Position numbers and translations under genes: made by a program. A stretch of DNA of 64,000 nucleotides from Clostridia bacterium (GTDB taxonomy: Bacteria > Bacillota > Clostridia > Peptostreptococcales > Acidaminobacteraceae), in contig JAGYOH010000012.1 of assembly GCA_018399635.1 (NCBI GenBank), forward strand, positions 1 to 64,000, read 5' to 3'. Shown here piece after piece: positions 1-64,000 of this stretch. The stretch's first letter is position 1. Every line of letters begins with the position of its first letter. The notes under the pieces were generated by a model. It saw only the letters and a program-made list of their open reading frames with translations. It ran no database searches and was not told the DNA's origin.

Positions 1-614
1 AAGCCAAGACCCGTGCCGATGCGTTTGCCCGGGGTCACGACACTTCTGAAATAATGGTAGCGGCCCAGATAACGGTTGGCTTCAAGTATCCTTCCCTCGG
101 TGAGGAGTTCCCGGATCAAGGTGGAACTGATACGCTTGCCGTCCATGGTCACCGGTTCGACGATGTCGAGCCGGTAGCCGTACTTTTTCTGGAGTTTTTT
201 CAGGAGCTCGTGGTCGCCCTGGGCCTTCTTGCCGAATCTGAAGTCATGACCCACCACCAGATGGACCACGTCCAGGGGGTCGAGGAGAATTCCTTCGATG
301 AATTTTTTGGCAGGAAGCCGCATATGCTCCAGGGTGAACTCGATGAGAATCAGATAATCCACCTTCAACTGGCTGATGAGCCGGACTTTTTCATCCAGGG
401 TGATGATTTTCTTGACCTCTTTTCCCTCGGTGATCTCCCGGGGGATATTGGCGAAGGTGTAGACCACGGACTTGATGCCCTCTTTCCGGCATCGGTCGAC
501 CAGGTTCCTGATCACCGTCTGGTGACCGATATGGAGACCGTCGAAGGTGCCGATGGTGACCCCCACCCGGTGGGGAATATTCTTGATTTCGTCCTTGTCA
601 AATATGACTTCCAT
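1..614 (-). CDS. ribF: Bifunctional riboflavin kinase / FAD synthetase, N-terminal part (cut by window edge)
   Basis: Cytoplasmic enzyme that phosphorylates riboflavin to FMN and adenylylates FMN to FAD. Only about 204 codons are in the window. The adenylyltransferase half is complete: GTFDGLHIGH at residues 22-31 is the nucleotidyltransferase signature, VGHDFRFG at 121-128, and ISSTLIREL at 162-170. The last visible residues, RIGTGLG, match the first strand of the flavokinase barrel, so the missing part should be roughly the last 100 residues of a family usually near 310. The ATG start is preceded by GAGGTG at about 4-5 bases. It overlaps the end of truB by 17 bases, so the two are probably translationally coupled. 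The truB-ribF order is usual in Bacillota. Confidence 0.95.
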   Translation of the reverse strand, partial: MEVIFDKDEIKNIPHRVGVTIGTFDGLHIGHQTVIRNLVDRCRKEGIKSVVYTFANIPREITEGKEVKKIITLDEKVRLISQLKVDYLILIEFTLEHMRLPAKKFIEGILLDPLDVVHLVVGHDFRFGKKAQGDHELLKKLQKKYGYRLDIVEPVTMDGKRISSTLIRELLTEGRILEANRYLGRYHYFRSVVTPGKRIGTGLG

Positions 615-1488
615 TTTTCACCTCGCTAAGAAAACGCTGCACAACCCGGTTGCGGGAATCGAGGCCCTCCCCCAATCCGACGAGGTGACCCCGGTACATC
701 AGACGGGTCAGGCCCTCCATGGGAGGCAGGTCCAGAGGCCGGCCGTGACTCAGGTGGTCGAAGGCTTCATCTGAGAGAAGCATCTGAGGGTAACGGGGAA
801 AGAGAGCCGCCATGGGAATGAGAAAGGAGAAGTCCCCCCTGTCCCTGGCCTGAGCCACCTCCTCGAGGGTGACGGCCTCCTTGAGGCTATAGCCGTCGCT
901 CTCCACCCGCTCGAGGGCGGTCATGATTCCCCGGGTTCCCAGGGCTCTGGCCATATCGTCCATCAGGCTGCGGATGTAGGTGCCCTTGGAGCACAGAATG
1001 TCCAGCTCATAGGTGTCCTTGGCCCGGTGGCGGATCTCCAGGGAGGCCACGGTGACTTGCCTGGCTTCCCTGGCCACTTCCACCCCTTCTCTGGCCAGTT
1101 GATAGAGCCGCTTGCCCTTGTGTCGGACTGCCGAGTACATGGGAGGAATCTGGCGGATGTCTCCGGTGAATTTTTCCTTGATTGCCAGGACTGCTTCATA
1201 GGTGACCGGGCCGTGGTCTTCCCAGGGAGTGACCCGGCCCCAGGCATCAAGGGTATCGCTGGTGTAGCCCAGGGTCAACACGCCGATGTAGCGTTTCAGC
1301 GGCTCACTGTGATATTGAATCGTCCTGGTGGCCTGGCCGACGAAAACATTGAGGACCCCCGTGGCCATGGGATCAAGGGTCCCGCTGTGGCCCACTTTTT
1401 TGGTGCCCATGATCTTCCTGACGGCGTTGACCACATCGTGGGAAGTCATGCCGGCGGCTTTATTGATGACGATCAGACCTGATTCCAA
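598..1488 (-). CDS. truB: tRNA pseudouridine(55) synthase TruB
   Basis: Makes pseudouridine 55 in the T-loop of tRNAs. Near the N-terminus it has NKAAGMTSHD and then GHSGTLDPMATG, which holds the catalytic Asp (about residue 39); GTYIRSLMDD lies further on, and a short C-terminal PUA-like region follows. I choose the TTG at 1488 (protein begins MESGLIVINK, 296 residues) because GGAG lies 10 bases upstream. A TTG three codons earlier leaves only one base of spacing. It overlaps the end of nrnA by 29 bases and the start of ribF by 17, so nrnA-truB-ribF read as one unit. Length and motifs are normal for the family. Confidence 0.95.
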   Translation of the reverse strand: MESGLIVINKAAGMTSHDVVNAVRKIMGTKKVGHSGTLDPMATGVLNVFVGQATRTIQYHSEPLKRYIGVLTLGYTSDTLDAWGRVTPWEDHGPVTYEAVLAIKEKFTGDIRQIPPMYSAVRHKGKRLYQLAREGVEVAREARQVTVASLEIRHRAKDTYELDILCSKGTYIRSLMDDMARALGTRGIMTALERVESDGYSLKEAVTLEEVAQARDRGDFSFLIPMAALFPRYPQMLLSDEAFDHLSHGRPLDLPPMEGLTRLMYRGHLVGLGEGLDSRNRVVQRFLSEVKNGSHI

Positions 1489-2422
1489 CTTGGCCAAACT
1501 CCTTTATCAAAAGTTTTTCGGTGGTTTCGAGATCGTGCGAACTGCTGAATCCGGCGGCATTGGCATGTCCCCCGCCCTGATGCTTCAAAGCGATTTCGCT
1601 GACATCCACCGCCCCTTTGGACCGCATGGAAACCTTCACCTCGTCCCGGCGTTCCACGATCAGGACGGCTACGGAGACGGTGTCGATATTCCGGACGGCC
1701 TCGACGATATGGTCGGTATTGGTGCAATCGTAGGCTTTCATCTCGGCTTCGCTGATCACGACGATACCCAGGGCCCCCTCGTCATAGAAGGCGACCTTCC
1801 CCAGGGCATAGGCATCGAGCCTGAATTTGTTCAGGGAGATGTTCTGGTAGAGGTGGCGGTTGATGGTATCAAGATCGATGCCCCGGCTCAGCAGGTCTCC
1901 GGCAATCAGGTGGGTCCTCCTGCTGGTATTGGTGTACATGAAACTCCCGGTATCGGTGGAAATCGCCACATAGAGGGCCGTGGCCATGGGAACGGACAGG
2001 GGGACACCCAGGGATTCGATGAGTTCGTGGATCATCTCCCCCGTGGCGCTGGCCTCGGGATCCACCCAGCACAAGTCCCCGTAGCGGGTGTTGGTCTTGT
2101 GGTGGTCGATGTTGATCAGGGGCCTGCTCAAGGATGCCGGACGGTCCTCAAGACGACCCGGATCGCTGGAATCCAGTGCGATGATATAATCCAAGGGTTC
2201 TTCTTCATCCCAGGTATCCACCCAGAAGGCTCCGGTTTCAAGAAAGGCCACGTCATAGGGCAGGGGATCCAGTGACCAGACCTTGACGTTTTTCCCCAGG
2301 GCTGCCAGGGCCAGGGCCAGGGCCAGGGAAGACCCCACGGCATCCCCGTCGGGATGCCGGTGGGGCATGATCACGAAGTCGTGCTTTTCTGAAATGGCCT
2401 GGACAATGCTAGTCTTCATCAT
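1460..2422 (-). CDS. nrnA: DHH/DHHA1 phosphoesterase NrnA (nano-RNase / pAp phosphatase)
   Basis: Cytoplasmic Mn-dependent phosphoesterase that degrades very short oligoribonucleotides and, in this family, dephosphorylates 3',5'-pAp. Signature motifs are in order: HRHPDGDAVGSS near the N-terminus, ALDSSDPGR, the DHH motif in NIDHHKTNTRYGD, and GGGHANAAGF in the C-terminal DHHA1 domain. About 320 residues, the usual size. The beginning of the frame is MMTMM, giving several possible starts; the ATG at 2422 sits about 9 bases from a weak GAAGGCG, while the longest frame begins at 2431. The start region overlaps the acidic tail codons of rbfA. Four tandem CCAGGG copies encode part of an Ala/Leu-rich helix just after the first motif. 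Confidence 0.93.
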   Translation of the reverse strand: MMKTSIVQAISEKHDFVIMPHRHPDGDAVGSSLALALALAALGKNVKVWSLDPLPYDVAFLETGAFWVDTWDEEEPLDYIIALDSSDPGRLEDRPASLSRPLINIDHHKTNTRYGDLCWVDPEASATGEMIHELIESLGVPLSVPMATALYVAISTDTGSFMYTNTSRRTHLIAGDLLSRGIDLDTINRHLYQNISLNKFRLDAYALGKVAFYDEGALGIVVISEAEMKAYDCTNTDHIVEAVRNIDTVSVAVLIVERRDEVKVSMRSKGAVDVSEIALKHQGGGHANAAGFSSSHDLETTEKLLIKEFGQVGIRSDRHQ

Positions 2423-2786
2423 CGTCATCATCGCCTTCGTGCTTGATGTCCAGACCCTTCATGACTTTTTCCAGGTGCATGGCGTTTTTCATGGTGTCAT
2501 CCACTTTGAATACCGGTTCCGGTGTATAGTGAAGCTTGATCTGGGCCCCGATTTCCCTGCGGATGAAGCCCTTGGCGTTGTTGAGTCCCTTCAAGGCCTC
2601 CTCCACGTCGACGTCATCCTTCAGGAAACTGATGAATATGTTGCAGTAGCGATGGTCTCGGGTGGTGGTGACCTCCGTCACGCTGGTAAAGGGAGGAATC
2701 CTGGGGTCCTTGATTTCCTTCTGTATCAGTTCGCTGACGATTTTTTTGATTTCTTCTGAAATTCTCTTGTTTCTGTCAAAGCTCAT
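2409..2786 (-). CDS. rbfA: 30S ribosome-binding factor RbfA
   Basis: KH-fold assembly factor that binds the immature 30S subunit and helps 16S rRNA 5' end maturation. The 125-residue product begins with a basic helix, then has IQKEIKDPRIPPFTSVTEV, which is the conserved core, and RREIGAQIKLHYTPEPVF near residue 85. The protein ends in a short, very acidic tail (DDDDDED). The ATG follows AGGAGG with good spacing, 15 bases after infB. DUF503 (ylxP), often between infB and rbfA in Bacilli, is absent here. The tail codons overlap the start codons of nrnA. Confidence 0.95.
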   Translation of the reverse strand: MSFDRNKRISEEIKKIVSELIQKEIKDPRIPPFTSVTEVTTTRDHRYCNIFISFLKDDVDVEEALKGLNNAKGFIRREIGAQIKLHYTPEPVFKVDDTMKNAMHLEKVMKGLDIKHEGDDDDDED

Positions 2787-2801
2787 GGGCTTTTCCTCCT
2801 A

Positions 2802-5072
2802 TCAGTCGAGGGTTCTCACGATTTCAATGATCTTGTAGGGTTCGATGATGTCCCCTTCTTTGAGATCGTTGTAATTCTCAAGACCCACACCGCATTCGAA
2901 GCCGGTCAGAACTTCCTTGGCGTCGTCCTTGAAACGCTTCAGAGAGGAGATGCCGCCCTCGAAAATCACAATGCCGTCCCGGATGAGCCGCACCTTGGAT
3001 TTTCTGGCGATTTTGCCTTCGAGGACATAAGCTCCGGCGATGGTTCCGGCGTTGGGGACCTTGAAGGTGGTCCGCACTTCGACCTTGCCCTCCACGACTT
3101 CCTTGTATTCAGGATCAAGGAGACCGCTCAGGGCGTCCTTCACCTCCTTGATGGCTTCGTAGATGATCCGATAGGTCCTGATCTCCACTTCCTCCCGGTC
3201 CGCCGTCTGCTGGACATTGGTGCTGGGTCTGACGTTGAAGCCGATGATGATGGCGTTGGAAGCGCTGGCCAGGAGGACATCCGACTCCGTGATGGCGCCG
3301 ATCTGGGAGTGAATGATGTTGACCCTCACCTCTTCATTGCTGATGTTGGTCAGGGATTGCTTCAGGGCTTCGATGGAACCGTGGACGTCCGCCTTGAGGA
3401 CGATATTGAGATCCTTGACCTCGCCGTCCTTGATCTGGTCGAAGAAATCCTCGAGGCTGATGTTTTTACGGTTGGACCGCATGGCCTGTTCCTTGAAGAC
3501 GTTTTCATTGGCCTCTGCATGGAGTCTGGCGGTCCGTTCATCCTGGGTCACGTAGAATTTGTCCCCGGCCACGGGAACACTGTTGAGTCCGAGAATCTCC
3601 ACCGAGGTGGAGGGCTTGGCGCTCTTGACGTTCTTCCCCTTGTCGTTGAACATGGCCCTGACCTTGCCGTGGCTGGTGCCGACAAAAATCGGATCTCCGA
3701 TTCTCAGAGTGCCGTTCTGCACCAGGGCCGTGGCGACCGGACCCCGTCCCTTGTCGAGATTGGCTTCGATGATGGTCCCGATGGCCGGTCGCTTGGGATT
3801 GGCCTTGAGATCCTCCATTTCAGCAACCAGAACGATCATCTCCAAAAGGGTGTCGATGCCGGTATTGTTGATGGCCGAAATTTCCACGGCGATGGTGGCG
3901 CCTCCCCACTCCTCGATGACCAGTCCGTTGTCGCTGAGCTCCTGCTTCACCCGAGTGGGATTGGCGTTGGCCTTGTCGATCTTGTTGATGGCGACGATGA
4001 TGGGTACCCCCGCCGCTCTGGCATGGTCGATGGCTTCAAGGGTCTGGGGCATCACCCCGTCGTCGGCGGCGACCACCAGAATGGCGATGTCCGTGACCTG
4101 GGCCCCTCTGGCTCTCAGGGTGGTGAAGGCCTCATGGCCCGGCGTATCCAGGAAGACCACTTTCTTGTGGTTGATATAGATTTCCGAGGCGCCGATGTGC
4201 TGGGTGATTCCCCCCGCTTCTCCACCGGTGACGTTGGTGTTGCGGATGGCATCGAGGAGGGAGGTCTTGCCGTGGTCGACATGACCCATGACGGTGACTA
4301 CGGGAGCCCGGTAGATCAGATCCTCCGGCTTGTCCTCGAATTCAAATTCCAGTTCATCGAGCTGGACCTGGGTTTTTTCCATTTCAACCTCATAACCGAG
4401 GTCGATGGCGATGAGCTGGGCCACATCGGATTCCAGGTTTTCATTGATTCCCACCATCTTGTCGTAATCCGTCATGATTTTCATGATGAGTTCGTTGACG
4501 TTCATCTTGAGAAGATCGGCGAATTCCCCCACCGTCAGCTCCGGCGGCAGCTTGATCACCTGGCCGGGCCTGGGGCCGCTTTCCTCTTCCCGGGGCAGAT
4601 TCTTGTAGAAGGCCTTGGATTTCTTGGTCTTTTTGGAATAATCCTTGCGGGAGGATTTTGTTTTGGACTTGACATCGGATTCCGCCTTGGGTCCCCTTTT
4701 GATTTTCTCCTTGGCCGCCGCGATTTCCTGAGGCGTCTGTTTCGCCGGCTTGGGTCTGGACTGGGGATGGGGCTTGGAAGGGCCTCCCTTTTGTGGCGGT
4801 CTTGAGCCGGTGGCCGCCGGTTTCGCCCCTGCAGGCCTGGGCTGGGGCGCCTTCTTTTGAACAGGCTCCTTGGCCGCCGGTTTCGGTGCTTCCTTCACCG
4901 GGGCCTTCTCTTCTTTTTTGATGTACTTCTTGCGTATTTTCAGGGCGTCCAGATCATTGATGGCGCTCATATGATTCTTGACTTCTATCCCGAGTTCCTG
5001 CAGTTCATCCATGATGTCCTTGCTGGTTAAATTCAGTTCTTTTGCCAATTCATAAATTCGAATTTTAGTCAA
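2802..5072 (-). CDS. infB: Translation initiation factor IF-2
   Basis: GTPase that delivers initiator fMet-tRNA to the 30S subunit and promotes subunit joining. The 756-residue protein has an IF2N helix at the start ([16 protein letters not shown]), a long Lys/Pro/Ala-rich linker to about residue 165, a second IF2N-like segment near 175-225, then the G domain with [11 protein letters not shown] (about 261-271), DTPGHEAF (G3) and NKIDKA (G4), and the C-terminal domains. The start is a TTG preceded by an ideal GGAGGTGA four to five bases away. It follows ylxQ by 13 bases within the nusA operon. The length is normal for Clostridia. Confidence 0.97.
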
Positions 5073-5085
5073 AAGATCACCTCCG

Positions 5086-5397
5086 TTATTCTGTGTTTCC
5101 TGAGTGATATTCCAAAATTTTCTCGGCGAAATGCCGGTTCTTCAAAGCGTATATGGCGGTGGGCTTCAGACCCAGTTCAGGGGACAGTTCCAGGGTGGTA
5201 AAAGCTTCAATCAGAGGAATCTTCTTTTCCAAAGCGAGTCTTTGGATTTTCTCCCTGGTGTTGTCGGAAATATCCGTGGTCACCAGGACCAGGTAGACCC
5301 TGCGATTCAGCATGAGTTTCTTGACGGCTTCGAATCCGAAGACCAGGGCCCCGGATTTTCTGGCGAATCTCATGAGTGAAAGCACTTTACTCTCCAT
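5086..5397 (-). CDS. ylxQ: L7Ae/L30e/S12e/Gadd45-family RNA-binding protein YlxQ
   Basis: Small (103 residues) L7Ae-like protein. Family members bind kink-turn RNA; the exact role of the YlxQ branch is not established. Visible features are the N-terminal RKSGALVFGFEAV segment and a VYLVLVTTDISDNT strand-helix typical of the L7Ae fold. It overlaps the end of ylxR by 11 bases and precedes infB by 13, exactly the nusA-ylxR-ylxQ-infB order of Bacillota. Start ATG is preceded by AAGGAA at 8 bases. Confidence 0.88.
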   Translation of the reverse strand: MESKVLSLMRFARKSGALVFGFEAVKKLMLNRRVYLVLVTTDISDNTREKIQRLALEKKIPLIEAFTTLELSPELGLKPTAIYALKNRHFAEKILEYHSGNTE

Positions 5398-5656
5398 GGA
5401 GCAGTTCCTTCTTCAAGGCCTCGTAGACCTCCTCGGGGACCTTGGCCTCGAGGGCCCGGCTGAAGGCGTCCCTTTTATGGGCCAGTTCGAAGCATTCCAG
5501 CTTCGGACAGATATAAGCCCCCCTGCCGTTGGCCTTGCCGGTGAAATCCACCTTGATCTCACCCTCTTTGTTCTTCACGACCCTGATCAGTTCCCGCTTC
5601 GGATGCTGGGTTTGACATCCGATGCACTTTCTGAGGGGTATTTTCTTGGTTTTCAT
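5387..5656 (-). CDS. ylxR: YlxR family protein (DUF448, RNA-binding / nucleoid-associated)
   Basis: An 89-residue basic protein with the family hallmark RKCIGCQ near the N-terminus and GRGAYICPKLECFELA in the middle. Structural work on the family shows an RNA- or DNA-binding fold; some homologues act as nucleoid-associated regulators or RNase P partners, so the specific function here is open. It follows nusA by about 37 bases and overlaps ylxQ. GAGGAA lies a few bases before the ATG. Confidence 0.88.
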   Translation of the reverse strand: MKTKKIPLRKCIGCQTQHPKRELIRVVKNKEGEIKVDFTGKANGRGAYICPKLECFELAHKRDAFSRALEAKVPEEVYEALKKELLHGE

Positions 5657-5693
5657 GGCTATTCCTCACATCCGCATGGTTTCAAGATTTTGT

Positions 5694-6830
5694 TCATTCC
5701 TCTTCAGGCGCGGTTTCATCCACGGCATCGAGGGTTTCCGGCGCCAAGGGTCCGTCCTCCTCTGGAATTTCCTCCTGAGAGGCTTGTCCCTGGGTCATGA
5801 CCTTGTACTGGCTGACGCTCTTGATATCGATTTTCCAGTTGGTGAGTTTCGCTGCAAGCCGGGCGTTCTGTCCCTCGCGGCCGATGGCCAGGGAAAGCTG
5901 GTAATCCGGCACCACCACCGTGGCACTGTGGTGGTCTTCGGCCACGATGACCTGCTCGACCTTCGAGGGGCTCAGGGCGTGGGTGATGAAGGCGACGGGG
6001 TCCTGATTCCACTCGATGATATCGATTTTCTCTCCACTGAGTTCACTGACGATGCTCTGTACTCTCGAACCCTTCTGACCGACGCAGGCCCCCACGGGAT
6101 CGATGTTTTCATCCTGGGCGTAGACGGCGATCTTGGTTCTGGAACCCGCTTCTCTGGAAATGCTCTTGATCTCCACGACGCCGTCGTGGATTTCCGGGAC
6201 TTCCAGCTCGAAGAGTCTCTTGATCAGCCCCGTATGGGTGCGTGAGACCAGGATCTGGGGATTCTTGGAGGTTTTCTTGACCTCGGAAATGTAGGTTTTG
6301 ATCCGGTCACCGGGCTTGTAGGTCTCCGTGGGAATCTGCTCGCTAGGCAGCAGCAGGGCCTCTGTCTTGCCGAGGTCGATATAGATGACTCCCTTTGAGA
6401 TTCTCTGGATGATACCGGTGACGATTTCTGATTCACGGTTGATGTACTCGTCAAAGATGACGTTGCGCTCAGCCTCCCGGATCCGCTGAACCACCACCTG
6501 TTTTGCCGCCAGGGCGGCGATTCTGCCGAAGTCCCTCGGCGTGACTTCTTTTTCAATGACATCCCCAAGCACATAGTTGGGATCCATCTCCCGGGCGTCC
6601 TCAAGACTGATTTCCTCCTCGAGGGTGGCCTCCGCCACGACGGTATAGGCTTCATAGACTCTGAAAACACCGGTTTCCGGGTCGATTTCAACCTTGACGT
6701 TCTGGCTGTTGCCGAAGTTCTTCTTATAAGCCGTGATCAGAGCGGCCTCCACGGATTCAAGCAGGGTTTCAGCCTTGATTCCCTTTTCCCGCTCGATCTG
6801 ATAGATGGCCTCTAATAGTTCGTTTTTCAT
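5694..6830 (-). CDS. nusA: Transcription termination/antitermination factor NusA
   Basis: RNA-polymerase-associated factor that promotes pausing and intrinsic termination. The 378-residue product starts MKNELLEAIYQIEREKG, then has the N-terminal polymerase-binding domain, an S1 domain near residues 130-200 (IISRISKGVIYIDLG-like core), and two KH domains, visible as DPVGACVGQKGSRVQ and LAIGREGQNARLAAKL. As usual in Bacillota there is no C-terminal acidic repeat pair; an acidic tail closes the protein. The ATG at 6830 has AAGGAGG upstream. The gene probably shares the promoter at 7392-7420 with rimP, and the hairpin in that leader may let NusA control its own synthesis. Confidence 0.97.
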   Translation of the reverse strand: MKNELLEAIYQIEREKGIKAETLLESVEAALITAYKKNFGNSQNVKVEIDPETGVFRVYEAYTVVAEATLEEEISLEDAREMDPNYVLGDVIEKEVTPRDFGRIAALAAKQVVVQRIREAERNVIFDEYINRESEIVTGIIQRISKGVIYIDLGKTEALLLPSEQIPTETYKPGDRIKTYISEVKKTSKNPQILVSRTHTGLIKRLFELEVPEIHDGVVEIKSISREAGSRTKIAVYAQDENIDPVGACVGQKGSRVQSIVSELSGEKIDIIEWNQDPVAFITHALSPSKVEQVIVAEDHHSATVVVPDYQLSLAIGREGQNARLAAKLTNWKIDIKSVSQYKVMTQGQASQEEIPEEDGPLAPETLDAVDETAPEEE

Positions 6831-6840
6831 GGTTTCCTCC

Positions 6841-7311
6841 TTACGAAAAGTCAACCATCAGTTTGACTGAGGCCGCTTTTTTGTGGGGAATCGTGATCAG
6901 ACTCTGGCTAATGTCTCCCCTGACGATGATGGCTTCATCCTTGTAATCTTCAAGGATTCCCTGGATGACTTTTTGACCGTTGAGGGTCTGATACAGCTTG
7001 ACCTCGATTCTTTGTCCCTTGAATTTCTCAAAGTCGCTCTCCTTTTTCAGGGGCCGTTCCACACCGGGGGATTCTACTTCCAGGAAGTAGTTTTCCTCAA
7101 TGGGGTCCCGGCGGTCGAGTTCCTTGGATAAAAATTCACTGACCAGCTGGCAGTCGTCGAGGGACACCCCCTCCTCCTTGTCGATGGAGACCCTGAGGTA
7201 GCGGTGGGGACCCTCCTTGACGAAGGACACCTCCACCAGTTCATAGGGCTTGTCCTGCAGGAAAGGAAGAAGGATATCCTCCACCAGTTTTGATACGGTT
7301 TTCTTTGCCAA
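6841..7311 (-). CDS. rimP: Ribosome maturation factor RimP
   Basis: Cytoplasmic factor needed for 30S subunit maturation. 156 residues; conserved LRVSIDKEEGVSLDDCQ and the downstream SKELDRRDPIEENYFLEVESPGVERPL block are clear and specific to RimP. The first codon is TTG at 7311, preceded by AAGGAAGGTG with about 7 bases of spacing. It is the first gene of the nusA-infB operon, with its own promoter and a strong leader hairpin upstream. It ends 10 bases before the nusA start. Confidence 0.95.
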   Translation of the reverse strand: MAKKTVSKLVEDILLPFLQDKPYELVEVSFVKEGPHRYLRVSIDKEEGVSLDDCQLVSEFLSKELDRRDPIEENYFLEVESPGVERPLKKESDFEKFKGQRIEVKLYQTLNGQKVIQGILEDYKDEAIIVRGDISQSLITIPHKKAASVKLMVDFS

Positions 7312-7341
7312 TTTTTAACACCTTCCTTGTTGACATTAAAT

Positions 7342-7364
7342 AAGAGTGGGCCCGGCCCACTCTT
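7342..7364 (-). terminator. Leader hairpin ahead of rimP-nusA, candidate attenuator
   Basis: A perfect 10-bp stem (AAGAGTGGGC paired with GCCCACTCTT) with a 3-base loop. In the minus-strand RNA it is followed by a broken U-tract (UUAUUUAAU), so it would be a weak intrinsic terminator. It lies downstream of the promoter at 7392-7420 and upstream of rimP, as well as after the polC stop. Confidence 0.7.
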
Positions 7365-7391
7365 TTGTCTGTGATGATTTCTGTTAGGAAT

Positions 7392-7420
7392 ATTGTAACA
7401 TATTATTCAAAGGTTTGCAA
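7392..7420 (-). promoter_or_regulatory. Promoter of rimP-nusA-infB operon
   Basis: On the minus strand TTGCAA (-35, 7415-7420) is separated by 17 bases from TACAAT (-10, 7392-7397). It overlaps the last codons of polC. Transcription would begin near 7385, before the leader hairpin. Confidence 0.6.
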
Positions 7421-10400
7421 ATCAATAAATTGAAGCTGGTTGGTCCTGGGTAGGGCCTCCAGGGCCCCGTGGTTCTCCAGGGCTTCCACCACGGTCTTTG
7501 AGGCCTTGGAACGGACCCGGAGGTCCTCGATGGAGAGGAACTCCCCCTTGAGCCGTTCCGCGGCGATGGCCTGGGCCACCGATTCTCCGAGGCCTGCCAG
7601 GCCCCTGAGGGGAGGCAGGATCCGGCCACCCTCCAGGATGAATTCACTGGGATGGGACCGGTACAAGTCGATTTTCGAAAAGACGATTCCCCGGGCCAGC
7701 ATCTCAAGAACCACCTCTAGAAGGGTGTAGAGATCCTGTTCTTTTTTCGTGGGATTCGGGGTCTGGTCGATTTCCCTCATTCTGCCCGTCACCGCCGCCT
7801 TGCCCCGGCTGATCAGGGTGGCGTCGAAATCGGCGATCCGGGAGGAAAAGTAGGTGGCGTAGAAGGCCAGGGGATGGTGGACCTTGAAATAGGCGATGCG
7901 GAAGGACATCATGACATAGGCCACGGCATGGGCCTTGGGAAACATGTATTTGATCTTGTTGCAGGAGTCGATGTACCAGGCGGGAATGTCGTGCTTTTCC
8001 ATGAGGGCGATGTTTTCCGGGGTCAGACCCTTGCCCTTGCGCACCCTCTCCATGATGCCGAAGGCCTCCTTGGGAGGCAGGTGGTTCTCGATGAGGTAGT
8101 TCATGATGTCGTCCCGGGTGGAAATCACGTCCACGAGCTTCAGCCCCCCCTTGTTGATGAGCTCCTGGGCGTTGTTGACCCAGACATCGGTGCCGTGGCT
8201 GAGACCGGATATCCGGATCAGTTCGGTGAAGGTGGCGGGTCTGGTGTCTCTGAGCATCTGCCGGACGAATTTCGTCCCGAACTCCGGTATCCCCAGAGAG
8301 CCGTCCTTCATGGGATAGGTGGGATCCTTGATGCCCAGGGCTTCAATGGAGGTGAACAGGGACAGGGTCGCGGGATCATCCAGGGGGATGGCATTGATGT
8401 CGATTCCCGTGTGGTTTTCAAGCTGCCGGATGATGGTGGGGACGTCATGGCCGAGGATGTCGAGCTTGAGAATCCTGCCGCTGATGGAATGATAGTCGAA
8501 ATGGGTGGTGACCACTCCTGAGCTCCCGTCGTTGGCGGGGTGCTGGATCGGGGTGAAATCATGGATGTCCTTGTCGGCGGGCACCACCATGATGCCGCCG
8601 GGATGCTGTCCCGTGGTGCGCCGGATGCCGGTGCAACCCTTGATCAGGCGGTTGATTTCCCTTGAGGAGACCTTGAGATTGCGGTCCTCGAAATAGTTCT
8701 TGACAAAACCGAAGGCCGTGCGCTCGGCAATGGTCCCGATGGTCCCGGCCTTGTAGACCTTGCCCTTGCCGAAAAGCTCCTCGGTGTATTTGTGGGATCT
8801 GGACTGATAGACCCCGGCGAAATTCAAATCGATGTCCGGTTCCTTGTCCCCCTCGAAACCGAGGAAGACCTCGAAGGGAATATTGTGACCGTCCTTGATC
8901 AGGGGAGTCTGACACCGGGGACAGACCTTGTCGGGCAGGTCCACCCCGCTGCCGTCCCCGCCGGCCTGGGGAAATTCACTGTAGCGGCATTCCGGGCACC
9001 GGTAGTGGGGAGGCAGTGGATTGACCTCGGTGATGCCGCTGAAGGTCGCCGCGAGGGAGGAACCCACAGAACCCCTCGAACCCACCACGTAGCCGTCCTC
9101 CAAGGATTTTGCCACGAGTTTCTGGGCGATGATGTACATCACCGCATAGCCGTTGGAGATGATCGAGTCGAGCTCCCGCTCCAGTCGTTCCTTGACGATT
9201 CCGGGCAGCGGGTCGCCGTAGAGGGTCCGGGCCCTGGTCAGGCAGAGGCTTCTCAGATCATCGTCGGAGCCTTCGATCCTCGGGGGATAGGTCCCCTTGG
9301 GGATGGGCAGTATGCCCTCATCAATGGCGGCCGCCACAAGGTTGGGCTGGTGGATGACCAGGTCCACGGCGGTCGGCCCGGGTAGAAAACTGAAATCCTC
9401 GAGCAGTTCCCGGGTGGTTTTGAAATACAGGGGGGGCTGTTCGATGTCTCTGAATTTCTGCCCCGCCAGGATGATTCTTCGATAGATTTCATCCTCTGGA
9501 TCGAGAAAATGGACGTTGCTTGAAGCCACCACGGGTTTGCCCGTCAGTTTGCCGAGTCTGACGAATTTTTCCACGGTGGATTCGAGGACTTTGAGATCCT
9601 TGACATTGCCGGAATTGAAAAGGCCCAGGGCGTTTTCAGGGGGAAAGACCTCGAAGTAATCGTAAAAGGCCGCCTTGGCCAGGACCTCCTCCGGCTCGAG
9701 GCCCTTGAGGAAACTCTGGTAGAGTTGGCCGGATTCCGTGCCGGAACCGATGAGAAGTCCCTGGCGGTACTTCTGGACCACCGCCTTGGACATGCGCGGT
9801 TTTTTATAAAAGGTGTTGAGGTGGGAAATGCTGATCAGGTGATAGAGGTTTTTCAGCCCCTCCTGGCTGCTGGCCAGGAGGGAAAAGCTGTAGAAGTCAA
9901 AGGTGTTGATTTCATCATCCCCCTGGGGAAGATGATTGATATCCTCCAGGGTACGGTAGCCCCTGCCTTCCAGGTCCGCCAACTGAAACAGGAATATCCT
10001 GGCTGTGGCCAGGGCGTCATCCACTGCCCGGTGATGGTTTTCCAGGCTGATGCCGTAGTGCTTCACCAGATTGCCCAGGCGGTGGCGTTTAAGATTCTTC
10101 AAGAGAATCCTCGACAGTTTCAAAGTATCCAGGACCACGGGATTGAAGTCAAGATCCAGGGCCCGGGCGTTTCTTCTCATGAAACCCATGTCAAAATCGG
10201 CGTTGTGGGCCACCACGGGACAAGCCCCCACGAAGGCTATAAAACGCGGCAGCACCTCGTCGATGGTGGGTTTGTCGATGAGGTCGTCATCGGTAATGCC
10301 GGTGAGTTCCACGATTTTTTCGGGCAATTCCCTTTTGGGATTGACCAGTTCGGAAAAGGTTTCGATGATTTCCTGATTGCGGACCAGAACTCCACCGATT

Positions 10401-11644
10401 TCGATGATCTGGTCCTCAGTGGGTGAAAATCCCGTGGTTTCAAGGTCGAAGACCACGAAGGCCTGGTTGAAATCCTGCTGATTGGGCCTTGAAACCAGGC
10501 TCCGTTCGTCATCGTAGAGGGATCCTTCCACGCCGTAGATGACCTTGATATCGAATTCCTTGGCGCTTTCCATGGCCTCGGGAAAACCCTGGATCACCCC
10601 GCTGTCAGTGAGGGCCACGGCTGAGTGGCCGAAGTCCCTGGCCCGCTTGACGAGGGCCCTGGGGGCGGTGATGCCGTTCATTTCGCTCATGGCGGTGTGG
10701 GCATGCAGCTCAACCCGTTTCAGGGGAGCCTCGTCGCTGCGGATTTCCTTGAGGGGCAGAATCTGATGAATGGCGACAGGCTGGAAGAGGAGTTCCCGGG
10801 AATAGGTGTCGTAGCGGGCGCTGCCTTCGAAGCGGCAGCTTGTCCCCACTTGCAGCAGACCGTCGAGTTTTTTGAATTCCTCCGGGTCCAGGAAAAGTTT
10901 GACGCCGATGGAATCCGAATAATCCGTGACCGAGAGGTTGAGAATCGTCTTGCCCCCCTTGAGGACCCGGATGTCCTTGTCGAAGATTTCTCCGGAGATC
11001 GTGGCGCGGGATTCCTCCTGCAGTTCCTTGATGGCAAGGGGTTCCCCCTTGGCCCTGCGCTTGTAGATGACCCTTTCTCCTGCTGAGGCCCCCTCCTTCT
11101 TCGGAAGCTCGGAAACCAGGTTCCTGGCAATCTGCCGGGTTTTCTCCCTTTGGATTCTTTCGTAATCTTCCTGGGCTTCCTCCGTGGCGACCCCCCACTT
11201 GATCACCACCTTCAAATCGAATTTCTCCCGGTACCCCTCCATCAAAAAAAGAGCGGTCCGGGACTCCTCCATCATTTTCAAGATGATGTGACTGTCCAGG
11301 GTGATGATGATTTCATCCTTGGCATGGCGCCGCTCGGCCTCCTTGAGCAGATTGTAGATCATGGGTTTCTCCCCTGCAAGGGGGGCGATGACCTCTTCAA
11401 AAACGTCAAGAGGAGAAGGCGACGCCTTCTCTGGCTTCACGTTTTTATGCACCTTGATTCCGGCGACAAAGGGCAGATGGCCTCCCACGGCCTCCTTGAA
11501 GGATTTGAGGTCTTCCCCGTCGATTTCAATACGGGGTTTCAAATAGAAATGCAGAAGATTTTTTTCCTTCTCGAAAAGGATGCGTTCAAAAATCCTGCTG
11601 TCATTGAAAATTTCTTCGGTGATGTGCTTCAGATTTTTCGCCAT
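7403..11644 (-). CDS. polC: DNA polymerase III alpha subunit, Gram-positive PolC type
   Basis: Main replicative polymerase of low-GC Gram-positives, with built-in proofreading. 1413 residues (family about 1440). Order of domains: N-terminal region, OB fold near 225-300, PHP domain split by the exonuclease (HAHTAMS near 312), DEDDh 3'-5' exonuclease beginning with FDLETTG near 396, a zinc-binding element (CPECRYSEF and later CPRCQ) near 880-910, and the palm with EPDIDLNF near 937. The C-terminus ends in the duplex-binding and HhH region. ATG follows AGGAGAG. It is the last gene of the rpsB-to-polC run, directly after ispG; proS, which often sits between rseP and polC in Bacilli, is missing here. 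Confidence 0.98.
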   Translation of the reverse strand: MAKNLKHITEEIFNDSRIFERILFEKEKNLLHFYLKPRIEIDGEDLKSFKEAVGGHLPFVAGIKVHKNVKPEKASPSPLDVFEEVIAPLAGEKPMIYNLLKEAERRHAKDEIIITLDSHIILKMMEESRTALFLMEGYREKFDLKVVIKWGVATEEAQEDYERIQREKTRQIARNLVSELPKKEGASAGERVIYKRRAKGEPLAIKELQEESRATISGEIFDKDIRVLKGGKTILNLSVTDYSDSIGVKLFLDPEEFKKLDGLLQVGTSCRFEGSARYDTYSRELLFQPVAIHQILPLKEIRSDEAPLKRVELHAHTAMSEMNGITAPRALVKRARDFGHSAVALTDSGVIQGFPEAMESAKEFDIKVIYGVEGSLYDDERSLVSRPNQQDFNQAFVVFDLETTGFSPTEDQIIEIGGVLVRNQEIIETFSELVNPKRELPEKIVELTGITDDDLIDKPTIDEVLPRFIAFVGACPVVAHNADFDMGFMRRNARALDLDFNPVVLDTLKLSRILLKNLKRHRLGNLVKHYGISLENHHRAVDDALATARIFLFQLADLEGRGYRTLEDINHLPQGDDEINTFDFYSFSLLASSQEGLKNLYHLISISHLNTFYKKPRMSKAVVQKYRQGLLIGSGTESGQLYQSFLKGLEPEEVLAKAAFYDYFEVFPPENALGLFNSGNVKDLKVLESTVEKFVRLGKLTGKPVVASSNVHFLDPEDEIYRRIILAGQKFRDIEQPPLYFKTTRELLEDFSFLPGPTAVDLVIHQPNLVAAAIDEGILPIPKGTYPPRIEGSDDDLRSLCLTRARTLYGDPLPGIVKERLERELDSIISNGYAVMYIIAQKLVAKSLEDGYVVGSRGSVGSSLAATFSGITEVNPLPPHYRCPECRYSEFPQAGGDGSGVDLPDKVCPRCQTPLIKDGHNIPFEVFLGFEGDKEPDIDLNFAGVYQSRSHKYTEELFGKGKVYKAGTIGTIAERTAFGFVKNYFEDRNLKVSSREINRLIKGCTGIRRTTGQHPGGIMVVPADKDIHDFTPIQHPANDGSSGVVTTHFDYHSISGRILKLDILGHDVPTIIRQLENHTGIDINAIPLDDPATLSLFTSIEALGIKDPTYPMKDGSLGIPEFGTKFVRQMLRDTRPATFTELIRISGLSHGTDVWVNNAQELINKGGLKLVDVISTRDDIMNYLIENHLPPKEAFGIMERVRKGKGLTPENIALMEKHDIPAWYIDSCNKIKYMFPKAHAVAYVMMSFRIAYFKVHHPLAFYATYFSSRIADFDATLISRGKAAVTGRMREIDQTPNPTKKEQDLYTLLEVVLEMLARGIVFSKIDLYRSHPSEFILEGGRILPPLRGLAGLGESVAQAIAAERLKGEFLSIEDLRVRSKASKTVVEALENHGALEALPRTNQLQFIDLQTFE

Positions 11645-11653
11645 AGGTCTCTC

Positions 11654-12700
11654 CTACATCTTTTCGATTTCTTCAAGGAGGGTTTTCAAGAGATCCTCTT
11701 CCCTGACCTTCTTGAGAATTTTTCCTCTTTTGAAGATGATGCCCATGTTCTTCCCCCCTGCGATGCCGATATCCGCATGGGCGGCCTCCCCCGGGCCGTT
11801 CACGCCGCATCCCATGACGGCCACGGTGAGGGGCTTCTCGCAGGCCTTCAGCGCCTCCTCCACCTGCCGGGAAAGCTTGACCAGGTCGATCTGGGCCCTT
11901 CCGCAACTGGGACAGGCGATGAGTTCCACGCCGAAACGCCTGATTTGAAGGTCCTGCAGGATCATTCTGGCCACCTGGATCTCCTCAAGGGGATCCGCAC
12001 TCAAAGAGACCCTGAGGGTGGCGCCGATGCCCTGCATGAGGAGAGGGCCGATTCCCAGAGCGCTTTTGACAGTACCTCCGATGAGGGTCCCCGCCTCCGT
12101 CACTCCCAGATGCAGGGGATAATCCGTCATTTCACTGATGAGTTCATAAGCCTTGAGGGTGGCCGGCACGTTGGAGGATTTGAGGGAAATCAGGATTTCA
12201 TGGAAATCCATGGCCTCCAGGAGTCTGATCTGGTCCATGGCGCTCTCCACCATGGCTTCAGGGGTCGGCCCACCGTGCTTTTGAAGGAGTCTGGCTTCCA
12301 AAGAACCGCCGTTGACGCCGATCCGAAGGGGGATGTCCCCTTCCTTCATGGCCGCCACGATGGCCCTGAGCTTTTCAGGATCTGAAATGTTGCCGGGATT
12401 GATTCTGATCTTGTCCACTCCTTGAGCCACCGCTTCCAGGGCCAGGCGGTGGTCGAAGTGAATGTCCGCTATCAAAGGGATGTGGATGGCCCTCTTGATG
12501 GCCCCGAGACTCCGGGCTGAGGCCATGTCCGGCACCGCGACTCTCACGAGTTCGCAGCCGGCCTTTTCCAGGGCCAGGATCTGGGCCACCGTGGCCGCCA
12601 CATCAGCCGTTTTCGTATTGGTCATGGATTGGATGCGCACCGGGTTGCGGCCGCCTAGAACCAGGTCACCCACCCGCACTTCCTTGGTCATGGGTCTCAT
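11654..12700 (-). CDS. ispG: (E)-4-hydroxy-3-methylbut-2-enyl-diphosphate synthase IspG (GcpE)
   Basis: [4Fe-4S] enzyme of the MEP isoprenoid pathway converting methylerythritol cyclodiphosphate to HMBPP. The 348-residue bacterial short form is complete: QSMTNTKTADV near the N-terminus, ADIHFDHRLAL, KIRINPGNI, and C-terminal cluster cysteines in IACPSCGRAQ and AVMGCGVNGPGEA. ATG is preceded by AAGGAG. It lies 11 bases after rseP and 9 before polC. dxr, an earlier enzyme of the same pathway, and uppS, which uses its end product, are in the same run. Confidence 0.97.
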   Translation of the reverse strand: MRPMTKEVRVGDLVLGGRNPVRIQSMTNTKTADVAATVAQILALEKAGCELVRVAVPDMASARSLGAIKRAIHIPLIADIHFDHRLALEAVAQGVDKIRINPGNISDPEKLRAIVAAMKEGDIPLRIGVNGGSLEARLLQKHGGPTPEAMVESAMDQIRLLEAMDFHEILISLKSSNVPATLKAYELISEMTDYPLHLGVTEAGTLIGGTVKSALGIGPLLMQGIGATLRVSLSADPLEEIQVARMILQDLQIRRFGVELIACPSCGRAQIDLVKLSRQVEEALKACEKPLTVAVMGCGVNGPGEAAHADIGIAGGKNMGIIFKRGKILKKVREEDLLKTLLEEIEKM

Positions 12701-12711
12701 AAAAGGACTCC

Positions 12712-13713
12712 TTAAAACAATTTCACGATATCGTTGTAAAGCACGAAGACCATGAGGGCCATCAAAAGGGCGAAGCCGATGAAATGGACCATGCCCTCTT
12801 TTTCAGGGGGGATGGGTCTGCCTCTGGCGATTTCGACAAGCAAAAACAGGATTCTGCCGCCGTCCAGGGCCGGAAAGGGCAGCAGATTGATGATGCCGAG
12901 GTTGATGCTCAGATAAGCCGCAATGAAGGCCAGGGAAAGGAAACCGGTGTTGGCGGCTTCACCGATGATGCCCACGATCCCGATGGGTCCGATGATCTCC
13001 CCCTCCACCTGGGTCCCGGTGACCAGGTCTCCGAGAAAACCGAAGATGCTGCCGATGAGGAATCCCGTCTGCTCGATGCCGTAACCCAGGGAGGGCATGA
13101 AGGCTTTTTCAAGGGTGGGGCTGATGCCGATGATCCTCCGGTCCGTGTCCGCCTCCAGGGCCGGGGTCAGGCTCACGGCAAGCTCCTGGTCGTTTCGCTC
13201 GAGGACCAGGGTAAGGTCCCCTTCACTCTGGGAAATGACCTGGGTGACTTCGTTCCAGGAATCGATGGGTTCATCGTTGATGAAAAGGATTCGGTCTCCG
13301 GACTCGATGCCGGCGGCCTGGGCGGGCAGGCCCGGCTGGATTTCATCGATGGTCCGGGTGGGAAAACCCACGCTGAAGGCGATGAGGGTCAGAAGGACGA
13401 TGCTCAGCAGAAAGTTCATGAGGGGACCGGCCAGAACCACGGAGATTCTTCTTAAAGGAGACTGGTTGGAGAAGCTCCTGGGGCTGTCGCTGGCTTCATC
13501 CTCCCCCTCCATCTTGATGAAGCCCCCCAGGGGAAAGGCCCTGAGGGAATACTGGGTCTCCCCCCTGGTCCTCGAGAAGATTCTGGGTCCCATGCCGATG
13601 GCAAATTCATTGACCTTGATGTGATTCATCTTGGCCACGATAAAGTGACCGGATTCATGGAAGAGCACCATGATTCCGAATACGAGGATGAAGCTGATAA
13701 TGGTTACAAACAT
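12712..13713 (-). CDS. rseP: Site-2 intramembrane metalloprotease RseP
   Basis: Membrane zinc protease of the regulated intramembrane proteolysis family (RseP/RasP). The first membrane segment carries HESGH (zinc ligands and Glu), a single PDZ domain with QPGLPAQAAGIESGDRI follows near residues 110-190, and NLLPFPALDGG supplies the third ligand (LDG motif) in a later membrane segment. Substrate unknown; homologues cleave anti-sigma factors and signal peptide remnants. The ATG at 13713 has AGGTGA five bases upstream; a GTG nine bases earlier overlaps that site. dxr ends 15 bases before the chosen start. Confidence 0.95.
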   Translation of the reverse strand: MFVTIISFILVFGIMVLFHESGHFIVAKMNHIKVNEFAIGMGPRIFSRTRGETQYSLRAFPLGGFIKMEGEDEASDSPRSFSNQSPLRRISVVLAGPLMNFLLSIVLLTLIAFSVGFPTRTIDEIQPGLPAQAAGIESGDRILFINDEPIDSWNEVTQVISQSEGDLTLVLERNDQELAVSLTPALEADTDRRIIGISPTLEKAFMPSLGYGIEQTGFLIGSIFGFLGDLVTGTQVEGEIIGPIGIVGIIGEAANTGFLSLAFIAAYLSINLGIINLLPFPALDGGRILFLLVEIARGRPIPPEKEGMVHFIGFALLMALMVFVLYNDIVKLF

Positions 13714-13727
13714 ATATTTCACCTATT

Positions 13728-14852
13728 TCATTCAAGTCTATTTTTCAGTCGTGCTTCAAGTTCCCGGATACTGAAATAATCCATTGGGGTCTCGGGGGTG
13801 TGGCGGGCCATTTCCCTGGCGATGGTATCCGTGATGTCATAAAAGGAGATTTCGTCCCTGAGATATTTCGCCACCATGATTTCATTGACCATGTTGTAGA
13901 CCACGGGCATGGACCCCCCGGCGCTAATGGCTTGATACCCCAACCCGAGGCCGGGAAACACTTCGTCATCCACCCTCTCGAAGGTCAGGGAGGCGATAGT
14001 GTCAAAACTGAAACTTTCAAGCCGGCTTTCCCGGCGCTCTGGATAATGGAGGGCGTAGTGGAGGGGCAGGTGCATGTCGGGATAGCCCAGCTGGGCAAGG
14101 ACCGCCGTATCCTTCAGACGCACCAGGGAATGGATGATGCTCTGGGGGTGGACCACCACTTCAATCGCTTCTGGAGAAAGGTCGAAAAGCCACTTGGCCT
14201 CGATGACCTCCAGGCCCTTGTTGACCAGGGTGGCGGAATCGATGGAGATTTTGCGCCCCATGGCCCAGTTGGGATGTTTGAGGGCCTCTTTAGCCTTTTT
14301 GCCCCGGACCTCGGCAGACTTCATGCCTCTGAAGGGTCCCCCCGAGGCGGTGAGAATCACCCCTGTCAGGGCCCTCCCCTCCTCCAGTCCCTGCAGACAC
14401 TGGAAAATGGCGCTGTGCTCAGAGTCCACCGGAATCAGCCTGGCGGTGGATTTTTCCAGAGCCTTTTGAATGACGGCCCCTCCGGTGACCAGGGATTCCT
14501 TGTTGGCCAGGGCCACGTCGACCTGTCCCTCTATGGCCTTCAAGGTCGGATGAAGACCCGCTGAGCCCACCATGGCGTTGAGGACAAGATCCAATTCGCC
14601 GGCATCCAGGAGGTCGGTGCCCTCCTGGACCAGCCTGGCGGAAAAATTCATGGTCTTGCCGTGGGCATAGGCCTCGGGGTCCGTAATCCAGATGTACTGG
14701 GGTCGGAAGGCCTCGTCGATCTGAAGCAGTCTTTTGAGATTGCGGTGCCCGCTGACCAGGATCAGGTCGAAGTCCTTGGGGTGCTGCCGGATGATGTCAA
14801 GGGCCTGGGTGCCGATGGAACCCGTTGCCCCGAGTATGCCAAGACGTTTCAT
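13728..14852 (-). CDS. dxr: 1-deoxy-D-xylulose 5-phosphate reductoisomerase
   Basis: NADPH-dependent second enzyme of the MEP pathway. 374 residues. The nucleotide-binding LGATGSIGTQ is at residues 5-14; ANKESLVTGG, PVDSEHSAIFQCL and ASGGPFRG are the classical Dxr motifs, and the MGRKISIDSATLVNKGLEVIEA metal/substrate region is intact. ATG at 14852 is preceded by GAGGAGG. It lies between cdsA and rseP, as in most Bacillota. Confidence 0.97.
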   Translation of the reverse strand: MKRLGILGATGSIGTQALDIIRQHPKDFDLILVSGHRNLKRLLQIDEAFRPQYIWITDPEAYAHGKTMNFSARLVQEGTDLLDAGELDLVLNAMVGSAGLHPTLKAIEGQVDVALANKESLVTGGAVIQKALEKSTARLIPVDSEHSAIFQCLQGLEEGRALTGVILTASGGPFRGMKSAEVRGKKAKEALKHPNWAMGRKISIDSATLVNKGLEVIEAKWLFDLSPEAIEVVVHPQSIIHSLVRLKDTAVLAQLGYPDMHLPLHYALHYPERRESRLESFSFDTIASLTFERVDDEVFPGLGLGYQAISAGGSMPVVYNMVNEIMVAKYLRDEISFYDITDTIAREMARHTPETPMDYFSIRELEARLKNRLE

Positions 14853-14871
14853 ATCATGCCTCCTCAAGTGC

Positions 14872-15642
14872 TTATAGAATCACTGTCACCGCGTAGTAGA
14901 CGATGGGAATCAGGATGATGACGCTGTCGAACCGGTCGAGGATGCCGCCGTGACCGGGCATCACCTTGCCGAAATCCTTGACTCCCAGGGTTCTTTTTAT
15001 TTTCGAGGCCACAAGGTCCCCGATCTGGGAGAGGGCGGTCATTCCCAGGACGATGAGTCCGAACAAGACCATGGGCAGGTACTGTTCAAAGCCCATGATC
15101 CGATAGTAAATCAGGCTCATGACCAGGGCCCCCAGGAGGCCTCCGACGGCTCCTTCCACGGTTTTTTTGGGACTGATCCGGGGGGCCAAAGGACGCCTGC
15201 CCAGAAAGCGCCCCGTAAAAAAGGCGAAGGTATCGCTGAACCAGGCGATGAGAAATATCAGACCGACAAAATTCATATACCCCATGACCTCCAGGGTCAG
15301 GAGCATATAGATGGGAATCACGATGTAGAAGATGGAAACCTGGAATTTTCCGATGACATCCAGCTTGAGGTCCTCGGAAAAGAGTCCCGCCACCAGAAAA
15401 GCCATCATCATGAAGGTCAGGGCGATGACCAGGTCCTCGAGACCCCTCAGTTCCAGGAAGACCACCGTCAGCAGGCCCCCGGAAAAGGTGTAGGCGTTGA
15501 GGATGCCGGCGGACCGGTAGTATTCATAGAGGGCCAGGAGAATCACGCCGTAACCCATGATTCTGAAAATCCAGCCCCCGTTGCTGACGGCGATGAACAG
15601 AAGCACGATGGCCACCGCCGCGGACATCAGCCGATTAAACAT
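14872..15642 (-). CDS. cdsA: Phosphatidate cytidylyltransferase
   Basis: Integral membrane enzyme making CDP-diacylglycerol from phosphatidic acid and CTP. The 256-residue product is mostly hydrophobic with about seven to eight membrane segments. The C-terminal signature is clear (KDFGKVMPGHGGILDRFDS), as is AWFSDTFAFFTGRFLGR. The ATG at 15642 overlaps the uppS stop by 8 bases and has GGAGGAATC upstream; a frame extension to 15711 lies inside uppS and is not needed. Confidence 0.95.
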   Translation of the reverse strand: MFNRLMSAAVAIVLLFIAVSNGGWIFRIMGYGVILLALYEYYRSAGILNAYTFSGGLLTVVFLELRGLEDLVIALTFMMMAFLVAGLFSEDLKLDVIGKFQVSIFYIVIPIYMLLTLEVMGYMNFVGLIFLIAWFSDTFAFFTGRFLGRRPLAPRISPKKTVEGAVGGLLGALVMSLIYYRIMGFEQYLPMVLFGLIVLGMTALSQIGDLVASKIKRTLGVKDFGKVMPGHGGILDRFDSVIILIPIVYYAVTVIL

Positions 15643-16336
15643 TGTTGATTCCTCCAAAGCGGCGGTCTCTGCGGGTGTATTCCTCCAGGGCTTTTTCAAA
15701 GGAGACCTCATTGAAATCCGGCCAGTATTCAGGGGTGAAGATCAACTCGGCGTAGGCCAGCTGCCAGAGGAGAAAATTGCTGAGTCTCAACTCGCCGCTG
15801 GTCCGGATCATGAGATCGGGATCCGGAAATTCCCCCGTATCCAGCACGCCGCTCAGATCCTCTTCGGTGACGGGGCTCCTGCCTGATGAGAGCAGCCGGT
15901 TGACCCCCCTGAGAATCTCCTGTCTTGCCCCGTAGTTGAGGGCGATGATCACCGTGACCTCGCTGTTGTGCCTGGTTTTATCCTTGGCCGATTCAATGGC
16001 TTTTTTCAGTTCCGGATGAAAGGGTTCCAGATCACCGATGGTGCAGAGTCTGACCCCCTCACGATTGAAGGTATCCACTTCCCTGGCGAGATATTGCCGG
16101 AGCAGGCCCATCAGGGCCTGGATTTCATCCTGGGGCCTTTTCCAGTTTTCCGTGGAAAAGGCATAGAAGGTCAGGTGACTGATGCCTTTTTCCTTGGCAT
16201 AGGCGATGATTTTTCGGATATTTTCCGTACCGGCCTTATGGCCCAGGGTTCTCGGCAGGCCCTTTGCTTTGGCCCAACGTCCATTGCCGTCCATGATGAA
16301 GGCGACGTGCTTTGGAATTTTCAGATCATGGTCCAT
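15635..16336 (-). CDS. uppS: Undecaprenyl diphosphate synthase (isoprenyl transferase)
   Basis: cis-Prenyltransferase that builds the C55 carrier for wall polymers. 233 residues; the substrate motif AFIMDGNGRWAKAKG is near residue 12, YAFSTENWKRP near 70, and the C-terminal RTSGELRLSNFLLWQLAYAE block is intact. AGGAGG precedes ATG, and that site begins directly after the T-tract of a terminator following frr, which is unusual. It overlaps cdsA by 8 bases. Confidence 0.96.
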   Translation of the reverse strand: MDHDLKIPKHVAFIMDGNGRWAKAKGLPRTLGHKAGTENIRKIIAYAKEKGISHLTFYAFSTENWKRPQDEIQALMGLLRQYLAREVDTFNREGVRLCTIGDLEPFHPELKKAIESAKDKTRHNSEVTVIIALNYGARQEILRGVNRLLSSGRSPVTEEDLSGVLDTGEFPDPDLMIRTSGELRLSNFLLWQLAYAELIFTPEYWPDFNEVSFEKALEEYTRRDRRFGGINNV

Positions 16337-16348
16337 GGGATACCTCCT

Positions 16349-16378
16349 AAAAAAGGCCCTCCCTGAGTGTGGGAGGGC
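16349..16378 (-). terminator. Intrinsic terminator between frr and uppS
   Basis: Stem GCCCTCCC/GGGAGGGC (8 bp), 7-base loop, then CTTTTTT in the minus-strand sense. The uppS Shine-Dalgarno AGGAGG starts immediately after the T run. Confidence 0.85.
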
Positions 16379-16407
16379 TCAATAGTCATCAAGACACTTC
16401 AAATCAA

Positions 16408-16965
16408 CTAGACTTCCAGAATCTCAACTTCCTTTTGATGTATCAAATTGTCCACCGTCCCTGAATAATGATCCGTCATCTTCTGAACTTCTTCTTCGGC
16501 GGATTTCAGGTTGTCCTCGGTGATTTCCTTGTCTTTTTCCATCTTTTTCAAACTGTCATTGGCTTCGCGACGCTCGTTTCTCAAGGCGATTTTGGCATTT
16601 TCCCCGATTTTTTTCACGACCTTCACCAGTTCCTTGCGGCGCTCTTCGGTCAGGACGGGCATCACCAGGCGGATCACTTTGCCGTCATTAGAGGGATTGA
16701 TGCCGAGATCCGAGGTCAGGATGGCCTTTTCAATCGCACTCATCACCGAGGGGTCATAGGGCTGTACCAGGAGCATTCTGGCCTCCGGTACTGAAATATT
16801 GGCCAGTTGGTTGATGGGGGTCGGCGTGCCGTAGTAATCCACCACCACATGGTCCAGGAGTGCTGGATTGGCGCGTCCTGCCCGTATACTGTGCAGTTCA
16901 TCCTTCAGCACGTGAATGGTCTTTTCCATTTTTCCCTTGAGCAGCTCATGTACAACGTTTTTCAT
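16408..16965 (-). CDS. frr: Ribosome recycling factor
   Basis: Splits post-termination ribosomes together with EF-G. 185 residues of the normal length; [21 protein letters not shown] is the conserved N-terminal region and the long amphipathic three-helix bundle is evident, ending in IHQKEVEIL. Its ATG overlaps the pyrH stop (ATGA), with AGGAGG inside the end of pyrH. A strong terminator follows it. Confidence 0.97.
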
Positions 16966-17681
16966 TGTGGTTTCCTCCTAATCTCAGTGCCGATCTTTTC
17001 GCCATTGAGCACCTTGAGGATGTTTTCCGGCTCGTCGAGCCCGAAAATCATCGCCTTGATGTCATTTTCCCGAAGCAGGGTCGCGGCGGTGGAATCGATC
17101 ACCTTGAGATCCAATTCAAGAATTTCTCTATAGGTCAGTTTATCAAATTTTTTCGCATCTTTAAATAGTTTCGGGTCTTTATCATAGACCCCGTCGATAT
17201 TTTTTGCAAAAAGAACCATGGAAGCATCGATTTCAGCGGCTCTGAGGGCCGCGGTGGTGTCCGTGGAGAAAAAAGGATTGCCGGTGCCGGCGGCAAAAAT
17301 GACCACCCGCCCCTTTTCCAGATGTCGCACCGCCTTGCGCCGGATGTAGGGCTCCGCGATCCGGTTCATTTCAATGGCACTCATCACCCGGGTGGGAATT
17401 TCAAGGGACTCGATGGCACTTTGAAGCGCCAGGGCGTTGATGACCGTGGCCAGCATGCCCATGTAATCCGCAGTGGAACGATCCATTTCAGGGTTGGAGC
17501 GGCCCCTCATGATATTGCCTCCCCCGATCACGATGGCGATTTCATAGCCTGATTCGTGAATGTTTTGAATCTCCTTGGCAATCCCCTTCAGGGTCTGGTT
17601 GTCGATGCCCATCCCGTGGGACTGGGAAATCGCCTCCCCGCTCAGCTTCAGAAGTATCCGGTGCGATGCCTTGTTTTTCAT
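16962..17681 (-). CDS. pyrH: Uridylate kinase
   Basis: Hexameric bacterial UMP kinase of the amino-acid-kinase fold, making UDP. 239 residues; LKLSGEAI near the start, [11 protein letters not shown] for phosphate binding, [16 protein letters not shown], and [19 protein letters not shown] are all present. GGAGGGAG lies before the ATG. A terminator separates it from tsf, only about 22 bases upstream of the start. Confidence 0.97.
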
Positions 17682-17703
17682 CCTAGCTCCCTCCAGTTTT
17701 TCT

Positions 17704-17730
17704 AAAAAAAGAGAACACTAATGTGTCCTC
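17704..17730 (-). terminator. Intrinsic terminator between tsf and pyrH
   Basis: Stem of 8 pairs (GAGGACAC with GTGTTCTC, one G-T pair), ATTA loop, followed by seven T in the minus-strand sense. It ends about 22 bases before the pyrH start. Confidence 0.8.
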
Positions 17731-18378
17731 CTATTGTAGTTGCTTGGCGACTTCCTCTGCAAAGTTTTCTTCGGCCTTTTCGATGCCTTCGCCGAGTTCA
17801 TATCTGACAAAGCGTCGGATGTTGATATTCTCGCCGATTTTGGAAATCTTCTGAGTCAGGAGTTCCTCTATGGTCATCTCGGGATCTTTTACAAAGGGCT
17901 GCTCGAGAAGACAAATCTCCTTATAGAACTTGGAGATTCTGCCCTCCACCATTTTCTCGACGATGTTCTCGGGTTTTCCCTCGTTGAGGGCCTGGGTTTT
18001 CAGGATTTCCTTCTCATTATGGATCAGTTCCTCCGGAACTTCCTCCCGTCGCACATAGAGGGGATTCGAAGCCGCGATCTGCATGGCGACATCCTTGGTG
18101 AAGGTCACGAATTCCTCATTCTTGGCGACAAAGTCCGTCTCGGCATTGATTTCGACCAGGACACCGATCCTGCCCCCGTGGATATAGGAGGTCACAAGCC
18201 CCTCCGAGGCCACACGGTTGGCTTTTTTAGCGGCCTTCGCAATCCCTTTTTCTCTGAGAAGCTTCACAGCCTCATCAAGACTGCCTTCGGTTTCTTCAAG
18301 TGCTTTTTTGCAATCAAGCATTCCCGCTCCGGTCATTTCTCTGAGCTCTTTGACATCCTTGGCACTGACTTTTGCCAT
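17731..18378 (-). CDS. tsf: Elongation factor Ts
   Basis: Guanine nucleotide exchange factor for EF-Tu. 215 residues, the short form typical of many Clostridia; N-terminal UBA-like helix with [21 protein letters not shown], then [15 protein letters not shown] in the core. GAGGAGG precedes ATG. It follows rpsB in the usual rpsB-tsf pair; the gap between them can form an imperfect hairpin with little U-tract. Confidence 0.97.
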
Positions 18379-18438
18379 TTGTAATTCCTCCTCATATCAG
18401 TTGAAAGGCAAGGACTGGCGTCCTCACCTTGGTCATCA

Positions 18439-19227
18439 TTATTCAGTGACAGCTTCCTCAGTGGTTTCCGCCGCCGGCGCTTCGGCTTCTACGGCCTTTT
18501 CTACCGCTTCGGGAGCCGCCTTGGGGGGTTCTTCCTTGGCGTCGATGCCTTGTTTCCCTTCGATCACGGCATTGGCCATGGTGGCCGAAATCAATTTGAC
18601 GGCACGAATGGCATCGTCGTTTCCGGGAATCGGGTAATCCATTTCATCCGGGTCACAGTTGGTATCCACCACACCGATGACGGGGATTCCCAGGAGTCTT
18701 GCTTCGTGGATGGCAATCTTTTCTTTTTTGGGGTCGATGACGAAGAGGGCATCGGGAACCCCTTTCATTTCCTTGATGCCGCCGAGGAACTTCTCAAGAC
18801 GTTCCTTCTTGTGCTTGAGATCCAGGACTTCTTTTTTAGGCAGGGAATCAAAGGTACCGTCCTTTTCCATTTTTTCAATGGCGTAAAGCAGGTCGATCCT
18901 CTTTTTGATGGTTTTGTAGTTGGTCAGCATGCCACCGAGCCATCTCTGGTTCACATAGAACATACCGGCTCGCTTGGCTTCGATTTCAATGGATTCCTGG
19001 GCTTGTTTCTTGGTTCCCACGAAAAGGATGGTTCCCCCCTCCTGGGCGATGTCGCGCACGACGTTGTAGGCTTCCTCGATCATTTTCACGGTCTTTTGAA
19101 GATCGATGATGTAGATCCCGTTTCTTTCCGTAAAGATGTAAGGCGCCATTTTCGGATTCCATCTTCTGGTCTGGTGACCGAAGTGAACCCCTGCTTCAAG
19201 CAGTTGTTTCATACTGATAACTGACAT
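18439..19227 (-). CDS. rpsB: 30S ribosomal protein S2
   Basis: Small-subunit protein. 262 residues; [22 protein letters not shown] at the start (first residues of the family signature), [14 protein letters not shown] near 93, and [15 protein letters not shown] near 195. The C-terminal 40 residues are Ala/Glu-rich and likely disordered. AAGGAGG lies before ATG. It begins a transcription unit with a good promoter at 19334-19362 and a leader of about 100 bases. Confidence 0.97.
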
Positions 19228-19327
19228 TTCTTATCCTCCTTTTGTTTTGACACCCGGACCCGTCATCTCCCTCCACCACCCTTGTCAGGGCACCGATGAA
19301 GGAATCAGAATCCGTGCTTGATGGACC
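19228..19327 (-). other. rpsB mRNA leader, about 100 bases, possible r-protein autoregulatory structure
   Basis: The interval between the promoter and rpsB holds no gene. In the minus-strand RNA there are short complementary segments (CCCT/AGGG around GACA; CAC-GAT paired with ATC-GTG around a mismatch). S2 leaders are known to be structured in several bacterial groups, but I cannot match this one to a specific model. Confidence 0.35.
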
Positions 19328-19333
19328 TTAAGT

Positions 19334-19362
19334 ATTGTACCATAGACCGGCTTGGTTGACAA
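19334..19362 (-). promoter_or_regulatory. Promoter of rpsB-tsf
   Basis: Minus strand TTGTCA (19357-19362), 17-base spacer, TACAAT (19334-19339). Transcription would start near 19327. Confidence 0.75.
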
Positions 19363-19369
19363 CGATTTT

Positions 19370-20155
19370 TCACCTGACCTGGGCCTGTTTGAAAAGTTCC
19401 TCCAAGAGATATTCGTTGAGAATTCTGATATGGGTCCCCTTCATGCCGAGACTCCGGGATTCGATGACCCCGGCACTTTCAAACTTTCTCAGAGCGTTGA
19501 CAATCACGCTTCGGGTGATGCCCACCCGGTCGGCGATCTTCGAAGCGACCAGAATGCCGTCGTTGCCTTCAAGTTCCTTGAAGATGTGGATCATGGCCTC
19601 GAGCTCGGAATAGGAAAGGGTTTCAATGGCCATTTTGACCATGGCCTTCCTTCTGATTTCCATTTCCATGGTCTTGCGCTCTTCACGGATGATCTCCATC
19701 CCCACCACGGTGGCGGCATACTCGGCAAGGACCAGGTCCTCATCATTGAACAGATCGGTCTGCCTGGCCAGAACCAGGGTCCCCAGCCGATTTCCGCCCC
19801 CCTGGATGGGGACGATGGTGGCGAATTTCAGATAGCTGTTGATTTCATTTTCAAAGATTTCCAAGAGTTTTTCCTTGGTGATGTTATAACGGGTGTCCTT
19901 GATCTCAAGCAAAGAGTCGTTGTAGGACTTGGGAAAATACTGTTCCTGGGTTTTTTCGTCCGTCACCACGGCGCTCTCTTCGACATTGACGAAACTCGTC
20001 CCAAGGACCTTGCCCCTGGCATCAACGATGTAGACATTGGAGCCCAAGACATCCTTCAAAAGTTCACTGAGGTTGGCATAAACCACAGGGGTTTCATCCG
20101 TCGTCTGCAAAACCTTGTTGAGCTGTCTTGTTTTTGCCAGTAGATCGCTGATCAA
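19370..20155 (-). CDS. codY: GTP- and branched-chain amino acid-sensing pleiotropic repressor CodY
   Basis: Global DNA-binding regulator of nutrient-limitation genes in Bacillota. 261 residues: N-terminal GAF domain (to about 155), linker helix, and a C-terminal winged helix with the hallmark ASKIADRVGITRSVIVNAL and a following SLGMKGTHIRILN wing. The start is TTG at 20155, with AAAGGTG about 9 bases upstream; no in-frame ATG fits the family N-terminus (MISDLLAKTRQLN). It lies 6 bases after topA and so is probably co-transcribed. A CodY-box-like sequence lies in the topA leader (22228-22242). The codV-clpQY genes that precede codY in Bacillus are absent. Confidence 0.96.
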   Translation of the reverse strand: MISDLLAKTRQLNKVLQTTDETPVVYANLSELLKDVLGSNVYIVDARGKVLGTSFVNVEESAVVTDEKTQEQYFPKSYNDSLLEIKDTRYNITKEKLLEIFENEINSYLKFATIVPIQGGGNRLGTLVLARQTDLFNDEDLVLAEYAATVVGMEIIREERKTMEMEIRRKAMVKMAIETLSYSELEAMIHIFKELEGNDGILVASKIADRVGITRSVIVNALRKFESAGVIESRSLGMKGTHIRILNEYLLEELFKQAQVR

Positions 20156-20161
20156 TTGTCA

Positions 20162-22216
20162 TCACACCTTTCTCTCTTTATAATCGCATGCTTTGTTGGA
20201 ACACACAAGAAAATCTTTGTTTTTCCCCTTTCCTTCCACCAGGATGCCGCCGCACTCAGGGCAGAATTTGTTGACGGGTTTGTCCCAGCTGACAAAATGA
20301 CAGTCGGGAAAATTGGAGCAGCCGTAGAATATCTTGTATTTCTTCGTGCGGCGTTCAACGATCTGACCGGTTTCACAGGCCGGGCACTTGACGCCGATTT
20401 CCTTTAAAATAGGTTTGGTATGGGTGCATTCCGGATAGTTGGAGCAGGCCAGGAATTTCCCGTAGCGACCGTGCTTGATCACCATTTTGGCCCCGCATTT
20501 CTCACAGTCGATATCGGTTTCTTCGGTAAGGTCCATTTTTTCCAGGTCTTTTTTGGCGCTTTCAATCAAGGTTTCAAAGGGGGTGTAGAATTCCCGGATG
20601 ATTTTTTTCCAGGATTCACTGCCCTGCTCGATCTTGTCAAAGTGCTTTTCCATTTCCGCCGTGAAATCCACGGCGACGATGGGGTTGAAATGCTCCGCCA
20701 TGATTTCATCGATGATGAAGCCGAGCTCCGTCGGAGCCAGCTGCTTGCCGCTTTTCTGCACATAGCCCCGGCTCTGGATGGTGCTGATGGTGGGGGCGTA
20801 GGTGCTCGGACGACCGATGCCCTTGTCCTCCATCTCCTTGACGAGGCTGGCTTCGGAAAACCTGGCGGGAGGCTGGGTGAATTTCTGCTCCTCGGTGATT
20901 TCAAGCAGACCGAGTTTCTCTCCCTCAGCCATGGCCGGCAGGAAGGTATCCTTCTTCTTGTTGCTGAGCACCTTGAGGTAGCCGTCGAATTCAAGCGTGG
21001 AACCCGTGGCCTTGAGCTGGTAGTCCCCCGCCTTGATGGTGACGCCCAGATTCTTGTAGACCGCCGGCGCCATCACGGAAGCCACCGTCCGCTGCCAGAT
21101 GAGGTTGTACAGGCGGTACTGGTCCTTGCTGAGAAAATCCTTGACGGACTCGGGAGTTCGCTGGATGAGGGTGGGCCGGATGGCTTCATGGGCTTCCTGG
21201 GCATTGCTCTTGTTCTTCGCATCGGCGAAGGTGCCCAGGTATCGGTCCCCGTAGGCATTCACGATGAAGTCCCTGAGGCTGCCCTTGGCCTCATCGGACA
21301 ATCTCGTGGAATCAGTCCTCATGTAGGTGATCAGACCCACCAGGCCCTCCTTGAGTTTGATCCCCTCATAGAGCTGCTGGGCCACCATCATGGTCTTTTT
21401 GGTGGAGAAATTGAATTGATTGGAGGCCTCCTGCTGCAGGGAGCTGGTGATGAAACTCGCGTTGGGTCTTGATGACTTTTCCTTGACATTGATGTCGGTG
21501 ACCCTCAAGGCGCCGCCCTCCAGGGCCAGACGGTGGACCCGGGCCTCATCGGCGGTGGCCACCTCCAGGGGCTTGTTCTTGTACTCCGTCACCCTCGCTT
21601 CAAATTTCTCCTTTTTCGACGTGTCGAGGAGGGCGGACAGAAGCCAGTATTCCCTGGGCTTGAAGGCGAGGATCTCCCGCTCCCGGTCGCAGATCAGCTT
21701 CGTCGCCACGGACTGCACCCGACCGGCGCTGAGTCCCTTTCGCACCTTGGACCAGAGTATCGGACTGATGGAATACCCCACCAGACGGTCCAGGATTCTT
21801 CTGGCCTGCTGGGCGTCCACCAGATCCACATCCACGGTTCTCGGATGGTTGACGGCCTTTTTCACCGCCTCCTTGGTGATTTCATTGAAGGTCACCCGAA
21901 AGGGATCTTTCAAGTCAAGACCGAGAATATGGGCGAGGTGCCAGGCGATGGCCTCACCCTCCCGGTCGGGGTCGGTGGCCACCAGGACATGGTCGTGTTT
22001 GCCGGCAAGCTTTTTGATTTCCTTGATCACGGGACCCTTTCCCCGGATGTTGATGTACCTGGGTTCAAAATCATTTTCAATATCGACTCCCATTTTGCTT
22101 TTGGGCAGGTCGCGAATATGTCCAACGGAGGCTACCACTTTGAAATTTCTACCCAGAAATTTTTCGATGGTTTTTGCCTTAGCCGGTGACTCAACGATGA
22201 CAAGATTTTTAGGCAT
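20162..22216 (-). CDS. topA: DNA topoisomerase I
   Basis: Type IA topoisomerase that relaxes negative supercoils. 684 residues: TOPRIM domain with VIVESPAKAKTIEKFLG and ATDPDREGEAIAWH, catalytic Tyr in LITYMRTDSTRLSD (about residue 305), SAGRVQSVAT, then three C-terminal zinc ribbons of the four-cysteine type (CEKCG...CSNYPEC; CPAC...CSNFPDC; CPECG...CSNKAC). The start ATG follows GGAGGATTGTT. Promoter candidate at 22271-22298; divergently placed from the adenosyltransferase gene. topA-codY order is common in Clostridia. Confidence 0.97.
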   Translation of the reverse strand: MPKNLVIVESPAKAKTIEKFLGRNFKVVASVGHIRDLPKSKMGVDIENDFEPRYINIRGKGPVIKEIKKLAGKHDHVLVATDPDREGEAIAWHLAHILGLDLKDPFRVTFNEITKEAVKKAVNHPRTVDVDLVDAQQARRILDRLVGYSISPILWSKVRKGLSAGRVQSVATKLICDREREILAFKPREYWLLSALLDTSKKEKFEARVTEYKNKPLEVATADEARVHRLALEGGALRVTDINVKEKSSRPNASFITSSLQQEASNQFNFSTKKTMMVAQQLYEGIKLKEGLVGLITYMRTDSTRLSDEAKGSLRDFIVNAYGDRYLGTFADAKNKSNAQEAHEAIRPTLIQRTPESVKDFLSKDQYRLYNLIWQRTVASVMAPAVYKNLGVTIKAGDYQLKATGSTLEFDGYLKVLSNKKKDTFLPAMAEGEKLGLLEITEEQKFTQPPARFSEASLVKEMEDKGIGRPSTYAPTISTIQSRGYVQKSGKQLAPTELGFIIDEIMAEHFNPIVAVDFTAEMEKHFDKIEQGSESWKKIIREFYTPFETLIESAKKDLEKMDLTEETDIDCEKCGAKMVIKHGRYGKFLACSNYPECTHTKPILKEIGVKCPACETGQIVERRTKKYKIFYGCSNFPDCHFVSWDKPVNKFCPECGGILVEGKGKNKDFLVCSNKACDYKERKV

Positions 22217-22227
22217 AACAATCCTCC

Positions 22228-22242
22228 AATTTTCAGAATTTT
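22228..22242. promoter_or_regulatory. CodY-box-like site in the topA-codY leader
   Basis: AATTTTCAGAATTTT matches the CodY consensus AATTTTCWGAAAATT at 13 of 15 positions. It lies between the topA promoter and the topA start, where bound CodY could block elongation, giving feedback on codY itself. Confidence 0.4.
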
Positions 22243-22270
22243 TTCACAAGGGGTAAAATAACTATTACTT

Positions 22271-22298
22271 AGTATATAATAACCAATTAAAAAATCAA
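22271..22298 (-). promoter_or_regulatory. Candidate promoter of topA-codY
   Basis: Minus strand TTGATT (22293-22298), 16-base spacer, TATACT (22271-22276), about 55 bases before the topA start. The rest of this 136-base divergent interval is AT-rich; no convincing plus-strand promoter was found beyond a TATAAT at 22275-22280 that lacks a good -35. Confidence 0.5.
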
Positions 22299-22352
22299 CA
22301 AAAGATTTTCAAGCGGCCTTAATTGGGTAAAGAAAACCATGGAGGTGACAGC

Positions 22353-22889
22353 ATGAAGATCTATACCAAAACCGGGGACAAGGGTCAAACCAGTTTGTAC
22401 TCCGAACAGCGGGTCGACAAGGATTCATTGAGGGTGGAGGCCTATGGCACCGTCGATGAGCTGGGTGCCGCTCTGGGCCTGGCCAAAAACTTTTCCGAGG
22501 AACCCCTGATCAAACAGGAAATCACCGGCATCCAGAAAAAATTGTTCCATGTCGCCGGCGAACTCGCCACCGTCGGCACCCCCTTTCCTTATAAAATCAA
22601 GGAAGGCGAGGTGGAGGAGCTGGAAGGTAAAATGGACGTTTATCTGGCCATCATGAACAAGGAGCAAAAAAACAAATTCATCCTGCCGGGTTCCAATGCC
22701 TTCAGCGCGGCCCTGCATGTGGCAAGAACCGTCTGCCGCCGGGCGGAAAGACGCATCATCGCCCTTTCCCGCCAGGAAGAGGTGGACCCGGTTTTAATCA
22801 AGTACGTCAACCGCCTCAGCGATTTCATCTACGCCCTCGCCCGGATCAATGAAACCGATCTGGAGTATATGGAATTCACTCAAGATTGA
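22353..22889 (+). CDS. PduO-type corrinoid (cob(I)alamin) adenosyltransferase
   Basis: Transfers the adenosyl group of ATP to cob(I)alamin to form adenosylcobalamin. 178 residues: the ATP-binding KIYTKTGDKGQTSL at residues 2-15, YGTVDELGAALGLAK near 31, and the C-terminal HVARTVCRRAERRII followed by YVNRLSDFIYALAR carry the arginines and acidic residues of the PduO/CobO-PduO family. ATG at 22353 has GGAGGTG 5 bases upstream. It is one of only three plus-strand genes, divergent from topA, and its last 14 bases overlap the end of the convergent dprA. No cobalamin riboswitch is visible upstream. The B12-dependent partner enzyme is not in the window. Confidence 0.92.
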   Translation: MKIYTKTGDKGQTSLYSEQRVDKDSLRVEAYGTVDELGAALGLAKNFSEEPLIKQEITGIQKKLFHVAGELATVGTPFPYKIKEGEVEELEGKMDVYLAIMNKEQKNKFILPGSNAFSAALHVARTVCRRAERRIIALSRQEEVDPVLIKYVNRLSDFIYALARINETDLEYMEFTQD

Positions 22890-23535
22890 GGTAGGTCAGG
22901 ATATCCATGGGAGTGGTCACAGGGACCGCTCCCATTTTGATGAGGGCGTTGTTCCCGATCTTCATGGGGTCCTCGACGGACCCTGGAATGACAAAAATGG
23001 TCCTGCCCTGGTTGAGTCCGTGATTGACCGTGGTCATGGTGCCGCTGGCCATTTCGGATTCCACCACCAGAATCCCCAGGGCCAGCCCGCTGATCAGCCG
23101 GTTCCGATGGGGAAAATGCCGTGGCAGGGGCTTTTCTCCCAGAGCGTGCTCAGTCACCAGGACCTGGTCCCTGGCCATCACCCGGCTGAGGGCCTGGTTC
23201 CTCTTCGGGTAGTCCTGGTCCAGGCCGCAGCCCAGAACGCCGATGGTCGCCCCCCCGGCCATGTGGGCCCCCCAATGGGCCATGGCATCGATACCCAGGG
23301 CCATGCCGCTGACAATGGTGACCCCCGCCCCGGCCAGTTCATAGGCAAAGTCGAAGGCCAGCCGCCTTCCCTGGCCGGTGGGTCTTCGGCTGCCCACGAC
23401 GGCCAGGATTTCTTCACCGTAGAGCAGGGTCTTTTTCCCCTTCACCAACAGGAAGCCCGGCGGATCATCGATGGCCTTCAAGCGGCCCGGTATTTCATCA
23501 CGGCTCAATCTCAACAAAAAAACCACCCTTTTCAT
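22876..23535 (-). CDS. dprA: Compact DprA/Smf-family DNA-processing protein
   Basis: DprA loads RecA on incoming single-stranded DNA in natural transformation. The Rossmann-fold core is intact: AVVGSRRPTGQGRRLA, TIVSGMALGIDAMAHWGA, HFPHRNRLISGLALGILVVE and GSGTMTTVNHGLNQGR-like helix (here SGTMTTVNHGLNQGR). The protein is only 219 residues against about 360 in typical DprA: the N-terminal SAM/HhH-like domain is reduced to about 15 residues and there is no C-terminal winged helix. The frame is closed by a TAA 17 codons upstream of ATG, and no other start lies between, so the short form is not a mis-start. No good Shine-Dalgarno precedes it; a 9-codon frame ends TAATG on its start codon. It could be a Smf-like protein without a competence role. 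Confidence 0.85.
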   Translation of the reverse strand: MKRVVFLLRLSRDEIPGRLKAIDDPPGFLLVKGKKTLLYGEEILAVVGSRRPTGQGRRLAFDFAYELAGAGVTIVSGMALGIDAMAHWGAHMAGGATIGVLGCGLDQDYPKRNQALSRVMARDQVLVTEHALGEKPLPRHFPHRNRLISGLALGILVVESEMASGTMTTVNHGLNQGRTIFVIPGSVEDPMKIGNNALIKMGAVPVTTPMDILTYLNLE

Positions 23536-23583
23536 TATTTCACAAAAGATGGTCTCACCATGAGGAGGGTCCTTGAAGTTTCC

Positions 23584-24006
23584 TTATTGATATTTCTCCA
23601 GAATCATGGGCACATGGCGGTCCACATAGATTTCCGGATTGTTTTTGGTTCTTTTGACCAGCCGGTTCACGAGATCTTTGCGGTTCTCGATGGAGTTTCT
23701 CAGGGTGTACAGCTCCTGCATGTTGCCCACCATGATGTATTTCTTGAATTTTCTCGAAATCGTGATAAAGGTGATCTCCTCATAGGCCAGGGCCTTGACC
23801 TTGCCCCCCTTGATTTCCTTGAAGCCTTCCTCGTCGAGAATTATCTGATAATTCCGATTGACAATCTGGTCCTTGATCAGCAGAATGCCCAGAATCAGAA
23901 CGATGCCCCGAAACAGCCAGTAGCTCGGATAGACGGCGAAGGAAATCATGAACATGATTCCGATATTCTCCAAAATAATGGCACTGCGTTTTTTGGTGTA
24001 TTTCAA
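23584..24006 (-). CDS. Small membrane protein with a PH-like cytoplasmic domain, function unknown
   Basis: 140 residues, not assigned to a named family. After a short basic N-terminus, residues about 10-45 form two closely spaced hydrophobic segments; the rest (IILDEEGFKEIKGGKVKALA, then YEEITFITISRKFKKYIMVG) alternates strands as in bacterial PH or YcxB-like domains. It starts with TTG at 24006, overlapping the rnhB stop by 4 bases, with GGAGGAGG upstream, so it is translationally coupled to rnhB. In related genomes this position usually holds yraN and comM (yifB), neither of which is present. Possible role at the membrane only; no catalytic motif seen. Confidence 0.75.
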   Translation of the reverse strand: MKYTKKRSAIILENIGIMFMISFAVYPSYWLFRGIVLILGILLIKDQIVNRNYQIILDEEGFKEIKGGKVKALAYEEITFITISRKFKKYIMVGNMQELYTLRNSIENRKDLVNRLVKRTKNNPEIYVDRHVPMILEKYQ

Positions 24007-24812
24007 TCTGATCCTCCTCCTTGGATATTCTTGATGAAGGTCTTGCGGTGAATGGGTGTGGGACCGAAGGCCTCAAGGGCTTCATAGTGTTTGCGGGTCC
24101 CGTAGCCCTTGTGGGCGTTGAAGCCGTAATGGGGGTAGCGGTAGTGGTAATTCTCCATCAGGTGGTCCCGGGTGACCTTGGCGATGATGGAGGCGGCGGC
24201 GATGGAATTGCTCAGACTGTCCCCCCTGACGATGGGAAACTGATCGATTTTCATATCGATTTCCAGGGCGTCGATGAGGAGAAGATCCGGCACGAGGTTC
24301 AGATTGTTCACCGCCTTGACCATGGCCTCCCTGGTGGCTTCGAGGATATTGATCCGGTCGATGCGTCTTTCATCCACCACGCCGATTCCGACCCCTCTGG
24401 CTCTCAGGTTGATTTCCTTGAAAAGCTCTTCTCTCTTGCCGGCGGACAATTTCTTGGAATCATCGAGACCCAGAATCACGCCGTCTTCTTTCAAGACGAC
24501 GGCGGCGGCGACCACCGGTCCCGCCAGGGGGCCGCGTCCCGCCTCGTCGATGCCGGCGATGATCTGATAGCCTCTTTCCCGGGCCTGTTTCTCATAGTGG
24601 TCGAGTTCTTGGTAATGACGCAGATAGTGCTGCTCAAGGGCGGCCTTCTCCTCGAAATGGTAGGCCAGGCGCTGCACCGTGAGACGGGGATCGTTTTTGA
24701 GAGTTTCAAGGGTCCGTTGATCGATTTCACGGAGTTCATCCAGGGATTTTTTGATCAGCCTTGCCGGTATTTTGATCCAGTCCTTCTTGCTTTTCATCAA
24801 TTTTTTCGGCAC
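24003..24812 (-). CDS. rnhB: Ribonuclease HII
   Basis: Cleaves the RNA strand in RNA-DNA hybrids and starts removal of single ribonucleotides from DNA. 269 residues with the long N-terminal extension found in Bacillota; the catalytic core begins IAGIDEAGRGPLAGPVVAAAV (Asp-Glu), LDDSKKLS follows, then LLIDALEI (Asp), and AASIIAKVTRDHLM with the C-terminal Asp. Start is GTG at 24812 with GAAGGGGA about 10 bases upstream; the next ATG (24797) has no ribosome binding site. It lies 173 bases downstream of rbgA across a gap with extended base-pairing potential. Confidence 0.95.
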   Translation of the reverse strand: MPKKLMKSKKDWIKIPARLIKKSLDELREIDQRTLETLKNDPRLTVQRLAYHFEEKAALEQHYLRHYQELDHYEKQARERGYQIIAGIDEAGRGPLAGPVVAAAVVLKEDGVILGLDDSKKLSAGKREELFKEINLRARGVGIGVVDERRIDRINILEATREAMVKAVNNLNLVPDLLLIDALEIDMKIDQFPIVRGDSLSNSIAAASIIAKVTRDHLMENYHYRYPHYGFNAHKGYGTRKHYEALEAFGPTPIHRKTFIKNIQGGGSD

Positions 24813-24985
24813 CCAGACCCATCCCCTTCAGGTGGCGGCAGGAGAGCCATGCTCCTTTCTATCCTTGAATTTTCAGTCTATGGCAGGGCAGGCATTCATT
24901 GTCGCCACCTGTGGCAGAAGACTCAAAGCGAGGGGGCCATCCTCAAATATCCCAGGCACCCGCCCTGAATTTTCCAGAGCAGACC
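24813..24985 (-). other. Non-coding interval between rbgA and rnhB with long-range inverted repeats
   Basis: No gene fits this 173-base gap. It contains a 12-base inverted repeat with one mismatch (24829-24840 with 24900-24911), a second pair CAGGGC/GCCCTG (24884-24889 with 24962-24967), a small GGAG/CTCC hairpin at 24841-24855, and a repeated TGAATTTTC (24865-24873 and 24966-24974). One arm ends three bases before the rnhB ribosome binding site. There is no U-tract. It could be a structured mRNA leader or a small RNA; no known riboswitch class was recognised. Confidence 0.4.
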
Positions 24986-25849
24986 CTACTCGTTTGAAAG
25001 CTGCCGGGGGGGCCACTCCAGGGATATTTTCCCCAGCTTGCCTCTTCTGAATTCATCCAGCAGGACATGGGCGATTTTATGGTGGTCCACGAGTCCCTTC
25101 TTCAAAAGGGTCCCCCGGTTCAGGGCGATGGCGGACATCAATTCCAGGGGAGTCTTTTCAGCGGGGTCCACCCCATAGCGTTCCATGATCAGTTTCGGAT
25201 AGTGCCCGGCCAGGAAAGCGACCAGGTCCTGGGCGATGGTTTCAATGTCGATGACATCGTCCTTGATGGATCCGACAAAGGCCAGATTGAGTCCCACCTG
25301 CTGGTCTTCGATCTTGGGCCACAGAATCCCGGGGGTGTCGAAAAGTTCCAGGCCCTTGCGGATTCTGATCCACTGCTTGCCCCGGGTGACCCCGGGCTTG
25401 TTGCCGATCTGGGCGCTGCGCTTCCCCGCCAGTTTGTTGATCAGGGAGGACTTGCCCACATTGGGAATCCCCACGATCATCACCCGGATGGGTCGGTCGA
25501 TCATGCCCCGGTCCCTCTTGCTCTTCAGTTTGTCCTCCGCCTTGATTCTGATTTCATGGATCAGGCGGTTGACCCCTTCACCGGTGATGCAGGTGATGGG
25601 AATGGAGAGAATGCCCTGTTTTTTGTAATATCGGATCCAATCCTCAAGCACGTCGGGATCGGCGAGATCGGACTTGTTGAAGACGACGATCCGCTCCTTG
25701 CCCTGGATCATCCGGTCCAGCTGCGGATTCTTGGAACTGACGGGAATGCGGGCATCAAGGAGCTCCACCACCACATCAACCAGTTTCAAATGGTCTTCGA
25801 TGAGTTCCTTTGTTTTTTTCATGTGTCCCGGATACCAGTTGATGGACAT
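24986..25849 (-). CDS. rbgA: Ribosome biogenesis GTPase RbgA (YlqF)
   Basis: Circularly permuted GTPase needed for late 50S assembly. Starts MSINWYPGHMKKTKE; the permuted order is visible: G4 VFNKSDLAD near residue 55, then G1 GIPNVGKSSLIN near 125 and G3 DTPGILWP near 168. 287 residues. ATG at 25849 has AAGGGGTGA 6-7 bases upstream; a GTG nine bases earlier overlaps that site. The rplS-rbgA-rnhB order is standard in Bacillota. An extended -10 promoter and a terminator lie in the gap from rplS. Confidence 0.95.
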   Translation of the reverse strand: MSINWYPGHMKKTKELIEDHLKLVDVVVELLDARIPVSSKNPQLDRMIQGKERIVVFNKSDLADPDVLEDWIRYYKKQGILSIPITCITGEGVNRLIHEIRIKAEDKLKSKRDRGMIDRPIRVMIVGIPNVGKSSLINKLAGKRSAQIGNKPGVTRGKQWIRIRKGLELFDTPGILWPKIEDQQVGLNLAFVGSIKDDVIDIETIAQDLVAFLAGHYPKLIMERYGVDPAEKTPLELMSAIALNRGTLLKKGLVDHHKIAHVLLDEFRRGKLGKISLEWPPRQLSNE

Positions 25850-25877
25850 TTGCCTCACCCCTTCGAAATTCAGATTT

Positions 25878-25886
25878 ATTATACCA
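25878..25886 (-). promoter_or_regulatory. Extended -10 element before rbgA
   Basis: Minus strand TGGTATAAT, a TGN-extended consensus -10, just after the rplS terminator and about 30 bases before the rbgA start. No matching -35 is present, so this is tentative. Confidence 0.45.
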
Positions 25887-25887
25887 T

Positions 25888-25916
25888 AAAAACAAACAAA
25901 CTGGCATCAGCCAGTT
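25888..25916 (-). terminator. Intrinsic terminator after rplS
   Basis: Perfect 7-bp stem AACTGGC/GCCAGTT with TGAT loop, followed by a T-rich tract (TGTTTGTTTTT) in the minus-strand sense, starting 6 bases after the rplS stop. Confidence 0.75.
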
Positions 25917-25922
25917 CACTTG

Positions 25923-26270
25923 TTATTTTCGTTCCTTCACTTTAGCCGCTTTACCCACCCGGTCCCGGATGTAGTAGAGCTTGGCTCGTCTGACCTTGCC
26001 CTTTCGGACCAGTTCAATCTTTTCAATCTTCGGTGAATGGAGGGGAAGGGTCTTCTCGACACCCACTCCTGACGAAATCTTTCTCACTGTGAAATTTTCA
26101 GAAATACCACCGTTTTGTCGCTTGATCACCAGTCCTTCGAAAATCTGAATTCTTTCTCGCTTGCCTTCCACGATTCTCAAGTGAACCTTCACGTTGTCAC
26201 CGACCCGGAACTCGGGAATTTCTGTTTTCATCTGTGCCGCTTCAATTTCTTGAATGAAATTAGGTTTCAT
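25923..26270 (-). CDS. rplS: 50S ribosomal protein L19
   Basis: Large-subunit protein at the subunit interface. 115 residues: [40 protein letters not shown] and the C-terminal [19 protein letters not shown] are the family blocks. I start at ATG 26270 ([10 protein letters not shown]), preceded by GGGAGG; the open frame continues 12 codons upstream without family similarity and into the leader hairpin. It has its own promoter (26345-26373) and a probable L19 leader. Confidence 0.97.
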
Positions 26271-26338
26271 TGGTCTTGCCTCCCTTCTTCTTAGCCGTTC
26301 ATCCACCTGATCAAAGGTCAGCGGAACGCCCGTATTAC
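26271..26338 (-). ncRNA. Candidate L19 leader (r-protein autoregulatory 5' UTR)
   Basis: Between promoter and rplS the minus-strand RNA can form a hairpin closed by CGTTC/GAACG (26296-26300 with 26324-26328), with an inner ACCT/AGGT stem. Its sequence pattern (CCGCTG before, GGATGAACGG after, then GGGAGG) resembles the short L19 leader motif found upstream of rplS in Bacillota. Recognition is from memory, not a covariance search. Confidence 0.45.
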
Positions 26339-26344
26339 CGCCCT

Positions 26345-26373
26345 ATTATATCACAGGGTCCGGGCTACCACAA
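26345..26373 (-). promoter_or_regulatory. Promoter of rplS
   Basis: Minus strand TTGTGG (26368-26373), 17-base spacer, perfect TATAAT (26345-26350). It overlaps the 3' end of trmD. Confidence 0.65.
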
Positions 26374-27099
26374 GGATTTTTTCAGCCTTGAAATCAGGTC
26401 CTCGGTCCCGGAATCAAAGGCTTTTTTTCGAAGGCCTTCCTCGATGAGATCCGGTCGTTTGAGCAGGGTCATCCGGACAGAAGCCTCCAGGCGATAGTCC
26501 TCGATGTGCCGGTGGTTGCCGTTTAAAAGCACCTCCGGCACCGTTTCTCCTTCGAAAACCCTTGGCTTGGTGTACTGGGGATATTCGAGGAGATAGCGGG
26601 TGAAACTTTCCTCATTCAAAGACCCCTCCGACAGGACGCCGGGAATCAACCGGGTCACGGCATCGGTGAGGACCAGGGCACCCAGTTCGCCGCCGCTGAG
26701 GACATAATCCCCGATGGAGATCTCCATATCCACATACCTTTGGATGAACCGCTCGTCCACGCCTTCATAGTGGCCGCATACCATGATCAGGCCCTCTTCT
26801 TCAGAGAGACTCCGGGCGAGGTCGTGGGTCAGGGGCCGGCCCTTGGGACTGAGATAGATCACGGGTTCAGACTTCCTGACGGCCCTCACCGCCCTGGCCA
26901 GGGGTTCGGCCAGGAGGACCATCCCCTTGCCGCCTCCGAAGGGGGTGTCGTCCACGTTGGCATGCCTGCCTGGAGCGAAATCCCTGAAGTTGATGGCTTC
27001 AATTCTCGCAAGGCCCTTTTCCTGGGCTCTTCCCATGATGCTGGCCCGGGTGTAGGCTTCGATGACCTCGGGAAACAGGGTCAGTATCTTGATGTTCAT
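26365..27099 (-). CDS. trmD: tRNA (guanine(37)-N1)-methyltransferase TrmD
   Basis: Methylates G37 next to the anticodon using SAM; a trefoil-knot (SPOUT) enzyme. 244 residues: MNIKILTLFPEVIEAY start, YLSPKGRPLT, IMVCGHYEGVDERFI and SIGDYVLSGGELGALVL form the knot, followed by EESFTRYLLEYPQYTKPRVF. The ATG overlaps the rimM stop by 4 bases, the normal coupling of this pair. Confidence 0.97.
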   Translation of the reverse strand: MNIKILTLFPEVIEAYTRASIMGRAQEKGLARIEAINFRDFAPGRHANVDDTPFGGGKGMVLLAEPLARAVRAVRKSEPVIYLSPKGRPLTHDLARSLSEEEGLIMVCGHYEGVDERFIQRYVDMEISIGDYVLSGGELGALVLTDAVTRLIPGVLSEGSLNEESFTRYLLEYPQYTKPRVFEGETVPEVLLNGNHRHIEDYRLEASVRMTLLKRPDLIEEGLRKKAFDSGTEDLISRLKKSLW

Positions 27100-27581
27100 C
27101 GCATGCCCTCGATCAGGGAAACCTTCATGCAGCCCCCGGCGATATCGACTTCCTTGATGAAGGCCTTGACTCCTGGAATGAGGATGTCCCCTTCCTTCCC
27201 GGCGACGACATAAAGGTCCTGAGGTCCCTGCTGGACCACTTCCCGGATTCTCCCGATGCTTTCCCCGCCATCGAAGACTTCAAGGCCGATCAGATCCATG
27301 ATGAGGAATTCATCCTCCTCAAGTTCAGGCAGGGCCTCATAGGGAACCAGGACTTCTTCATTTTTGATCGCTTCCACCGCCTCAGGGCTGTCGATTCCCT
27401 CAAGCTTCAAGATGGGGGTGTTTTTATGATAGGCGACGGCTTCGACGAGATAGGCCTCTCCCCTGATGTACAGGTGGCTGAAGGCTTCGAACCGCTCCTT
27501 CTCATTGGTGTAGGGATAGATTTTCATCTGTCCCTTGACCCCCTTTGATTTGACGATTTTTCCAATTTTAATCCATTTCAT
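27096..27581 (-). CDS. rimM: 16S rRNA processing protein RimM
   Basis: 30S head assembly factor binding S19. 161 residues: N-terminal barrel (KIGKIVKSKGVKGQMKIYPYT), then the PRC-barrel domain with EEDEFLIMDLIGLEV and VPGVKAFIKEVDI-like end (here IPGVKAFIKEVDI). Start placed at ATG 27581 (MKWIKIGKIV) with GGGGTATG upstream; the frame extends eight more codons without family match. It is preceded, 20-odd bases away, by a hairpin following khpA. Confidence 0.94.
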   Translation of the reverse strand: MKWIKIGKIVKSKGVKGQMKIYPYTNEKERFEAFSHLYIRGEAYLVEAVAYHKNTPILKLEGIDSPEAVEAIKNEEVLVPYEALPELEEDEFLIMDLIGLEVFDGGESIGRIREVVQQGPQDLYVVAGKEGDILIPGVKAFIKEVDIAGGCMKVSLIEGMR

Positions 27582-27603
27582 AAACATACCCCAGATATAA
27601 AGC

Positions 27604-27623
27604 AAACCCAGTTCACTGGGTTT
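27604..27623 (-). terminator. Terminator-like hairpin between khpA and rimM
   Basis: Perfect 8-bp stem AAACCCAG/CTGGGTTT around TGAA. The 5' arm contains part of the khpA stop codon. The following minus-strand sequence (GCTTTATATC) is only moderately T-rich, so termination may be partial. Confidence 0.55.
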
Positions 27624-27852
27624 ACTGAATGATTTCCACGTTGACCTTTTTATCCTCTTTGCTGGCGGCGGCCTTCACCACCGTGCGGATGGCCTTGGCG
27701 ATTTTTCCCTGTTTGCCGATAATCTTGCCCATGTCGTCAGGGGCGACCCTCAATTCGATGGTGATGCTGCGACTGCCACTGAGTTCCTTGACCTCTACCA
27801 GTTCCGGATACTGCACCAGGGACTGGGCGATATATTTGACCAGTTCTCCCAT
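27622..27852 (-). CDS. khpA: KH-domain RNA-binding protein KhpA (YlqC)
   Basis: Single KH-domain protein, 76 residues, that in Firmicutes pairs with KhpB to bind many RNAs. The KH signature is DDMGKIIGKQGKIAKAIRTVV. ATG at 27852 follows AGGTG; a TTG codon earlier is also open. Lies between rpsP and rimM, its invariable position in the Bacillota. Confidence 0.93.
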   Translation of the reverse strand: MGELVKYIAQSLVQYPELVEVKELSGSRSITIELRVAPDDMGKIIGKQGKIAKAIRTVVKAAASKEDKKVNVEIIQ

Positions 27853-27885
27853 CAAGACACCTCCATTGTTTGGTCGGCTGCTGAA

Positions 27886-28149
27886 TTACTTCTTGGCTTC
27901 AATCGCTTCGTAAACGCCGTTCTTCTTGAGCAGTTCTCTGACAGTATCCGTCGGTTGTGCACCCTCGCCCAACCATTTGATGGCACTTTCGGTGTTGATT
28001 TTCAAATCGATGGGTTCCGTGAGGGGGTTGTAGTAACCGATTTCTTCGATGAATTTTCCATCACGGGGACTTCTTGAATCGGCGACCACGATCCTGTAAA
28101 AGGGTTTCTTCTTGGCACCCATTCTTTTCAATCTGATTTTTACGGCCAT
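27886..28149 (-). CDS. rpsP: 30S ribosomal protein S16
   Basis: Small-subunit assembly protein. 87 residues: [20 protein letters not shown] at the N-terminus, then [20 protein letters not shown], both diagnostic. AGGAGG precedes ATG. It follows ffh by 57 bases in the ffh-rpsP-khpA-rimM-trmD-rplS block. Confidence 0.97.
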
Positions 28150-28206
28150 GTTATGGCACCTCCTGAATTTTTTTTATATTCTAATCACTTGTCATCGTGT
28201 GAATAG

Positions 28207-29544
28207 CTAAAAGGGAAGGTTCATCCCCCCACCGGGGAATTTGCCCTTCATCTGACTCATCTGCCTGATCATTTTCTTGGTCTGGTCGAACTGCTTGATC
28301 AGGCGGTTGACCCTGGGCACGTCCGTACCGCTGCCCCTGGCGATGCGTTTTTTTCTGGAACCGTTGAGGATTGCCGGATTCCGCCGCTCCTTGGGAGTCA
28401 TGGACTGGATGATGGCCTGCATATAGACGATTTCCTTCTCATCAATCTGGATGTTTTTCATGGCCTTCTGGTTCATGCCCGGCAGCATGCCCATGATTTC
28501 CTGAAGGGGCCCCATGCTGCGCATCTGCTGCATCTGCTCGAGGAAATCCTCCAGATCCAGTTCCTGGTTCTTCATCTTCTTGGTCAGCTGCCGGGCCTTT
28601 TCCTCATCGAAGCTGGCTTCGGCCTTTTCAATCAGGGTCAGGATATCTCCCATGCCCAGTATCCGAGAAGCCATCCGCTCAGGATGAAAGGCTTCAAAAT
28701 CCGTATATTTCTCGCCGATACCGGCAAACTTGATGGGCTTGCGGGTCACGGCTCTCAGGGAAAGGGCGGCCCCGCCCCGGGTATCCCCGTCCAGCTTGGT
28801 GAGGATCGAACCGGAAATATCGAGGATTTCATCAAAGCCCTGAGCCACCTTGAGGGCGTCCTGCCCTGTCATGGCGTCCACCACCAGTAGAATCTCATCA
28901 GGCTTGATGGCCGCCTTGATGGTGGCAAGCTCCTTCATCAGGGCCTCATCGAGGTGAAGTCTCCCGGCGGTGTCCATGATCAGGACATCATGGCCCTTGC
29001 TCCTGGCCTCCTTCAAGGCCTCTTCGGCAATGCGCACGGGATCCACCTGGTCCCCCAGGGAAAACACCGGCAGGGAGAGGGCTTCCCCCACCACCTTGAG
29101 CTGTTGGATGGCAGCCGGCCGATAGATGTCTCCGGCGACCAAGAGGGGCTGCTTGCCGTCTTTTTTGAGCAAGGCTCCGAGCTTGCCCACGGTGGTGGTT
29201 TTGCCCGCTCCCTGGAGCCCCACCAGCATGATCACTGTCGGAGGCTGGGAACTGTAGCGGATTTTTTCATTCTCCCTGCCCATCAGAAGAATCAATTCTT
29301 CCTTGACGATCTTGATGACCTGCTGGCCCGGGGTCAGGCTTTTCATCACCGATTCCCCCATGGCCTGGTCGGTGATGTTCTTGATGAAGTCCTTGACGAT
29401 CTTATAGTTCACATCAGCCTCCAAGAGAGCGAGTTTCACCTCTCTCATGGCTTCCTTGATGTCCTTTTCACTGAGCCTGCCCTGGCCGGTGAGGCTCTTG
29501 AAAGTGTTCTGCAGTTTTTCCGACAGTCCTTCGAATAGTGCCAC
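28207..29544 (-). CDS. ffh: Signal recognition particle protein Ffh
   Basis: SRP54 GTPase that binds signal sequences and 4.5S/6S-like SRP RNA. 445 residues: N domain, G domain with GLQGAGKTTTVGKLG near 109, DTAGRLHLDEAL, TKLDGDTRGGAALS, and a methionine-rich M domain from about 300 (EQMQQMRSMGPLQEIMGMLPG in part), containing RIARGSGTDVPRVNRLIKQF which binds the SRP RNA. Start is GTG at 29544 with AGGAGG upstream. Its partner ylxM is 11 bases upstream and the receptor ftsY is the gene before that. Confidence 0.97.
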   Translation of the reverse strand: MALFEGLSEKLQNTFKSLTGQGRLSEKDIKEAMREVKLALLEADVNYKIVKDFIKNITDQAMGESVMKSLTPGQQVIKIVKEELILLMGRENEKIRYSSQPPTVIMLVGLQGAGKTTTVGKLGALLKKDGKQPLLVAGDIYRPAAIQQLKVVGEALSLPVFSLGDQVDPVRIAEEALKEARSKGHDVLIMDTAGRLHLDEALMKELATIKAAIKPDEILLVVDAMTGQDALKVAQGFDEILDISGSILTKLDGDTRGGAALSLRAVTRKPIKFAGIGEKYTDFEAFHPERMASRILGMGDILTLIEKAEASFDEEKARQLTKKMKNQELDLEDFLEQMQQMRSMGPLQEIMGMLPGMNQKAMKNIQIDEKEIVYMQAIIQSMTPKERRNPAILNGSRKKRIARGSGTDVPRVNRLIKQFDQTKKMIRQMSQMKGKFPGGGMNLPF

Positions 29545-29555
29545 GCAGGAACCTC

Positions 29556-29900
29556 CTAGGCTTCCAATATTTTTTCCATGGCAAGGATTTCCCTTGCCAT
29601 GATTTCAAGCTGCGTTGAATCAGATGGATCTTCTTTGAGCCTTTCAAAGCCTTCTCTGAGTCTTGTCAGGGACTCCTCCAGGGCGTAAAGCCCCAGCTTG
29701 GACTCCAGATCCGTCAAAGTGGTCCGGGCCCGCCTGATGCTGTCGTGGACCCCCTGGCGGGAAATCCGGTGGTTTTCACTGATTTCCTTGAGACTGTGGT
29801 CCTCATAAAGATAGGCCTTCATCAGATTTTGCTGATGCCGGGTCAGGAGGGAGCCGTAAAAGGCGAAGAGATTGCCCAAATCGATTTTTTTGTCCATCAT
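29556..29900 (-). CDS. ylxM: YlxM family SRP-associated HTH protein
   Basis: 114-residue helix-turn-helix protein resembling sigma-70 region 4 (RISRQGVHDSIRRARTTL). YlxM is linked genetically to Ffh and in streptococci interacts with SRP components. Length and neighbourhood match the family. It begins the ylxM-ffh unit, driven by the strong promoter at 29937-29965. Confidence 0.92.
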   Translation of the reverse strand: MMDKKIDLGNLFAFYGSLLTRHQQNLMKAYLYEDHSLKEISENHRISRQGVHDSIRRARTTLTDLESKLGLYALEESLTRLREGFERLKEDPSDSTQLEIMAREILAMEKILEA

Positions 29901-29936
29901 GAGATCACCCTGTAAAGGTTTTTTACTTTACACCCT

Positions 29937-29965
29937 ATTCTAATGGCTCAAAGGGGCTTTGTCAA
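29937..29965 (-). promoter_or_regulatory. Promoter of ylxM-ffh
   Basis: Minus strand TTGACA (perfect -35, 29960-29965), 17-base spacer, TAGAAT (29937-29942). It begins directly after the ftsY terminator T-tract. Confidence 0.8.
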
Positions 29966-29966
29966 T

Positions 29967-29995
29967 AAAAAAATGCTCTCATGAAAGGAGAGCAT
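29967..29995 (-). terminator. Intrinsic terminator of ftsY
   Basis: Perfect 8-bp stem ATGCTCTC/GAGAGCAT, 7-base loop and a T7 tract in the minus-strand sense. The hairpin includes the last codons and the stop of ftsY. Confidence 0.85.
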
Positions 29996-30893
29996 CGACG
30001 AAGGTGGCGGCATCGAAATCTTCGAGATCATCGAGTCCTTCACCGAGACCAACCAGTTTGACGGGGATGCCGACCTCCTCCATCACCGCAAAAATGATGC
30101 CTCCCTTGGCGGACCCGTCGAGTTTGGTCAAGGCGATGCCGGTAATGTCGGCGACCTCCTTGAAGGCCCTGGCCTGACTGATGGCATTCTGCCCCGTGGT
30201 GGCGTCGAGGACCAGGAGCACTTCGAGCCGGGCCTGGGGATACTCCCGGGATGTGATCTTGAAGATTTTCCCCAGTTCCATCACCAGATTCTTCTTGTTG
30301 TGGAGACGTCCCGCAGTGTCACAGATGAGCACATCGGTCTTTCTCGATTTCGCCGCCTGGATGCCGTCATAGATCACCGAGGCGGGATCGGAACCCGTCT
30401 GCTGGGCGATGGTTTCCACGCCGATCCTCTGCCCCCAGGTTTTCAACTGGTCGATGGCGGCGGCCCGGAAGGTGTCTCCCGCCACCAGGAGGACACTGCG
30501 TCCCCTGGCCTTGAACCGGTGAGCGAGTTTTCCGATGGTGGTGGTTTTGCCCACGCCGTTGACCCCGATCACCAGGATGACCTGGGGAGCGGCTTCATAG
30601 TCAAGTCCGGCCGCCTCCGAGGACAGATGCCGCAGGAGGACTTCCTTCAAGACATCGTGGACCCCCGAAGCCTCCTTGATCTTCTTTTCGACCAGGGCCG
30701 CCCTCAGATCCTCGATGACGCCGAGGGTGGTGGCCATGCCGAGATCCGCAGTGATGAGAATTTCCTCGATTTCCTCGAGGAGGTCCTCGTCGATGGCGCC
30801 GTATTGGTTCAAGAGGTTGTCGAGGCGGTCCGTCAGCTGAGTCTTGGTCTTGACCAGACCCCGGGTCATCTTTTCAAAAAAACTTTTAATCAT
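29979..30893 (-). CDS. ftsY: Signal recognition particle receptor FtsY
   Basis: SRP receptor GTPase at the cytoplasmic membrane. 304 residues, NG domains only, lacking the long acidic A domain: VIGVNGVGKTTTIGKLAHRF near 108, CDTAGRLHNKKNLM-like motif (DTAGRLHNKKNL), LTKLDGSAKGG, and the C-terminal VGLGEGLDDLEDFD. ATG at 30893 (MIKSFFEKMTRG) has AGGAGG upstream and overlaps the smc stop by 8 bases. The gene ends inside its own terminator. Confidence 0.96.
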   Translation of the reverse strand: MIKSFFEKMTRGLVKTKTQLTDRLDNLLNQYGAIDEDLLEEIEEILITADLGMATTLGVIEDLRAALVEKKIKEASGVHDVLKEVLLRHLSSEAAGLDYEAAPQVILVIGVNGVGKTTTIGKLAHRFKARGRSVLLVAGDTFRAAAIDQLKTWGQRIGVETIAQQTGSDPASVIYDGIQAAKSRKTDVLICDTAGRLHNKKNLVMELGKIFKITSREYPQARLEVLLVLDATTGQNAISQARAFKEVADITGIALTKLDGSAKGGIIFAVMEEVGIPVKLVGLGEGLDDLEDFDAATFVDALLS

Positions 30894-33800
30894 CAAGGGC
30901 CTCCTGGAATTCATAGTCGGTGAGCTTGAGGGAAATGATCTTCGAAATGCCGTATTCCTCCATGGAAACCCCGTAGAGGGTATCGGCGTATTCCATGGTG
31001 CCCTTGCGGTGGGTGATGAGAATGAACTGGCTCTGCTTGGAAAAATCCCTCAGAAAACTGCCGAACTTGTAGACGTTCACGTCATCCAGGGCCGCTTCGA
31101 TTTCATCGAGGACGCAAAAAGGGGTGGGCTTGGCCTTGAGAACGGCAAAGAGCAGGGCGATGGCGGTGAGGGCCTTTTCCCCACCTGACAGCAGATTGAT
31201 TCTCTGAAGTTTTTTACCCGGTGGCGAACAGAGGATTTCGATGTCTGAATTGAGCACGTCATCGGGCTCTGAAAGCCTGAGTTCTCCAGAGCCCCCTCCG
31301 AAGAGTTCCCCGAAGACGTACTGATAGCTTTGATTGATCCGGTCGAAGGTCTCGTTGAAACTTTTGATCATCTGTCTCTCGATTTTCTGGATGAAGGATT
31401 TGAGTTCTTTTCGGGAGAGATCGAGATCCTCGATCTGTTCCGACAGAAAGCTGTAGCGTTCCTTGACCTGCTCGTATTCTTCAATGGATTCGAGGTTGAC
31501 ATGCTCGATTTCCTTCATCCTTTTCCTCAATTGCTTGAGTTCGCTTTTGGTGATGAATTCCTCCACGGAGGCGATCCGCTGCCGCCCCTCGATGATGGAC
31601 AGTTCATGCTGTTCCCAGAGATTGCCTGAAAGGGAGGTTCTCTTCACATCGAGTTTGGCGTTTTCCACCTCGAGTTCATGAATCCTTTCCCTGAGGTCCT
31701 CGAGTTCCCGGGTCAGGTCGTCGACAAGGGCCTCGTTTCTGGACTTTTCAGCCTCTTTGACCTCGATCTGGTCCGACAATCCCTTCTGGTCCTCATTGAA
31801 GGCCTTGAGGGTCTGCCGGATGGCGTCAAGATTCTCCCGCTTCTGATCCGTCAAATCCTTCAAGTCCACAAGTTCATCTCTCAGGGCCTCGATGGTTTCC
31901 TCGATTTGACCGATTCTCCTGAACTGGTCGGCCATGGCGGTCTCGAGTTGACGGCGGCCTTCGTCGGCATTGCGTAGGGCTTCTGTTTTAGTTGCAATTT
32001 CAACTTTTTTCTCCGTGATACCGTCCTCGAGGCGGCTGATGGAGGCTTCATGCCCCGGACCCTGTCCCTGGGCGACAAGGGCCTCATGGATTTTCTTGAG
32101 CTGCCGGCGGGAGGCTTCAAGGTTGAACTCAAGCTGGCCCAAATCATCCACCTCGGTTTCAATCTCGTCTCCGGCCTTGAGGACGCTTTCTCTGAGGGCC
32201 TCCCCCTCCTTGAGATTTTCCCGGTGGCGCTCCTCCTGGTTGTCGGCTTCAATCCTGAGCCTCAAGAGGTCTTCCCTGGCCTCCTGAAGACTCCGGGTCT
32301 TCACTTTCACCGCCTGGCCGAGGGCCTCGAGCCGCTCCGTCTTTTCACCCGATGAAGGACGGTCTTGTGCCACCTCGGCTTCCAGGGCGGTTTTCTCCCC
32401 CTTCATCCTCTCCAAAGCGTTTTTGACTTGAAAGATGTGATTTTTCTGGGTGACCTTCGCTCCCCCGGTGATGGGCCCCCCCTTGATGACCAGATCCCCT
32501 TCGAGGGTGACGATGCGGTGATAGCTGCCCAGGGATTTGCTGATGGCGATTCCGTTTTCAAGGGTGTCCACCACCAGGGTCTTGCCCAGCAGGTATTCAA
32601 ACAGTTTCTGGAATTTCTTGTCGAAGAGGGGGATTTCATGAGCGTAGCCCAGAAAGCCTTTCCCGGAGATTCTTTCCCTCAAGGGAGAAGCCTTGAGGAA
32701 TTTCATCGGCAGAAATGAAGCCCTGCCGATCCGGTCCTTTTTAAGGGCGGCGATGATTTCCTTGGCCTCTAGTTCCGACTCCGTGACGATCTGGGAGACA
32801 CTGCGCCCGAGGGCCACGGCAAAGGCCTCTTCATAGCCCTTGGGAATTTCTACAAGATCGGCCACGATGCCCAGGGTCCTGTCGGTCAGATGCTTCTGCT
32901 TCATGTAGGTGAGGATGCGCTTCATCCCCGAATCGATGCCCTCGTTGTTCCTGGCCATGTTTTCATAGAGCTCGATTTCGGAGGTCTTCCGATAAAGCCG
33001 CCTGAGGGTCTCCTCCTCCTTGTCTTTGAGCCCGGCAAGGGCCTCCTCGGTCCGGTCCCGCTCCTCCTCGAGGCCCTTGAGCTCTTCCAGGAGCTTGTCC
33101 GCGGCAAGGCTTTTTTCCAGAATCACCTTCCTGCCCTCTTCCAGGGCCAGGGCTTCGGCGGCGATGCGATCCTCCAGGGTCTTGAGGTCAAGCCGGCGCT
33201 GAGACTGCAGGGCCTCCTGTTTTTCCAGGTAGGCTTGTCTCGTGGTCAGACTCATGGCGTCCTTCTCGATATCCGCCGCCAGACGGCCGTGGTTTTCCTT
33301 GAGTTCTTCCCTGTCAAGGCTGAGGAGTCTGGAGGAATCCGACAGGGTTTCCAGCTCCGTCATCAGTTCGATGAGCCCGAGCTCGTCCGCCTCGAGTTCC
33401 GCCTTGAGGGTCTTCACGAGGTCCTCCTTGTCCCTCAGAAGACCGGCACCCTTGTCCCGGTCCTCCCTGAGGGCTTCCAAGGCATCGTTTTTTTCCTTCA
33501 GGGCCCCTTCGAGATGGGTGATCTGCTCTTCCTTGACGCTGATTTCAGTGTTGAGGCCGTCCCCCTGTCTGACGATCTCCTGGTAGCGTTGATTGTTGCT
33601 CTGGAGCCGGGTCCTCAGATCCTGGATTCCTTCACCGAGGGCCGTGTTGGATTCCCTGAGGCTCTCCCGCTGCTTCAGATCCCTCGAAAGGGTTTCTTCA
33701 CTGATTGTGATGATGGCTTCCTTTTCCTCGATACTCTCCTTGAGCTTGTCGTATTCATCGATCAGGTATTTGATCTGGGAATCCTTGACTTTTTTTTCAA

Positions 33801-34452
33801 TATCGAGGAATTCCCGCGCCTTTTCGCTTTCTTCCTTCAAGGGACCGATGCGTTCTTTCACCTCGAAAAATATATCATTGAGCCGGTCGAGGTTGTCCTG
33901 GACCTTGTCGAGTCTTCGCTGGGATTCGTTCTTCTGGGTATTGGACTTGACAATGCCCGAAGCCTCTTCAAAAATCAGGCGCCGGTCGAATTTGTTGTCA
34001 CTGAGTATGTTGTCGATGTCCCCCTGTCCGATAATGGAATACCCGTCGGTGCCGATGCCGGTATCCATGAAGAGCTCCTTGACGTCCTTCAAGCGACAGG
34101 GGGCTTCGTTGATGAAGTATTCGCTTTCCCCCGAACGGTGCAGGCGACGCTTGACACTGACCTGGGAAAAGGGCAAATCAAAATACCCGTACTCGTTGTC
34201 AAAGTACAGGGCCACCTCGGCAAAATTCAAAAAATTCCGGTGCTCCGTTCCGCTGAAAATAATGTCCTGCATCTGCTTGCCCCTGAGGACACTGGCCTTC
34301 TGTTCACCCAGGACCCATCTGACGGCATCGGTGATATTGCTTTTGCCCGAGCCGTTGGGGCCCACGATGCAGGTGATGCCGCTGACAAAGTCAATCTGTA
34401 TCCTTTCCGCAAAGGACTTGAATCCTTTGAGTTCGATTTTTTCGAGAAACAA
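30886..34452 (-). CDS. smc: Chromosome segregation protein SMC
   Basis: Condensin ATPase organising the chromosome. 1188 residues with the classical plan: N-terminal Walker A GPNGSGKSNITDAVRW near 32-47, coiled coil, hinge about 510-660 (SFLPMKFLKAS, GPITGGAKV), coiled coil, then C-terminal signature LLSGGEKALTAIALLFA near 1087 and Walker B CVLDEIEAALDD near 1112. Start is TTG at 34452 with GAGGTGA upstream. It overlaps ftsY by 8 bases and follows the radical SAM gene by 15; rnc-(radical SAM)-smc-ftsY is a standard clostridial order. Confidence 0.98.
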   Translation of the reverse strand: MFLEKIELKGFKSFAERIQIDFVSGITCIVGPNGSGKSNITDAVRWVLGEQKASVLRGKQMQDIIFSGTEHRNFLNFAEVALYFDNEYGYFDLPFSQVSVKRRLHRSGESEYFINEAPCRLKDVKELFMDTGIGTDGYSIIGQGDIDNILSDNKFDRRLIFEEASGIVKSNTQKNESQRRLDKVQDNLDRLNDIFFEVKERIGPLKEESEKAREFLDIEKKVKDSQIKYLIDEYDKLKESIEEKEAIITISEETLSRDLKQRESLRESNTALGEGIQDLRTRLQSNNQRYQEIVRQGDGLNTEISVKEEQITHLEGALKEKNDALEALREDRDKGAGLLRDKEDLVKTLKAELEADELGLIELMTELETLSDSSRLLSLDREELKENHGRLAADIEKDAMSLTTRQAYLEKQEALQSQRRLDLKTLEDRIAAEALALEEGRKVILEKSLAADKLLEELKGLEEERDRTEEALAGLKDKEEETLRRLYRKTSEIELYENMARNNEGIDSGMKRILTYMKQKHLTDRTLGIVADLVEIPKGYEEAFAVALGRSVSQIVTESELEAKEIIAALKKDRIGRASFLPMKFLKASPLRERISGKGFLGYAHEIPLFDKKFQKLFEYLLGKTLVVDTLENGIAISKSLGSYHRIVTLEGDLVIKGGPITGGAKVTQKNHIFQVKNALERMKGEKTALEAEVAQDRPSSGEKTERLEALGQAVKVKTRSLQEAREDLLRLRIEADNQEERHRENLKEGEALRESVLKAGDEIETEVDDLGQLEFNLEASRRQLKKIHEALVAQGQGPGHEASISRLEDGITEKKVEIATKTEALRNADEGRRQLETAMADQFRRIGQIEETIEALRDELVDLKDLTDQKRENLDAIRQTLKAFNEDQKGLSDQIEVKEAEKSRNEALVDDLTRELEDLRERIHELEVENAKLDVKRTSLSGNLWEQHELSIIEGRQRIASVEEFITKSELKQLRKRMKEIEHVNLESIEEYEQVKERYSFLSEQIEDLDLSRKELKSFIQKIERQMIKSFNETFDRINQSYQYVFGELFGGGSGELRLSEPDDVLNSDIEILCSPPGKKLQRINLLSGGEKALTAIALLFAVLKAKPTPFCVLDEIEAALDDVNVYKFGSFLRDFSKQSQFILITHRKGTMEYADTLYGVSMEEYGISKIISLKLTDYEFQEALDD

Positions 34453-34467
34453 CCCGTCACCTCATCC

Positions 34468-35505
34468 TTAAAATATTGTATAGACTGCCTTGAAATCCTT
34501 GCCCAGGATTTCATAATGATAGCGACTCACGTCATCCCCCGAATCGATTTCAAAACGGACCTTGGGAAAGTTCTGATTGAAGTACCGGATGTTTTCCCGC
34601 TTGTTCCCCATGAGATTGGACCGGTCCCTGCTATTGACCCTGATCCTGATGCTTTCATCCTTGAAGGCCGCCAGATGCTCTTCGATGGACAGCCGGTACA
34701 TTCTGGATTCCACAAGACTCCGAAAGGCCGGATGAAAGGGCCCGGCGACGAGCTCGTCTCCACCGATCAGGAGCTCTGTGGGATGGAGCCCCACCCGGAT
34801 CACCTTGATGCCGGACTGATAAAAGAGCTGGAGAAGGTCTCCGGTGTACTCCACCGCGGTCTCCAGATCCAGGGGCTGGTACTCCCCCCTCTGGTAGAGC
34901 CGACAGAGTTCGGTATCCTTGAGGACCAGGGTCGGATAAATCCTGACATAATCCGGCTTCAGTCTCAGAATCTTCTGAGCGGTCTGGTAGGACTTCTGAT
35001 AGGTATCCCCGGGGAGACCCACCATCATCTGCAGGCCCAGTTTCATCTGACAGTATTTGATGAGATTCGAGGCGCGAATGACGTCCTCGATGGAGTGTCC
35101 CCGCTTGGAGGCCTTCAAGACCCCGTCATCCAGGGACTGCACACCCAGTTCCACGGTTTTCACCCCGAAGGATTTCAACATCAGCAGACGCTTTTCATCG
35201 ATGTAGTCGGGCCGGGTTGAAATCCGTATGCCCTGGACCCGGCCTTCATCAAGAAACTTCCTGGCCACCTCAAGGTATTCAATTTGCGTGGCCTGGGGTA
35301 TCCCGGTGAAATTTCCGCCAAAAAACGCAATCTCGATTTCGGCTTCATGGGAATCCAGGGTCTCGAGGTGTTCATTGATGATCCTCTGGATTTGGGCCTG
35401 ATCGACACCACTCTTGGCATTGGTAATGATCTTTTGATTGCAGAAGACACACTCATGGGGACATCCCATATGAGGGACAAAAATGGGTATGTTGAAATTC
35501 TTCAT
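34468..35505 (-). CDS. Radical SAM protein, Elp3-like family
   Basis: 345 residues. The [4Fe-4S]-binding CxxxCxxC is in HMGCPHECVFCNQ near residue 12-24; EIEIAFFGGNFTGIPQ and ELGVQSLDDGVLKASKRGH match the Elp3-type radical SAM core (KGCPHxCxFC and GVQS motifs), and a radical-SAM C-terminal extension domain follows. The family is conserved beside smc in Clostridia but its reaction is not established; no acetyltransferase (GNAT) domain follows, unlike true Elp3. Starts 1 base after the rnc stop, with weak ribosome binding site inside rnc. Confidence 0.85.
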   Translation of the reverse strand: MKNFNIPIFVPHMGCPHECVFCNQKIITNAKSGVDQAQIQRIINEHLETLDSHEAEIEIAFFGGNFTGIPQATQIEYLEVARKFLDEGRVQGIRISTRPDYIDEKRLLMLKSFGVKTVELGVQSLDDGVLKASKRGHSIEDVIRASNLIKYCQMKLGLQMMVGLPGDTYQKSYQTAQKILRLKPDYVRIYPTLVLKDTELCRLYQRGEYQPLDLETAVEYTGDLLQLFYQSGIKVIRVGLHPTELLIGGDELVAGPFHPAFRSLVESRMYRLSIEEHLAAFKDESIRIRVNSRDRSNLMGNKRENIRYFNQNFPKVRFEIDSGDDVSRYHYEILGKDFKAVYTIF

Positions 35506-35506
35506 C

Positions 35507-36190
35507 TTAAAATCTCGTTTCTATGGCATTTTTCGCGGCATTCTGCTCCGCTTCCTTTTTACTTTTTCCCTGACCGGTCCCCAGGGGCAGGTCGTCGGCA
35601 TAAACCTCGGTGACAAAGGTCTTGTTGTGGTCGGGCCCCTTTTCCTTGATCACCTCGTAGCGGATCACCACCTGTCCGCCCTCCTGCAGTTTTTCCTGCA
35701 GCGTGGTCTTATAATCCATCAACAGGGCGCCACAGGCCGCCTGCTGAATCTTGTCATCAAGGAGGTCCAGGATAATGGTCTTGATGGTCTCGATGTCCGA
35801 ATCCAGATAAATGGCCCCGAACAGAGACTCCAGGGCATCCGACAGGATGGACGGTCTGTTTTTGCCTCCGGTCAGCAGTTCTCCCTTGCCGAAACGCATG
35901 AACCGACCAAGAGTGATGCCGACAGCCACATCGTAGAGGGACTCCTCGCAGACGATGGCCGCCCGGGCCTTGGTGAGAAAACCCTCCGGTTGAGAAGGGT
36001 AGTTCTTGAACAGGGTTTCTGTGACGACAAAGCTAAGAATGGCGTCCCCGAAAAATTCCAGCCGTTCGTTGTCATCCCCCTTGTAGCCCTTGTTCTCGTT
36101 CTTGTAGGAACTGTGGGTCAGGGCCTCCTGAAGCAGTTTTTTATCCCGAAATTGATAACGGATTATAGCCTCTATATCGTCGCTTGCCAT
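35507..36190 (-). CDS. rnc: Ribonuclease III
   Basis: Double-stranded RNA endonuclease for rRNA, SRP RNA and mRNA processing. 227 residues: catalytic signature NERLEFFGDAILSFVV near 42, second acidic cluster in LSDALESLFGAIYLD near 115, then a C-terminal dsRBD (DYKTTLQEKLQ to GKSKKEAEQNAAKNAI). GGGAGG precedes ATG. It has its own promoter (36265-36293), separated from fabF by a terminator, and a GC-rich leader hairpin. Confidence 0.97.
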   Translation of the reverse strand: MASDDIEAIIRYQFRDKKLLQEALTHSSYKNENKGYKGDDNERLEFFGDAILSFVVTETLFKNYPSQPEGFLTKARAAIVCEESLYDVAVGITLGRFMRFGKGELLTGGKNRPSILSDALESLFGAIYLDSDIETIKTIILDLLDDKIQQAACGALLMDYKTTLQEKLQEGGQVVIRYEVIKEKGPDHNKTFVTEVYADDLPLGTGQGKSKKEAEQNAAKNAIETRF

Positions 36191-36218
36191 GGGAGCCTCC
36201 CTTTGAGATAGCCCTTGG

Positions 36219-36238
36219 GGCCGGACTGGTTTCCGGCC
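36219..36238 (-). other. GC-rich hairpin in the rnc leader
   Basis: Perfect 7-bp stem GGCCGGA/TCCGGCC (36219-36225 with 36232-36238) with a 6-base loop, in the untranslated leader between the rnc promoter and its ribosome binding site. No U-tract follows, so it is not an ordinary terminator. Confidence 0.6.
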
Positions 36239-36264
36239 TGACAGGGACTAGTGAATGATAACTC

Positions 36265-36293
36265 AGTTTATCAAAAAAGCCGGTCTTTCTCAA
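36265..36293 (-). promoter_or_regulatory. Promoter of rnc
   Basis: Minus strand TTGAGA (36288-36293), 17-base spacer, TAAACT (36265-36270), in the 148-base gap after the fabF terminator. Confidence 0.6.
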
Positions 36294-36311
36294 GGCGTTA
36301 TGGGGCAAATC

Positions 36312-36340
36312 AAAAAAAAAGCGGGGAAAACCCGCCTTTT
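36312..36340 (-). terminator. Intrinsic terminator of the fatty-acid operon (after fabF)
   Basis: Stem built on GCGGG/CCCGC extended by A-T and G-T pairs, 5-base loop, T9 tract in the minus-strand sense; the 5' arm begins within the fabF stop codon. Confidence 0.85.
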
Positions 36341-37574
36341 AATATTTTTTGAAAACCAGGGTGCCGTTGTGACCCCCGAAACCGAGGGAGTTGGACATGG
36401 CATAGGTCATGTTCCTGGCCTTGGCCACCCCCGGGGTGTAGTCCAGATCCAGACCCTCTGAAGGGGTCTTCAGGTTGATGGTGGGAGGAACGATCCCCTC
36501 CCTCAAGGCCATGATGCAGGCGATGGCCTCCACGCTGCCCGCCGCACCCAGGAGATGACCCGTCATGGATTTGGTGGAACTCACGGAAACCTCGCAGGCT
36601 TTTTCCTTCAACAGTCCCTTGATGGCCATGGTTTCATAGAGGTCGTTGAGGGGGGTTGACGTGCCGTGGGCGTTGATGTAGTCGATCTGTTCCGGTAAGA
36701 TCCCGGCATCTGCAATGGCCATGGCCATGGAACGCATGGCTCCTTCACCCTCCGGTGCCGGCGAGGTGATATGGTAGGCATCCCCTGTCAAGCCGTAGCC
36801 CACGATTTCCGCGTAGATCCGGGCCCCGCGTTTCAGGGCGTGATCATGGTCCTCGAGAATCAGCATGCCGGAGCCCTCCCCCATGATAAAGCCGTCCCGA
36901 TCCTTGTCAAAGGGCCTGGAGGCCCCGGCCGGGTCGTCATTGCGGGTGGACAGGGCCTTCATGGAACTGAAGCCGGCGATGGCCAGAGGGGTGATGGCGG
37001 CTTCAGAGCCGCCGGCGAACATCAGGTCGGCATCCCCTCTTGCTATGGTCTTGAAGGCATCCCCGATGGCATGGGTGGAGGAAGCGCAGGCCGTCACCAC
37101 GGTGGTATTGGGTCCCTTGGCACCTGTGGCGATGGCAATCTGTCCTGAGGCGATATTGACGATCATCATGGGAATGAAGAAGGGACTGACCCGGCCGGAA
37201 CCCTTTTCAACAAATTTTCTGGTTTCGTTCTCAAAGGTTTCGATGCCTCCGACGCCGGAACCGAAGATGACGCCGAACCGGTTCATATCCACTTGTTCGA
37301 TATCGATTCCCGAATCCGCCAGGGCCATTTTCGCCGTTGCCACGCCGTACTGGGTAAAGAGATCCATCCGCTTGATGTCCTTTTTATTCATGTATTCCTG
37401 GGGATCAAAGTCCTTTACCTCTGCGGCGATTTTGACCAGGGAATCCGAAGTATCGAAACGCGTGATTTCGGTGATGCCGTTTTTCCCCTGGACCAGGCCC
37501 TTCCAAAAATGTTCCAGGCCGTTGCCGATGGGGGAAATGACGCCGATTCCCGTCACAACTACTCGTCTTGTCAT
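36339..37574 (-). CDS. fabF: 3-oxoacyl-[ACP] synthase II
   Basis: Condensing enzyme of chain elongation. 411 residues: [14 protein letters not shown] start, catalytic Cys in [15 protein letters not shown], His in [14 protein letters not shown], Lys/His in [15 protein letters not shown], and the terminal [17 protein letters not shown] at 37574 has GAGGAGG 8 bases upstream; the frame runs seven codons further. Last gene of the fapR operon, closed by a terminator. Confidence 0.97.
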
Positions 37575-37595
37575 AGGTGGATCCTCCTCAATCAA

Positions 37596-37832
37596 TTAAA
37601 GCCTGGCTTCAACGTATTTTGCAATATCTCCGATGTTTTCAAATTTTTCAGCATCTTCATCGGGAATTTCAATGTCGAACTCATCCTCCAGAGCCATGAT
37701 CACTTCCACGGCATCCAGGGAATCCGCCTCCAGATCCACCATCAGGGAAGTCTTTTCCGTGATGACGACATCCTCTTCCAAACCCAGTTGCTCAATGACG
37801 ATCGCCTTTGTTTTATCGAATACTTTTGACAT
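37596..37832 (-). CDS. acpP: Acyl carrier protein
   Basis: Carrier of acyl intermediates. 78 residues, acidic, with the phosphopantetheine attachment Ser in LEADSLDAVEVIMALEDEF. ATG at 37832 (MSKVFDKTKA) with GGTGA 6 bases upstream; an ATG four codons earlier is also open. Placed between fabG and fabF. Confidence 0.95.
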   Translation of the reverse strand: MSKVFDKTKAIVIEQLGLEEDVVITEKTSLMVDLEADSLDAVEVIMALEDEFDIEIPDEDAEKFENIGDIAKYVEARL

Positions 37833-37870
37833 CCTGTTCACCATTCCTTTTCATTTTTTTGTGGTTGCTG

Positions 37871-38617
37871 CTATTGCATCACCATGCCGCCGTCCACCAC
37901 GATGGTCTGACCCGTGATATAGTCGGCATACTGACTGGCCAAGAACAATACGGCCCCCGCCACATCCTCCGGCGTCCCGTAATCCCCCAGGGGGATGGCT
38001 CTGGTATACTCTTCCCTCACTTTTTCAGGAAGCTTTTCGGTCATTTCGGTCTTGATGAAGCCCGGTGCCACGGCATTGACCCGGATGTTTCTCGGGGCGA
38101 ATTCCTTGGCCAGGGATTTGGTCAGTCCGATGACCCCCGCCTTTGAAGCGGCATAATTGGCTTGATAGGCATTGCCCATCAGACCCACCACGGAAGTGAT
38201 GTTGATGATCTTTCCCTCCCGCTGTTTCATCATGATTTTGCCCAGGTGCTTGCTCACGAGAAAGGTCCCCTTGAGATTGATATCCATGACCCGGGTGAAA
38301 TCCTCATCACTCATGCGGACCACCGGGCCGTCCCGGGTGATTCCCGCATTGTTGACGAGGATGTCGATTCTGGGGTAGTCACCGTGCAGGGCCTCGACAA
38401 AGGCCTTGACCGAGGCTTCCTCTGAGACGTCGGCTCTGTAGATCCGGCATTGGACCCCGAGGGCCAGAATCTCTTCCTGGACCTGCCGGGCGCTCTCCTC
38501 CCGTGACGTGTAGTTGAAGGCGATATCGGCGCCCTTTCCCGCCAGGGCCAGGGCGATGGCTCTGCCGATCCCCCGGGAACCCCCGGTGACCACTGCTGTT
38601 TTTCCCTTAAGATTCAT
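37871..38617 (-). CDS. fabG: 3-oxoacyl-[ACP] reductase FabG
   Basis: NADPH-dependent reductase of the elongation cycle; short-chain dehydrogenase fold. 248 residues: nucleotide-binding VVTGGSRGIGRAIALAL near 10, LVNNAGITRDG, catalytic Ser in INITSVVGLMG, and YAASKAG (YxxxK). GGGAGG before ATG 38617; overlaps fabD by 11 bases. Confidence 0.96.
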   Translation of the reverse strand: MNLKGKTAVVTGGSRGIGRAIALALAGKGADIAFNYTSREESARQVQEEILALGVQCRIYRADVSEEASVKAFVEALHGDYPRIDILVNNAGITRDGPVVRMSDEDFTRVMDINLKGTFLVSKHLGKIMMKQREGKIINITSVVGLMGNAYQANYAASKAGVIGLTKSLAKEFAPRNIRVNAVAPGFIKTEMTEKLPEKVREEYTRAIPLGDYGTPEDVAGAVLFLASQYADYITGQTIVVDGGMVMQ

Positions 38618-39554
38618 GGGCACCTCCCAGTGATTCCATGGTTTTGTTCAGTGAGGCGATATCCTCCACATTGAGGATGGTCACCGCCTTGGAAATCCTT
38701 TTGACAAAGTTGGAAAGACTCCTCGAGGGACCCACTTCGATGAAGGTATCAAAGCCTTCATTGATGAGGTACTGGATGGAATCCTCCCAGAGCACCGGCC
38801 GGTAGACCTGCTGGATCAGTTTATCATAGGTATCCGAGGGATCCAGGTTGGGCACCGCCGCCACATTGTTGATCAGGGGAATCTGAAGGGGGCCGAGGGT
38901 CACCTCGTTTAGGACCTCCTTGAGTTTTTCCCCCGCTCCCCGAAGCATGCTGGTGTGAAAGGGGGCTGAAACCTTCAGGGGCACGGCCTTTTTAGCCCCG
39001 AGGGTCCTGGCCACGGCCATCCCTTTTTCCACCGCCGCGACTTCCCCGGCGATGACCAGCTGTCCAGGACAATTGTAATTCACCGGTTCCACGATACCCA
39101 GGTCGCCGGCCAGGCGGCAGGCTTCTTCCACCAGATGATTCTCAAGACCCAGGATGGCGGCCATCATGCCCCGTCCCTTGGGGACCTCGTTCTGCATGAG
39201 CTGGCCCCGCCTGGTGACCAGGGTGAGGGCCTCCTCGAAGGCAAGCGCCCCTCCCAGGACAAGCCCTGAATATTCTCCAAGACTGAGCCCTGCCAGGGCG
39301 TCGGGTCTGACTCCCTTTGCCACAAGCACCCGGGCGATGGCGTAACTGACGGTGAGAATGGCCGGCTGGGTGATTTCAGTCAGGCTGAGGTCCTCCGGCG
39401 TCCCTTTGAAACAGACCTCGGCCATATCATAGCCCAGGACCTCGGAGGCGCGGTCAAAGACGGCCCTGGCCCCTGGACAGGCCTCATAAATCTCTTGTCC
39501 CATGCCAGGGTACTGGGACCCCTGGCCGGGAAATATGAATGCGATTTTTCCCAT
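38607..39554 (-). CDS. fabD: Malonyl-CoA:ACP transacylase
   Basis: Loads malonyl groups on ACP. 315 residues: IFPGQGSQYPGMGQE at the N-terminus, nucleophile Ser in ALAGLSLGEYSGLVL near 90, catalytic His in VSAPFHTSMLRGA, and the NNVAAVP segment. AAGGAG before ATG. Lies 9 bases after fabH. Confidence 0.97.
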   Translation of the reverse strand: MGKIAFIFPGQGSQYPGMGQEIYEACPGARAVFDRASEVLGYDMAEVCFKGTPEDLSLTEITQPAILTVSYAIARVLVAKGVRPDALAGLSLGEYSGLVLGGALAFEEALTLVTRRGQLMQNEVPKGRGMMAAILGLENHLVEEACRLAGDLGIVEPVNYNCPGQLVIAGEVAAVEKGMAVARTLGAKKAVPLKVSAPFHTSMLRGAGEKLKEVLNEVTLGPLQIPLINNVAAVPNLDPSDTYDKLIQQVYRPVLWEDSIQYLINEGFDTFIEVGPSRSLSNFVKRISKAVTILNVEDIASLNKTMESLGGAHES

Positions 39555-39563
39555 ATTATCTCC

Positions 39564-40550
39564 TTACCACTTGATCAGTGCGGCACCCCAGGTGAGACCT
39601 CCACCGAAGCCCACCAGGACCACATGATCGCCTTTTTTGATTTCTCCCGCCCTGACCGCCTCGTCCAGGGCGACAGGAATGGAGGCCGCCGACATGTTGC
39701 CGTACCGGTTGAGATTCACCTTGACCCGGCTCATGGGGAGCTTGATCCGTTTGGCCGCCGCCTCGATGATCCGGGTATTGGCCTGATGGGGGACCAGATA
39801 ATCCACGTCCTCAAGTTCGAGACCGGCCTTTTCAATCACCCTCGCGGAGCTCTCCCCCATGATTCTGACGGCGAATTTGAAGACCTCTCCACCTCCCATC
39901 TTGATGAAGTGGCGGCGGTTCCTGACGGATTCCTCCGAGGCGGGCTCCAGGGAGCCCCCCGCCGGCTGATAGAGGTACTTGCCGCCCTCTCCCTTGGAAC
40001 CGAGATCCGTTGAAAGGATGCCAAAGCCCTCTTCGACTTCACCCATCACCACGGCCCCGGCGCCGTCACCAAAGAGAACGCAGGTGCTTCGATCGGTAAA
40101 GTCGACGATTTTCGACATGATCTCTCCCCCGATGACCAGGACCTTCTTGTAGTGCCCCGTGGCGATGAACTGCTGGGCCGTGGTCACGCCGTAGAGAAAC
40201 CCCGAGCAGGCCGCCTCCAGATCAAAGGCCGCGGCATTCCTGGCCCCCAGACGGTCCTGGAGGATACAGGCGGTGGCGGGGAAGACCATGTCCGGAGTGA
40301 TGGTGGCGACAATGATCAGATCCAGCTCCTCGGGAGAGGTTCCGGCCATTTCCATGGCCTTCAGCGAGGCTTCATAGGCCAGGTCCGAGGTGGTGGTTTT
40401 TTCATCGGCGATGCGTCTCTCCTCGATGCCGGTTCTAGACAGGATCCATTCATGGGAGGTTTCAACGATTTTTTCCAAATCGTAATTGGTCATGATTCTC
40501 TCAGGCAGGGCGCTCCCCGTGCCGATAATACCGACGCTTTTAAGCTTCAT
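39564..40550 (-). CDS. fabH: 3-oxoacyl-[ACP] synthase III
   Basis: Starts fatty-acid chains by condensing acyl-CoA with malonyl-ACP. 328 residues: GTGSALPERIMTN, catalytic Cys in DLEAACSGFLYG, His in VPHQANTRIIEAAAKR, and Asn in NRYGNMSAASIPVAL. ATG at 40550 has GAGGAG about 11 bases upstream; a GTG at 40562 is also open. It overlaps plsX by about 11 bases. Confidence 0.96.
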   Translation of the reverse strand: MKLKSVGIIGTGSALPERIMTNYDLEKIVETSHEWILSRTGIEERRIADEKTTTSDLAYEASLKAMEMAGTSPEELDLIIVATITPDMVFPATACILQDRLGARNAAAFDLEAACSGFLYGVTTAQQFIATGHYKKVLVIGGEIMSKIVDFTDRSTCVLFGDGAGAVVMGEVEEGFGILSTDLGSKGEGGKYLYQPAGGSLEPASEESVRNRRHFIKMGGGEVFKFAVRIMGESSARVIEKAGLELEDVDYLVPHQANTRIIEAAAKRIKLPMSRVKVNLNRYGNMSAASIPVALDEAVRAGEIKKGDHVVLVGFGGGLTWGAALIKW

Positions 40551-41550
40551 CTGCGGCTTCACTCCTCTTCTTCACATAGGCTTCGATGGCCTCGATCACA
40601 CCGGAATCCAGATATTTCTGCGCATAGACCAGGGCGTTCATGATGGCCTTCTGATTCGAGGAACCGTGGGCTTTGACCACGGCCCCCTTGAGGCCCAGCA
40701 GGGGCGCCCCCCCGTATTCGGTATAGTCCATGGTTTTTTTGAAGTCCCCCAGCCCGCCCCTGACCAGCAGGGCGGCCAGCCTGGTGGCCGGATTTTTCAT
40801 GAACATGGTCTTCAGATGATCCGTGATGGATTTGGCCACCCCCTCCGTAACCTTGAGGATCACGTTGCCCGTGAAGCCGTCGGCCAGGGCGATGTCCGCC
40901 ACTCCGAGGGGAATATCCCTCCCCTCGATGTTGCCGATGAAATTGACGTCGGAGGCTTCGAGGAGCTCGTAGGTTTCGACGAGCAGGGGGGTTCCCTTGT
41001 TCTTTTCGACACCGATGTTCACCAGCCCCACCTTGGGATCGCGGATCCCCAGGACCCGCTGGGCGTAAAGGCTGCTCATCATGGCAAATTCCAGATAATT
41101 TCTGGGCTTGACTTCGGCATTGGCCCCGGCATCGGTGAGAATCCCCATTTTTCCCGTCATGGGGTAGACGGTGGCGAGACTCGGCCGGTCAATGCCCCTG
41201 ATTCTTCCCAGGCGCAGAAGACCTCCGGCCAGAAGAGCACCGGTGTTGCCGGCCGAAATGAAGGCGTCGATCTCCTTCTTCTTCAGAAGGTCGAATCCCA
41301 CCACCATGGAGGAATCCCTCTTGGACTTGATGGCCTGGACGGGCTTGTCCTCATTCTCGATCACCTGGCTGGTATAGGTGCATTTGATGCGGGGGTTTCC
41401 CGCCCCGTATTCTTTAAGAATTCCGTCAATGGTCCTCCTGTCTCCGATGAGCATGATCTCGGCGGAAACCTTGTCCAGGGCGCTCAAGGCCCCTTGGATC
41501 ATTTCCCTGGGGCCCTTGTCTCCCCCCATGACATCTAGTGCTATAATCAT
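40540..41550 (-). CDS. plsX: Phosphate acyltransferase PlsX
   Basis: Interconverts acyl-ACP and acyl-phosphate for phospholipid synthesis. 336 residues: ALDVMGGDKGPREMIQGA start, SAGNTGALLAGGLL, GANAEVKPRNYLEFA and GFTGNVILKVTEGVAKS are intact. AGGAGG precedes ATG, 14 bases after fapR. Acyl-phosphate is also the product of FakA, whose gene is at 49113-50738. Confidence 0.97.
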   Translation of the reverse strand: MIIALDVMGGDKGPREMIQGALSALDKVSAEIMLIGDRRTIDGILKEYGAGNPRIKCTYTSQVIENEDKPVQAIKSKRDSSMVVGFDLLKKKEIDAFISAGNTGALLAGGLLRLGRIRGIDRPSLATVYPMTGKMGILTDAGANAEVKPRNYLEFAMMSSLYAQRVLGIRDPKVGLVNIGVEKNKGTPLLVETYELLEASDVNFIGNIEGRDIPLGVADIALADGFTGNVILKVTEGVAKSITDHLKTMFMKNPATRLAALLVRGGLGDFKKTMDYTEYGGAPLLGLKGAVVKAHGSSNQKAIMNALVYAQKYLDSGVIEAIEAYVKKRSEAADEA

Positions 41551-41564
41551 GTTTCGTCCTCCTC

Positions 41565-42116
41565 TTAAAGGGTCTTCATGATGAACTTCGAGCGGAACAC
41601 CGGCTGATCCTTCACGGTGATGAAGACGTGGACAAAATAGTCACTGCCCCGAATCATGGTCACCTTGGCCTTGGCCTTCAATTGATCCCCGGATTTCACC
41701 GGTACGGCGTATTTGAGATTGGCGACCCCGGTGATGGCCACCTCGGCGTCAATCACAGCCAGGGCAAGTGACTCTGCCATGGCGAATATGTAGTGTCCCT
41801 TGACGATCCTGGTTCTCTCGAAGGCCATGCCCTCGTCGGTCTGCAAGAGGGAAATCCCCTGCCGGTTGAGCTCCAGATCGATGAGTTCCCCCACGATTTC
41901 GTATTGCTTGAGGGTTCGGACCTTGTCGTAATTGATTCTGGCCACATCCTTGATCCGGCTTCTCAGTTCCGGAATGCCCAGGGCCATCCGGTCCAGACGG
42001 ATCGTCTGAATGCTGACTCCCAGGGTTTCACTCAGGGCCTCATCCGTGACAAAGGGATCCGCTTCGATGAGGTCAACGAATTTCTTGTGTCGTTCTTCCT
42101 TGGGAAGCCTGCTCAT
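41565..42116 (-). CDS. fapR: Fatty acid and phospholipid biosynthesis regulator FapR
   Basis: Malonyl-CoA-responsive repressor of fatty-acid genes. 183 residues: N-terminal winged helix (VTDEALSETLGVSIQTIRLDR, in part), linker helix, and a C-terminal hot-dog-fold effector domain (RIVKGHYIFAMAESLALAVID-like core). It heads the fapR-plsX-fabH-fabD-fabG-acpP-fabF operon. The promoter overlaps an exact-looking FapR operator, so it should repress itself until malonyl-CoA accumulates. AAAGGAGTG before ATG. Confidence 0.96.
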   Translation of the reverse strand: MSRLPKEERHKKFVDLIEADPFVTDEALSETLGVSIQTIRLDRMALGIPELRSRIKDVARINYDKVRTLKQYEIVGELIDLELNRQGISLLQTDEGMAFERTRIVKGHYIFAMAESLALAVIDAEVAITGVANLKYAVPVKSGDQLKAKAKVTMIRGSDYFVHVFITVKDQPVFRSKFIMKTL

Positions 42117-42141
42117 GGAATCACTCCTTTAGTACTTTATT

Positions 42142-42158
42142 TTAGTACCTGCTACTAA
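42142..42158. promoter_or_regulatory. FapR operator
   Basis: TTAGTACCTGCTACTAA: perfect TTAGTA/TACTAA inverted repeat with a 5-base centre, matching the known FapR box. It begins at the last base of the -10 element and covers the expected transcription start. An extra half-site TTAGTAC lies at 42129-42135. Confidence 0.85.
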
Positions 42159-42186
42159 TTATATGACAAAAAAAAGCAATGTGCAA
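42158..42186 (-). promoter_or_regulatory. Promoter of the fapR-plsX-fab operon
   Basis: Minus strand TTGCAC (42181-42186), 17-base spacer, perfect TATAAT (42158-42163). Located directly after the rpmF terminator. Confidence 0.85.
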
Positions 42187-42197
42187 GACTTCTTCAT

Positions 42198-42226
42198 AAA
42201 AAAACCCCGGCTATGAGGAGCCGGGG
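42198..42226 (-). terminator. Intrinsic terminator after rpmF
   Basis: Perfect 7-bp GC stem GCCCCGG-type (GCCGGGG with CCCCGGC), 8-base loop, T7 in the minus-strand sense. It separates the DUF177-rpmF unit from the fapR promoter. Confidence 0.9.
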
Positions 42227-42234
42227 CTTTAGAA

Positions 42235-42414
42235 TCAGTCGACTTTTACGATTTCTTCCCCTTTGTAATATCCACAGGATGGACAAACTCTATGAGGCAC
42301 CATCGGTTCGTTACAGTTCGGGCATACACTGAGATTAGGAGCTGTCATCTTGATATTTGAAGCTCTTCTTTTGTCTCTTCTAGCCTTTGAAGTTTTTCTC
42401 TTAGGTACTGCCAT
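42235..42414 (-). CDS. rpmF: 50S ribosomal protein L32
   Basis: 59-residue zinc-ribbon ribosomal protein, short but certain: begins MAVPKRKTSKARRDKRR, then CPNC (Cys31, Cys34) and CPSCG (Cys44, Cys47), all four zinc ligands present, ending GEEIVKVD. AAGGAGGTG precedes ATG. It is 19 bases after the DUF177 gene, its usual partner, and is followed by a strong terminator. Confidence 0.96.
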   Translation of the reverse strand: MAVPKRKTSKARRDKRRASNIKMTAPNLSVCPNCNEPMVPHRVCPSCGYYKGEEIVKVD

Positions 42415-42433
42415 GGATCACACCTCCTTAAAA

Positions 42434-42928
42434 TTAACTGAAAAAGTCATCGAGAATCTCAAAACGCGGATCGACAAGATCCTCTTCACAATGACAGGTT
42501 TCGTGGTTTTTGTTGATGCCGCATACCGGACAGATTCCCTGGCAATCTTCACGACAGAGGACCTTGCGAGGCAGATTCAAGGTGATCTCCTCGAGGAGAA
42601 AATCATCCAGTTCAAGAATCGATCCTTTGAGAATGATACAATCTTCGGCATCGGACTCCGAATCACGAAGACACTTATCCACCCTCACGTCCAGAACATA
42701 AGTCGCCGGTTCCAGACAGCGGGCACAGGCATAGATGAATTCCCCTTCGATTCTCATCACCAGATAAGCTTCAGAGCCTCTCAGGACCACTTGACCATGG
42801 GCGTGGATCTCTTTGGCTTCCAGGATACCTAAGGCTGCTAAGGACTCATCGACATCCAGGGTGATCTGGGACCTAACGGGCAACTCAGGGATTTCCCCTT
42901 GAAGCAGTTTTTTGATGTTAATTCCCAT
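42434..42928 (-). CDS. yceD: DUF177 (YceD) family protein
   Basis: 164 residues, conserved next to rpmF in nearly all bacteria; homologues take part in 23S rRNA or ribosome-assembly related steps, but the activity is not settled. Cys-rich motifs are visible: YACARCLEP near 75, and a C-terminal cluster CREDCQGICPVCG followed by CHCEED, likely binding metal. GAGGTG before ATG. Driven by a consensus promoter at 42956-42984. Confidence 0.88.
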   Translation of the reverse strand: MGINIKKLLQGEIPELPVRSQITLDVDESLAALGILEAKEIHAHGQVVLRGSEAYLVMRIEGEFIYACARCLEPATYVLDVRVDKCLRDSESDAEDCIILKGSILELDDFLLEEITLNLPRKVLCREDCQGICPVCGINKNHETCHCEEDLVDPRFEILDDFFS

Positions 42929-42955
42929 ACCAACACCTCGAATTACAACATTATT

Positions 42956-42984
42956 ATTATATAGACAGAGTTTTCTTTTGTCAA
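42956..42984 (-). promoter_or_regulatory. Consensus promoter of yceD-rpmF
   Basis: Minus strand TTGACA (42979-42984), exactly 17 bases, TATAAT (42956-42961): a perfect housekeeping promoter, about 28 bases before the start codon. Confidence 0.9.
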
Positions 42985-42994
42985 GAACTTAAAA

Positions 42995-44194
42995 TCAGAG
43001 CCCCTGGATGATTGCCACCGTATCCCTGGCAATGGTGAGTTCTTCGTTGGTGGGAATCAAAAGAACCTTGACCTTGGAATCGTCGGTGGAAATCACCCTC
43101 TCCTTGCCCCGGACATTGTTTTTTTCGTCATCGATCTTGATCCCCATGTACTCGAGGCCGTCACAGATGGCCTTGCGGTCCACCGGCGAATTTTCACCCA
43201 GACCCGCAGTGAAGACCACGGCATCCACCCCGCCCATGACGGCGGCATAGGCCGCGATGTATTTCTTGACCCGGAGTCTGAAAACGTCCACCGCCAGCTT
43301 GGCGCGTTCATTGCCGGCATCCGCCGCTTCCTCGATGTCTCTGAAATCGCTGGAAATGCCGCTGATTCCCAGAACCCCGGATTTCTTGTTGAGGATGTTG
43401 TCCATTTCCTGGATGCTCAGGTTCTCTTTGCTCATGAGAAAGGTCACGATGGCCGGATCCAGGTCACCGGTCCGGGTTCCCATGGCCAGTCCTTCTAGGG
43501 GGGTGAAGCCCATGGAAGTGGCCACGGACTTGCCGTTGAGCACTGCGGTGGCACTCGCACCGTTGCCCAGGTGGCAGGTGACGATTTTCATGTCTTTATA
43601 GTCCCGATTGAGAATCGCCGCGGCTCTTTCCGACACGTAGCGGTGGGAAGTGCCGTGGAAGCCGTAGCGTCTCAGACCGTATTTTTCATAATACTCGTAG
43701 GGCAAGGGATAAATGTAGGAGGAGGCGGGCATGGTTTGATGGAAGGCCGTGTCGAAGACCCCCACGTTGACAATCGTCGGCAGCAGTTCCTGAATCGCCT
43801 TGACCCCCATGATATTGGGCGGGTTGTGCAAGGGCGCCAGTTCGATGCAATCTTCGAGGGCCGCCATCACCTCAGGAGTGATCTTCACCGAACCGCTGAA
43901 TTTCTCGCCGGCATGGACCACCCGGTGTCCCGCCGCATCGATTTCACTGAGACTTTCAATGGCCCCGTGTTCAGGATCCACCAGCGTGTCGAGAACGACC
44001 TTCAAGGCATCCTTGTGGTCCTTCATCGGCGTCACGATCACCTGCTTATCCTTACCCACGGTTTCGTGTTTGAGTTGCGCGCCGTCAAGCCCGATTCGCT
44101 CGACAAGACCGATGGCCATGAGACTTTCCTTCTCCATATCGAGAAGCTGGTACTTTAATGATGATGATCCGCAGTTGATTACAATTACCTTCAT
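42995..44194 (-). CDS. ackA: Acetate kinase
   Basis: Makes ATP and acetate from acetyl phosphate (substrate-level phosphorylation in fermentation), reversible. 399 residues: [15 protein letters not shown] start, [48 protein letters not shown] and [11 protein letters not shown] are all intact. ATG at 44194 with AAGGAGG upstream. The phosphotransacetylase gene pta, often directly upstream, is absent; instead ackA is divergent from tmcAL across a gap containing two palindromes. Confidence 0.97.
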
Positions 44195-44220
44195 TGTTGC
44201 CTCCTTAAAACACACTTTAT

Positions 44221-44230
44221 TTGTATACAA
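44221..44230. promoter_or_regulatory. Palindrome TTGTATACAA in the ackA leader
   Basis: Perfect 10-base palindrome at about +5 to +14 of the predicted ackA transcript. The sequence resembles GntR-type operators, but the binding protein is unknown. Confidence 0.35.
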
Positions 44231-44240
44231 TACACCATTC

Positions 44241-44270
44241 ATTATACACTTGAAAACCTTTGGTTTTCAA
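44241..44270 (-). promoter_or_regulatory. Candidate promoter of ackA
   Basis: Minus strand TTGAAA (44265-44270), 18-base spacer, TATAAT (44241-44246). Its -35 lies in one arm of the 27-bp inverted repeat. Confidence 0.65.
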
Positions 44271-44273
44271 GTG
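44247..44273. promoter_or_regulatory. 27-bp inverted repeat between ackA and tmcAL promoters
   Basis: CACTTGAAAACC and GGTTTTCAAGTG (12+12, perfect) around TTT. It covers the -35 regions of both divergent promoters and lies upstream of both predicted start points, so it should act as DNA (operator) and not as an RNA hairpin. Confidence 0.6.
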
Positions 44274-44293
44274 ATAAAGAACAATGGTATAAT
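44265..44293 (+). promoter_or_regulatory. Candidate promoter of tmcAL
   Basis: TTTCAA (44265-44270), 17-base spacer, TATAAT (44288-44293). The start codon at 44310 would be only about 10 bases from the transcription start. Confidence 0.5.
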
Positions 44294-44309
44294 GATTTCG
44301 GTGAAAAAA

Positions 44310-45506
44310 ATGAAAATTCTGGGAATCATCGCTGAATACAATCCATTCCACAATGGCCATGCCCTGCACTTGAAGGAAAGCATGGCCATCAGTCACGCCA
44401 CCCACAGCCTGGCCGTCATGAGCGGTCCCCTGGTCCAACGGGGGGAACCCGCCCTCCTCGATCCCTACAAGAGGGCCGAAATGGCGGTGGATGCAGGGGT
44501 CAACCTCGTCCTGGAACTGCCGGTGCTGAGTGCCATATCCAGTGCCGGGGGCTTCGCCGAGGGCGCTGTCAAAGCCCTCGACGCCCTTGGCATCGTGGAG
44601 TCCCTGGTCTTCGGTTCAGAAAGCGACGCCCTCGAAGACCTCAAAAACCTCTCCCACCACCTCCAGGAGGAAAGCCCCCGGTTCAAGGCGACCCTGAAGC
44701 AGTTTCTAGACCAGGGAGAATCCTTCATGGGAGCCCGGGAAAAGACCCTGAGGAATCTGAACCTCATGGGCCATACCCTGAGAAGCAACGATATCCTGGG
44801 CCTCGAATACCTCAAGGCCCTGAAACGGCAAGGAAGTGCCATGGTCCCTCTGACCATCAAACGACAAAAGGCCGATTATCACGATCGGGATCTCAAGGGG
44901 GAGATCGCCAGCGCCACGGCCATCCGGCAATGGTATGAAGCCGGTCACTTCGACCTTGTCGAAAAGGCCATGCCCCCGGCCGCCTCAAGGATTCTCATAG
45001 AAGAGACCCACCCGGCCTGTTTGTCGAGGGCCTATCCCCTGATCCGCTACGCCCTCCTCACCATGGACCCGGAAAACCTCAAAGCCATTCACGAAGTCCG
45101 GGAAGGCCTTGAAAACCGCCTGATCAGGGCCGCCGCGACCGAAGTGGATTTCGAGGCCTTCATGAAAAAGGCCCTGACCAAGCGCCTGCCCAGAACCCGG
45201 ATCCAAAGAGTCCTCCTCTACCTCCTCCTGGCCCTGAGCAAAAACGACATCGTCAACAATGATCTGACCACCCCTCACTTTCTAAGGGTACTGGGAGCCG
45301 ACCGGAGGGGTCTTGAACTGATCCGACTCATTCAGAGGGCATCCGAAATCCCCTTGATCGTCAAGGAAAAGGATTTCAGGCCCGGGTCCCCCGCCGCCCG
45401 GGCCCAGCTGGCGCTTTCCCACCGGGCTCAGAACCTGAGGAGCATTCTGGCTTCAGAGCCCTTTCACAGGGATTACACCACCACACCCTATATCAAAAAG
45501 AAATAA
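44310..45506 (+). CDS. tmcAL: tRNA(Met) cytidine acetate ligase TmcAL (YlbM)
   Basis: Uses acetate and ATP to form N4-acetylcytidine at the wobble position of elongator tRNA-Met. 398 residues: nucleotidyltransferase motif AEYNPFHNGH at 8-17, SGPLVQRGEPALLDPYKRA near 42, LELPV, and SNDILGLEYLKAL further on; the C-terminal half is all-alpha. The open frame extends far upstream (to 43800) but that part lies opposite ackA. ATG 44310 (MKILGIIAEYNP) has a weak GGTGA; ATG 44292 is an alternative but sits in the predicted -10. Its divergent neighbour ackA also handles acetate. Confidence 0.93.
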   Translation: MKILGIIAEYNPFHNGHALHLKESMAISHATHSLAVMSGPLVQRGEPALLDPYKRAEMAVDAGVNLVLELPVLSAISSAGGFAEGAVKALDALGIVESLVFGSESDALEDLKNLSHHLQEESPRFKATLKQFLDQGESFMGAREKTLRNLNLMGHTLRSNDILGLEYLKALKRQGSAMVPLTIKRQKADYHDRDLKGEIASATAIRQWYEAGHFDLVEKAMPPAASRILIEETHPACLSRAYPLIRYALLTMDPENLKAIHEVREGLENRLIRAAATEVDFEAFMKKALTKRLPRTRIQRVLLYLLLALSKNDIVNNDLTTPHFLRVLGADRRGLELIRLIQRASEIPLIVKEKDFRPGSPAARAQLALSHRAQNLRSILASEPFHRDYTTTPYIKKK

Positions 45507-45529
45507 GTGCCCCATGCAAGGCACTTATT
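45502..45529. terminator. Bidirectional terminator between tmcAL and the coiled-coil gene
   Basis: Perfect 10-bp stem AATAAGTGCC/GGCACTTATT with an 8-base loop. The stop codons of both convergent genes are inside the arms (45504-45506 on plus, 45527-45525 on minus). Confidence 0.75.
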
Positions 45530-46040
45530 TTGATTCTTTGGCTTTTTTGGCTTCGTTCTTGTTGATGTATTCCTCCAGTTCGTACTTGTTCTTTTGTAGA
45601 ATCTTCAGGATTTCGTCCATGTTGTGGTGGGCCTTCTCGATGATGTCATAAGAATACAAAAAGGCGTTCTTGCGGATGTCCGAGGCCTCCTGCTGGGCCT
45701 TGAAGAGCATTTTTTCCGACTTCTGCCGGGCCAGCTCCACGATTTTATGCTCATCGAGGATGTCATCAAACTGATTTTTAGCCCCGTTGAGAATTTCATC
45801 CTCCTTGCGCTGGGCTTCATCGACGATTCTCTGGGCATCCCTTCTCGCATCCTCGATGATCTTGTTGCGCTCGTCCTTGATCCACTTGGCATGCTTCATT
45901 TCATCGGGCAAAAGAATCTGTATCTCCTTGATCAGGTTGCTCACATCGTTGCGATCCACCATGATCTTACCTGAAAATGGAACGGTGGAAGCCGCTTCCA
46001 ACAGGTTTTCCAAATCGTCCAACAGTTCTAGTACTTTCAT
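45525..46040 (-). CDS. Coiled-coil protein of unknown function
   Basis: 171 residues, no catalytic motif. An N-terminal segment (MKVLELLDDLENLLEAAS) is followed by DRNDVSNLIKEIQILLP and then a continuous charged helix from about 55 to the end, rich in Glu, Lys, Arg and Ala. This layout is found in DivIVA-like or V-ATPase subunit H-like annotations that sit beside coaD in Clostridia. It overlaps coaD by 4 bases at its end of the operon. A structural or division-associated role is a guess. Confidence 0.75.
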   Translation of the reverse strand: MKVLELLDDLENLLEAASTVPFSGKIMVDRNDVSNLIKEIQILLPDEMKHAKWIKDERNKIIEDARRDAQRIVDEAQRKEDEILNGAKNQFDDILDEHKIVELARQKSEKMLFKAQQEASDIRKNAFLYSYDIIEKAHHNMDEILKILQKNKYELEEYINKNEAKKAKESK

Positions 46041-46528
46041 GCTTTCCCCTCATTCCCTATTTTTTCCATAATCTTTTCATGAACAAAGGGAGTGACAAAA
46101 TCATCGACACGTCCCCCTAGAATCACCACTTCCTTGACCATGCTCGAGCTGAGGAAGGAGTACTCGGGACTGGTCATCATGAAGAGGGTTTCGATTTCCC
46201 CGCAGATGCTCTTGTTCATCAGCGCCATCTGAAACTCGTACTCGAAGTCGGATACCGCCCTGAGTCCCTTGATGATGATGCTGACCTGCTTCTCCTTGAC
46301 ATAGTTGATCAACAGACCCTCGAAAATGTCGATTTCAACATTGTCAAGCGCCGAAACCGAGTGCTCAAGCAATTCGAGACGCTCCTTCAGGGTGAACATG
46401 GCCTGCTTGTTGGGATTGTCCACCACGGCAACAATGAGTCGGCCACAGATTCTGCTGGCTCTTTTGATGATTTCCAGGTGGCCCTTGGTGACGGGATCAA
46501 AACTCCCGGGATATACGGCGACTTGCAC
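46037..46528 (-). CDS. coaD: Phosphopantetheine adenylyltransferase
   Basis: Fourth step of coenzyme A synthesis. 163 residues: AVYPGSFDPVTKGHLEII with the HxGH-like TKGH motif, KGLRAVSDFEYEFQMA near 88, and PEYSFLSSSMVKEV near 120. Start GTG at 46528, with AAGGAG 8 bases upstream; a GTG three codons earlier overlaps that site. It follows rsmD by 5 bases. CoaBC, another CoA enzyme, is at 62129. Confidence 0.96.
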   Translation of the reverse strand: MQVAVYPGSFDPVTKGHLEIIKRASRICGRLIVAVVDNPNKQAMFTLKERLELLEHSVSALDNVEIDIFEGLLINYVKEKQVSIIIKGLRAVSDFEYEFQMALMNKSICGEIETLFMMTSPEYSFLSSSMVKEVVILGGRVDDFVTPFVHEKIMEKIGNEGKA

Positions 46529-46533
46529 GGGAT

Positions 46534-47088
46534 TCACTCCTTAGCCTGATAGAAAGTCAATGTGGTTTTCCCGTATTTTCTCTGCTTCCATCTTTCAAAA
46601 CCAGCAAAAAAATCCGGATAATCCTCCTCTGGATGATGCTCGACGACGATGATTCCCTCTGGACTTAGAAGATCGAATTCCCTGATTTTTTCTAAGGCAT
46701 CAAGACCCATCCCCTGCTTGTGTGGGGGATCTAGAAATATTATATCAAATTTCATTAGTCTTCGCTTTGCTTTTATCAGAAAATTTTCGTAATTTTCGTT
46801 GTAGAGGGTCGCCTTGTCCGTCAATCGGGTCTTTTTGAGATTTTCCTCGATATAGGGGATGCACTTGGGATTCTTTTCTACAAAGTGGGCCTCCCTGGCC
46901 CCTCGACTCAGGGATTCGATGCACAGCCCCCCTGATCCGCTGAACAGATCCAGAACCACTTTGCCCTGGATCCGGTGCTGGATCATGTTGAACAAATTTT
47001 CCTTGACCCGGTCCACCGTGGGTCGGGTGGTCATTTCCGGCAGGGTGACCAGCCGGGTCCCCCGGGCGCTGCCTGCAATCACTCTCAT
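46534..47088 (-). CDS. rsmD: 16S rRNA (guanine(966)-N2)-methyltransferase RsmD
   Basis: SAM-dependent methyltransferase acting on the 30S subunit. 184 residues: IAGSARGTRL start, RPTVDRVKENLFNM, SAM motif VLDLFSGSGGLCIE and the catalytic FLDPPHKQG. ATG at 47088 has AAGGATG 8 bases upstream; ATG 47097 is less well placed. It overlaps nothing and starts 6 bases after recG stop region. rsmD-coaD pairing is universal. Confidence 0.95.
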   Translation of the reverse strand: MRVIAGSARGTRLVTLPEMTTRPTVDRVKENLFNMIQHRIQGKVVLDLFSGSGGLCIESLSRGAREAHFVEKNPKCIPYIEENLKKTRLTDKATLYNENYENFLIKAKRRLMKFDIIFLDPPHKQGMGLDALEKIREFDLLSPEGIIVVEHHPEEDYPDFFAGFERWKQRKYGKTTLTFYQAKE

Positions 47089-47093
47089 GGTCT

Positions 47094-49073
47094 TCATCCT
47101 TTTTTGATCGAAATTTTTTGTGCCATGGCCGCCAGATAGTCTTTGAACTCCTCCGGATGCTCAAGGGTGTAGGTCACGTCCGCCATGGCCTGATGCATCA
47201 CCGGGGTGTGTTTCATCAGATCGCCGATGAGAAAATGCTCGGAACCGTGCTGTCTGAGTCCCAGCACTTCTCCGGGACCCCTGATCTGAAGGTCCGCCAT
47301 GGCCACCTTGAAGCCGTCATTGGTGGTGAGCAGGGTTTTCAGATTCTCGTTGGCCCTGGGGGTGACTAGAAAACATTGACTCTTGATCTCGCCGCGACCG
47401 ACACGACCCCTCAACTGGTGCAGCTGACTGAGGCCGAAGCGTTCGGCATTGTAGACCACCATGAAACCGGCTCCGGCATGGTCGATTCCCACCTCGATGA
47501 CGGTGGTGGAGACGAGGAGGCTGAATTCACCGCTTTTGAAACCCGCAATCACCCGGCTTTTTTCCTCAGTGGTCATTTTTCCGTGGATCATGGCCATGGG
47601 AAAGCCCTCATAGGTGCTTTTGATTCTTTCAAAGCCCTCCAGGAGGGAATCCACCTCATTGAAATGACTGGAGGCTTCAATCAGAGGAAAGACCACGTAG
47701 CCCTGCTGTCCCTGGTCAAGCAGGGCCTTGATTCTCGCCGTCAGGGCGGCCTCCTGATGACTCAGGAAGAGGTGGGTTTCAATCTGCTGGCGTCCCCGGG
47801 GCAGGCTCTCAATGGTGGAGACCTCGATGTCGGCATAAAAAATCATGGAAAGGGTCCTGGGAATCGGTGTGGCGCTCATCATCAGGTAATTGACCTTCGG
47901 GTGGTCATCAATGAGCTGCTGTCTTTGATTGACCCCGAAGCGGTGCTGCTCGTCGATGACCAGGAGACCGAGTTTTTTGAAGGTGACCCTGGCCTGGAGC
48001 ATGGCATGGGTCCCCACGAGGATGTCGATCCCCCCCGCCTTGAGGGCCGTGTAGATCCCCTCCTTGTCCCGGCTGGCCCCGGTGAGCAGCGCCGTGGTGA
48101 TTTCAGGGGGCAGGACTCTTTGAAACTCCTGATAGAGCTGCTGGGCCAGGATTTCAGTGGGGGCCAGAATCCCGCACTGATACCCCCCGAGAACCGCATT
48201 GTAGGCCCCCATCATGGCCACCAGGGTCTTCCCGCTCCCCACGTCGCCCTGGAGAAGCCGGCGCATGGCCCCGGGACCTTCGAGGTCGCCGAGGATTTCA
48301 TCCAGGACCTTGAGCTGGTCCGCTGTGGGTTCGAAATCCAGGGAGGCCATGAGGGCCTCCACCCTGGAAGTGCATCTGGGAATCCGGTAGCCCTCGAGAT
48401 GCCGGTTCTCCACCGAAAGCAGTCGATTGCCCAGGATGAACAAGAAGAACTCCTCATAGATGAGGCGGTACTTCCCCTCCTTGTACCGGGTACGGTCCGT
48501 TGGAAAATGAAGGTTGTTGAGGGCATACTCCCTGGTGCAGAGCTGGTTGTTCCCGACGAAGACCAGGGGCAGATTCTCTTCCAGGGGCAGGGCCAGAGCC
48601 TGTCTGACGTAGCTTCTGAGGTTTTTCTGGCTGATGCCGGCACTCAAATGATAGACCGGTTCAATGCATAGAAAATCCTTGTCCTCTCCCGGAGCGAATT
48701 CCGGGTGGACCATCTTGAACCCATGGCCGCTGTGCTTGATCTCACCGTAAAAGAAGTAGTCCTTTTGAAATTTGAATTGGTTTCTGAGGAATCTGCCGTT
48801 GAAAAAAACGACTTCCCCGATGTGGCCCTGGGCTTCAAGCTTGAGGACAAGGACCTCCCTCTGGCTGAACTTCCGTTGCAGCTGAACCCCCACCACCGTG
48901 GCCAGGATCACCCCGGTGGCCGATCCCCTCAGGGTTTTCAGATCCAAGATCTGCCTTCGGTCGATGTATCTGAAGGGCAGAAAATACAGCAGGTCCTCCA
49001 GGGTCCTGACCCCGAGTTTTTCCAGGGCCTGGGATTTTTTGGGGCCCAGCCCCTTTATGGCTTTGAGGTCCAT
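47094..49073 (-). CDS. recG: ATP-dependent DNA helicase RecG
   Basis: Branch-migrating helicase that reverses stalled forks. About 659 residues: N-terminal wedge/OB region (GLGPKKSQALEKLGV start), Walker A GDVGSGKTLVAMMGAY, LLVIDEQHRFG (DExH), MSATPIPRTL, and the C-terminal LHQLRGRVGRGEIKSQC. Several starts are possible (TTG 49088, ATG 49082, 49079 or 49073); 49073 has GGAG about 9 bases upstream. That ribosome binding site directly follows the T-tract of the fakA terminator. Confidence 0.96.
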   Translation of the reverse strand: MDLKAIKGLGPKKSQALEKLGVRTLEDLLYFLPFRYIDRRQILDLKTLRGSATGVILATVVGVQLQRKFSQREVLVLKLEAQGHIGEVVFFNGRFLRNQFKFQKDYFFYGEIKHSGHGFKMVHPEFAPGEDKDFLCIEPVYHLSAGISQKNLRSYVRQALALPLEENLPLVFVGNNQLCTREYALNNLHFPTDRTRYKEGKYRLIYEEFFLFILGNRLLSVENRHLEGYRIPRCTSRVEALMASLDFEPTADQLKVLDEILGDLEGPGAMRRLLQGDVGSGKTLVAMMGAYNAVLGGYQCGILAPTEILAQQLYQEFQRVLPPEITTALLTGASRDKEGIYTALKAGGIDILVGTHAMLQARVTFKKLGLLVIDEQHRFGVNQRQQLIDDHPKVNYLMMSATPIPRTLSMIFYADIEVSTIESLPRGRQQIETHLFLSHQEAALTARIKALLDQGQQGYVVFPLIEASSHFNEVDSLLEGFERIKSTYEGFPMAMIHGKMTTEEKSRVIAGFKSGEFSLLVSTTVIEVGIDHAGAGFMVVYNAERFGLSQLHQLRGRVGRGEIKSQCFLVTPRANENLKTLLTTNDGFKVAMADLQIRGPGEVLGLRQHGSEHFLIGDLMKHTPVMHQAMADVTYTLEHPEEFKDYLAAMAQKISIKKG

Positions 49074-49086
49074 ATCCATCATCTCC

Positions 49087-49111
49087 AAAAAAAAAGAGGG
49101 AAAGCTCCCTC
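49087..49111 (-). terminator. Intrinsic terminator between fakA and recG
   Basis: Perfect 6-bp stem GAGGGA/TCCCTC, GCTT loop, nine T in the minus-strand sense; it begins two bases after the fakA stop, and the recG ribosome binding site follows at once. Confidence 0.85.
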
Positions 49112-49112
49112 C

Positions 49113-50738
49113 TTATTCCAATGACACCAGGTAGTAATACAGGGGTTGACCGCCGTAGTAGATCTCAAAATCAATGGCTTCATGCCTTTCTTCGAGTTCT
49201 GAAATCAGAGCCTGGGTTTCTTCAAGGGACACCTCTTCACCGTAGTAGACGGCGATGATTTCAGTGTCGTCATCGATGGCGGCTTCAATCCCCTTGACCA
49301 GTCCGTCAGCCACCCTTTCCTCGACACAGATGATTTCCCCGTCCAGGATTCCCAGGATGTCGTTCTTCTTGATCTCCTGGGAATCAAAGCTGGTATCCCT
49401 GACGGAATAGGTGATCTGGAGGGTCTTGACTCCCTTGAGAATCTTCAGCATTTCCGCTTCATTCTCCCTGGCGGAGAGTTCTTCGTTGTAGCCCACCAGG
49501 GCGCTGATCCCCTGGGGAATGCTCCTCGTGGGCAGGACGATGATCTCCTTTTCCGACAAGTCCCTGGCCTGGTTGGCCGCCATGATGATATTGGGGTTGT
49601 TGGGCAGGATGAAAATATGCCCGGCGTTGATTTTTTCCACCGCCTCCATGAGATCCTCGGTACTGGGATTCATGGTCTGTCCCCCGAAAATGATGTGATC
49701 GACGCCCAGGTTTTCAAAAATCTCCTTGAGACCCTCTCCCATGGCGACGGCGATGAACCCGAATTTTTTCCTCTCCCCCTGTCCCTGCCGGGACAGGGCT
49801 TCCTGAAAGAGAATATTTTCGTGCTGTTCCTTCATGTTGTCGATTTTCACACTGACCAGGTCGCCGTACTTCAGGGCCGCCTCGATGGCGATGCCGGGGT
49901 TGTTGGTGTGGACATGGACCTTGACAAGGTCTTCATCCTGAACAAAGACCATGCTGTCCCCGAGGGTGAAGATCTCGTCACGAAGGTCTGTGGCATCCTC
50001 GTGGGGGGTCTTGATGATGAACTCCGTACAGTACTGGAAGGTGATGTCCTGGGGAGCCGGATGTCCCGGGTCGCGGTGGGAGGATTCAGCTTTGACGGTG
50101 ACGATGTTCTCCTCCATTTCCTTGCCCAGGACCCCGTTGTTGAAGCCGTTGAGGATGGCGATGAATCCCTTGCCGCCGGCATCCACCACCCCGGCCTGCT
50201 TCAGGACCTCGAGCTGGTTGGGCGTGTCCTTGAGGGCTTCATTGGCGGTGGCGATGATGATTTTGAAAAAATCATGAAAGGCGATATCCTCCAGGTTCAA
50301 CTGATTGGCTTTTTCAGCCGTCAGCCGGACCACGGTGAGAATCGTCCCCTCCACCGGCTTCAGAACAGCCTTGTAGGCCGTGTCGGCGGCCGTCTTGAGT
50401 CCCGATGCGAAGTCCCGGGGGGTCAGGGCTTCCTTGTCCTCGATGCCCTTGGCAAAACCTCTGAAAATCTGAGACAGGATGACACCGGAATTCCCCCTGG
50501 CTCCCATCAGGGAACCCTTGGAAACCGCCTTGGCCACGGTCGCCACATTGTCGTGTTCTTTTTTTGACAATTCATCGATGGCGGACTGCATGGTCAGGGT
50601 CATGTTCGTGCCCGTATCCCCGTCGGGGACGGGAAAGACGTTCAGACCATTGATTGTCTCTTTATCTTTGTCAAGGCTCAAGGTTCCCTGGATAAACATC
50701 TTTGTCAGCAATCCCGCGTCGATACTCTTAATATCCAT
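49113..50738 (-). CDS. fakA: DAK phosphatase-domain protein / fatty acid kinase FakA (YloV)
   Basis: ATP-binding subunit that, with a DegV-type FakB, phosphorylates fatty acids to acyl-phosphates. 541 residues: N-terminal DhaL domain with LNVFPVPDGDTGTNMTLT near 27 and MGARGNSGVILSQIFRG near 80, a middle domain, and the FakA C-terminal region (ILPNNPNIIMAANQA, VLPTRSIPQG). ATG at 50738 with AGGAGG. No fakB/degV is in the window. It follows asp23 by 14 bases, as in nearly all Bacillota. Confidence 0.93.
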   Translation of the reverse strand: MDIKSIDAGLLTKMFIQGTLSLDKDKETINGLNVFPVPDGDTGTNMTLTMQSAIDELSKKEHDNVATVAKAVSKGSLMGARGNSGVILSQIFRGFAKGIEDKEALTPRDFASGLKTAADTAYKAVLKPVEGTILTVVRLTAEKANQLNLEDIAFHDFFKIIIATANEALKDTPNQLEVLKQAGVVDAGGKGFIAILNGFNNGVLGKEMEENIVTVKAESSHRDPGHPAPQDITFQYCTEFIIKTPHEDATDLRDEIFTLGDSMVFVQDEDLVKVHVHTNNPGIAIEAALKYGDLVSVKIDNMKEQHENILFQEALSRQGQGERKKFGFIAVAMGEGLKEIFENLGVDHIIFGGQTMNPSTEDLMEAVEKINAGHIFILPNNPNIIMAANQARDLSEKEIIVLPTRSIPQGISALVGYNEELSARENEAEMLKILKGVKTLQITYSVRDTSFDSQEIKKNDILGILDGEIICVEERVADGLVKGIEAAIDDDTEIIAVYYGEEVSLEETQALISELEERHEAIDFEIYYGGQPLYYYLVSLE

Positions 50739-50752
50739 GATGACTCCTCCTA

Positions 50753-51109
50753 TCATTCTTGAACTTTGACACCTTCAATATTGACGTTGACCTTGAGCAC
50801 CTTGAGTCCCGTCTGGTTTTCCACATTGTACTTGACCTTTTCAATGATGTTTTCCGCCACCACGGAGATCTTGGTCCCGAACTGGATGATGACATACAGA
50901 TCGATATTCAAGCCCTCCTCCGATTCCTCTATTTTCACCCCTCTGCTCAGGTTTTCCTTCTTCAGCAGGTTCACGATGCCGCTCTTGGCGCTTCGGGTGG
51001 CCATTCCGACAAGACCGTAACACTCTATCGCTGAAGACCCGGCAATGTTTGCGATGACATCCTTGGATATGTTGATGGATCCGAGGTCATTCTCTATGAT
51101 TATAGACAT
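50753..51109 (-). CDS. yloU: Asp23/Gls24 family protein (YloU)
   Basis: 118-residue Asp23 domain protein of envelope-stress or membrane-associated function; precise role unknown. It has ISKDVIANIAGSSAIECYGLVG (in part) at the N-terminus and VNVNIEGVKV at the end, the typical DUF322 pattern. Preceded by its own promoter (51146-51174) and AGGAGG; divergent from rpmB. Confidence 0.92.
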   Translation of the reverse strand: MSIIIENDLGSINISKDVIANIAGSSAIECYGLVGMATRSAKSGIVNLLKKENLSRGVKIEESEEGLNIDLYVIIQFGTKISVVAENIIEKVKYNVENQTGLKVLKVNVNIEGVKVQE

Positions 51110-51145
51110 TCTAATTCCTCCTGTATGAGATTGGGTTCACCACCT

Positions 51146-51174
51146 ATTTTACACTGTTAAAGAAAAATAGACAA
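51146..51174 (-). promoter_or_regulatory. Promoter of asp23-like gene and fakA
   Basis: Minus strand TTGTCT (51169-51174), 17-base spacer, TAAAAT (51146-51151), in the 158-base gap shared with rpmB. Confidence 0.7.
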
Positions 51175-51194
51175 GAACTTAGAGGATTTAAGCC

Positions 51195-51223
51195 TTGTCA
51201 AAGAGGTTGGTTAATGATAGAAT
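51195..51223 (+). promoter_or_regulatory. Promoter of rpmB
   Basis: TTGTCA (51195-51200), 17-base spacer, TAGAAT (51218-51223), about 40 bases before the rpmB start. It does not overlap the divergent promoter at 51146-51174; 20 bases separate the two -35 boxes. Confidence 0.75.
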
Positions 51224-51267
51224 GATTTTGTTGATTTTTTAAAGTATTCCCGAGGGAGGTGTAATAG

Positions 51268-51459
51268 ATGGCTAAAGTTTGTGCAGTCTGCGGCAAGGGG
51301 CAGGTTTCCGGCAACAATGTATCCCATGCCATGAATCACAATAAAAGAGTCTGGAAGCCGAATCTAAAACGCGTCAAGATCGAAGAGCAGGGAACGGTCA
51401 AGAGGATTTACGTTTGTTCACGATGCCTGCGTTCCGGCAAAGTCCAGAGAGCGGTATAA
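51268..51459 (+). CDS. rpmB: 50S ribosomal protein L28
   Basis: 63-residue ribosomal protein of the zinc-binding type: CAVCGKG (Cys5, Cys8) and CSRCLRSGK (Cys50, Cys53) supply four ligands. GGGAGGTG precedes ATG. It is a single-gene unit with its own promoter and terminator, standing against the otherwise minus-strand block, divergent from asp23 as in most Bacillota. Confidence 0.96.
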   Translation: MAKVCAVCGKGQVSGNNVSHAMNHNKRVWKPNLKRVKIEEQGTVKRIYVCSRCLRSGKVQRAV

Positions 51460-51501
51460 AAGAGTCTACTTTTTCACTTAGTAGACTCTTTTTTTTTTTT
51501 T
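51460..51501. terminator. Terminator of rpmB, usable from both sides
   Basis: Perfect 11-bp stem AAGAGTCTACT/AGTAGACTCTT with a 9-base loop, followed by a T11 tract on the plus strand. On the minus strand the same stem is followed by TTTTATA, so it can also end thiN transcripts. Confidence 0.9.
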
Positions 51502-51507
51502 GTTTTT

Positions 51508-52137
51508 TCAGGCGTCCCCGGAGGTGATCACCACGATGAAGGTCCCCTCCCGGGAGGTGACGGTTCCTCTGTCTTCAAGGATTTCATTGCTGAGGGTCAG
51601 GGAGGTGGGACAGGCCACCGCCACATCCACAAGGGGATACTTGACCCCGCTGATGGTGAGTCCCTTGACGGTCGTCAGAGGAATCAGGGAGATGACCGCT
51701 CCTTCAAGGCCTTCAAAAACCATTTCTCTTCTCCCGACGAAGGCCCGGTTGCTTTCATCCAGCATCTGGATATTGAGATGGGCGTACTTGATCAAGAGAC
51801 CGAAATTCACCAGGGTGTGGTCCCAGCGGGAGCCATAGAAGCCCACCATGTGGATGGTTTCATAGCCGGCCTCTTCAATCGTCATAAGAGCCAGCTCCGA
51901 ATCGCTTTCATTCTTTTCCCTGGGATAGGTCTTGATCGGGGTGTCCTTGTAGGCCGCCAGGAGCTGCTCCGGGGCGCTGTCCAGATCCCCGACGATGAGA
52001 TCCGGCTCCAGACCCAGTGGCAAAAGGTGGCGGATCCCCCCGTCGACACAGAGCACCAGATCGTAGTCCTCCTCGAGTTGCAATTTCAACTTTTCATAGT
52101 CCCTGATTTCGGCGGCGCCGAAAACCAGGGCCTTCAC
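51508..52137 (-). CDS. thiN: Thiamine diphosphokinase
   Basis: Converts thiamine to thiamine diphosphate with ATP. 209 residues: DLVLCVDGGIRHLLPLG, PDLIVGDLDSAP, YPREKNESDSELAL and GFYGSRWDHTLVNFGLL are the four family motifs. It overlaps the end of rpe by 4 bases and is the last gene of the long gmk-to-thiN run. Confidence 0.95.
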   Translation of the reverse strand: MKALVFGAAEIRDYEKLKLQLEEDYDLVLCVDGGIRHLLPLGLEPDLIVGDLDSAPEQLLAAYKDTPIKTYPREKNESDSELALMTIEEAGYETIHMVGFYGSRWDHTLVNFGLLIKYAHLNIQMLDESNRAFVGRREMVFEGLEGAVISLIPLTTVKGLTISGVKYPLVDVAVACPTSLTLSNEILEDRGTVTSREGTFIVVITSGDA

Positions 52138-52784
52138 AAGCCCACCCTGAGGGCCGAAATGGCGGCCCGGTAGTCCTCTTTCCCAAAAATCGCACTGCCG
52201 GCGACCAGGACCTCGGCGCCGCTTTCAATGAGGAGGGCGGCATTTTCCGGCACCACGCCGCCATCCACGGCGATTTTGAAATCCCAGCCCGATTTTTCCT
52301 TCAGGACCTTCAGGGCGATGATTTTGTCAAGGGTGTAATCAATGAACCGCTGTCCGCCGAAACCCGGGTTGACTGACATGATGAGGACCAGGTCCAGGCG
52401 CGGCAGCAGATGTTCGATGGTTGAAACCGGCGTCGCGGGATTCAGGGAGATGCCGGCATCCAGGCCCAGCTCCTTGATGGCGGTGATGGACCGGTCAAGA
52501 TGAAGTCCGGTCTCCTGATGGATGGTGATGCCGTCGACCCCCGCCCTGGCAAAGTCCTCAAAGTGGTCGTCAGGATTCATCACCATGAGATGGGCGTCGA
52601 AATAAAGGCCGCTTTTTGACCGGATGCTCTTCACCACAGGGGCGCCGAAGGTGAGATTGGGGACGAAATGACCGTCCATGATATCCAGGTGTATCCAGTC
52701 GGCCCCGGCTTTTTCCACGGCTTCAAGCTCTTCACCGAGACGTGAAAAATCCGCCGACAGGATGGAAGGCGCTATGTTGACCAT
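52134..52784 (-). CDS. rpe: Ribulose-phosphate 3-epimerase
   Basis: Pentose phosphate enzyme interconverting ribulose 5-phosphate and xylulose 5-phosphate; TIM barrel. 216 residues: IAPSILSADFSRLGEEL, WIHLDIMDGHFVPNLTFG, FDAHLMVMNPD, MSVNPGFGGQRFID and AVDGGVVPENA carry the catalytic Asp/His residues. AAGGAG before ATG. rsgA-rpe-thiN is conserved. Confidence 0.97.
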   Translation of the reverse strand: MVNIAPSILSADFSRLGEELEAVEKAGADWIHLDIMDGHFVPNLTFGAPVVKSIRSKSGLYFDAHLMVMNPDDHFEDFARAGVDGITIHQETGLHLDRSITAIKELGLDAGISLNPATPVSTIEHLLPRLDLVLIMSVNPGFGGQRFIDYTLDKIIALKVLKEKSGWDFKIAVDGGVVPENAALLIESGAEVLVAGSAIFGKEDYRAAISALRVGL

Positions 52785-53669
52785 TCAGTATCTCTCCTTC
52801 TGTTTTTTCAGTTCTTCATAGAGGTAGGCATAAGAGCCGTACCGGCTCCTTGAGATCCGATGCTCCGCGACGGCGGTCTTCACCCCGCAGTCGGTCTCGC
52901 TGATATGGCTGCAGTCTCTGTAGCGGCAGTTCTCTGAGGCCTCCTGGAATTCCGGATAATAATCCTTGAGGGCTTCCTTGGGGATATCGAGGATTTCCAG
53001 GGAACTGAATCCCGGGGTGTCGAGGACATAGCCTCCTGAGGGCAGTTCGATCAACTCTGAATGGCGGGTGGTGTGCCGGCCCCGGCCGATCCTGCCGCTC
53101 ACCTCTCCCACCTTCAACTCGAGTCCCGGCTTCAAGGCGTTGGTGATGGAGGACTTGCCCACCCCGCTGGGGCCGGCGAAGACATTGACCTTGTCCTTGA
53201 GAACCTTTTTCAGGGCCTCGATGCCGGTGTTCTCCTTCACACTGACAAAAATCACGTCGAAACCCGTGGCTTCATAGTCCCTGCGGACCTTTTCAAGGGC
53301 TTCGGCAGTGACCAGTTCGATTTTATTGAGCAGCACCACCGGGGTGACGCCATGATACTGGCCCAGAACCAGCAGTTTGTCCATGAGAATGAAATTGGGG
53401 CTGGGACTGGCCATGGACATGGTGACGACCACCTGTTCCACGTTGGCCACCTCCGGCCGCTTCAGCTGGGAAAAGCGGGGCAGGATCTTCTGGATATGGG
53501 CCTGGGCCTCCTCTTCGGAGATCACGTCGATTTCAACGCGGTCACCCACTAAAGGCTTGATCTTTTCGTTGCGGAAAAGACCCCGTGCCCGGGTGGCGTA
53601 GATTCTGGATCCCACCTCCACGTAGTAGAAGCCGCCGATCCCCTTGAGGATGATGCCGGTCAGGCGCAT
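52785..53669 (-). CDS. rsgA: Small ribosomal subunit biogenesis GTPase RsgA
   Basis: Circularly permuted GTPase that checks the 30S decoding centre. 294 residues: OB fold, G4 VLLNKIEL near 113, G1 GPSGVGKSSITNAL near 165, GRHTTRHSEL, G3 DTPGFSSLEI near 215, and a C-terminal zinc knuckle CRYRDCSHISETDCGVK. ATG 53669 overlaps the prkC stop as TGATG; GTG 53672 is an alternative. Confidence 0.96.
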   Translation of the reverse strand: MRLTGIILKGIGGFYYVEVGSRIYATRARGLFRNEKIKPLVGDRVEIDVISEEEAQAHIQKILPRFSQLKRPEVANVEQVVVTMSMASPSPNFILMDKLLVLGQYHGVTPVVLLNKIELVTAEALEKVRRDYEATGFDVIFVSVKENTGIEALKKVLKDKVNVFAGPSGVGKSSITNALKPGLELKVGEVSGRIGRGRHTTRHSELIELPSGGYVLDTPGFSSLEILDIPKEALKDYYPEFQEASENCRYRDCSHISETDCGVKTAVAEHRISRSRYGSYAYLYEELKKQKERY

Positions 53670-55570
53670 CACTCGAACCGCTCGTTCAAGGTGTTGAAGA
53701 GCACCTCGCCATAGTAGATGTTGATGGTGACGTCCCCCTGGCCGCTGAGTTCCACCACAAAGCTCTCTTCGGCCTTGGTGTGGGTCTCGGCGTAAACGAT
53801 CTGGGCCTCGCCCTCCTCGTTGACCATTTCAATGGTCACCACGGCTTCATCTTCAGTGAAATATTCGGTGTAGAATTTATAGGCTCTCGTGGCCAGTCTG
53901 GGACCGTTGCTGATGGTCACTTCAACCACGTCTCCGGGATACACGATGGTTCCCTGGGAGATGCTCTGGGTGGCGACGGTGTCCACGGGGAAGTCCGAGT
54001 ATTCATAGCCCGTCAGAGCCAGCTGGATCTCGTTGCCGTCGAGCCGACTAAGGGCCTCCTCGTAGGTCAGCCCCGTAATGGTGGGCATGATGTATTCCTG
54101 GGCGGACGACCCCTGGGAAACCACCAGCTTGATGGCTTCACCCACTTCGATGAGTTCGCCCCCTGCAGGGTCCTGGGAGAGAATGTAGCCCCTGGGAAGT
54201 TCATTGACCACGTATGCCACGGAATCCACATTGAGTTCCTTGTTTTCCAGAATGATCTGGGCCTCGGAAAGCTCCTTCTGAAGCAGATTGGGGACCTCTA
54301 CGAGATTCTGCCCCTTGCTGACCACCACCTTGATGGTGAAACCCTCCTTGAGGATGGTGCCGGCGACCTCGGATTGCTCCATGACGCGGCCGGCTTCGAT
54401 GACATTGGAGAACCGGGTCCCCTCCTCCTCGATATAGAGCCCGAGGGCGTTGAGTTCATCCCGGGCCTCTTCAAAGGGCATTTCAATGAGATTCGGCACC
54501 TCCACCTCCTGAATGGCGAACTTGTCCCTGAGAATATTGAAACCGATCAAGCTGAAAATCAGCAGGGAGGCCAGAAATGCCAGGAGAATCACGGTGACCA
54601 GGGTGAGTCGGCTGCCCTTTTCGGCACCCCCCTTGGTTTTCTTTTTCGTTTTAAGCTTCTTGCTCATGGCATCGATCTCCTGATAATTCGGCAGCACCAT
54701 GGTCGCATAGTCATAGTCCTCGCTGTTTTCATAATTGAAGGTCTCGGCTGGATTGCTTCTCAGACGGTTCAAATCCACCATCATTTCATTGATATTCTGA
54801 TATCTGGAATCGGGATTCTTCATCATCGCCTTGAGGATCACTTCCTCGAGGCCCTCCGACAAGGCCTTGTTGTAGGTCGTCGGCGGCACCACCTGTTCCC
54901 GCATGTGCTTCAGGGCGATGGTCACGGCGTTTTCCCCGACAAAGGGCAGGCGGCCGGTGGCCATTTCGTACATCACCACACCCAGGGAGTAGATGTCGGA
55001 CCGGTGGTCGATGACGGAACCCTTGGATTGCTCCGGTGAGGCGTACTGGACGCTTCCCATGACTTCGTTGGAATGGACGATGGTGGAGGAGGTCATGGCC
55101 TTGGCAATGCCGAAATCCGCCACCTTGGCCACCTGCTCCCTTGAAATCATGATGTTCTGGGATTTGATGTCCCGGTGAATGATCTGATGCTGATGGGCGT
55201 GGTCCAGGGCGCTGGCGATCTGCATGGAAAGCCGGATGATTTCGCTTTCTTCGAGGGCCTCCCCCTTTTCCCTGACCAGGGATTTGAGGGTCTTGCCGTC
55301 CACGTATTCCATCACGATGTAGCGCAGATCCTCCTCGATCCCCACATCGAAGATATTGACGATGTTGGGATGGTTCAGACCGGCGGCGGAGGTGGACTCC
55401 GCATCGAATTTCTTGATGAAATCCGGATCGGAATTGAATTCGCTCTTGAGGATTTTCACCGCGACATGGCGTTTAAGCACTTGACAACGGGCTTTATAAA
55501 CATCGGACATGCCGCCATCTCCGATTTTTTCAATCAGTTCATACCGATTCCCTAAAATCGTACCTTTCAT
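53669..55570 (-). CDS. prkC: PASTA-domain Ser/Thr protein kinase PrkC
   Basis: Membrane kinase sensing muropeptides or lipid II and signalling to growth and wall synthesis. 633 residues: kinase domain 1-270 with GDGGMSDVYKA, HRDIKSQNIM near 131 and DFGIAKA near 151; a charged linker, one membrane helix about 325-350, then three extracellular PASTA repeats (EVPNLIEMPFEEARDEL, VEVPNLLQKELSEAQ, IMPTITGLTYEEALSRL), and a C-terminal extra domain. AAAGGAG before ATG. Its phosphatase stp is 13 bases upstream. Confidence 0.97.
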   Translation of the reverse strand: MKGTILGNRYELIEKIGDGGMSDVYKARCQVLKRHVAVKILKSEFNSDPDFIKKFDAESTSAAGLNHPNIVNIFDVGIEEDLRYIVMEYVDGKTLKSLVREKGEALEESEIIRLSMQIASALDHAHQHQIIHRDIKSQNIMISREQVAKVADFGIAKAMTSSTIVHSNEVMGSVQYASPEQSKGSVIDHRSDIYSLGVVMYEMATGRLPFVGENAVTIALKHMREQVVPPTTYNKALSEGLEEVILKAMMKNPDSRYQNINEMMVDLNRLRSNPAETFNYENSEDYDYATMVLPNYQEIDAMSKKLKTKKKTKGGAEKGSRLTLVTVILLAFLASLLIFSLIGFNILRDKFAIQEVEVPNLIEMPFEEARDELNALGLYIEEEGTRFSNVIEAGRVMEQSEVAGTILKEGFTIKVVVSKGQNLVEVPNLLQKELSEAQIILENKELNVDSVAYVVNELPRGYILSQDPAGGELIEVGEAIKLVVSQGSSAQEYIMPTITGLTYEEALSRLDGNEIQLALTGYEYSDFPVDTVATQSISQGTIVYPGDVVEVTISNGPRLATRAYKFYTEYFTEDEAVVTIEMVNEEGEAQIVYAETHTKAEESFVVELSGQGDVTINIYYGEVLFNTLNERFE

Positions 55571-55583
55571 TCAATAGACTCCT

Positions 55584-56294
55584 TTAGTCTTGGAATTTTA
55601 CGATAATCATGCTGATATTGTCTTTGCCGCCGCGACTGTTGGCCAGTTGGATGGCACTTTCGACAATGGCCTTGGGGCGCTTGATGTCCAGGACCATTCT
55701 TTTGAGTTCCACGTCCTCGACGAGGTCATTGAGACCGTCGCTGCACATCAAGAGAAAATCACCGCTGACAAAGGTCTCCTGCATGACATCGGGTTCACAA
55801 AGCTCCTTGGTGCCCAGGGCCTTGGTCAGCAGATGCTTCTTGGGATGATGCTGCATCTCCTCAAGGGTAAGACTCCCTTTGCGGTAAAGCTCATAAACGA
55901 GGGTGTGGTCCCGGGTGAGCTGCTTGAGACCCTCTGCGTTGATCTTGTAGGCCCTGGTATCACCGACATGAATGAAGTAAACGGCATCCCCCCGGACCAT
56001 GGCGGCCGTCAGGGTGGTTCCCATGCCCTGATAGTCCTCATTGGCCATGGCGGCGGTGTACACCGCCTGATTGGCCGCATCGAAGGCACTGATCAGACAG
56101 GTGGGCCGGGCCGGGTCCTTCTGATCAATATTGGCGATGAATTCCCTGGCCGCCATCTTGGAAGCGATTTCTCCGGCCTTGTGCCCCCCCATGCCGTCGG
56201 CGATGATGAAAATCCCGCTTTTTTCATGGTAGACCACATAGTCTTCATTCTTTTCCCGCTTGTTGCCGATGTCTGATCTCAAATAGTATTCCAC
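55584..56294 (-). CDS. stp: PP2C-family protein phosphatase Stp (PrpC)
   Basis: Mn-dependent Ser/Thr phosphatase that opposes PrkC. 236 residues: SDIGNKREKNEDY, ADGMGGHKAGEIAS, GTTLTAAMV, HVGDTRAYKI, LMCSDGLNDLV and GGKDNISMIIV cover the metal-binding aspartates. Start is GTG at 56294 with GAGAGGG upstream. Confidence 0.95.
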   Translation of the reverse strand: MEYYLRSDIGNKREKNEDYVVYHEKSGIFIIADGMGGHKAGEIASKMAAREFIANIDQKDPARPTCLISAFDAANQAVYTAAMANEDYQGMGTTLTAAMVRGDAVYFIHVGDTRAYKINAEGLKQLTRDHTLVYELYRKGSLTLEEMQHHPKKHLLTKALGTKELCEPDVMQETFVSGDFLLMCSDGLNDLVEDVELKRMVLDIKRPKAIVESAIQLANSRGGKDNISMIIVKFQD

Positions 56295-56306
56295 GAAAGT
56301 CCCTCT

Positions 56307-57662
56307 CTATCGGTTGCGTTTGAGCCGGCAGGCAAAAAAGCCGTCCATGCCATGAGCACAGGGGGTGACCAAGAGCATGCCGTCACTCGTCAAACCTTCA
56401 TCAATTTCTCTGATCGGATCCAAGACAAAGTTCTCATGGGTCTGTAAAAATTCTTCGATGACCCCCTGATTCTCCATGACCTCGAGGGTACAGGTGCTGT
56501 AAAGGATTACACCGCCTATTTTAACATATCTGGCCGCGTTATTGATCATATTCCGCTGAATTTTTCTTAAAGACAGGATATCGCCGGGTTGGCGGTTCCA
56601 CTTGATGTCCCCTTTGCGCTGTATGATGCCGAGTCCGGAACAGGGGGCGTCGAGCAGAATCTTGTCAAAGGCATCGTCACTCTCCGGATCATGCACCGTG
56701 GCGTCTCCGATTTCGGTCCGGATGTTTTCAAGACCCAGGCGGCGGATGTTTTCCCGGATTTTTTCAAGCTTGCCCCGGGAGATGTCCCGGGCGACGACAA
56801 GCCCCTCTCCCTTCATCAGTTCTGAGAGATGGGTGGTTTTCGACCCCGGGGCCCCGCACATGTCCAGGACCCTTTCATGAGGCTTGGGGTCGAGGAGCGG
56901 CGCAATCAGAATGCTGCTCAGACTCTGAACAGTAAAAAGGCCCTCCTCGAAGGCCCGGGTCCTGACCAGCAATGCCATGTCCTCCGCCTCCACCAGGAGG
57001 GCCTGGGGACTCAAAGCCACAAGTTCGGTTTTCACCCCCTGGGATACCAGGGTTCTGACGAGTGCCTCCCGGCCGGTCTTGAGGATGTTCACCCGGATGT
57101 AGAGCCGGGGCGGGGTATTGTTGAAGGCCGCCATCCTTTTGGTGTTTTCAAGACCGAAATCCCTGATCCAGTGCGCCAGGAGCCATTCGGGATGGGAAAA
57201 CCTGATGCTGAGATCCCCGGGTGTGTCCGTGAGGCCGGCTTCAAATTCCGCCGTGATGGCCAGGCGGTTCTTGGACAGGTTCCGTAAAACACCATTGGCG
57301 AATTTCACCAGGGAGGGATTGGACTTCTTCATCAGCCGCTGGGTCTCGTTCACCGTGGCGTAGTCGGGTATGTGGTCCATGAAGAGGATTTCATAGAGTC
57401 CCAGGCGGAGAATGTTCCTGTCCGTTTCTCTGAGCTTCCTGAGCTTGATTTTTGAAATCTTTGACAGGATGCCGTCGAGATAACTCAGATTCTCCACCAC
57501 CCCCCTGACCGTGCGGGTGATGTAGGGCCTTTGTTCAGTCGTGGTCTCCTTGAGGGCCGTTTCCAGGGCGTCCTTCATGAAGACCTTTTTATGGGTAATA
57601 GCCGTCAAGGTTTTGACGGCTATTCTTCTCGGATTGAGGGTGGCCACTTTACCGCCTGGCAT
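56307..57662 (-). CDS. rsmB: 16S rRNA (cytosine(967)-C5)-methyltransferase RsmB
   Basis: Methylates C967. 451 residues: N-terminal NusB-like helical domain, then a Rossmann methyltransferase with LDMCGAPGSKTTHLSELM, LLDAPCSGLGIIQ (Cys) and YSTCTLEVMENQG (catalytic Cys), ending DGFFACRL. Start is either ATG 57662 or GTG 57647; the ribosome binding sites are weak for both and the family N-terminus (NPRRIAVKTL) fits either. Overlaps the end of the YugP-like gene. Confidence 0.94.
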   Translation of the reverse strand: MPGGKVATLNPRRIAVKTLTAITHKKVFMKDALETALKETTTEQRPYITRTVRGVVENLSYLDGILSKISKIKLRKLRETDRNILRLGLYEILFMDHIPDYATVNETQRLMKKSNPSLVKFANGVLRNLSKNRLAITAEFEAGLTDTPGDLSIRFSHPEWLLAHWIRDFGLENTKRMAAFNNTPPRLYIRVNILKTGREALVRTLVSQGVKTELVALSPQALLVEAEDMALLVRTRAFEEGLFTVQSLSSILIAPLLDPKPHERVLDMCGAPGSKTTHLSELMKGEGLVVARDISRGKLEKIRENIRRLGLENIRTEIGDATVHDPESDDAFDKILLDAPCSGLGIIQRKGDIKWNRQPGDILSLRKIQRNMINNAARYVKIGGVILYSTCTLEVMENQGVIEEFLQTHENFVLDPIREIDEGLTSDGMLLVTPCAHGMDGFFACRLKRNR

Positions 57663-58335
57663 TTCTTAAAAGGATGAACCGGAACAACTGTGCGGCGGAT
57701 ACCGCCGCCGCCGCCACATAGGTCATGGCCGCCGCCTTGAGGACCTCGTTGGACCCTCTGAGATCCTGCTCTCCCACCAGGGCCATGCCGTTGAGATTGT
57801 CGATGGCCCTCAGGCTCGCATTGAATTCCACCGGCAGGGTGACGATCTGGAACAAGAGGGCCAGTGAAAAGAAAAGGATTCCAAGATCAACCAGTTGAAG
57901 GATATTGAAGATGAACCCCATGAAAATCAAGAAGATCATGTACTTGGATCCGAACTGGGCCACCGGGGCCAGCAGGCTCCGAAAGGCGAGGGGGGCATAG
58001 CCCTCGGCGTGCTGCAGGGCATGGCCCACCTCATGGGCGCCGACACTGCTCGAAGCCACGCTCCGGCCGCTGTAGACGGCTTCAGACAAGCGCACCGTCC
58101 GGGTCCGCGGATCATAGTGGTCCGACAGATGACCCCCCACCTTTTCGATGGGAATATCGTACAGCCCGTGGGCGTCGAGAATCTTCCTCGCCGTCTCATA
58201 ACCGCTGAGATTTTTTGAATTGGGAACTCTGAGGTACTTGTTGAAGGTCTTGTTCACCCTGGACTGGGCAACCATGGCAAAGATGATCATGGGAACCAGT
58301 ATGATGAATCCCAGACTGCTACCGCCGATAAACAT
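57649..58335 (-). CDS. yugP: Zinc metallopeptidase, YugP family (DUF2268-like membrane neutral peptidase 2)
   Basis: 228-residue membrane protein of the neutral zinc metallopeptidase 2 family. An N-terminal membrane segment is followed by SVGAHEVGHALQHAEGY, whose HEVGH is the zinc/Glu motif; two or three hydrophobic segments follow (FLIFMGFIFNILQLVDLGIL in part) and another near the C-terminus. Substrate unknown. TAGGAGAG precedes ATG. Position between fmt and rsmB is typical in Clostridia. Confidence 0.92.
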   Translation of the reverse strand: MFIGGSSLGFIILVPMIIFAMVAQSRVNKTFNKYLRVPNSKNLSGYETARKILDAHGLYDIPIEKVGGHLSDHYDPRTRTVRLSEAVYSGRSVASSSVGAHEVGHALQHAEGYAPLAFRSLLAPVAQFGSKYMIFLIFMGFIFNILQLVDLGILFFSLALLFQIVTLPVEFNASLRAIDNLNGMALVGEQDLRGSNEVLKAAAMTYVAAAAVSAAQLFRFILLRNARR

Positions 58336-58339
58336 GACA

Positions 58340-59266
58340 TCACTCTCCTAACTTCATATTTTCTCTGATCGTGTGGTGGCCCTGGATAAACTCGGAAACC
58401 GCCATGGGCCTTCCTGAAGGCAGTTGAAGGCGCTTGATCAGGAGGACATTCTCCTGGCAGGCCACCTCGATCCCCGCCTTGGAAACCCTTGTCACCCGGC
58501 CGGGCTCTCCCGGTTCCCCGGCGACAAGACACTCTCCTTCGAGGATTTTGAGCCTTTCTCCCGCCACCGTGGTATGGGCGACGGGCCAGGGGTAGTAACC
58601 CCGGATCCTGTTCACCACCGCAGTGGCCGGCTGATTGAAATCGATTCTGGCCATGTCCCTGGTAATCAAGGGGGCGTAGGAGGCCAGGCCTTCCTCCTGG
58701 GGGACGGGTTGGATTTCCCCGATTCCCTCCAGGGTCTTCTGGAGCACCAGGGCGCTTTTTTCCTTGAGCAGGTCGTGGAGGTCTCCGGCGTTCATCGCCG
58801 GGGGGATGGCCACGGTTTCCTTGAGGAGGATGTCTCCGGTATCCAGGCCCTCATTCATCTGCATGGTGGTCACACCGGTCTCTTCAAAGCCCCGCACGAT
58901 GGCGGTCTGGATGGGACTCGCCCCGCGAAGAGCCGGCAAGAGACTGGCATGGACGTTGATCGCCCCCAGGGGGGCCGCCTTTAGTATCTGACGCGGAAGG
59001 AGATTGCCGTAGGCGATGACCACGATGACCTCGGGCTCAAGCCCCCTGATCGTCTCCAGAATCCCCTCCTCCCCGAGGGTCTCAGGCTGATGGACCGGGA
59101 TTCCCCGGTCGGTGACAAAGGCCTTGACCGGCGGGGGGGAAAGTTTTTTACCCCGGCCCTTTTTCCGGTCCGGTTGAGTAAATACCCCGACCACCTCATG
59201 ATGATTCAAAAGATAGTCAAGGGCGGGCAGGGAAAATTCCGGCGTTCCCATAAAAAGCACCCGCAT
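58340..59266 (-). CDS. fmt: Methionyl-tRNA formyltransferase
   Basis: Formylates initiator Met-tRNA. 308 residues: MRVLFMGTPEFSLPALDYL start, AYGNLLPRQIL, INVHASLLPALRGASPI (catalytic Asn and His) and MNEGLDTGDIL (Asp), then a C-terminal OB-like domain. ATG at 59266 has GGAGGA 8 bases upstream and overlaps the def stop region; the frame extends nine codons farther. def-fmt pairing supports the call. Confidence 0.96.
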   Translation of the reverse strand: MRVLFMGTPEFSLPALDYLLNHHEVVGVFTQPDRKKGRGKKLSPPPVKAFVTDRGIPVHQPETLGEEGILETIRGLEPEVIVVIAYGNLLPRQILKAAPLGAINVHASLLPALRGASPIQTAIVRGFEETGVTTMQMNEGLDTGDILLKETVAIPPAMNAGDLHDLLKEKSALVLQKTLEGIGEIQPVPQEEGLASYAPLITRDMARIDFNQPATAVVNRIRGYYPWPVAHTTVAGERLKILEGECLVAGEPGEPGRVTRVSKAGIEVACQENVLLIKRLQLPSGRPMAVSEFIQGHHTIRENMKLGE

Positions 59267-59267
59267 C

Positions 59268-59729
59268 CTAGACTTCCTCCGGCTTTTCTTCAACCTTGTC
59301 GATGAAAAGTATCCCGTTCAAGTGGTCGACTTCATGGCACATGGCCCTGGCCAGCAGGCCTTCTCCCTCGGCCTCGAAAACCTTGCCCTCGAGATCCTGT
59401 GCCCTGAGGGTCACCTTGCAGGGTCTTCTCACGGCACCGGAGGCATCCGGAACGCTCAGGCATCCCTCGATTTCAAATTGTTCCCCTTCTTCATGGATGA
59501 TTTGCGGATTCACATAGACGGTGGCCCCCTTCTCATCATAGAGATCGATGACGATGAGCCGTTTGAGGATTCCGATCTGGGGGGCCGCCAGGCCGATGCC
59601 GTCCTCGGCCACCATGGTCTCGATCATGTCCTCGGCCAGCATCTTCAGTTTTTCATCAAATTTCGTGACGGGCTTGGCAATTTTTCTCAGTACCGGATCC
59701 CCGTCTATTCGCACATTTCTAAGGGCCAT
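59268..59729 (-). CDS. def: Peptide deformylase
   Basis: Removes N-formyl from nascent proteins; Fe/Zn enzyme. 153 residues: motif 1 GIGLAAPQIG near 44, motif 2 EGCLSVPD near 87 (the Cys ligand), motif 3 CHEVDHLNG near 130 (His ligands and Glu). GGAGGTG before ATG. Lies between priA and fmt. Confidence 0.97.
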   Translation of the reverse strand: MALRNVRIDGDPVLRKIAKPVTKFDEKLKMLAEDMIETMVAEDGIGLAAPQIGILKRLIVIDLYDEKGATVYVNPQIIHEEGEQFEIEGCLSVPDASGAVRRPCKVTLRAQDLEGKVFEAEGEGLLARAMCHEVDHLNGILFIDKVEEKPEEV

Positions 59730-59750
59730 TTCATGGCACCTCCTTAATCA

Positions 59751-62093
59751 TTATATGAGAGTCACCGGATCCACATCCACCATGACGAAGATTTCAGGAT
59801 GCGTCACCTTTTCAATTATATCATTTATTATACCCTTAATCCCAGGCTGGTCAACTCTTTCTCCCTTGATCAGAATCTGATAGCGATAGGTCCGGTTGAC
59901 CTTCAGATTCAAGGCCGGTCCGGGGCCGATGATCCGGGCGTCAAGGCCCTTGCACTGTTCCCTGAGGGCCCAGGCCAGCCCCTCGGCATACCTCCGGGCC
60001 AGGGCGTCCTCCCTGGAATTCACCGTCAGATGGATCAATTGTTTGAAGGGGGGGTAGGCCATGGCTTCCCGGACCCCGATTTCAAAATCATAAAAGACCC
60101 GGTAATCGCCCTTGAGGGCGCTGTGGATGGCATAGTGGTCGGGATTGTAGGTCTGGATCACCACTTCTCCCGGCAGTTCTCCCCTGCCGCTGCGGCCCAT
60201 GGCCTGGGTGATCAGGGCGTAGGTCACCTCGCTCGCCGTGTAATTGGGGACATTGAGGTTGATATCCGCCGCCAGGACCCCCACCAGGGTCACACCCTTG
60301 AAGTCGTGCCCTTTGGCGACGATCTGAGTCCCCAGGATGATATCCACTTGCCGGGATTCAATGGCCTCGTAGGCCTCCTTGAGGGCGTATTTTCCCGCCA
60401 TGGAGGTGGAATCCATGCGCAGGACCCTGGCTTCGGGAAAGAGTTCGCTGATCCTTTCTTCGATTTTCTCCGTCCCCATGCCGAAATACTGGTAATGGGG
60501 ACTGCCGCACTGGGGACAGGTCCGGGGCACCCGGGTCTGGTAGCCGCAGAGGCGGCACTCCCCGTGATGGGTCTTCTTGTGGTACATCAGGGGCACCTCG
60601 CAGTGGGGGCAGGTCATGACGTGGCCGCACTCGAGACAGCTGACAAAGGAGGCGTAGCCTCTTTTGTTGAGGAAGAGAATCGTCTGCTCCCCCCGGTCGA
60701 GTCTCAGCTGGATCTTCTCCTTCAGCAGCTGACTGATCAGGGTCACCTTGGCCGTGACGAATTCCTCCCGCATATCCACCAGGAATCCCCCGGGCATGCC
60801 CGCCGGGGCGATGCGGCGGGTCAGGGTGAGGATTCTCCCCTTCCCGCCGAGGACTTCATGGTAGCTTTCAACCCTGGGCGTGGCACTGCCCAGGAGGAGG
60901 GGGATCCCTCTCATCCGGGCCCTGATTTCCGCCAGATGAATGCCGTGGTAGCGGGGCTCCGATTCTGATTTATAGCTGGAGGAATGCTCCTCGTCCACCA
61001 CGATCAGTCCCAGATTGCCAGCCGGAGCGAAGATGGCGCTCCTAGGACCGATAATGACTTTGAATTCCCCTTTTTTGATCCTCAGCCATTCCTCCATTTT
61101 TTCTTCCTGGGTCATTCTGGAGTGGTAGAAACCCACGCACTCTCCGAACCGCTGGACAAAAACCCGGGCCATCTGGGGAATCAGGGAGATTTCGGGGACC
61201 AGAAGGATCACTGACTCCTCCCGCTGAAGGGCCAGCTCCGTCAGCTGCAGATAGATTTCCGTCTTGCCGCTCCCCGTGACCCCGTGGAGCAGGAAACTCT
61301 CATAGGTCTTGGCAGCCATGGCCCCTCTGACGGCTTCATAGGCCGCCCTCTGCTCAGGGTTCAGGACCGGTTTAGGGGTCGCAAACCCTCCCTGGTCCCG
61401 GTAGAGACTGTGGCGGTAGAAGGACTTTTCCCTGAGGGTGACCAGACCTCTGGTTTCCAGGGACTTGAGGGCGTCACTGGAAAGACCCGTGTCCTTCAGG
61501 GGAATCTCCAGTTTCCTGTCCTCGAGAAAGGCTTCCAGAAGGGCTCTTTTTTTATGGGCGTTTTTTCTGAGGCCCCTGACGGCCTCCTCGATCGCCGGAG
61601 TCTCGGCGGTGCACAGGACCATCTTCATTGTCCTGGCCCTGGCCTGCTTCTGATAGGTCACCCGTTGGATCCCCAGACCCGCCTTGAGAATTTCTTCCAG
61701 GGTGATGTCCCCCTTTTCATAGGCGGCCTCGATTTCAGGGCTTGAAAAGGTGATCTCGGGCAGAAGTTCCAATTTGGATCCCAGGGGAATCGCACTTTTG
61801 ATGAGCTTGGAAAGGGAGGTCATGTAGTAGTCCCTGGCCTCTAGCAAGAGTGCCACCATTTCCTCGGTGAGGTCGTAGCCTTCATCAAAGCCCCTCAGGA
61901 TGGCCTTGACCTCGAAATCCGCCGGGACGCCCAGGCGGACCACCACCCCCTCCATGGGCTTCGAGCCCCGGCCGAAGGGCACGATGACCCGTGAACCCAC
62001 CCGGATGGCGGCTTCAAATTCCTCGGGCACCCCATAGGTGTAGAGGCGGTCCGTATTCTTGACGGTTTTCAGGAGAATCACATCGATATTCAT
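59751..62093 (-). CDS. priA: Primosomal protein N' (replication restart helicase PriA)
   Basis: 3'-5' helicase that reloads the replisome at stalled forks. 780 residues: N-terminal 3'BD domain, Walker A GVTGSGKTEIYLQL near 273, VVDEEHSSSYK, LLGSATPR, then the zinc-binding insert with CLECGHVMTCPHC and CRLCGYQ...CPQCGSPH, and IILGTQIVAKGHDF / QAMGRSGRG in the second helicase domain. ATG 62093 has GAGGTG 4 bases upstream, immediately after a terminator T-tract. Confidence 0.96.
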   Translation of the reverse strand: MNIDVILLKTVKNTDRLYTYGVPEEFEAAIRVGSRVIVPFGRGSKPMEGVVVRLGVPADFEVKAILRGFDEGYDLTEEMVALLLEARDYYMTSLSKLIKSAIPLGSKLELLPEITFSSPEIEAAYEKGDITLEEILKAGLGIQRVTYQKQARARTMKMVLCTAETPAIEEAVRGLRKNAHKKRALLEAFLEDRKLEIPLKDTGLSSDALKSLETRGLVTLREKSFYRHSLYRDQGGFATPKPVLNPEQRAAYEAVRGAMAAKTYESFLLHGVTGSGKTEIYLQLTELALQREESVILLVPEISLIPQMARVFVQRFGECVGFYHSRMTQEEKMEEWLRIKKGEFKVIIGPRSAIFAPAGNLGLIVVDEEHSSSYKSESEPRYHGIHLAEIRARMRGIPLLLGSATPRVESYHEVLGGKGRILTLTRRIAPAGMPGGFLVDMREEFVTAKVTLISQLLKEKIQLRLDRGEQTILFLNKRGYASFVSCLECGHVMTCPHCEVPLMYHKKTHHGECRLCGYQTRVPRTCPQCGSPHYQYFGMGTEKIEERISELFPEARVLRMDSTSMAGKYALKEAYEAIESRQVDIILGTQIVAKGHDFKGVTLVGVLAADINLNVPNYTASEVTYALITQAMGRSGRGELPGEVVIQTYNPDHYAIHSALKGDYRVFYDFEIGVREAMAYPPFKQLIHLTVNSREDALARRYAEGLAWALREQCKGLDARIIGPGPALNLKVNRTYRYQILIKGERVDQPGIKGIINDIIEKVTHPEIFVMVDVDPVTLI

Positions 62094-62103
62094 CAGGCAC
62101 CTC

Positions 62104-62130
62104 AAAAAAAAAGAGTCGGCTTCGACTCTT
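62104..62130 (-). terminator. Intrinsic terminator between coaBC and priA
   Basis: Perfect 8-bp stem AAGAGTCG/CGACTCTT with AAGC loop and a run of T in the minus-strand sense. It starts at the coaBC stop codon, and the T-tract runs into the priA ribosome binding site. Confidence 0.9.
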
Positions 62131-63319
62131 ATTCTACCATATCCGCAATTTTTTCCAGTATCTCTTTTGCAATGATCGATTTCTTGTTCAGGGCGACATG
62201 GGTCACCTGCAGGTCCCGGGTGATGAGATAGACTTCATTTTCATCCGTCCTGAACCCGCTCGAGGTCCTGGAGACATCGTTGGCCACCATGAAATCCAGA
62301 TGCTTGGCAATGATTTTTTCCTTGGCATAGGCCACCACGTCATGGGTCTGAGCCGCAAATCCCACTAAAAACTGGTGTTTCTTGTGTTCGCCCAGGGTTT
62401 TGAGAATATCCCGGGTCCGCTCCAGAGGCAGGGAGGACTCGATGTCCTCCTTCTTGATTTTTTTCTCAAAAACCTTCTGTGGCCGGTAATCCAGCACCGC
62501 CGCCGCCTTGATGACGATGTCGGTCTCGTCGTAGCGGGCCATGACCTCCCGGTACATTTCCTCCGAGGTTGTCACGTCGATCCGTTCCACCCCCAGGGGG
62601 GTTTTCAGAGTGACGGGTCCCGCTACGAGGCAGACCTGCGCCCCCAGCCGCCTGGCGGCCCTGGCCATTTCAAATCCCATTTTCCCGCTTGAGGGATTGG
62701 AGATGAAGCGGACGGGATCGATGGGTTCCACAGTGGGTCCCGCCGTCACCAGGACTCTTTTTCCCTTGAGCCGGTCCCTGGCTTCCAAGGCGAAAAGAAT
62801 GACCTCCACGATGTCCTCGGGAGTGGCCAGCTTGCCCCGCCCCGTATCGCCACAGGCCAGGCGCCCGGCCTCCGGCTCGATGATTCCGGCCCCCCGGTCC
62901 CTGAGAATCTTCAGATTCTCCTGGACACTGGCGTGTTCGTACATCCGGGTGTTCATGGCCGGTGCCACGTACAGGGGCGCCCGGGTCGCCAGGAGGGTCG
63001 TGGACAAAAGGTCGTCGGCGATCCCGTGGGCCATTTTGGCGATGATGTTGGCGGTGGCCGGCACGATGACAAAGAGATCCGCCGTCTTGGCCACCTCGAT
63101 GTGTTCGATTCTGGAATCCTCCCCCAGGGTGAAGAGGTCGGTGAGGACCCTTTTGCCGCTCATGGCCTCAAAGGTCATGGGATGGATGAACTGGGCCGCA
63201 TGCCGGGTCATGATGACCTGGACCTCCACTTCAAGCTTCTTGAGCATGGAAATCACTTCCAGGGTCTTGTAGATGGCGATGCCGCCCGTCACTCCCAGAA
63301 CTACTTTTTTGTGTTTCAT
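62129..63319 (-). CDS. coaBC: Bifunctional phosphopantothenoylcysteine decarboxylase / phosphopantothenate-cysteine ligase CoaBC
   Basis: Two steps of coenzyme A synthesis. 396 residues: FMN-dependent CoaC half (GVTGGIAIYKTLEVI, VVPATANIIAKMAHGIADDLL, APAMNTRMYEH, LACGDTGRGKL) and CoaB half from about 180 (VLVTAGPTVEPIDPVRFISN, AAAVLDYRP, KKIKKED). ATG 63319 has AGGTGA five bases upstream; ATG 63325 and GTG 63328 are also in frame. Follows rpoZ closely. Confidence 0.96.
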   Translation of the reverse strand: MKHKKVVLGVTGGIAIYKTLEVISMLKKLEVEVQVIMTRHAAQFIHPMTFEAMSGKRVLTDLFTLGEDSRIEHIEVAKTADLFVIVPATANIIAKMAHGIADDLLSTTLLATRAPLYVAPAMNTRMYEHASVQENLKILRDRGAGIIEPEAGRLACGDTGRGKLATPEDIVEVILFALEARDRLKGKRVLVTAGPTVEPIDPVRFISNPSSGKMGFEMARAARRLGAQVCLVAGPVTLKTPLGVERIDVTTSEEMYREVMARYDETDIVIKAAAVLDYRPQKVFEKKIKKEDIESSLPLERTRDILKTLGEHKKHQFLVGFAAQTHDVVAYAKEKIIAKHLDFMVANDVSRTSSGFRTDENEVYLITRDLQVTHVALNKKSIIAKEILEKIADMVE

Positions 63320-63328
63320 TCTCATCAC

Positions 63329-63520
63329 CTACTCGCTGGTCATGATGACTTTGCCGTCAAGAATTTCCTTGGCGGCCTTCGTGACCGGCTTGTCCGTCAC
63401 AATTTCCTCGCCGAATTGTTCACTTTCCATGATCTGTCGCGCTCTTTTTGAAGTGGCGATCACCAATGAATACCGGTCGTCGACCTTTTCCAACAATTCA
63501 TCAATGGATGGTCTGATCAT
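63329..63520 (-). CDS. rpoZ: DNA-directed RNA polymerase omega subunit
   Basis: 63-residue accessory subunit of RNA polymerase that stabilises beta prime. RPSIDELLEKVDDRYSLVI at the N-terminus and ATSKRARQIMESE are the family blocks; KPVTKAAKEILDGKV follows. The start overlaps the gmk stop by 4 bases. gmk-rpoZ-coaBC-priA is the standard order. Confidence 0.93.
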   Translation of the reverse strand: MIRPSIDELLEKVDDRYSLVIATSKRARQIMESEQFGEEIVTDKPVTKAAKEILDGKVIMTSE

Positions 63521-64000
63521 TCTAATTCCTCCTTGAAGTTTTCTATGAGTTCAGTGACATCCTTCTTGATCCGGCATCGCTCCGCCATGATGACGGCTTC
63601 AAGGCAGCGGGCGGAGGCAGTCAGGGTGTCGTTGATGATATAGTAGTCGTATTTCTCGATATAGGAGATCTCTTCAAGGGCGCTGGCAAACCGCAGCTTG
63701 AGGGCTTCCTCGGTTTCCGAGCCTCGGCTGACGATCCTCTGTCTGAGCTCCGCCATGGAGGGGGGGAGAATGAAGACGAATATCGCCTCAGGATAGGATT
63801 TTTTCACCTGAAGCGCCCCTTGTATGTCGATTTCCAGAATGATGTTCTCGCCCCGGTCAAGGGCCTTGAGAACCGGTTCCTTGGGCGTGCCGTAATAATG
63901 GTCGTAAACCCTGGCATATTCGAGAAAACCGCCTTCCTCCGCCATTTTTTCAAAGTCTTCCCGGGACTTGAAATAGTAGTTGACCCCCTCGACTTCCCCC
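63517..64000 (-). CDS. gmk: Guanylate kinase, C-terminal part (cut by window edge)
   Basis: GMP to GDP kinase. About 160 codons are visible and the frame is open to the window edge: the first residues read GEVEGVNYYF then KSREDFEKM, which is the GMP-binding region, followed by EYARVYDHYYGTP, IILEIDIQGALQVKK and FILPPSMAELRQRI. The N-terminal P-loop lies outside the window. The ATG at 63945 is internal, not the true start. Ends overlapping rpoZ. Confidence 0.95.
   Translation of the reverse strand, partial: GEVEGVNYYFKSREDFEKMAEEGGFLEYARVYDHYYGTPKEPVLKALDRGENIILEIDIQGALQVKKSYPEAIFVFILPPSMAELRQRIVSRGSETEEALKLRFASALEEISYIEKYDYYIINDTLTASARCLEAVIMAERCRIKKDVTELIENFKEELE

Follow-up and report, generated by a model that had tools for sequence, protein, structure and literature searches.

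Background

Palindromic operators that lie over divergent promoters and are read by TetR-, MarR- or LacI-type proteins are an ordinary arrangement. Regulator sites upstream of ackA and overlapping promoters that fire in opposite directions offer two further points of comparison for the locus described here. In Bacillus subtilis, the sections of PMC3463425 that deal with ackA describe an activating CcpA cre (with CodY) that lies upstream of the -35 box and follows the consensus WTGNNARCGNWWWCAW with a CG centre. The ackA cases that appear in excerpts of PMC5320631 belong to taurine regulons of proteobacteria. In the bidirectional promoters of Warman and colleagues, as presented in portions of PMC12825309, one -10 element is shared by both directions and the starts are commonly 10, 18 or 23 bp apart; the same portions document competition between polymerases at symmetric promoters of E. 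coli.

Here we analyze a palindrome located between divergent ackA and tmcAL genes on a contig of a Clostridia bacterium (G000), within a window of 64 kb that comprises the whole stretch of DNA under study. With moderate confidence, we read this palindrome as a genus-specific two-fold operator, ACTTGAAAAC-N5-GTTTTCAAGT, for a homodimeric DNA-binding protein.

Results

A perfect palindrome lies between divergent ackA and tmcAL

Positions 44247-44273 form a perfect 27-base inverted repeat, CACTTGAAAACC-TTT-GGTTTTCAAGTG, within the 115-bp spacer of the divergent genes (Table 1), with exactly the sequence and the coordinates given in the original prediction. The identification of the neighbouring gene as a TmcAL homologue also held, as the best PDB match of its product is the Thermotoga TmcAL (E 1.3e-61). 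When the 118-base spacer string was shuffled preserving dinucleotides, arms of at least 12 bases with a loop of 0-9 bases appeared in 2 out of 3000 shuffles. The window contains five perfect inverted repeats with arms of at least 11 bases, compared to none in eight composition shuffles (200-base blocks). The two-fold symmetry of the dyad is beyond chance.

Perfect 12-base arms around a three-base loop could also form an RNA hairpin (a terminator or an attenuator) or a cruciform rather than a site for a protein, and at least two of the other four long repeats in the window look like terminators: the one at 45501-45530 was flagged as terminator-like and the one at 51458-51492 is followed by nine T. 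However, an intrinsic terminator consists of a transcribed G+C-rich stem and the T run behind it, while this palindrome is upstream of both predicted starts, has no T run on either side, and lies in a region (44100-44400) where no terminator was scored. The three matches returned by Rfam (E 0.43-0.92) are all far below the gathering scores. We consider a hairpin or a cruciform very improbable. The perfect inverted repeats at 57597-57624 (12-base arms) and 7342-7364 (11-base arms) are not followed by a clear T run.

Table 1. Coordinates of the genes, predicted promoters and repeat elements at the ackA/tmcAL locus
Feature	Position	Strand	Details
ackA, acetate kinase	42995..44194	-	TIGR00016
tmcAL homologue (tRNA acetate ligase family)	44310..45506	+	PRK13670, 364 bits (cut-off 360); TmcAL structures are the top PDB matches
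Predicted ackA promoter, TTGAAA-18-TATAAT	44241..44270	-	-35 44270-44265, -10 44246-44241; 11/12; promoter scan
Predicted tmcAL promoter, TTTTCA-18-TATAAT, TG before -10	44264..44293	+	-35 44264-44269, -10 44288-44293; 10/12; promoter scan
Possible weak mirrored promoter from the left arm, TTGAAA-17-GATAAA	44250..44278	+	-35 44250-44255, -10 44273-44278; 9/12 consensus letters; by eye
Perfect inverted repeat, 12-base arms, loop TTT	44247..44273		arms 44247-44258 and 44262-44273
Two-species form of the dyad, 11-base arms	44247-44257 and 44263-44273		centre 44258-44262
Left arm CACTTGAAAAC	44247..44257	+	inside the ackA -35/-10 spacer; inner part limited to G000 and G001
Right arm GTTTTCAAGTG	44263..44273	+	both -35 boxes inside; core TTTTCAAG

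The dyad spans two overlapping predicted promoters

The promoter scan returned two sites of this quality, compared to 0.9 expected in shuffles. Their -35 hexamers overlap on opposite strands. The original prediction placed the arms over the -35 boxes of both strands; both boxes are indeed overlapped by the palindrome, but both fall within the right arm, whereas the left arm fills the ackA spacer as far as the -10. The two -10 boxes are separate and 41 bases apart, with predicted starts about 66 bp apart, and we rejected a symmetric bidirectional promoter on these grounds. Assuming that transcription starts around 7 nt past each -10, at about 44234 for ackA and 44300 for tmcAL, the dyad centre at 44260 would correspond to about -26 of ackA and -40 of tmcAL. 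The palindrome would thus be upstream of both starts, as had been proposed.

Since tmcAL may begin at an in-frame GTG at 44301 or at the ATG at 44310, its predicted leader is around 10 bases long or absent. On the minus strand, a consensus promoter (TTGACA-17-TATAAT, 12/12, 42956-42984) separates ackA from the next gene downstream, and ackA may therefore be transcribed alone.

The overlap of the two promoters also allows an explanation that involves no regulator. The dyad would be a mirrored promoter, in which the left arm provides a second plus-strand -35 that mirrors the ackA promoter (Table 1), and the opposed polymerase sites would exclude each other, resulting in reciprocal, factor-free control. 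This second promoter is absent from the scan because the scan demands a T at position 6 of the -10. On both strands, and also in the congener G001, TTGAAA...GGTTTTCAAGTG is followed by a hexamer containing ATAA. Moreover, the core of the right arm coincides with a widespread ackA -35 context: 39 of the 54 ackA promoters of relatives have TTGAAA as their best -35, and AC precedes it in 20. Competition at symmetric E. coli promoters, described in the portions of PMC12825309 mentioned above, provides a precedent. On the other hand, the arms continue to match for five bases (CAC and AC) past the hexamer, the -10 GATAAA is a poor one and a better one, preceded by TG, lies further downstream, and the symmetry of the -35 boxes alone leaves the conservation of the arms around a changed centre unexplained. 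We regard a mirrored promoter as possible but rather unlikely.

Both arms are conserved and the centre has changed within the genus

G001 is the only congener listed by the family and order searches, and the conservation pattern within the genus comes from this one species pair. The two species share 63% identity in TmcAL and 368 of 399 residues in AckA, and no gaps are needed to align their spacers. Over the 73-bp core of the spacer (44221-44293), G001 has five substitutions, which affect four of the five centre positions, none of the 22 arm positions, and one position elsewhere. This clustering has a hypergeometric probability of 2e-5 if the substitutions are independent, although the four changes in the centre, being neighbours, may go back to one event. 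At four-fold degenerate sites of the flanking genes the identity is only 57% for tmcAL (73/128) and 54% for ackA (97/179), which points to strong constraint on the core. The conservation of the arms is matched elsewhere in the core, by 44221-44246 and, with one change, by 44274-44293.

Conservation of both arms around a changed centre is the pattern that would be expected of a two-fold operator, judging from the alignment of the two species. The left arm in particular lies in the promoter spacer, where the sequence is usually free, and its conservation therefore counts in favour of an operator.

The dyad is restricted to the genus among the genomes compared

We found a tmcAL match in 93 of 99 genomes and extracted the upstream DNA for 89 of them, leaving out G063 (contig edge), G010 (partial match), G049 and G086. 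A divergent ackA within 450 bases, recognized through an AckA N-terminus pattern that odd starts can escape, is found in 54 of the 89, including G000 and G001. For 41 of these 54 the spacers are comparable, with a TTTCAA -35 plus a -10-like box. All 11 arm positions pair only in G000 and G001. In the remaining 39 comparable spacers, sister genera included, the dyad is absent and 4-8 of the 11 positions pair at the best of nine gaps. Perfect arms of at least 11 bases occur in three of the 54 spacers, those of G000, G001 and G013, the last being an almost purely A+T repeat.

The original prediction had named the alignment of related genomes as a check of the palindrome. Its outcome is split. The arms are intact in G001, but in sister genera G003, G004 and G023 retain the genes, TTTTCAAG, the outer CACTT and both promoters with unchanged spacing, with only 6-7 of the 11 positions pairing. 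Of the claim that the palindrome acts as a DNA operator, what stands is a DNA-level element located where the divergent promoters overlap, with conserved arms and a changed centre in G001; its conservation does not extend beyond the genus.

The motif TTTTCAAG is present in 27 of the 54 spacers and its inverted partner CTTGAAAA in two. Together with the pairing limited to G000 and G001, this suggests that the right arm largely corresponds to the old ackA -35 region, with the left arm as the new part. The best 80 out of 575 TmcAL relatives in a further collection of genome contigs share 34-42% identity, and none of these 80 is thus as close as G001. No TmcAL relatives were found in viral contigs.

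A history of this type could also leave a palindrome that nothing reads. A mutation in the ancestor of the genus, such as template switching at an imperfect repeat, could have copied the -35 region into the spacer, and the inherited result could have been conserved for other reasons. The sister genera have an imperfect repeat in the same register, which keeps the outer CACTT and pairs at 6-7 of 11 positions across a gap of 5, although the other relatives also reach 4-8 of 11 when the best of nine gaps is chosen. In addition, the non-arm part of the core is equally conserved, and each genome carries one copy. On the other hand, both 11-base arms remain intact in spite of the divergence at four-fold sites, and the centre has absorbed four of the five substitutions in the core. 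An inherited accident is unlikely in our view, and we retain the operator as the preferred reading.

These spacers contain other shared elements. The palindrome TTGTATACAA at 44221-44230, which would occupy about +5 to +14 of the ackA transcript as predicted, has the same sequence in G001 and G004 and resembles GntR-type sites; G000 and G001 have only one other copy each, at a matching place beside a hairpin. A GTATAC element occurs in the spacers of 9 of the 25 family genomes with divergent ackA. In 10 of the 25 family ackA/tmcAL spacers (L175, L201, L191, L020, L202, L193, L183, L188, L190 and L197), AGTG-N-TTT-Y-GGTCA lies just downstream of the ackA -10 and is perhaps another operator or a leader element.

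Known site types do not fit the dyad

Scans of the dyad with known sites and the examination of the near-match loci identified no candidate regulator gene. The fapR gene (NF003359) lies 2 kb from the palindrome, and the FapR operator is a TTAGTACC...GTACTAA-type palindrome. In the dyad region (44195-44309), FapR sites match with 7 of 15 mismatches at best, and we rejected FapR as the binder. A canonical FapR-type site, TTAGTACCTGCTACTAA, is instead present at 42142-42158, where the predicted fapR promoter has its -10, and is identical in G001; autoregulation of fapR, as in Bacillus, is probable.

Within the dyad, the CcpA cre (WTGNNARCGNWWWCAW with a CG centre) is matched with 3 of 13 mismatches at best, and a match with 2 of 13 mismatches lies outside the dyad, at 44292-44307. 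Judged by their consensus strings, sites for CodY, Rex, FNR, CRP, LexA and NrdR do not fit the dyad well; an FNR match with 2 of 10 mismatches (44271-44284) is mostly outside it. Each arm matches a BirA half-site string with 2 of 9 mismatches, but the half-sites of a complete BirA site are spaced more widely than the arms of the dyad. MerR-type operators are dyads centred between the -35 and the -10 of an over-long spacer. Here the ackA spacer is 18 nt, its centre is at 44255.5 rather than at the dyad centre of 44260, and the right arm covers the -35, so that this type was rejected.

No conserved regulon among the near matches examined

Allowing a gap of 1-9, we found the exact motif in 3 of 393 genomes of the order (G000, G001 and G271) and in 3 of 391 genomes of the class (G000, G489 and G683), with no occurrence of the reversed control in either draw. 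The two draws share 20 genomes, and G001 is outside the class draw. Each congener has one exact copy. The copy of G271 adjoins a tRNA-like sequence, that of G489 is part of a longer intergenic hairpin and that of G683 is followed by a T run. The family search returned exact matches in G000, G001, G034 and G039, with those of G034 and G039 within long open frames. None of the copies in G034, G039, G271, G489 and G683 is at ackA. When one mismatch is allowed, 14 of 41 family genomes match, compared to 6 of 41 for the reversed control.

At up to three mismatches, an 18-base core is found at 10 places in G000, the palindrome itself included, and the control at none. Seven of the nine other places are within open frames of at least 100 codons, which is weak evidence because the palindrome also lies in such a frame. 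By eye, L034 is behind a tRNA-like sequence; L035 is in no open frame of at least 100 codons. A looser arm pattern (16 letters, up to three mismatches) gives 23 matches in G000 and 20 in G001, compared to 8 and 9, respectively, for the reversed control.

The only pair returned by blastn among eight loci from each congener was the ackA/tmcAL locus. One site with three mismatches is retained in both congeners (G000 C23:91068-91092 and G001 C14:46666-46690), in what appears by eye to be a cold-shock-like leader. Its conservation is unspecific, since the surroundings are 88% identical over 833 bases. In G000, an open frame is preceded by a site with two mismatches (C7:35975-35999), but the matching frame of G001 lacks this dyad upstream. 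Beyond the cold-shock-like leader site, the near matches that we examined contained no promoter dyad kept in both species and no kept regulon. These data are consistent with a possible single-target factor. The leader of the cold-shock-like gene (by eye; L245 1501-1525 and L237) is in itself strongly conserved in both congeners and includes a copy of the dyad with three mismatches.

The proposal of joint control by a regulator tied to acetate or energy state found no support, given the single exact copy per congener, the lack of a conserved promoter dyad among the near matches examined and the poor fit of cre, CodY, Rex and FapR sites. The link with acetate or energy is a conjecture drawn from the functions of the flanking genes. 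The two genes are divergent in 54 of the 89 relatives examined, and of the 41 comparable spacers only those of G000 and G001 carry the dyad.

Discussion

If the palindrome is an operator, a homodimer bound to the dyad would cover the -35 and the spacer of ackA together with the overlapping -35 of tmcAL. Centred at about -26 of ackA, which is a repressing position, the bound dimer would keep RNA polymerase off ackA. In relation to tmcAL it would lie at about -40, where it could either block the gene by covering its -35 or contact the polymerase. Given these different distances from the presumed starts, a single protein could influence the two genes in opposite ways, and common control would not imply a common response.

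In a more elaborate version, which we offer as a long shot, an undescribed single-target regulator of this clade would read the 25-bp dyad, which would have evolved by mirroring the conserved ackA -35. Such a regulator would switch ackA and tmcAL in opposite directions, coupling acetate flux to the wobble-base acetylation of elongator tRNA-Met.

Should a protein bind the dyad, acetate metabolism would be linked at the level of regulation to a tRNA modification that consumes acetate, a link of which we found no description in the open-access literature. Such binding would also show how the mirroring of a conserved -35 box can give rise to an operator. If no protein binds, the locus would illustrate how the symmetry of close-set divergent promoters can imitate an operator.

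Among known systems, TetR-, MarR- and LacI-type operators over divergent promoters share with the dyad the two-fold symmetry, the position over the -35 and the spacer, and a variable centre. The dyad differs from them in having been found in a single genus, with no regulator gene identified and no second promoter copy found. The FapR operator is likewise a palindrome with inner CC/GG, but the canonical site of this genome sits at the fapR promoter itself rather than in the dyad. Like the dyad, the CcpA cre of B. subtilis is a palindromic regulator site upstream of ackA; the dyad, in contrast, covers the -35 and the spacer and departs from the cre consensus at 3 of 13 positions. The bidirectional promoters of Warman and colleagues resemble this locus in their opposed, overlapping polymerase sites and possible mutual exclusion, whereas here the -10 boxes are 41 bases apart and the predicted starts about 66.
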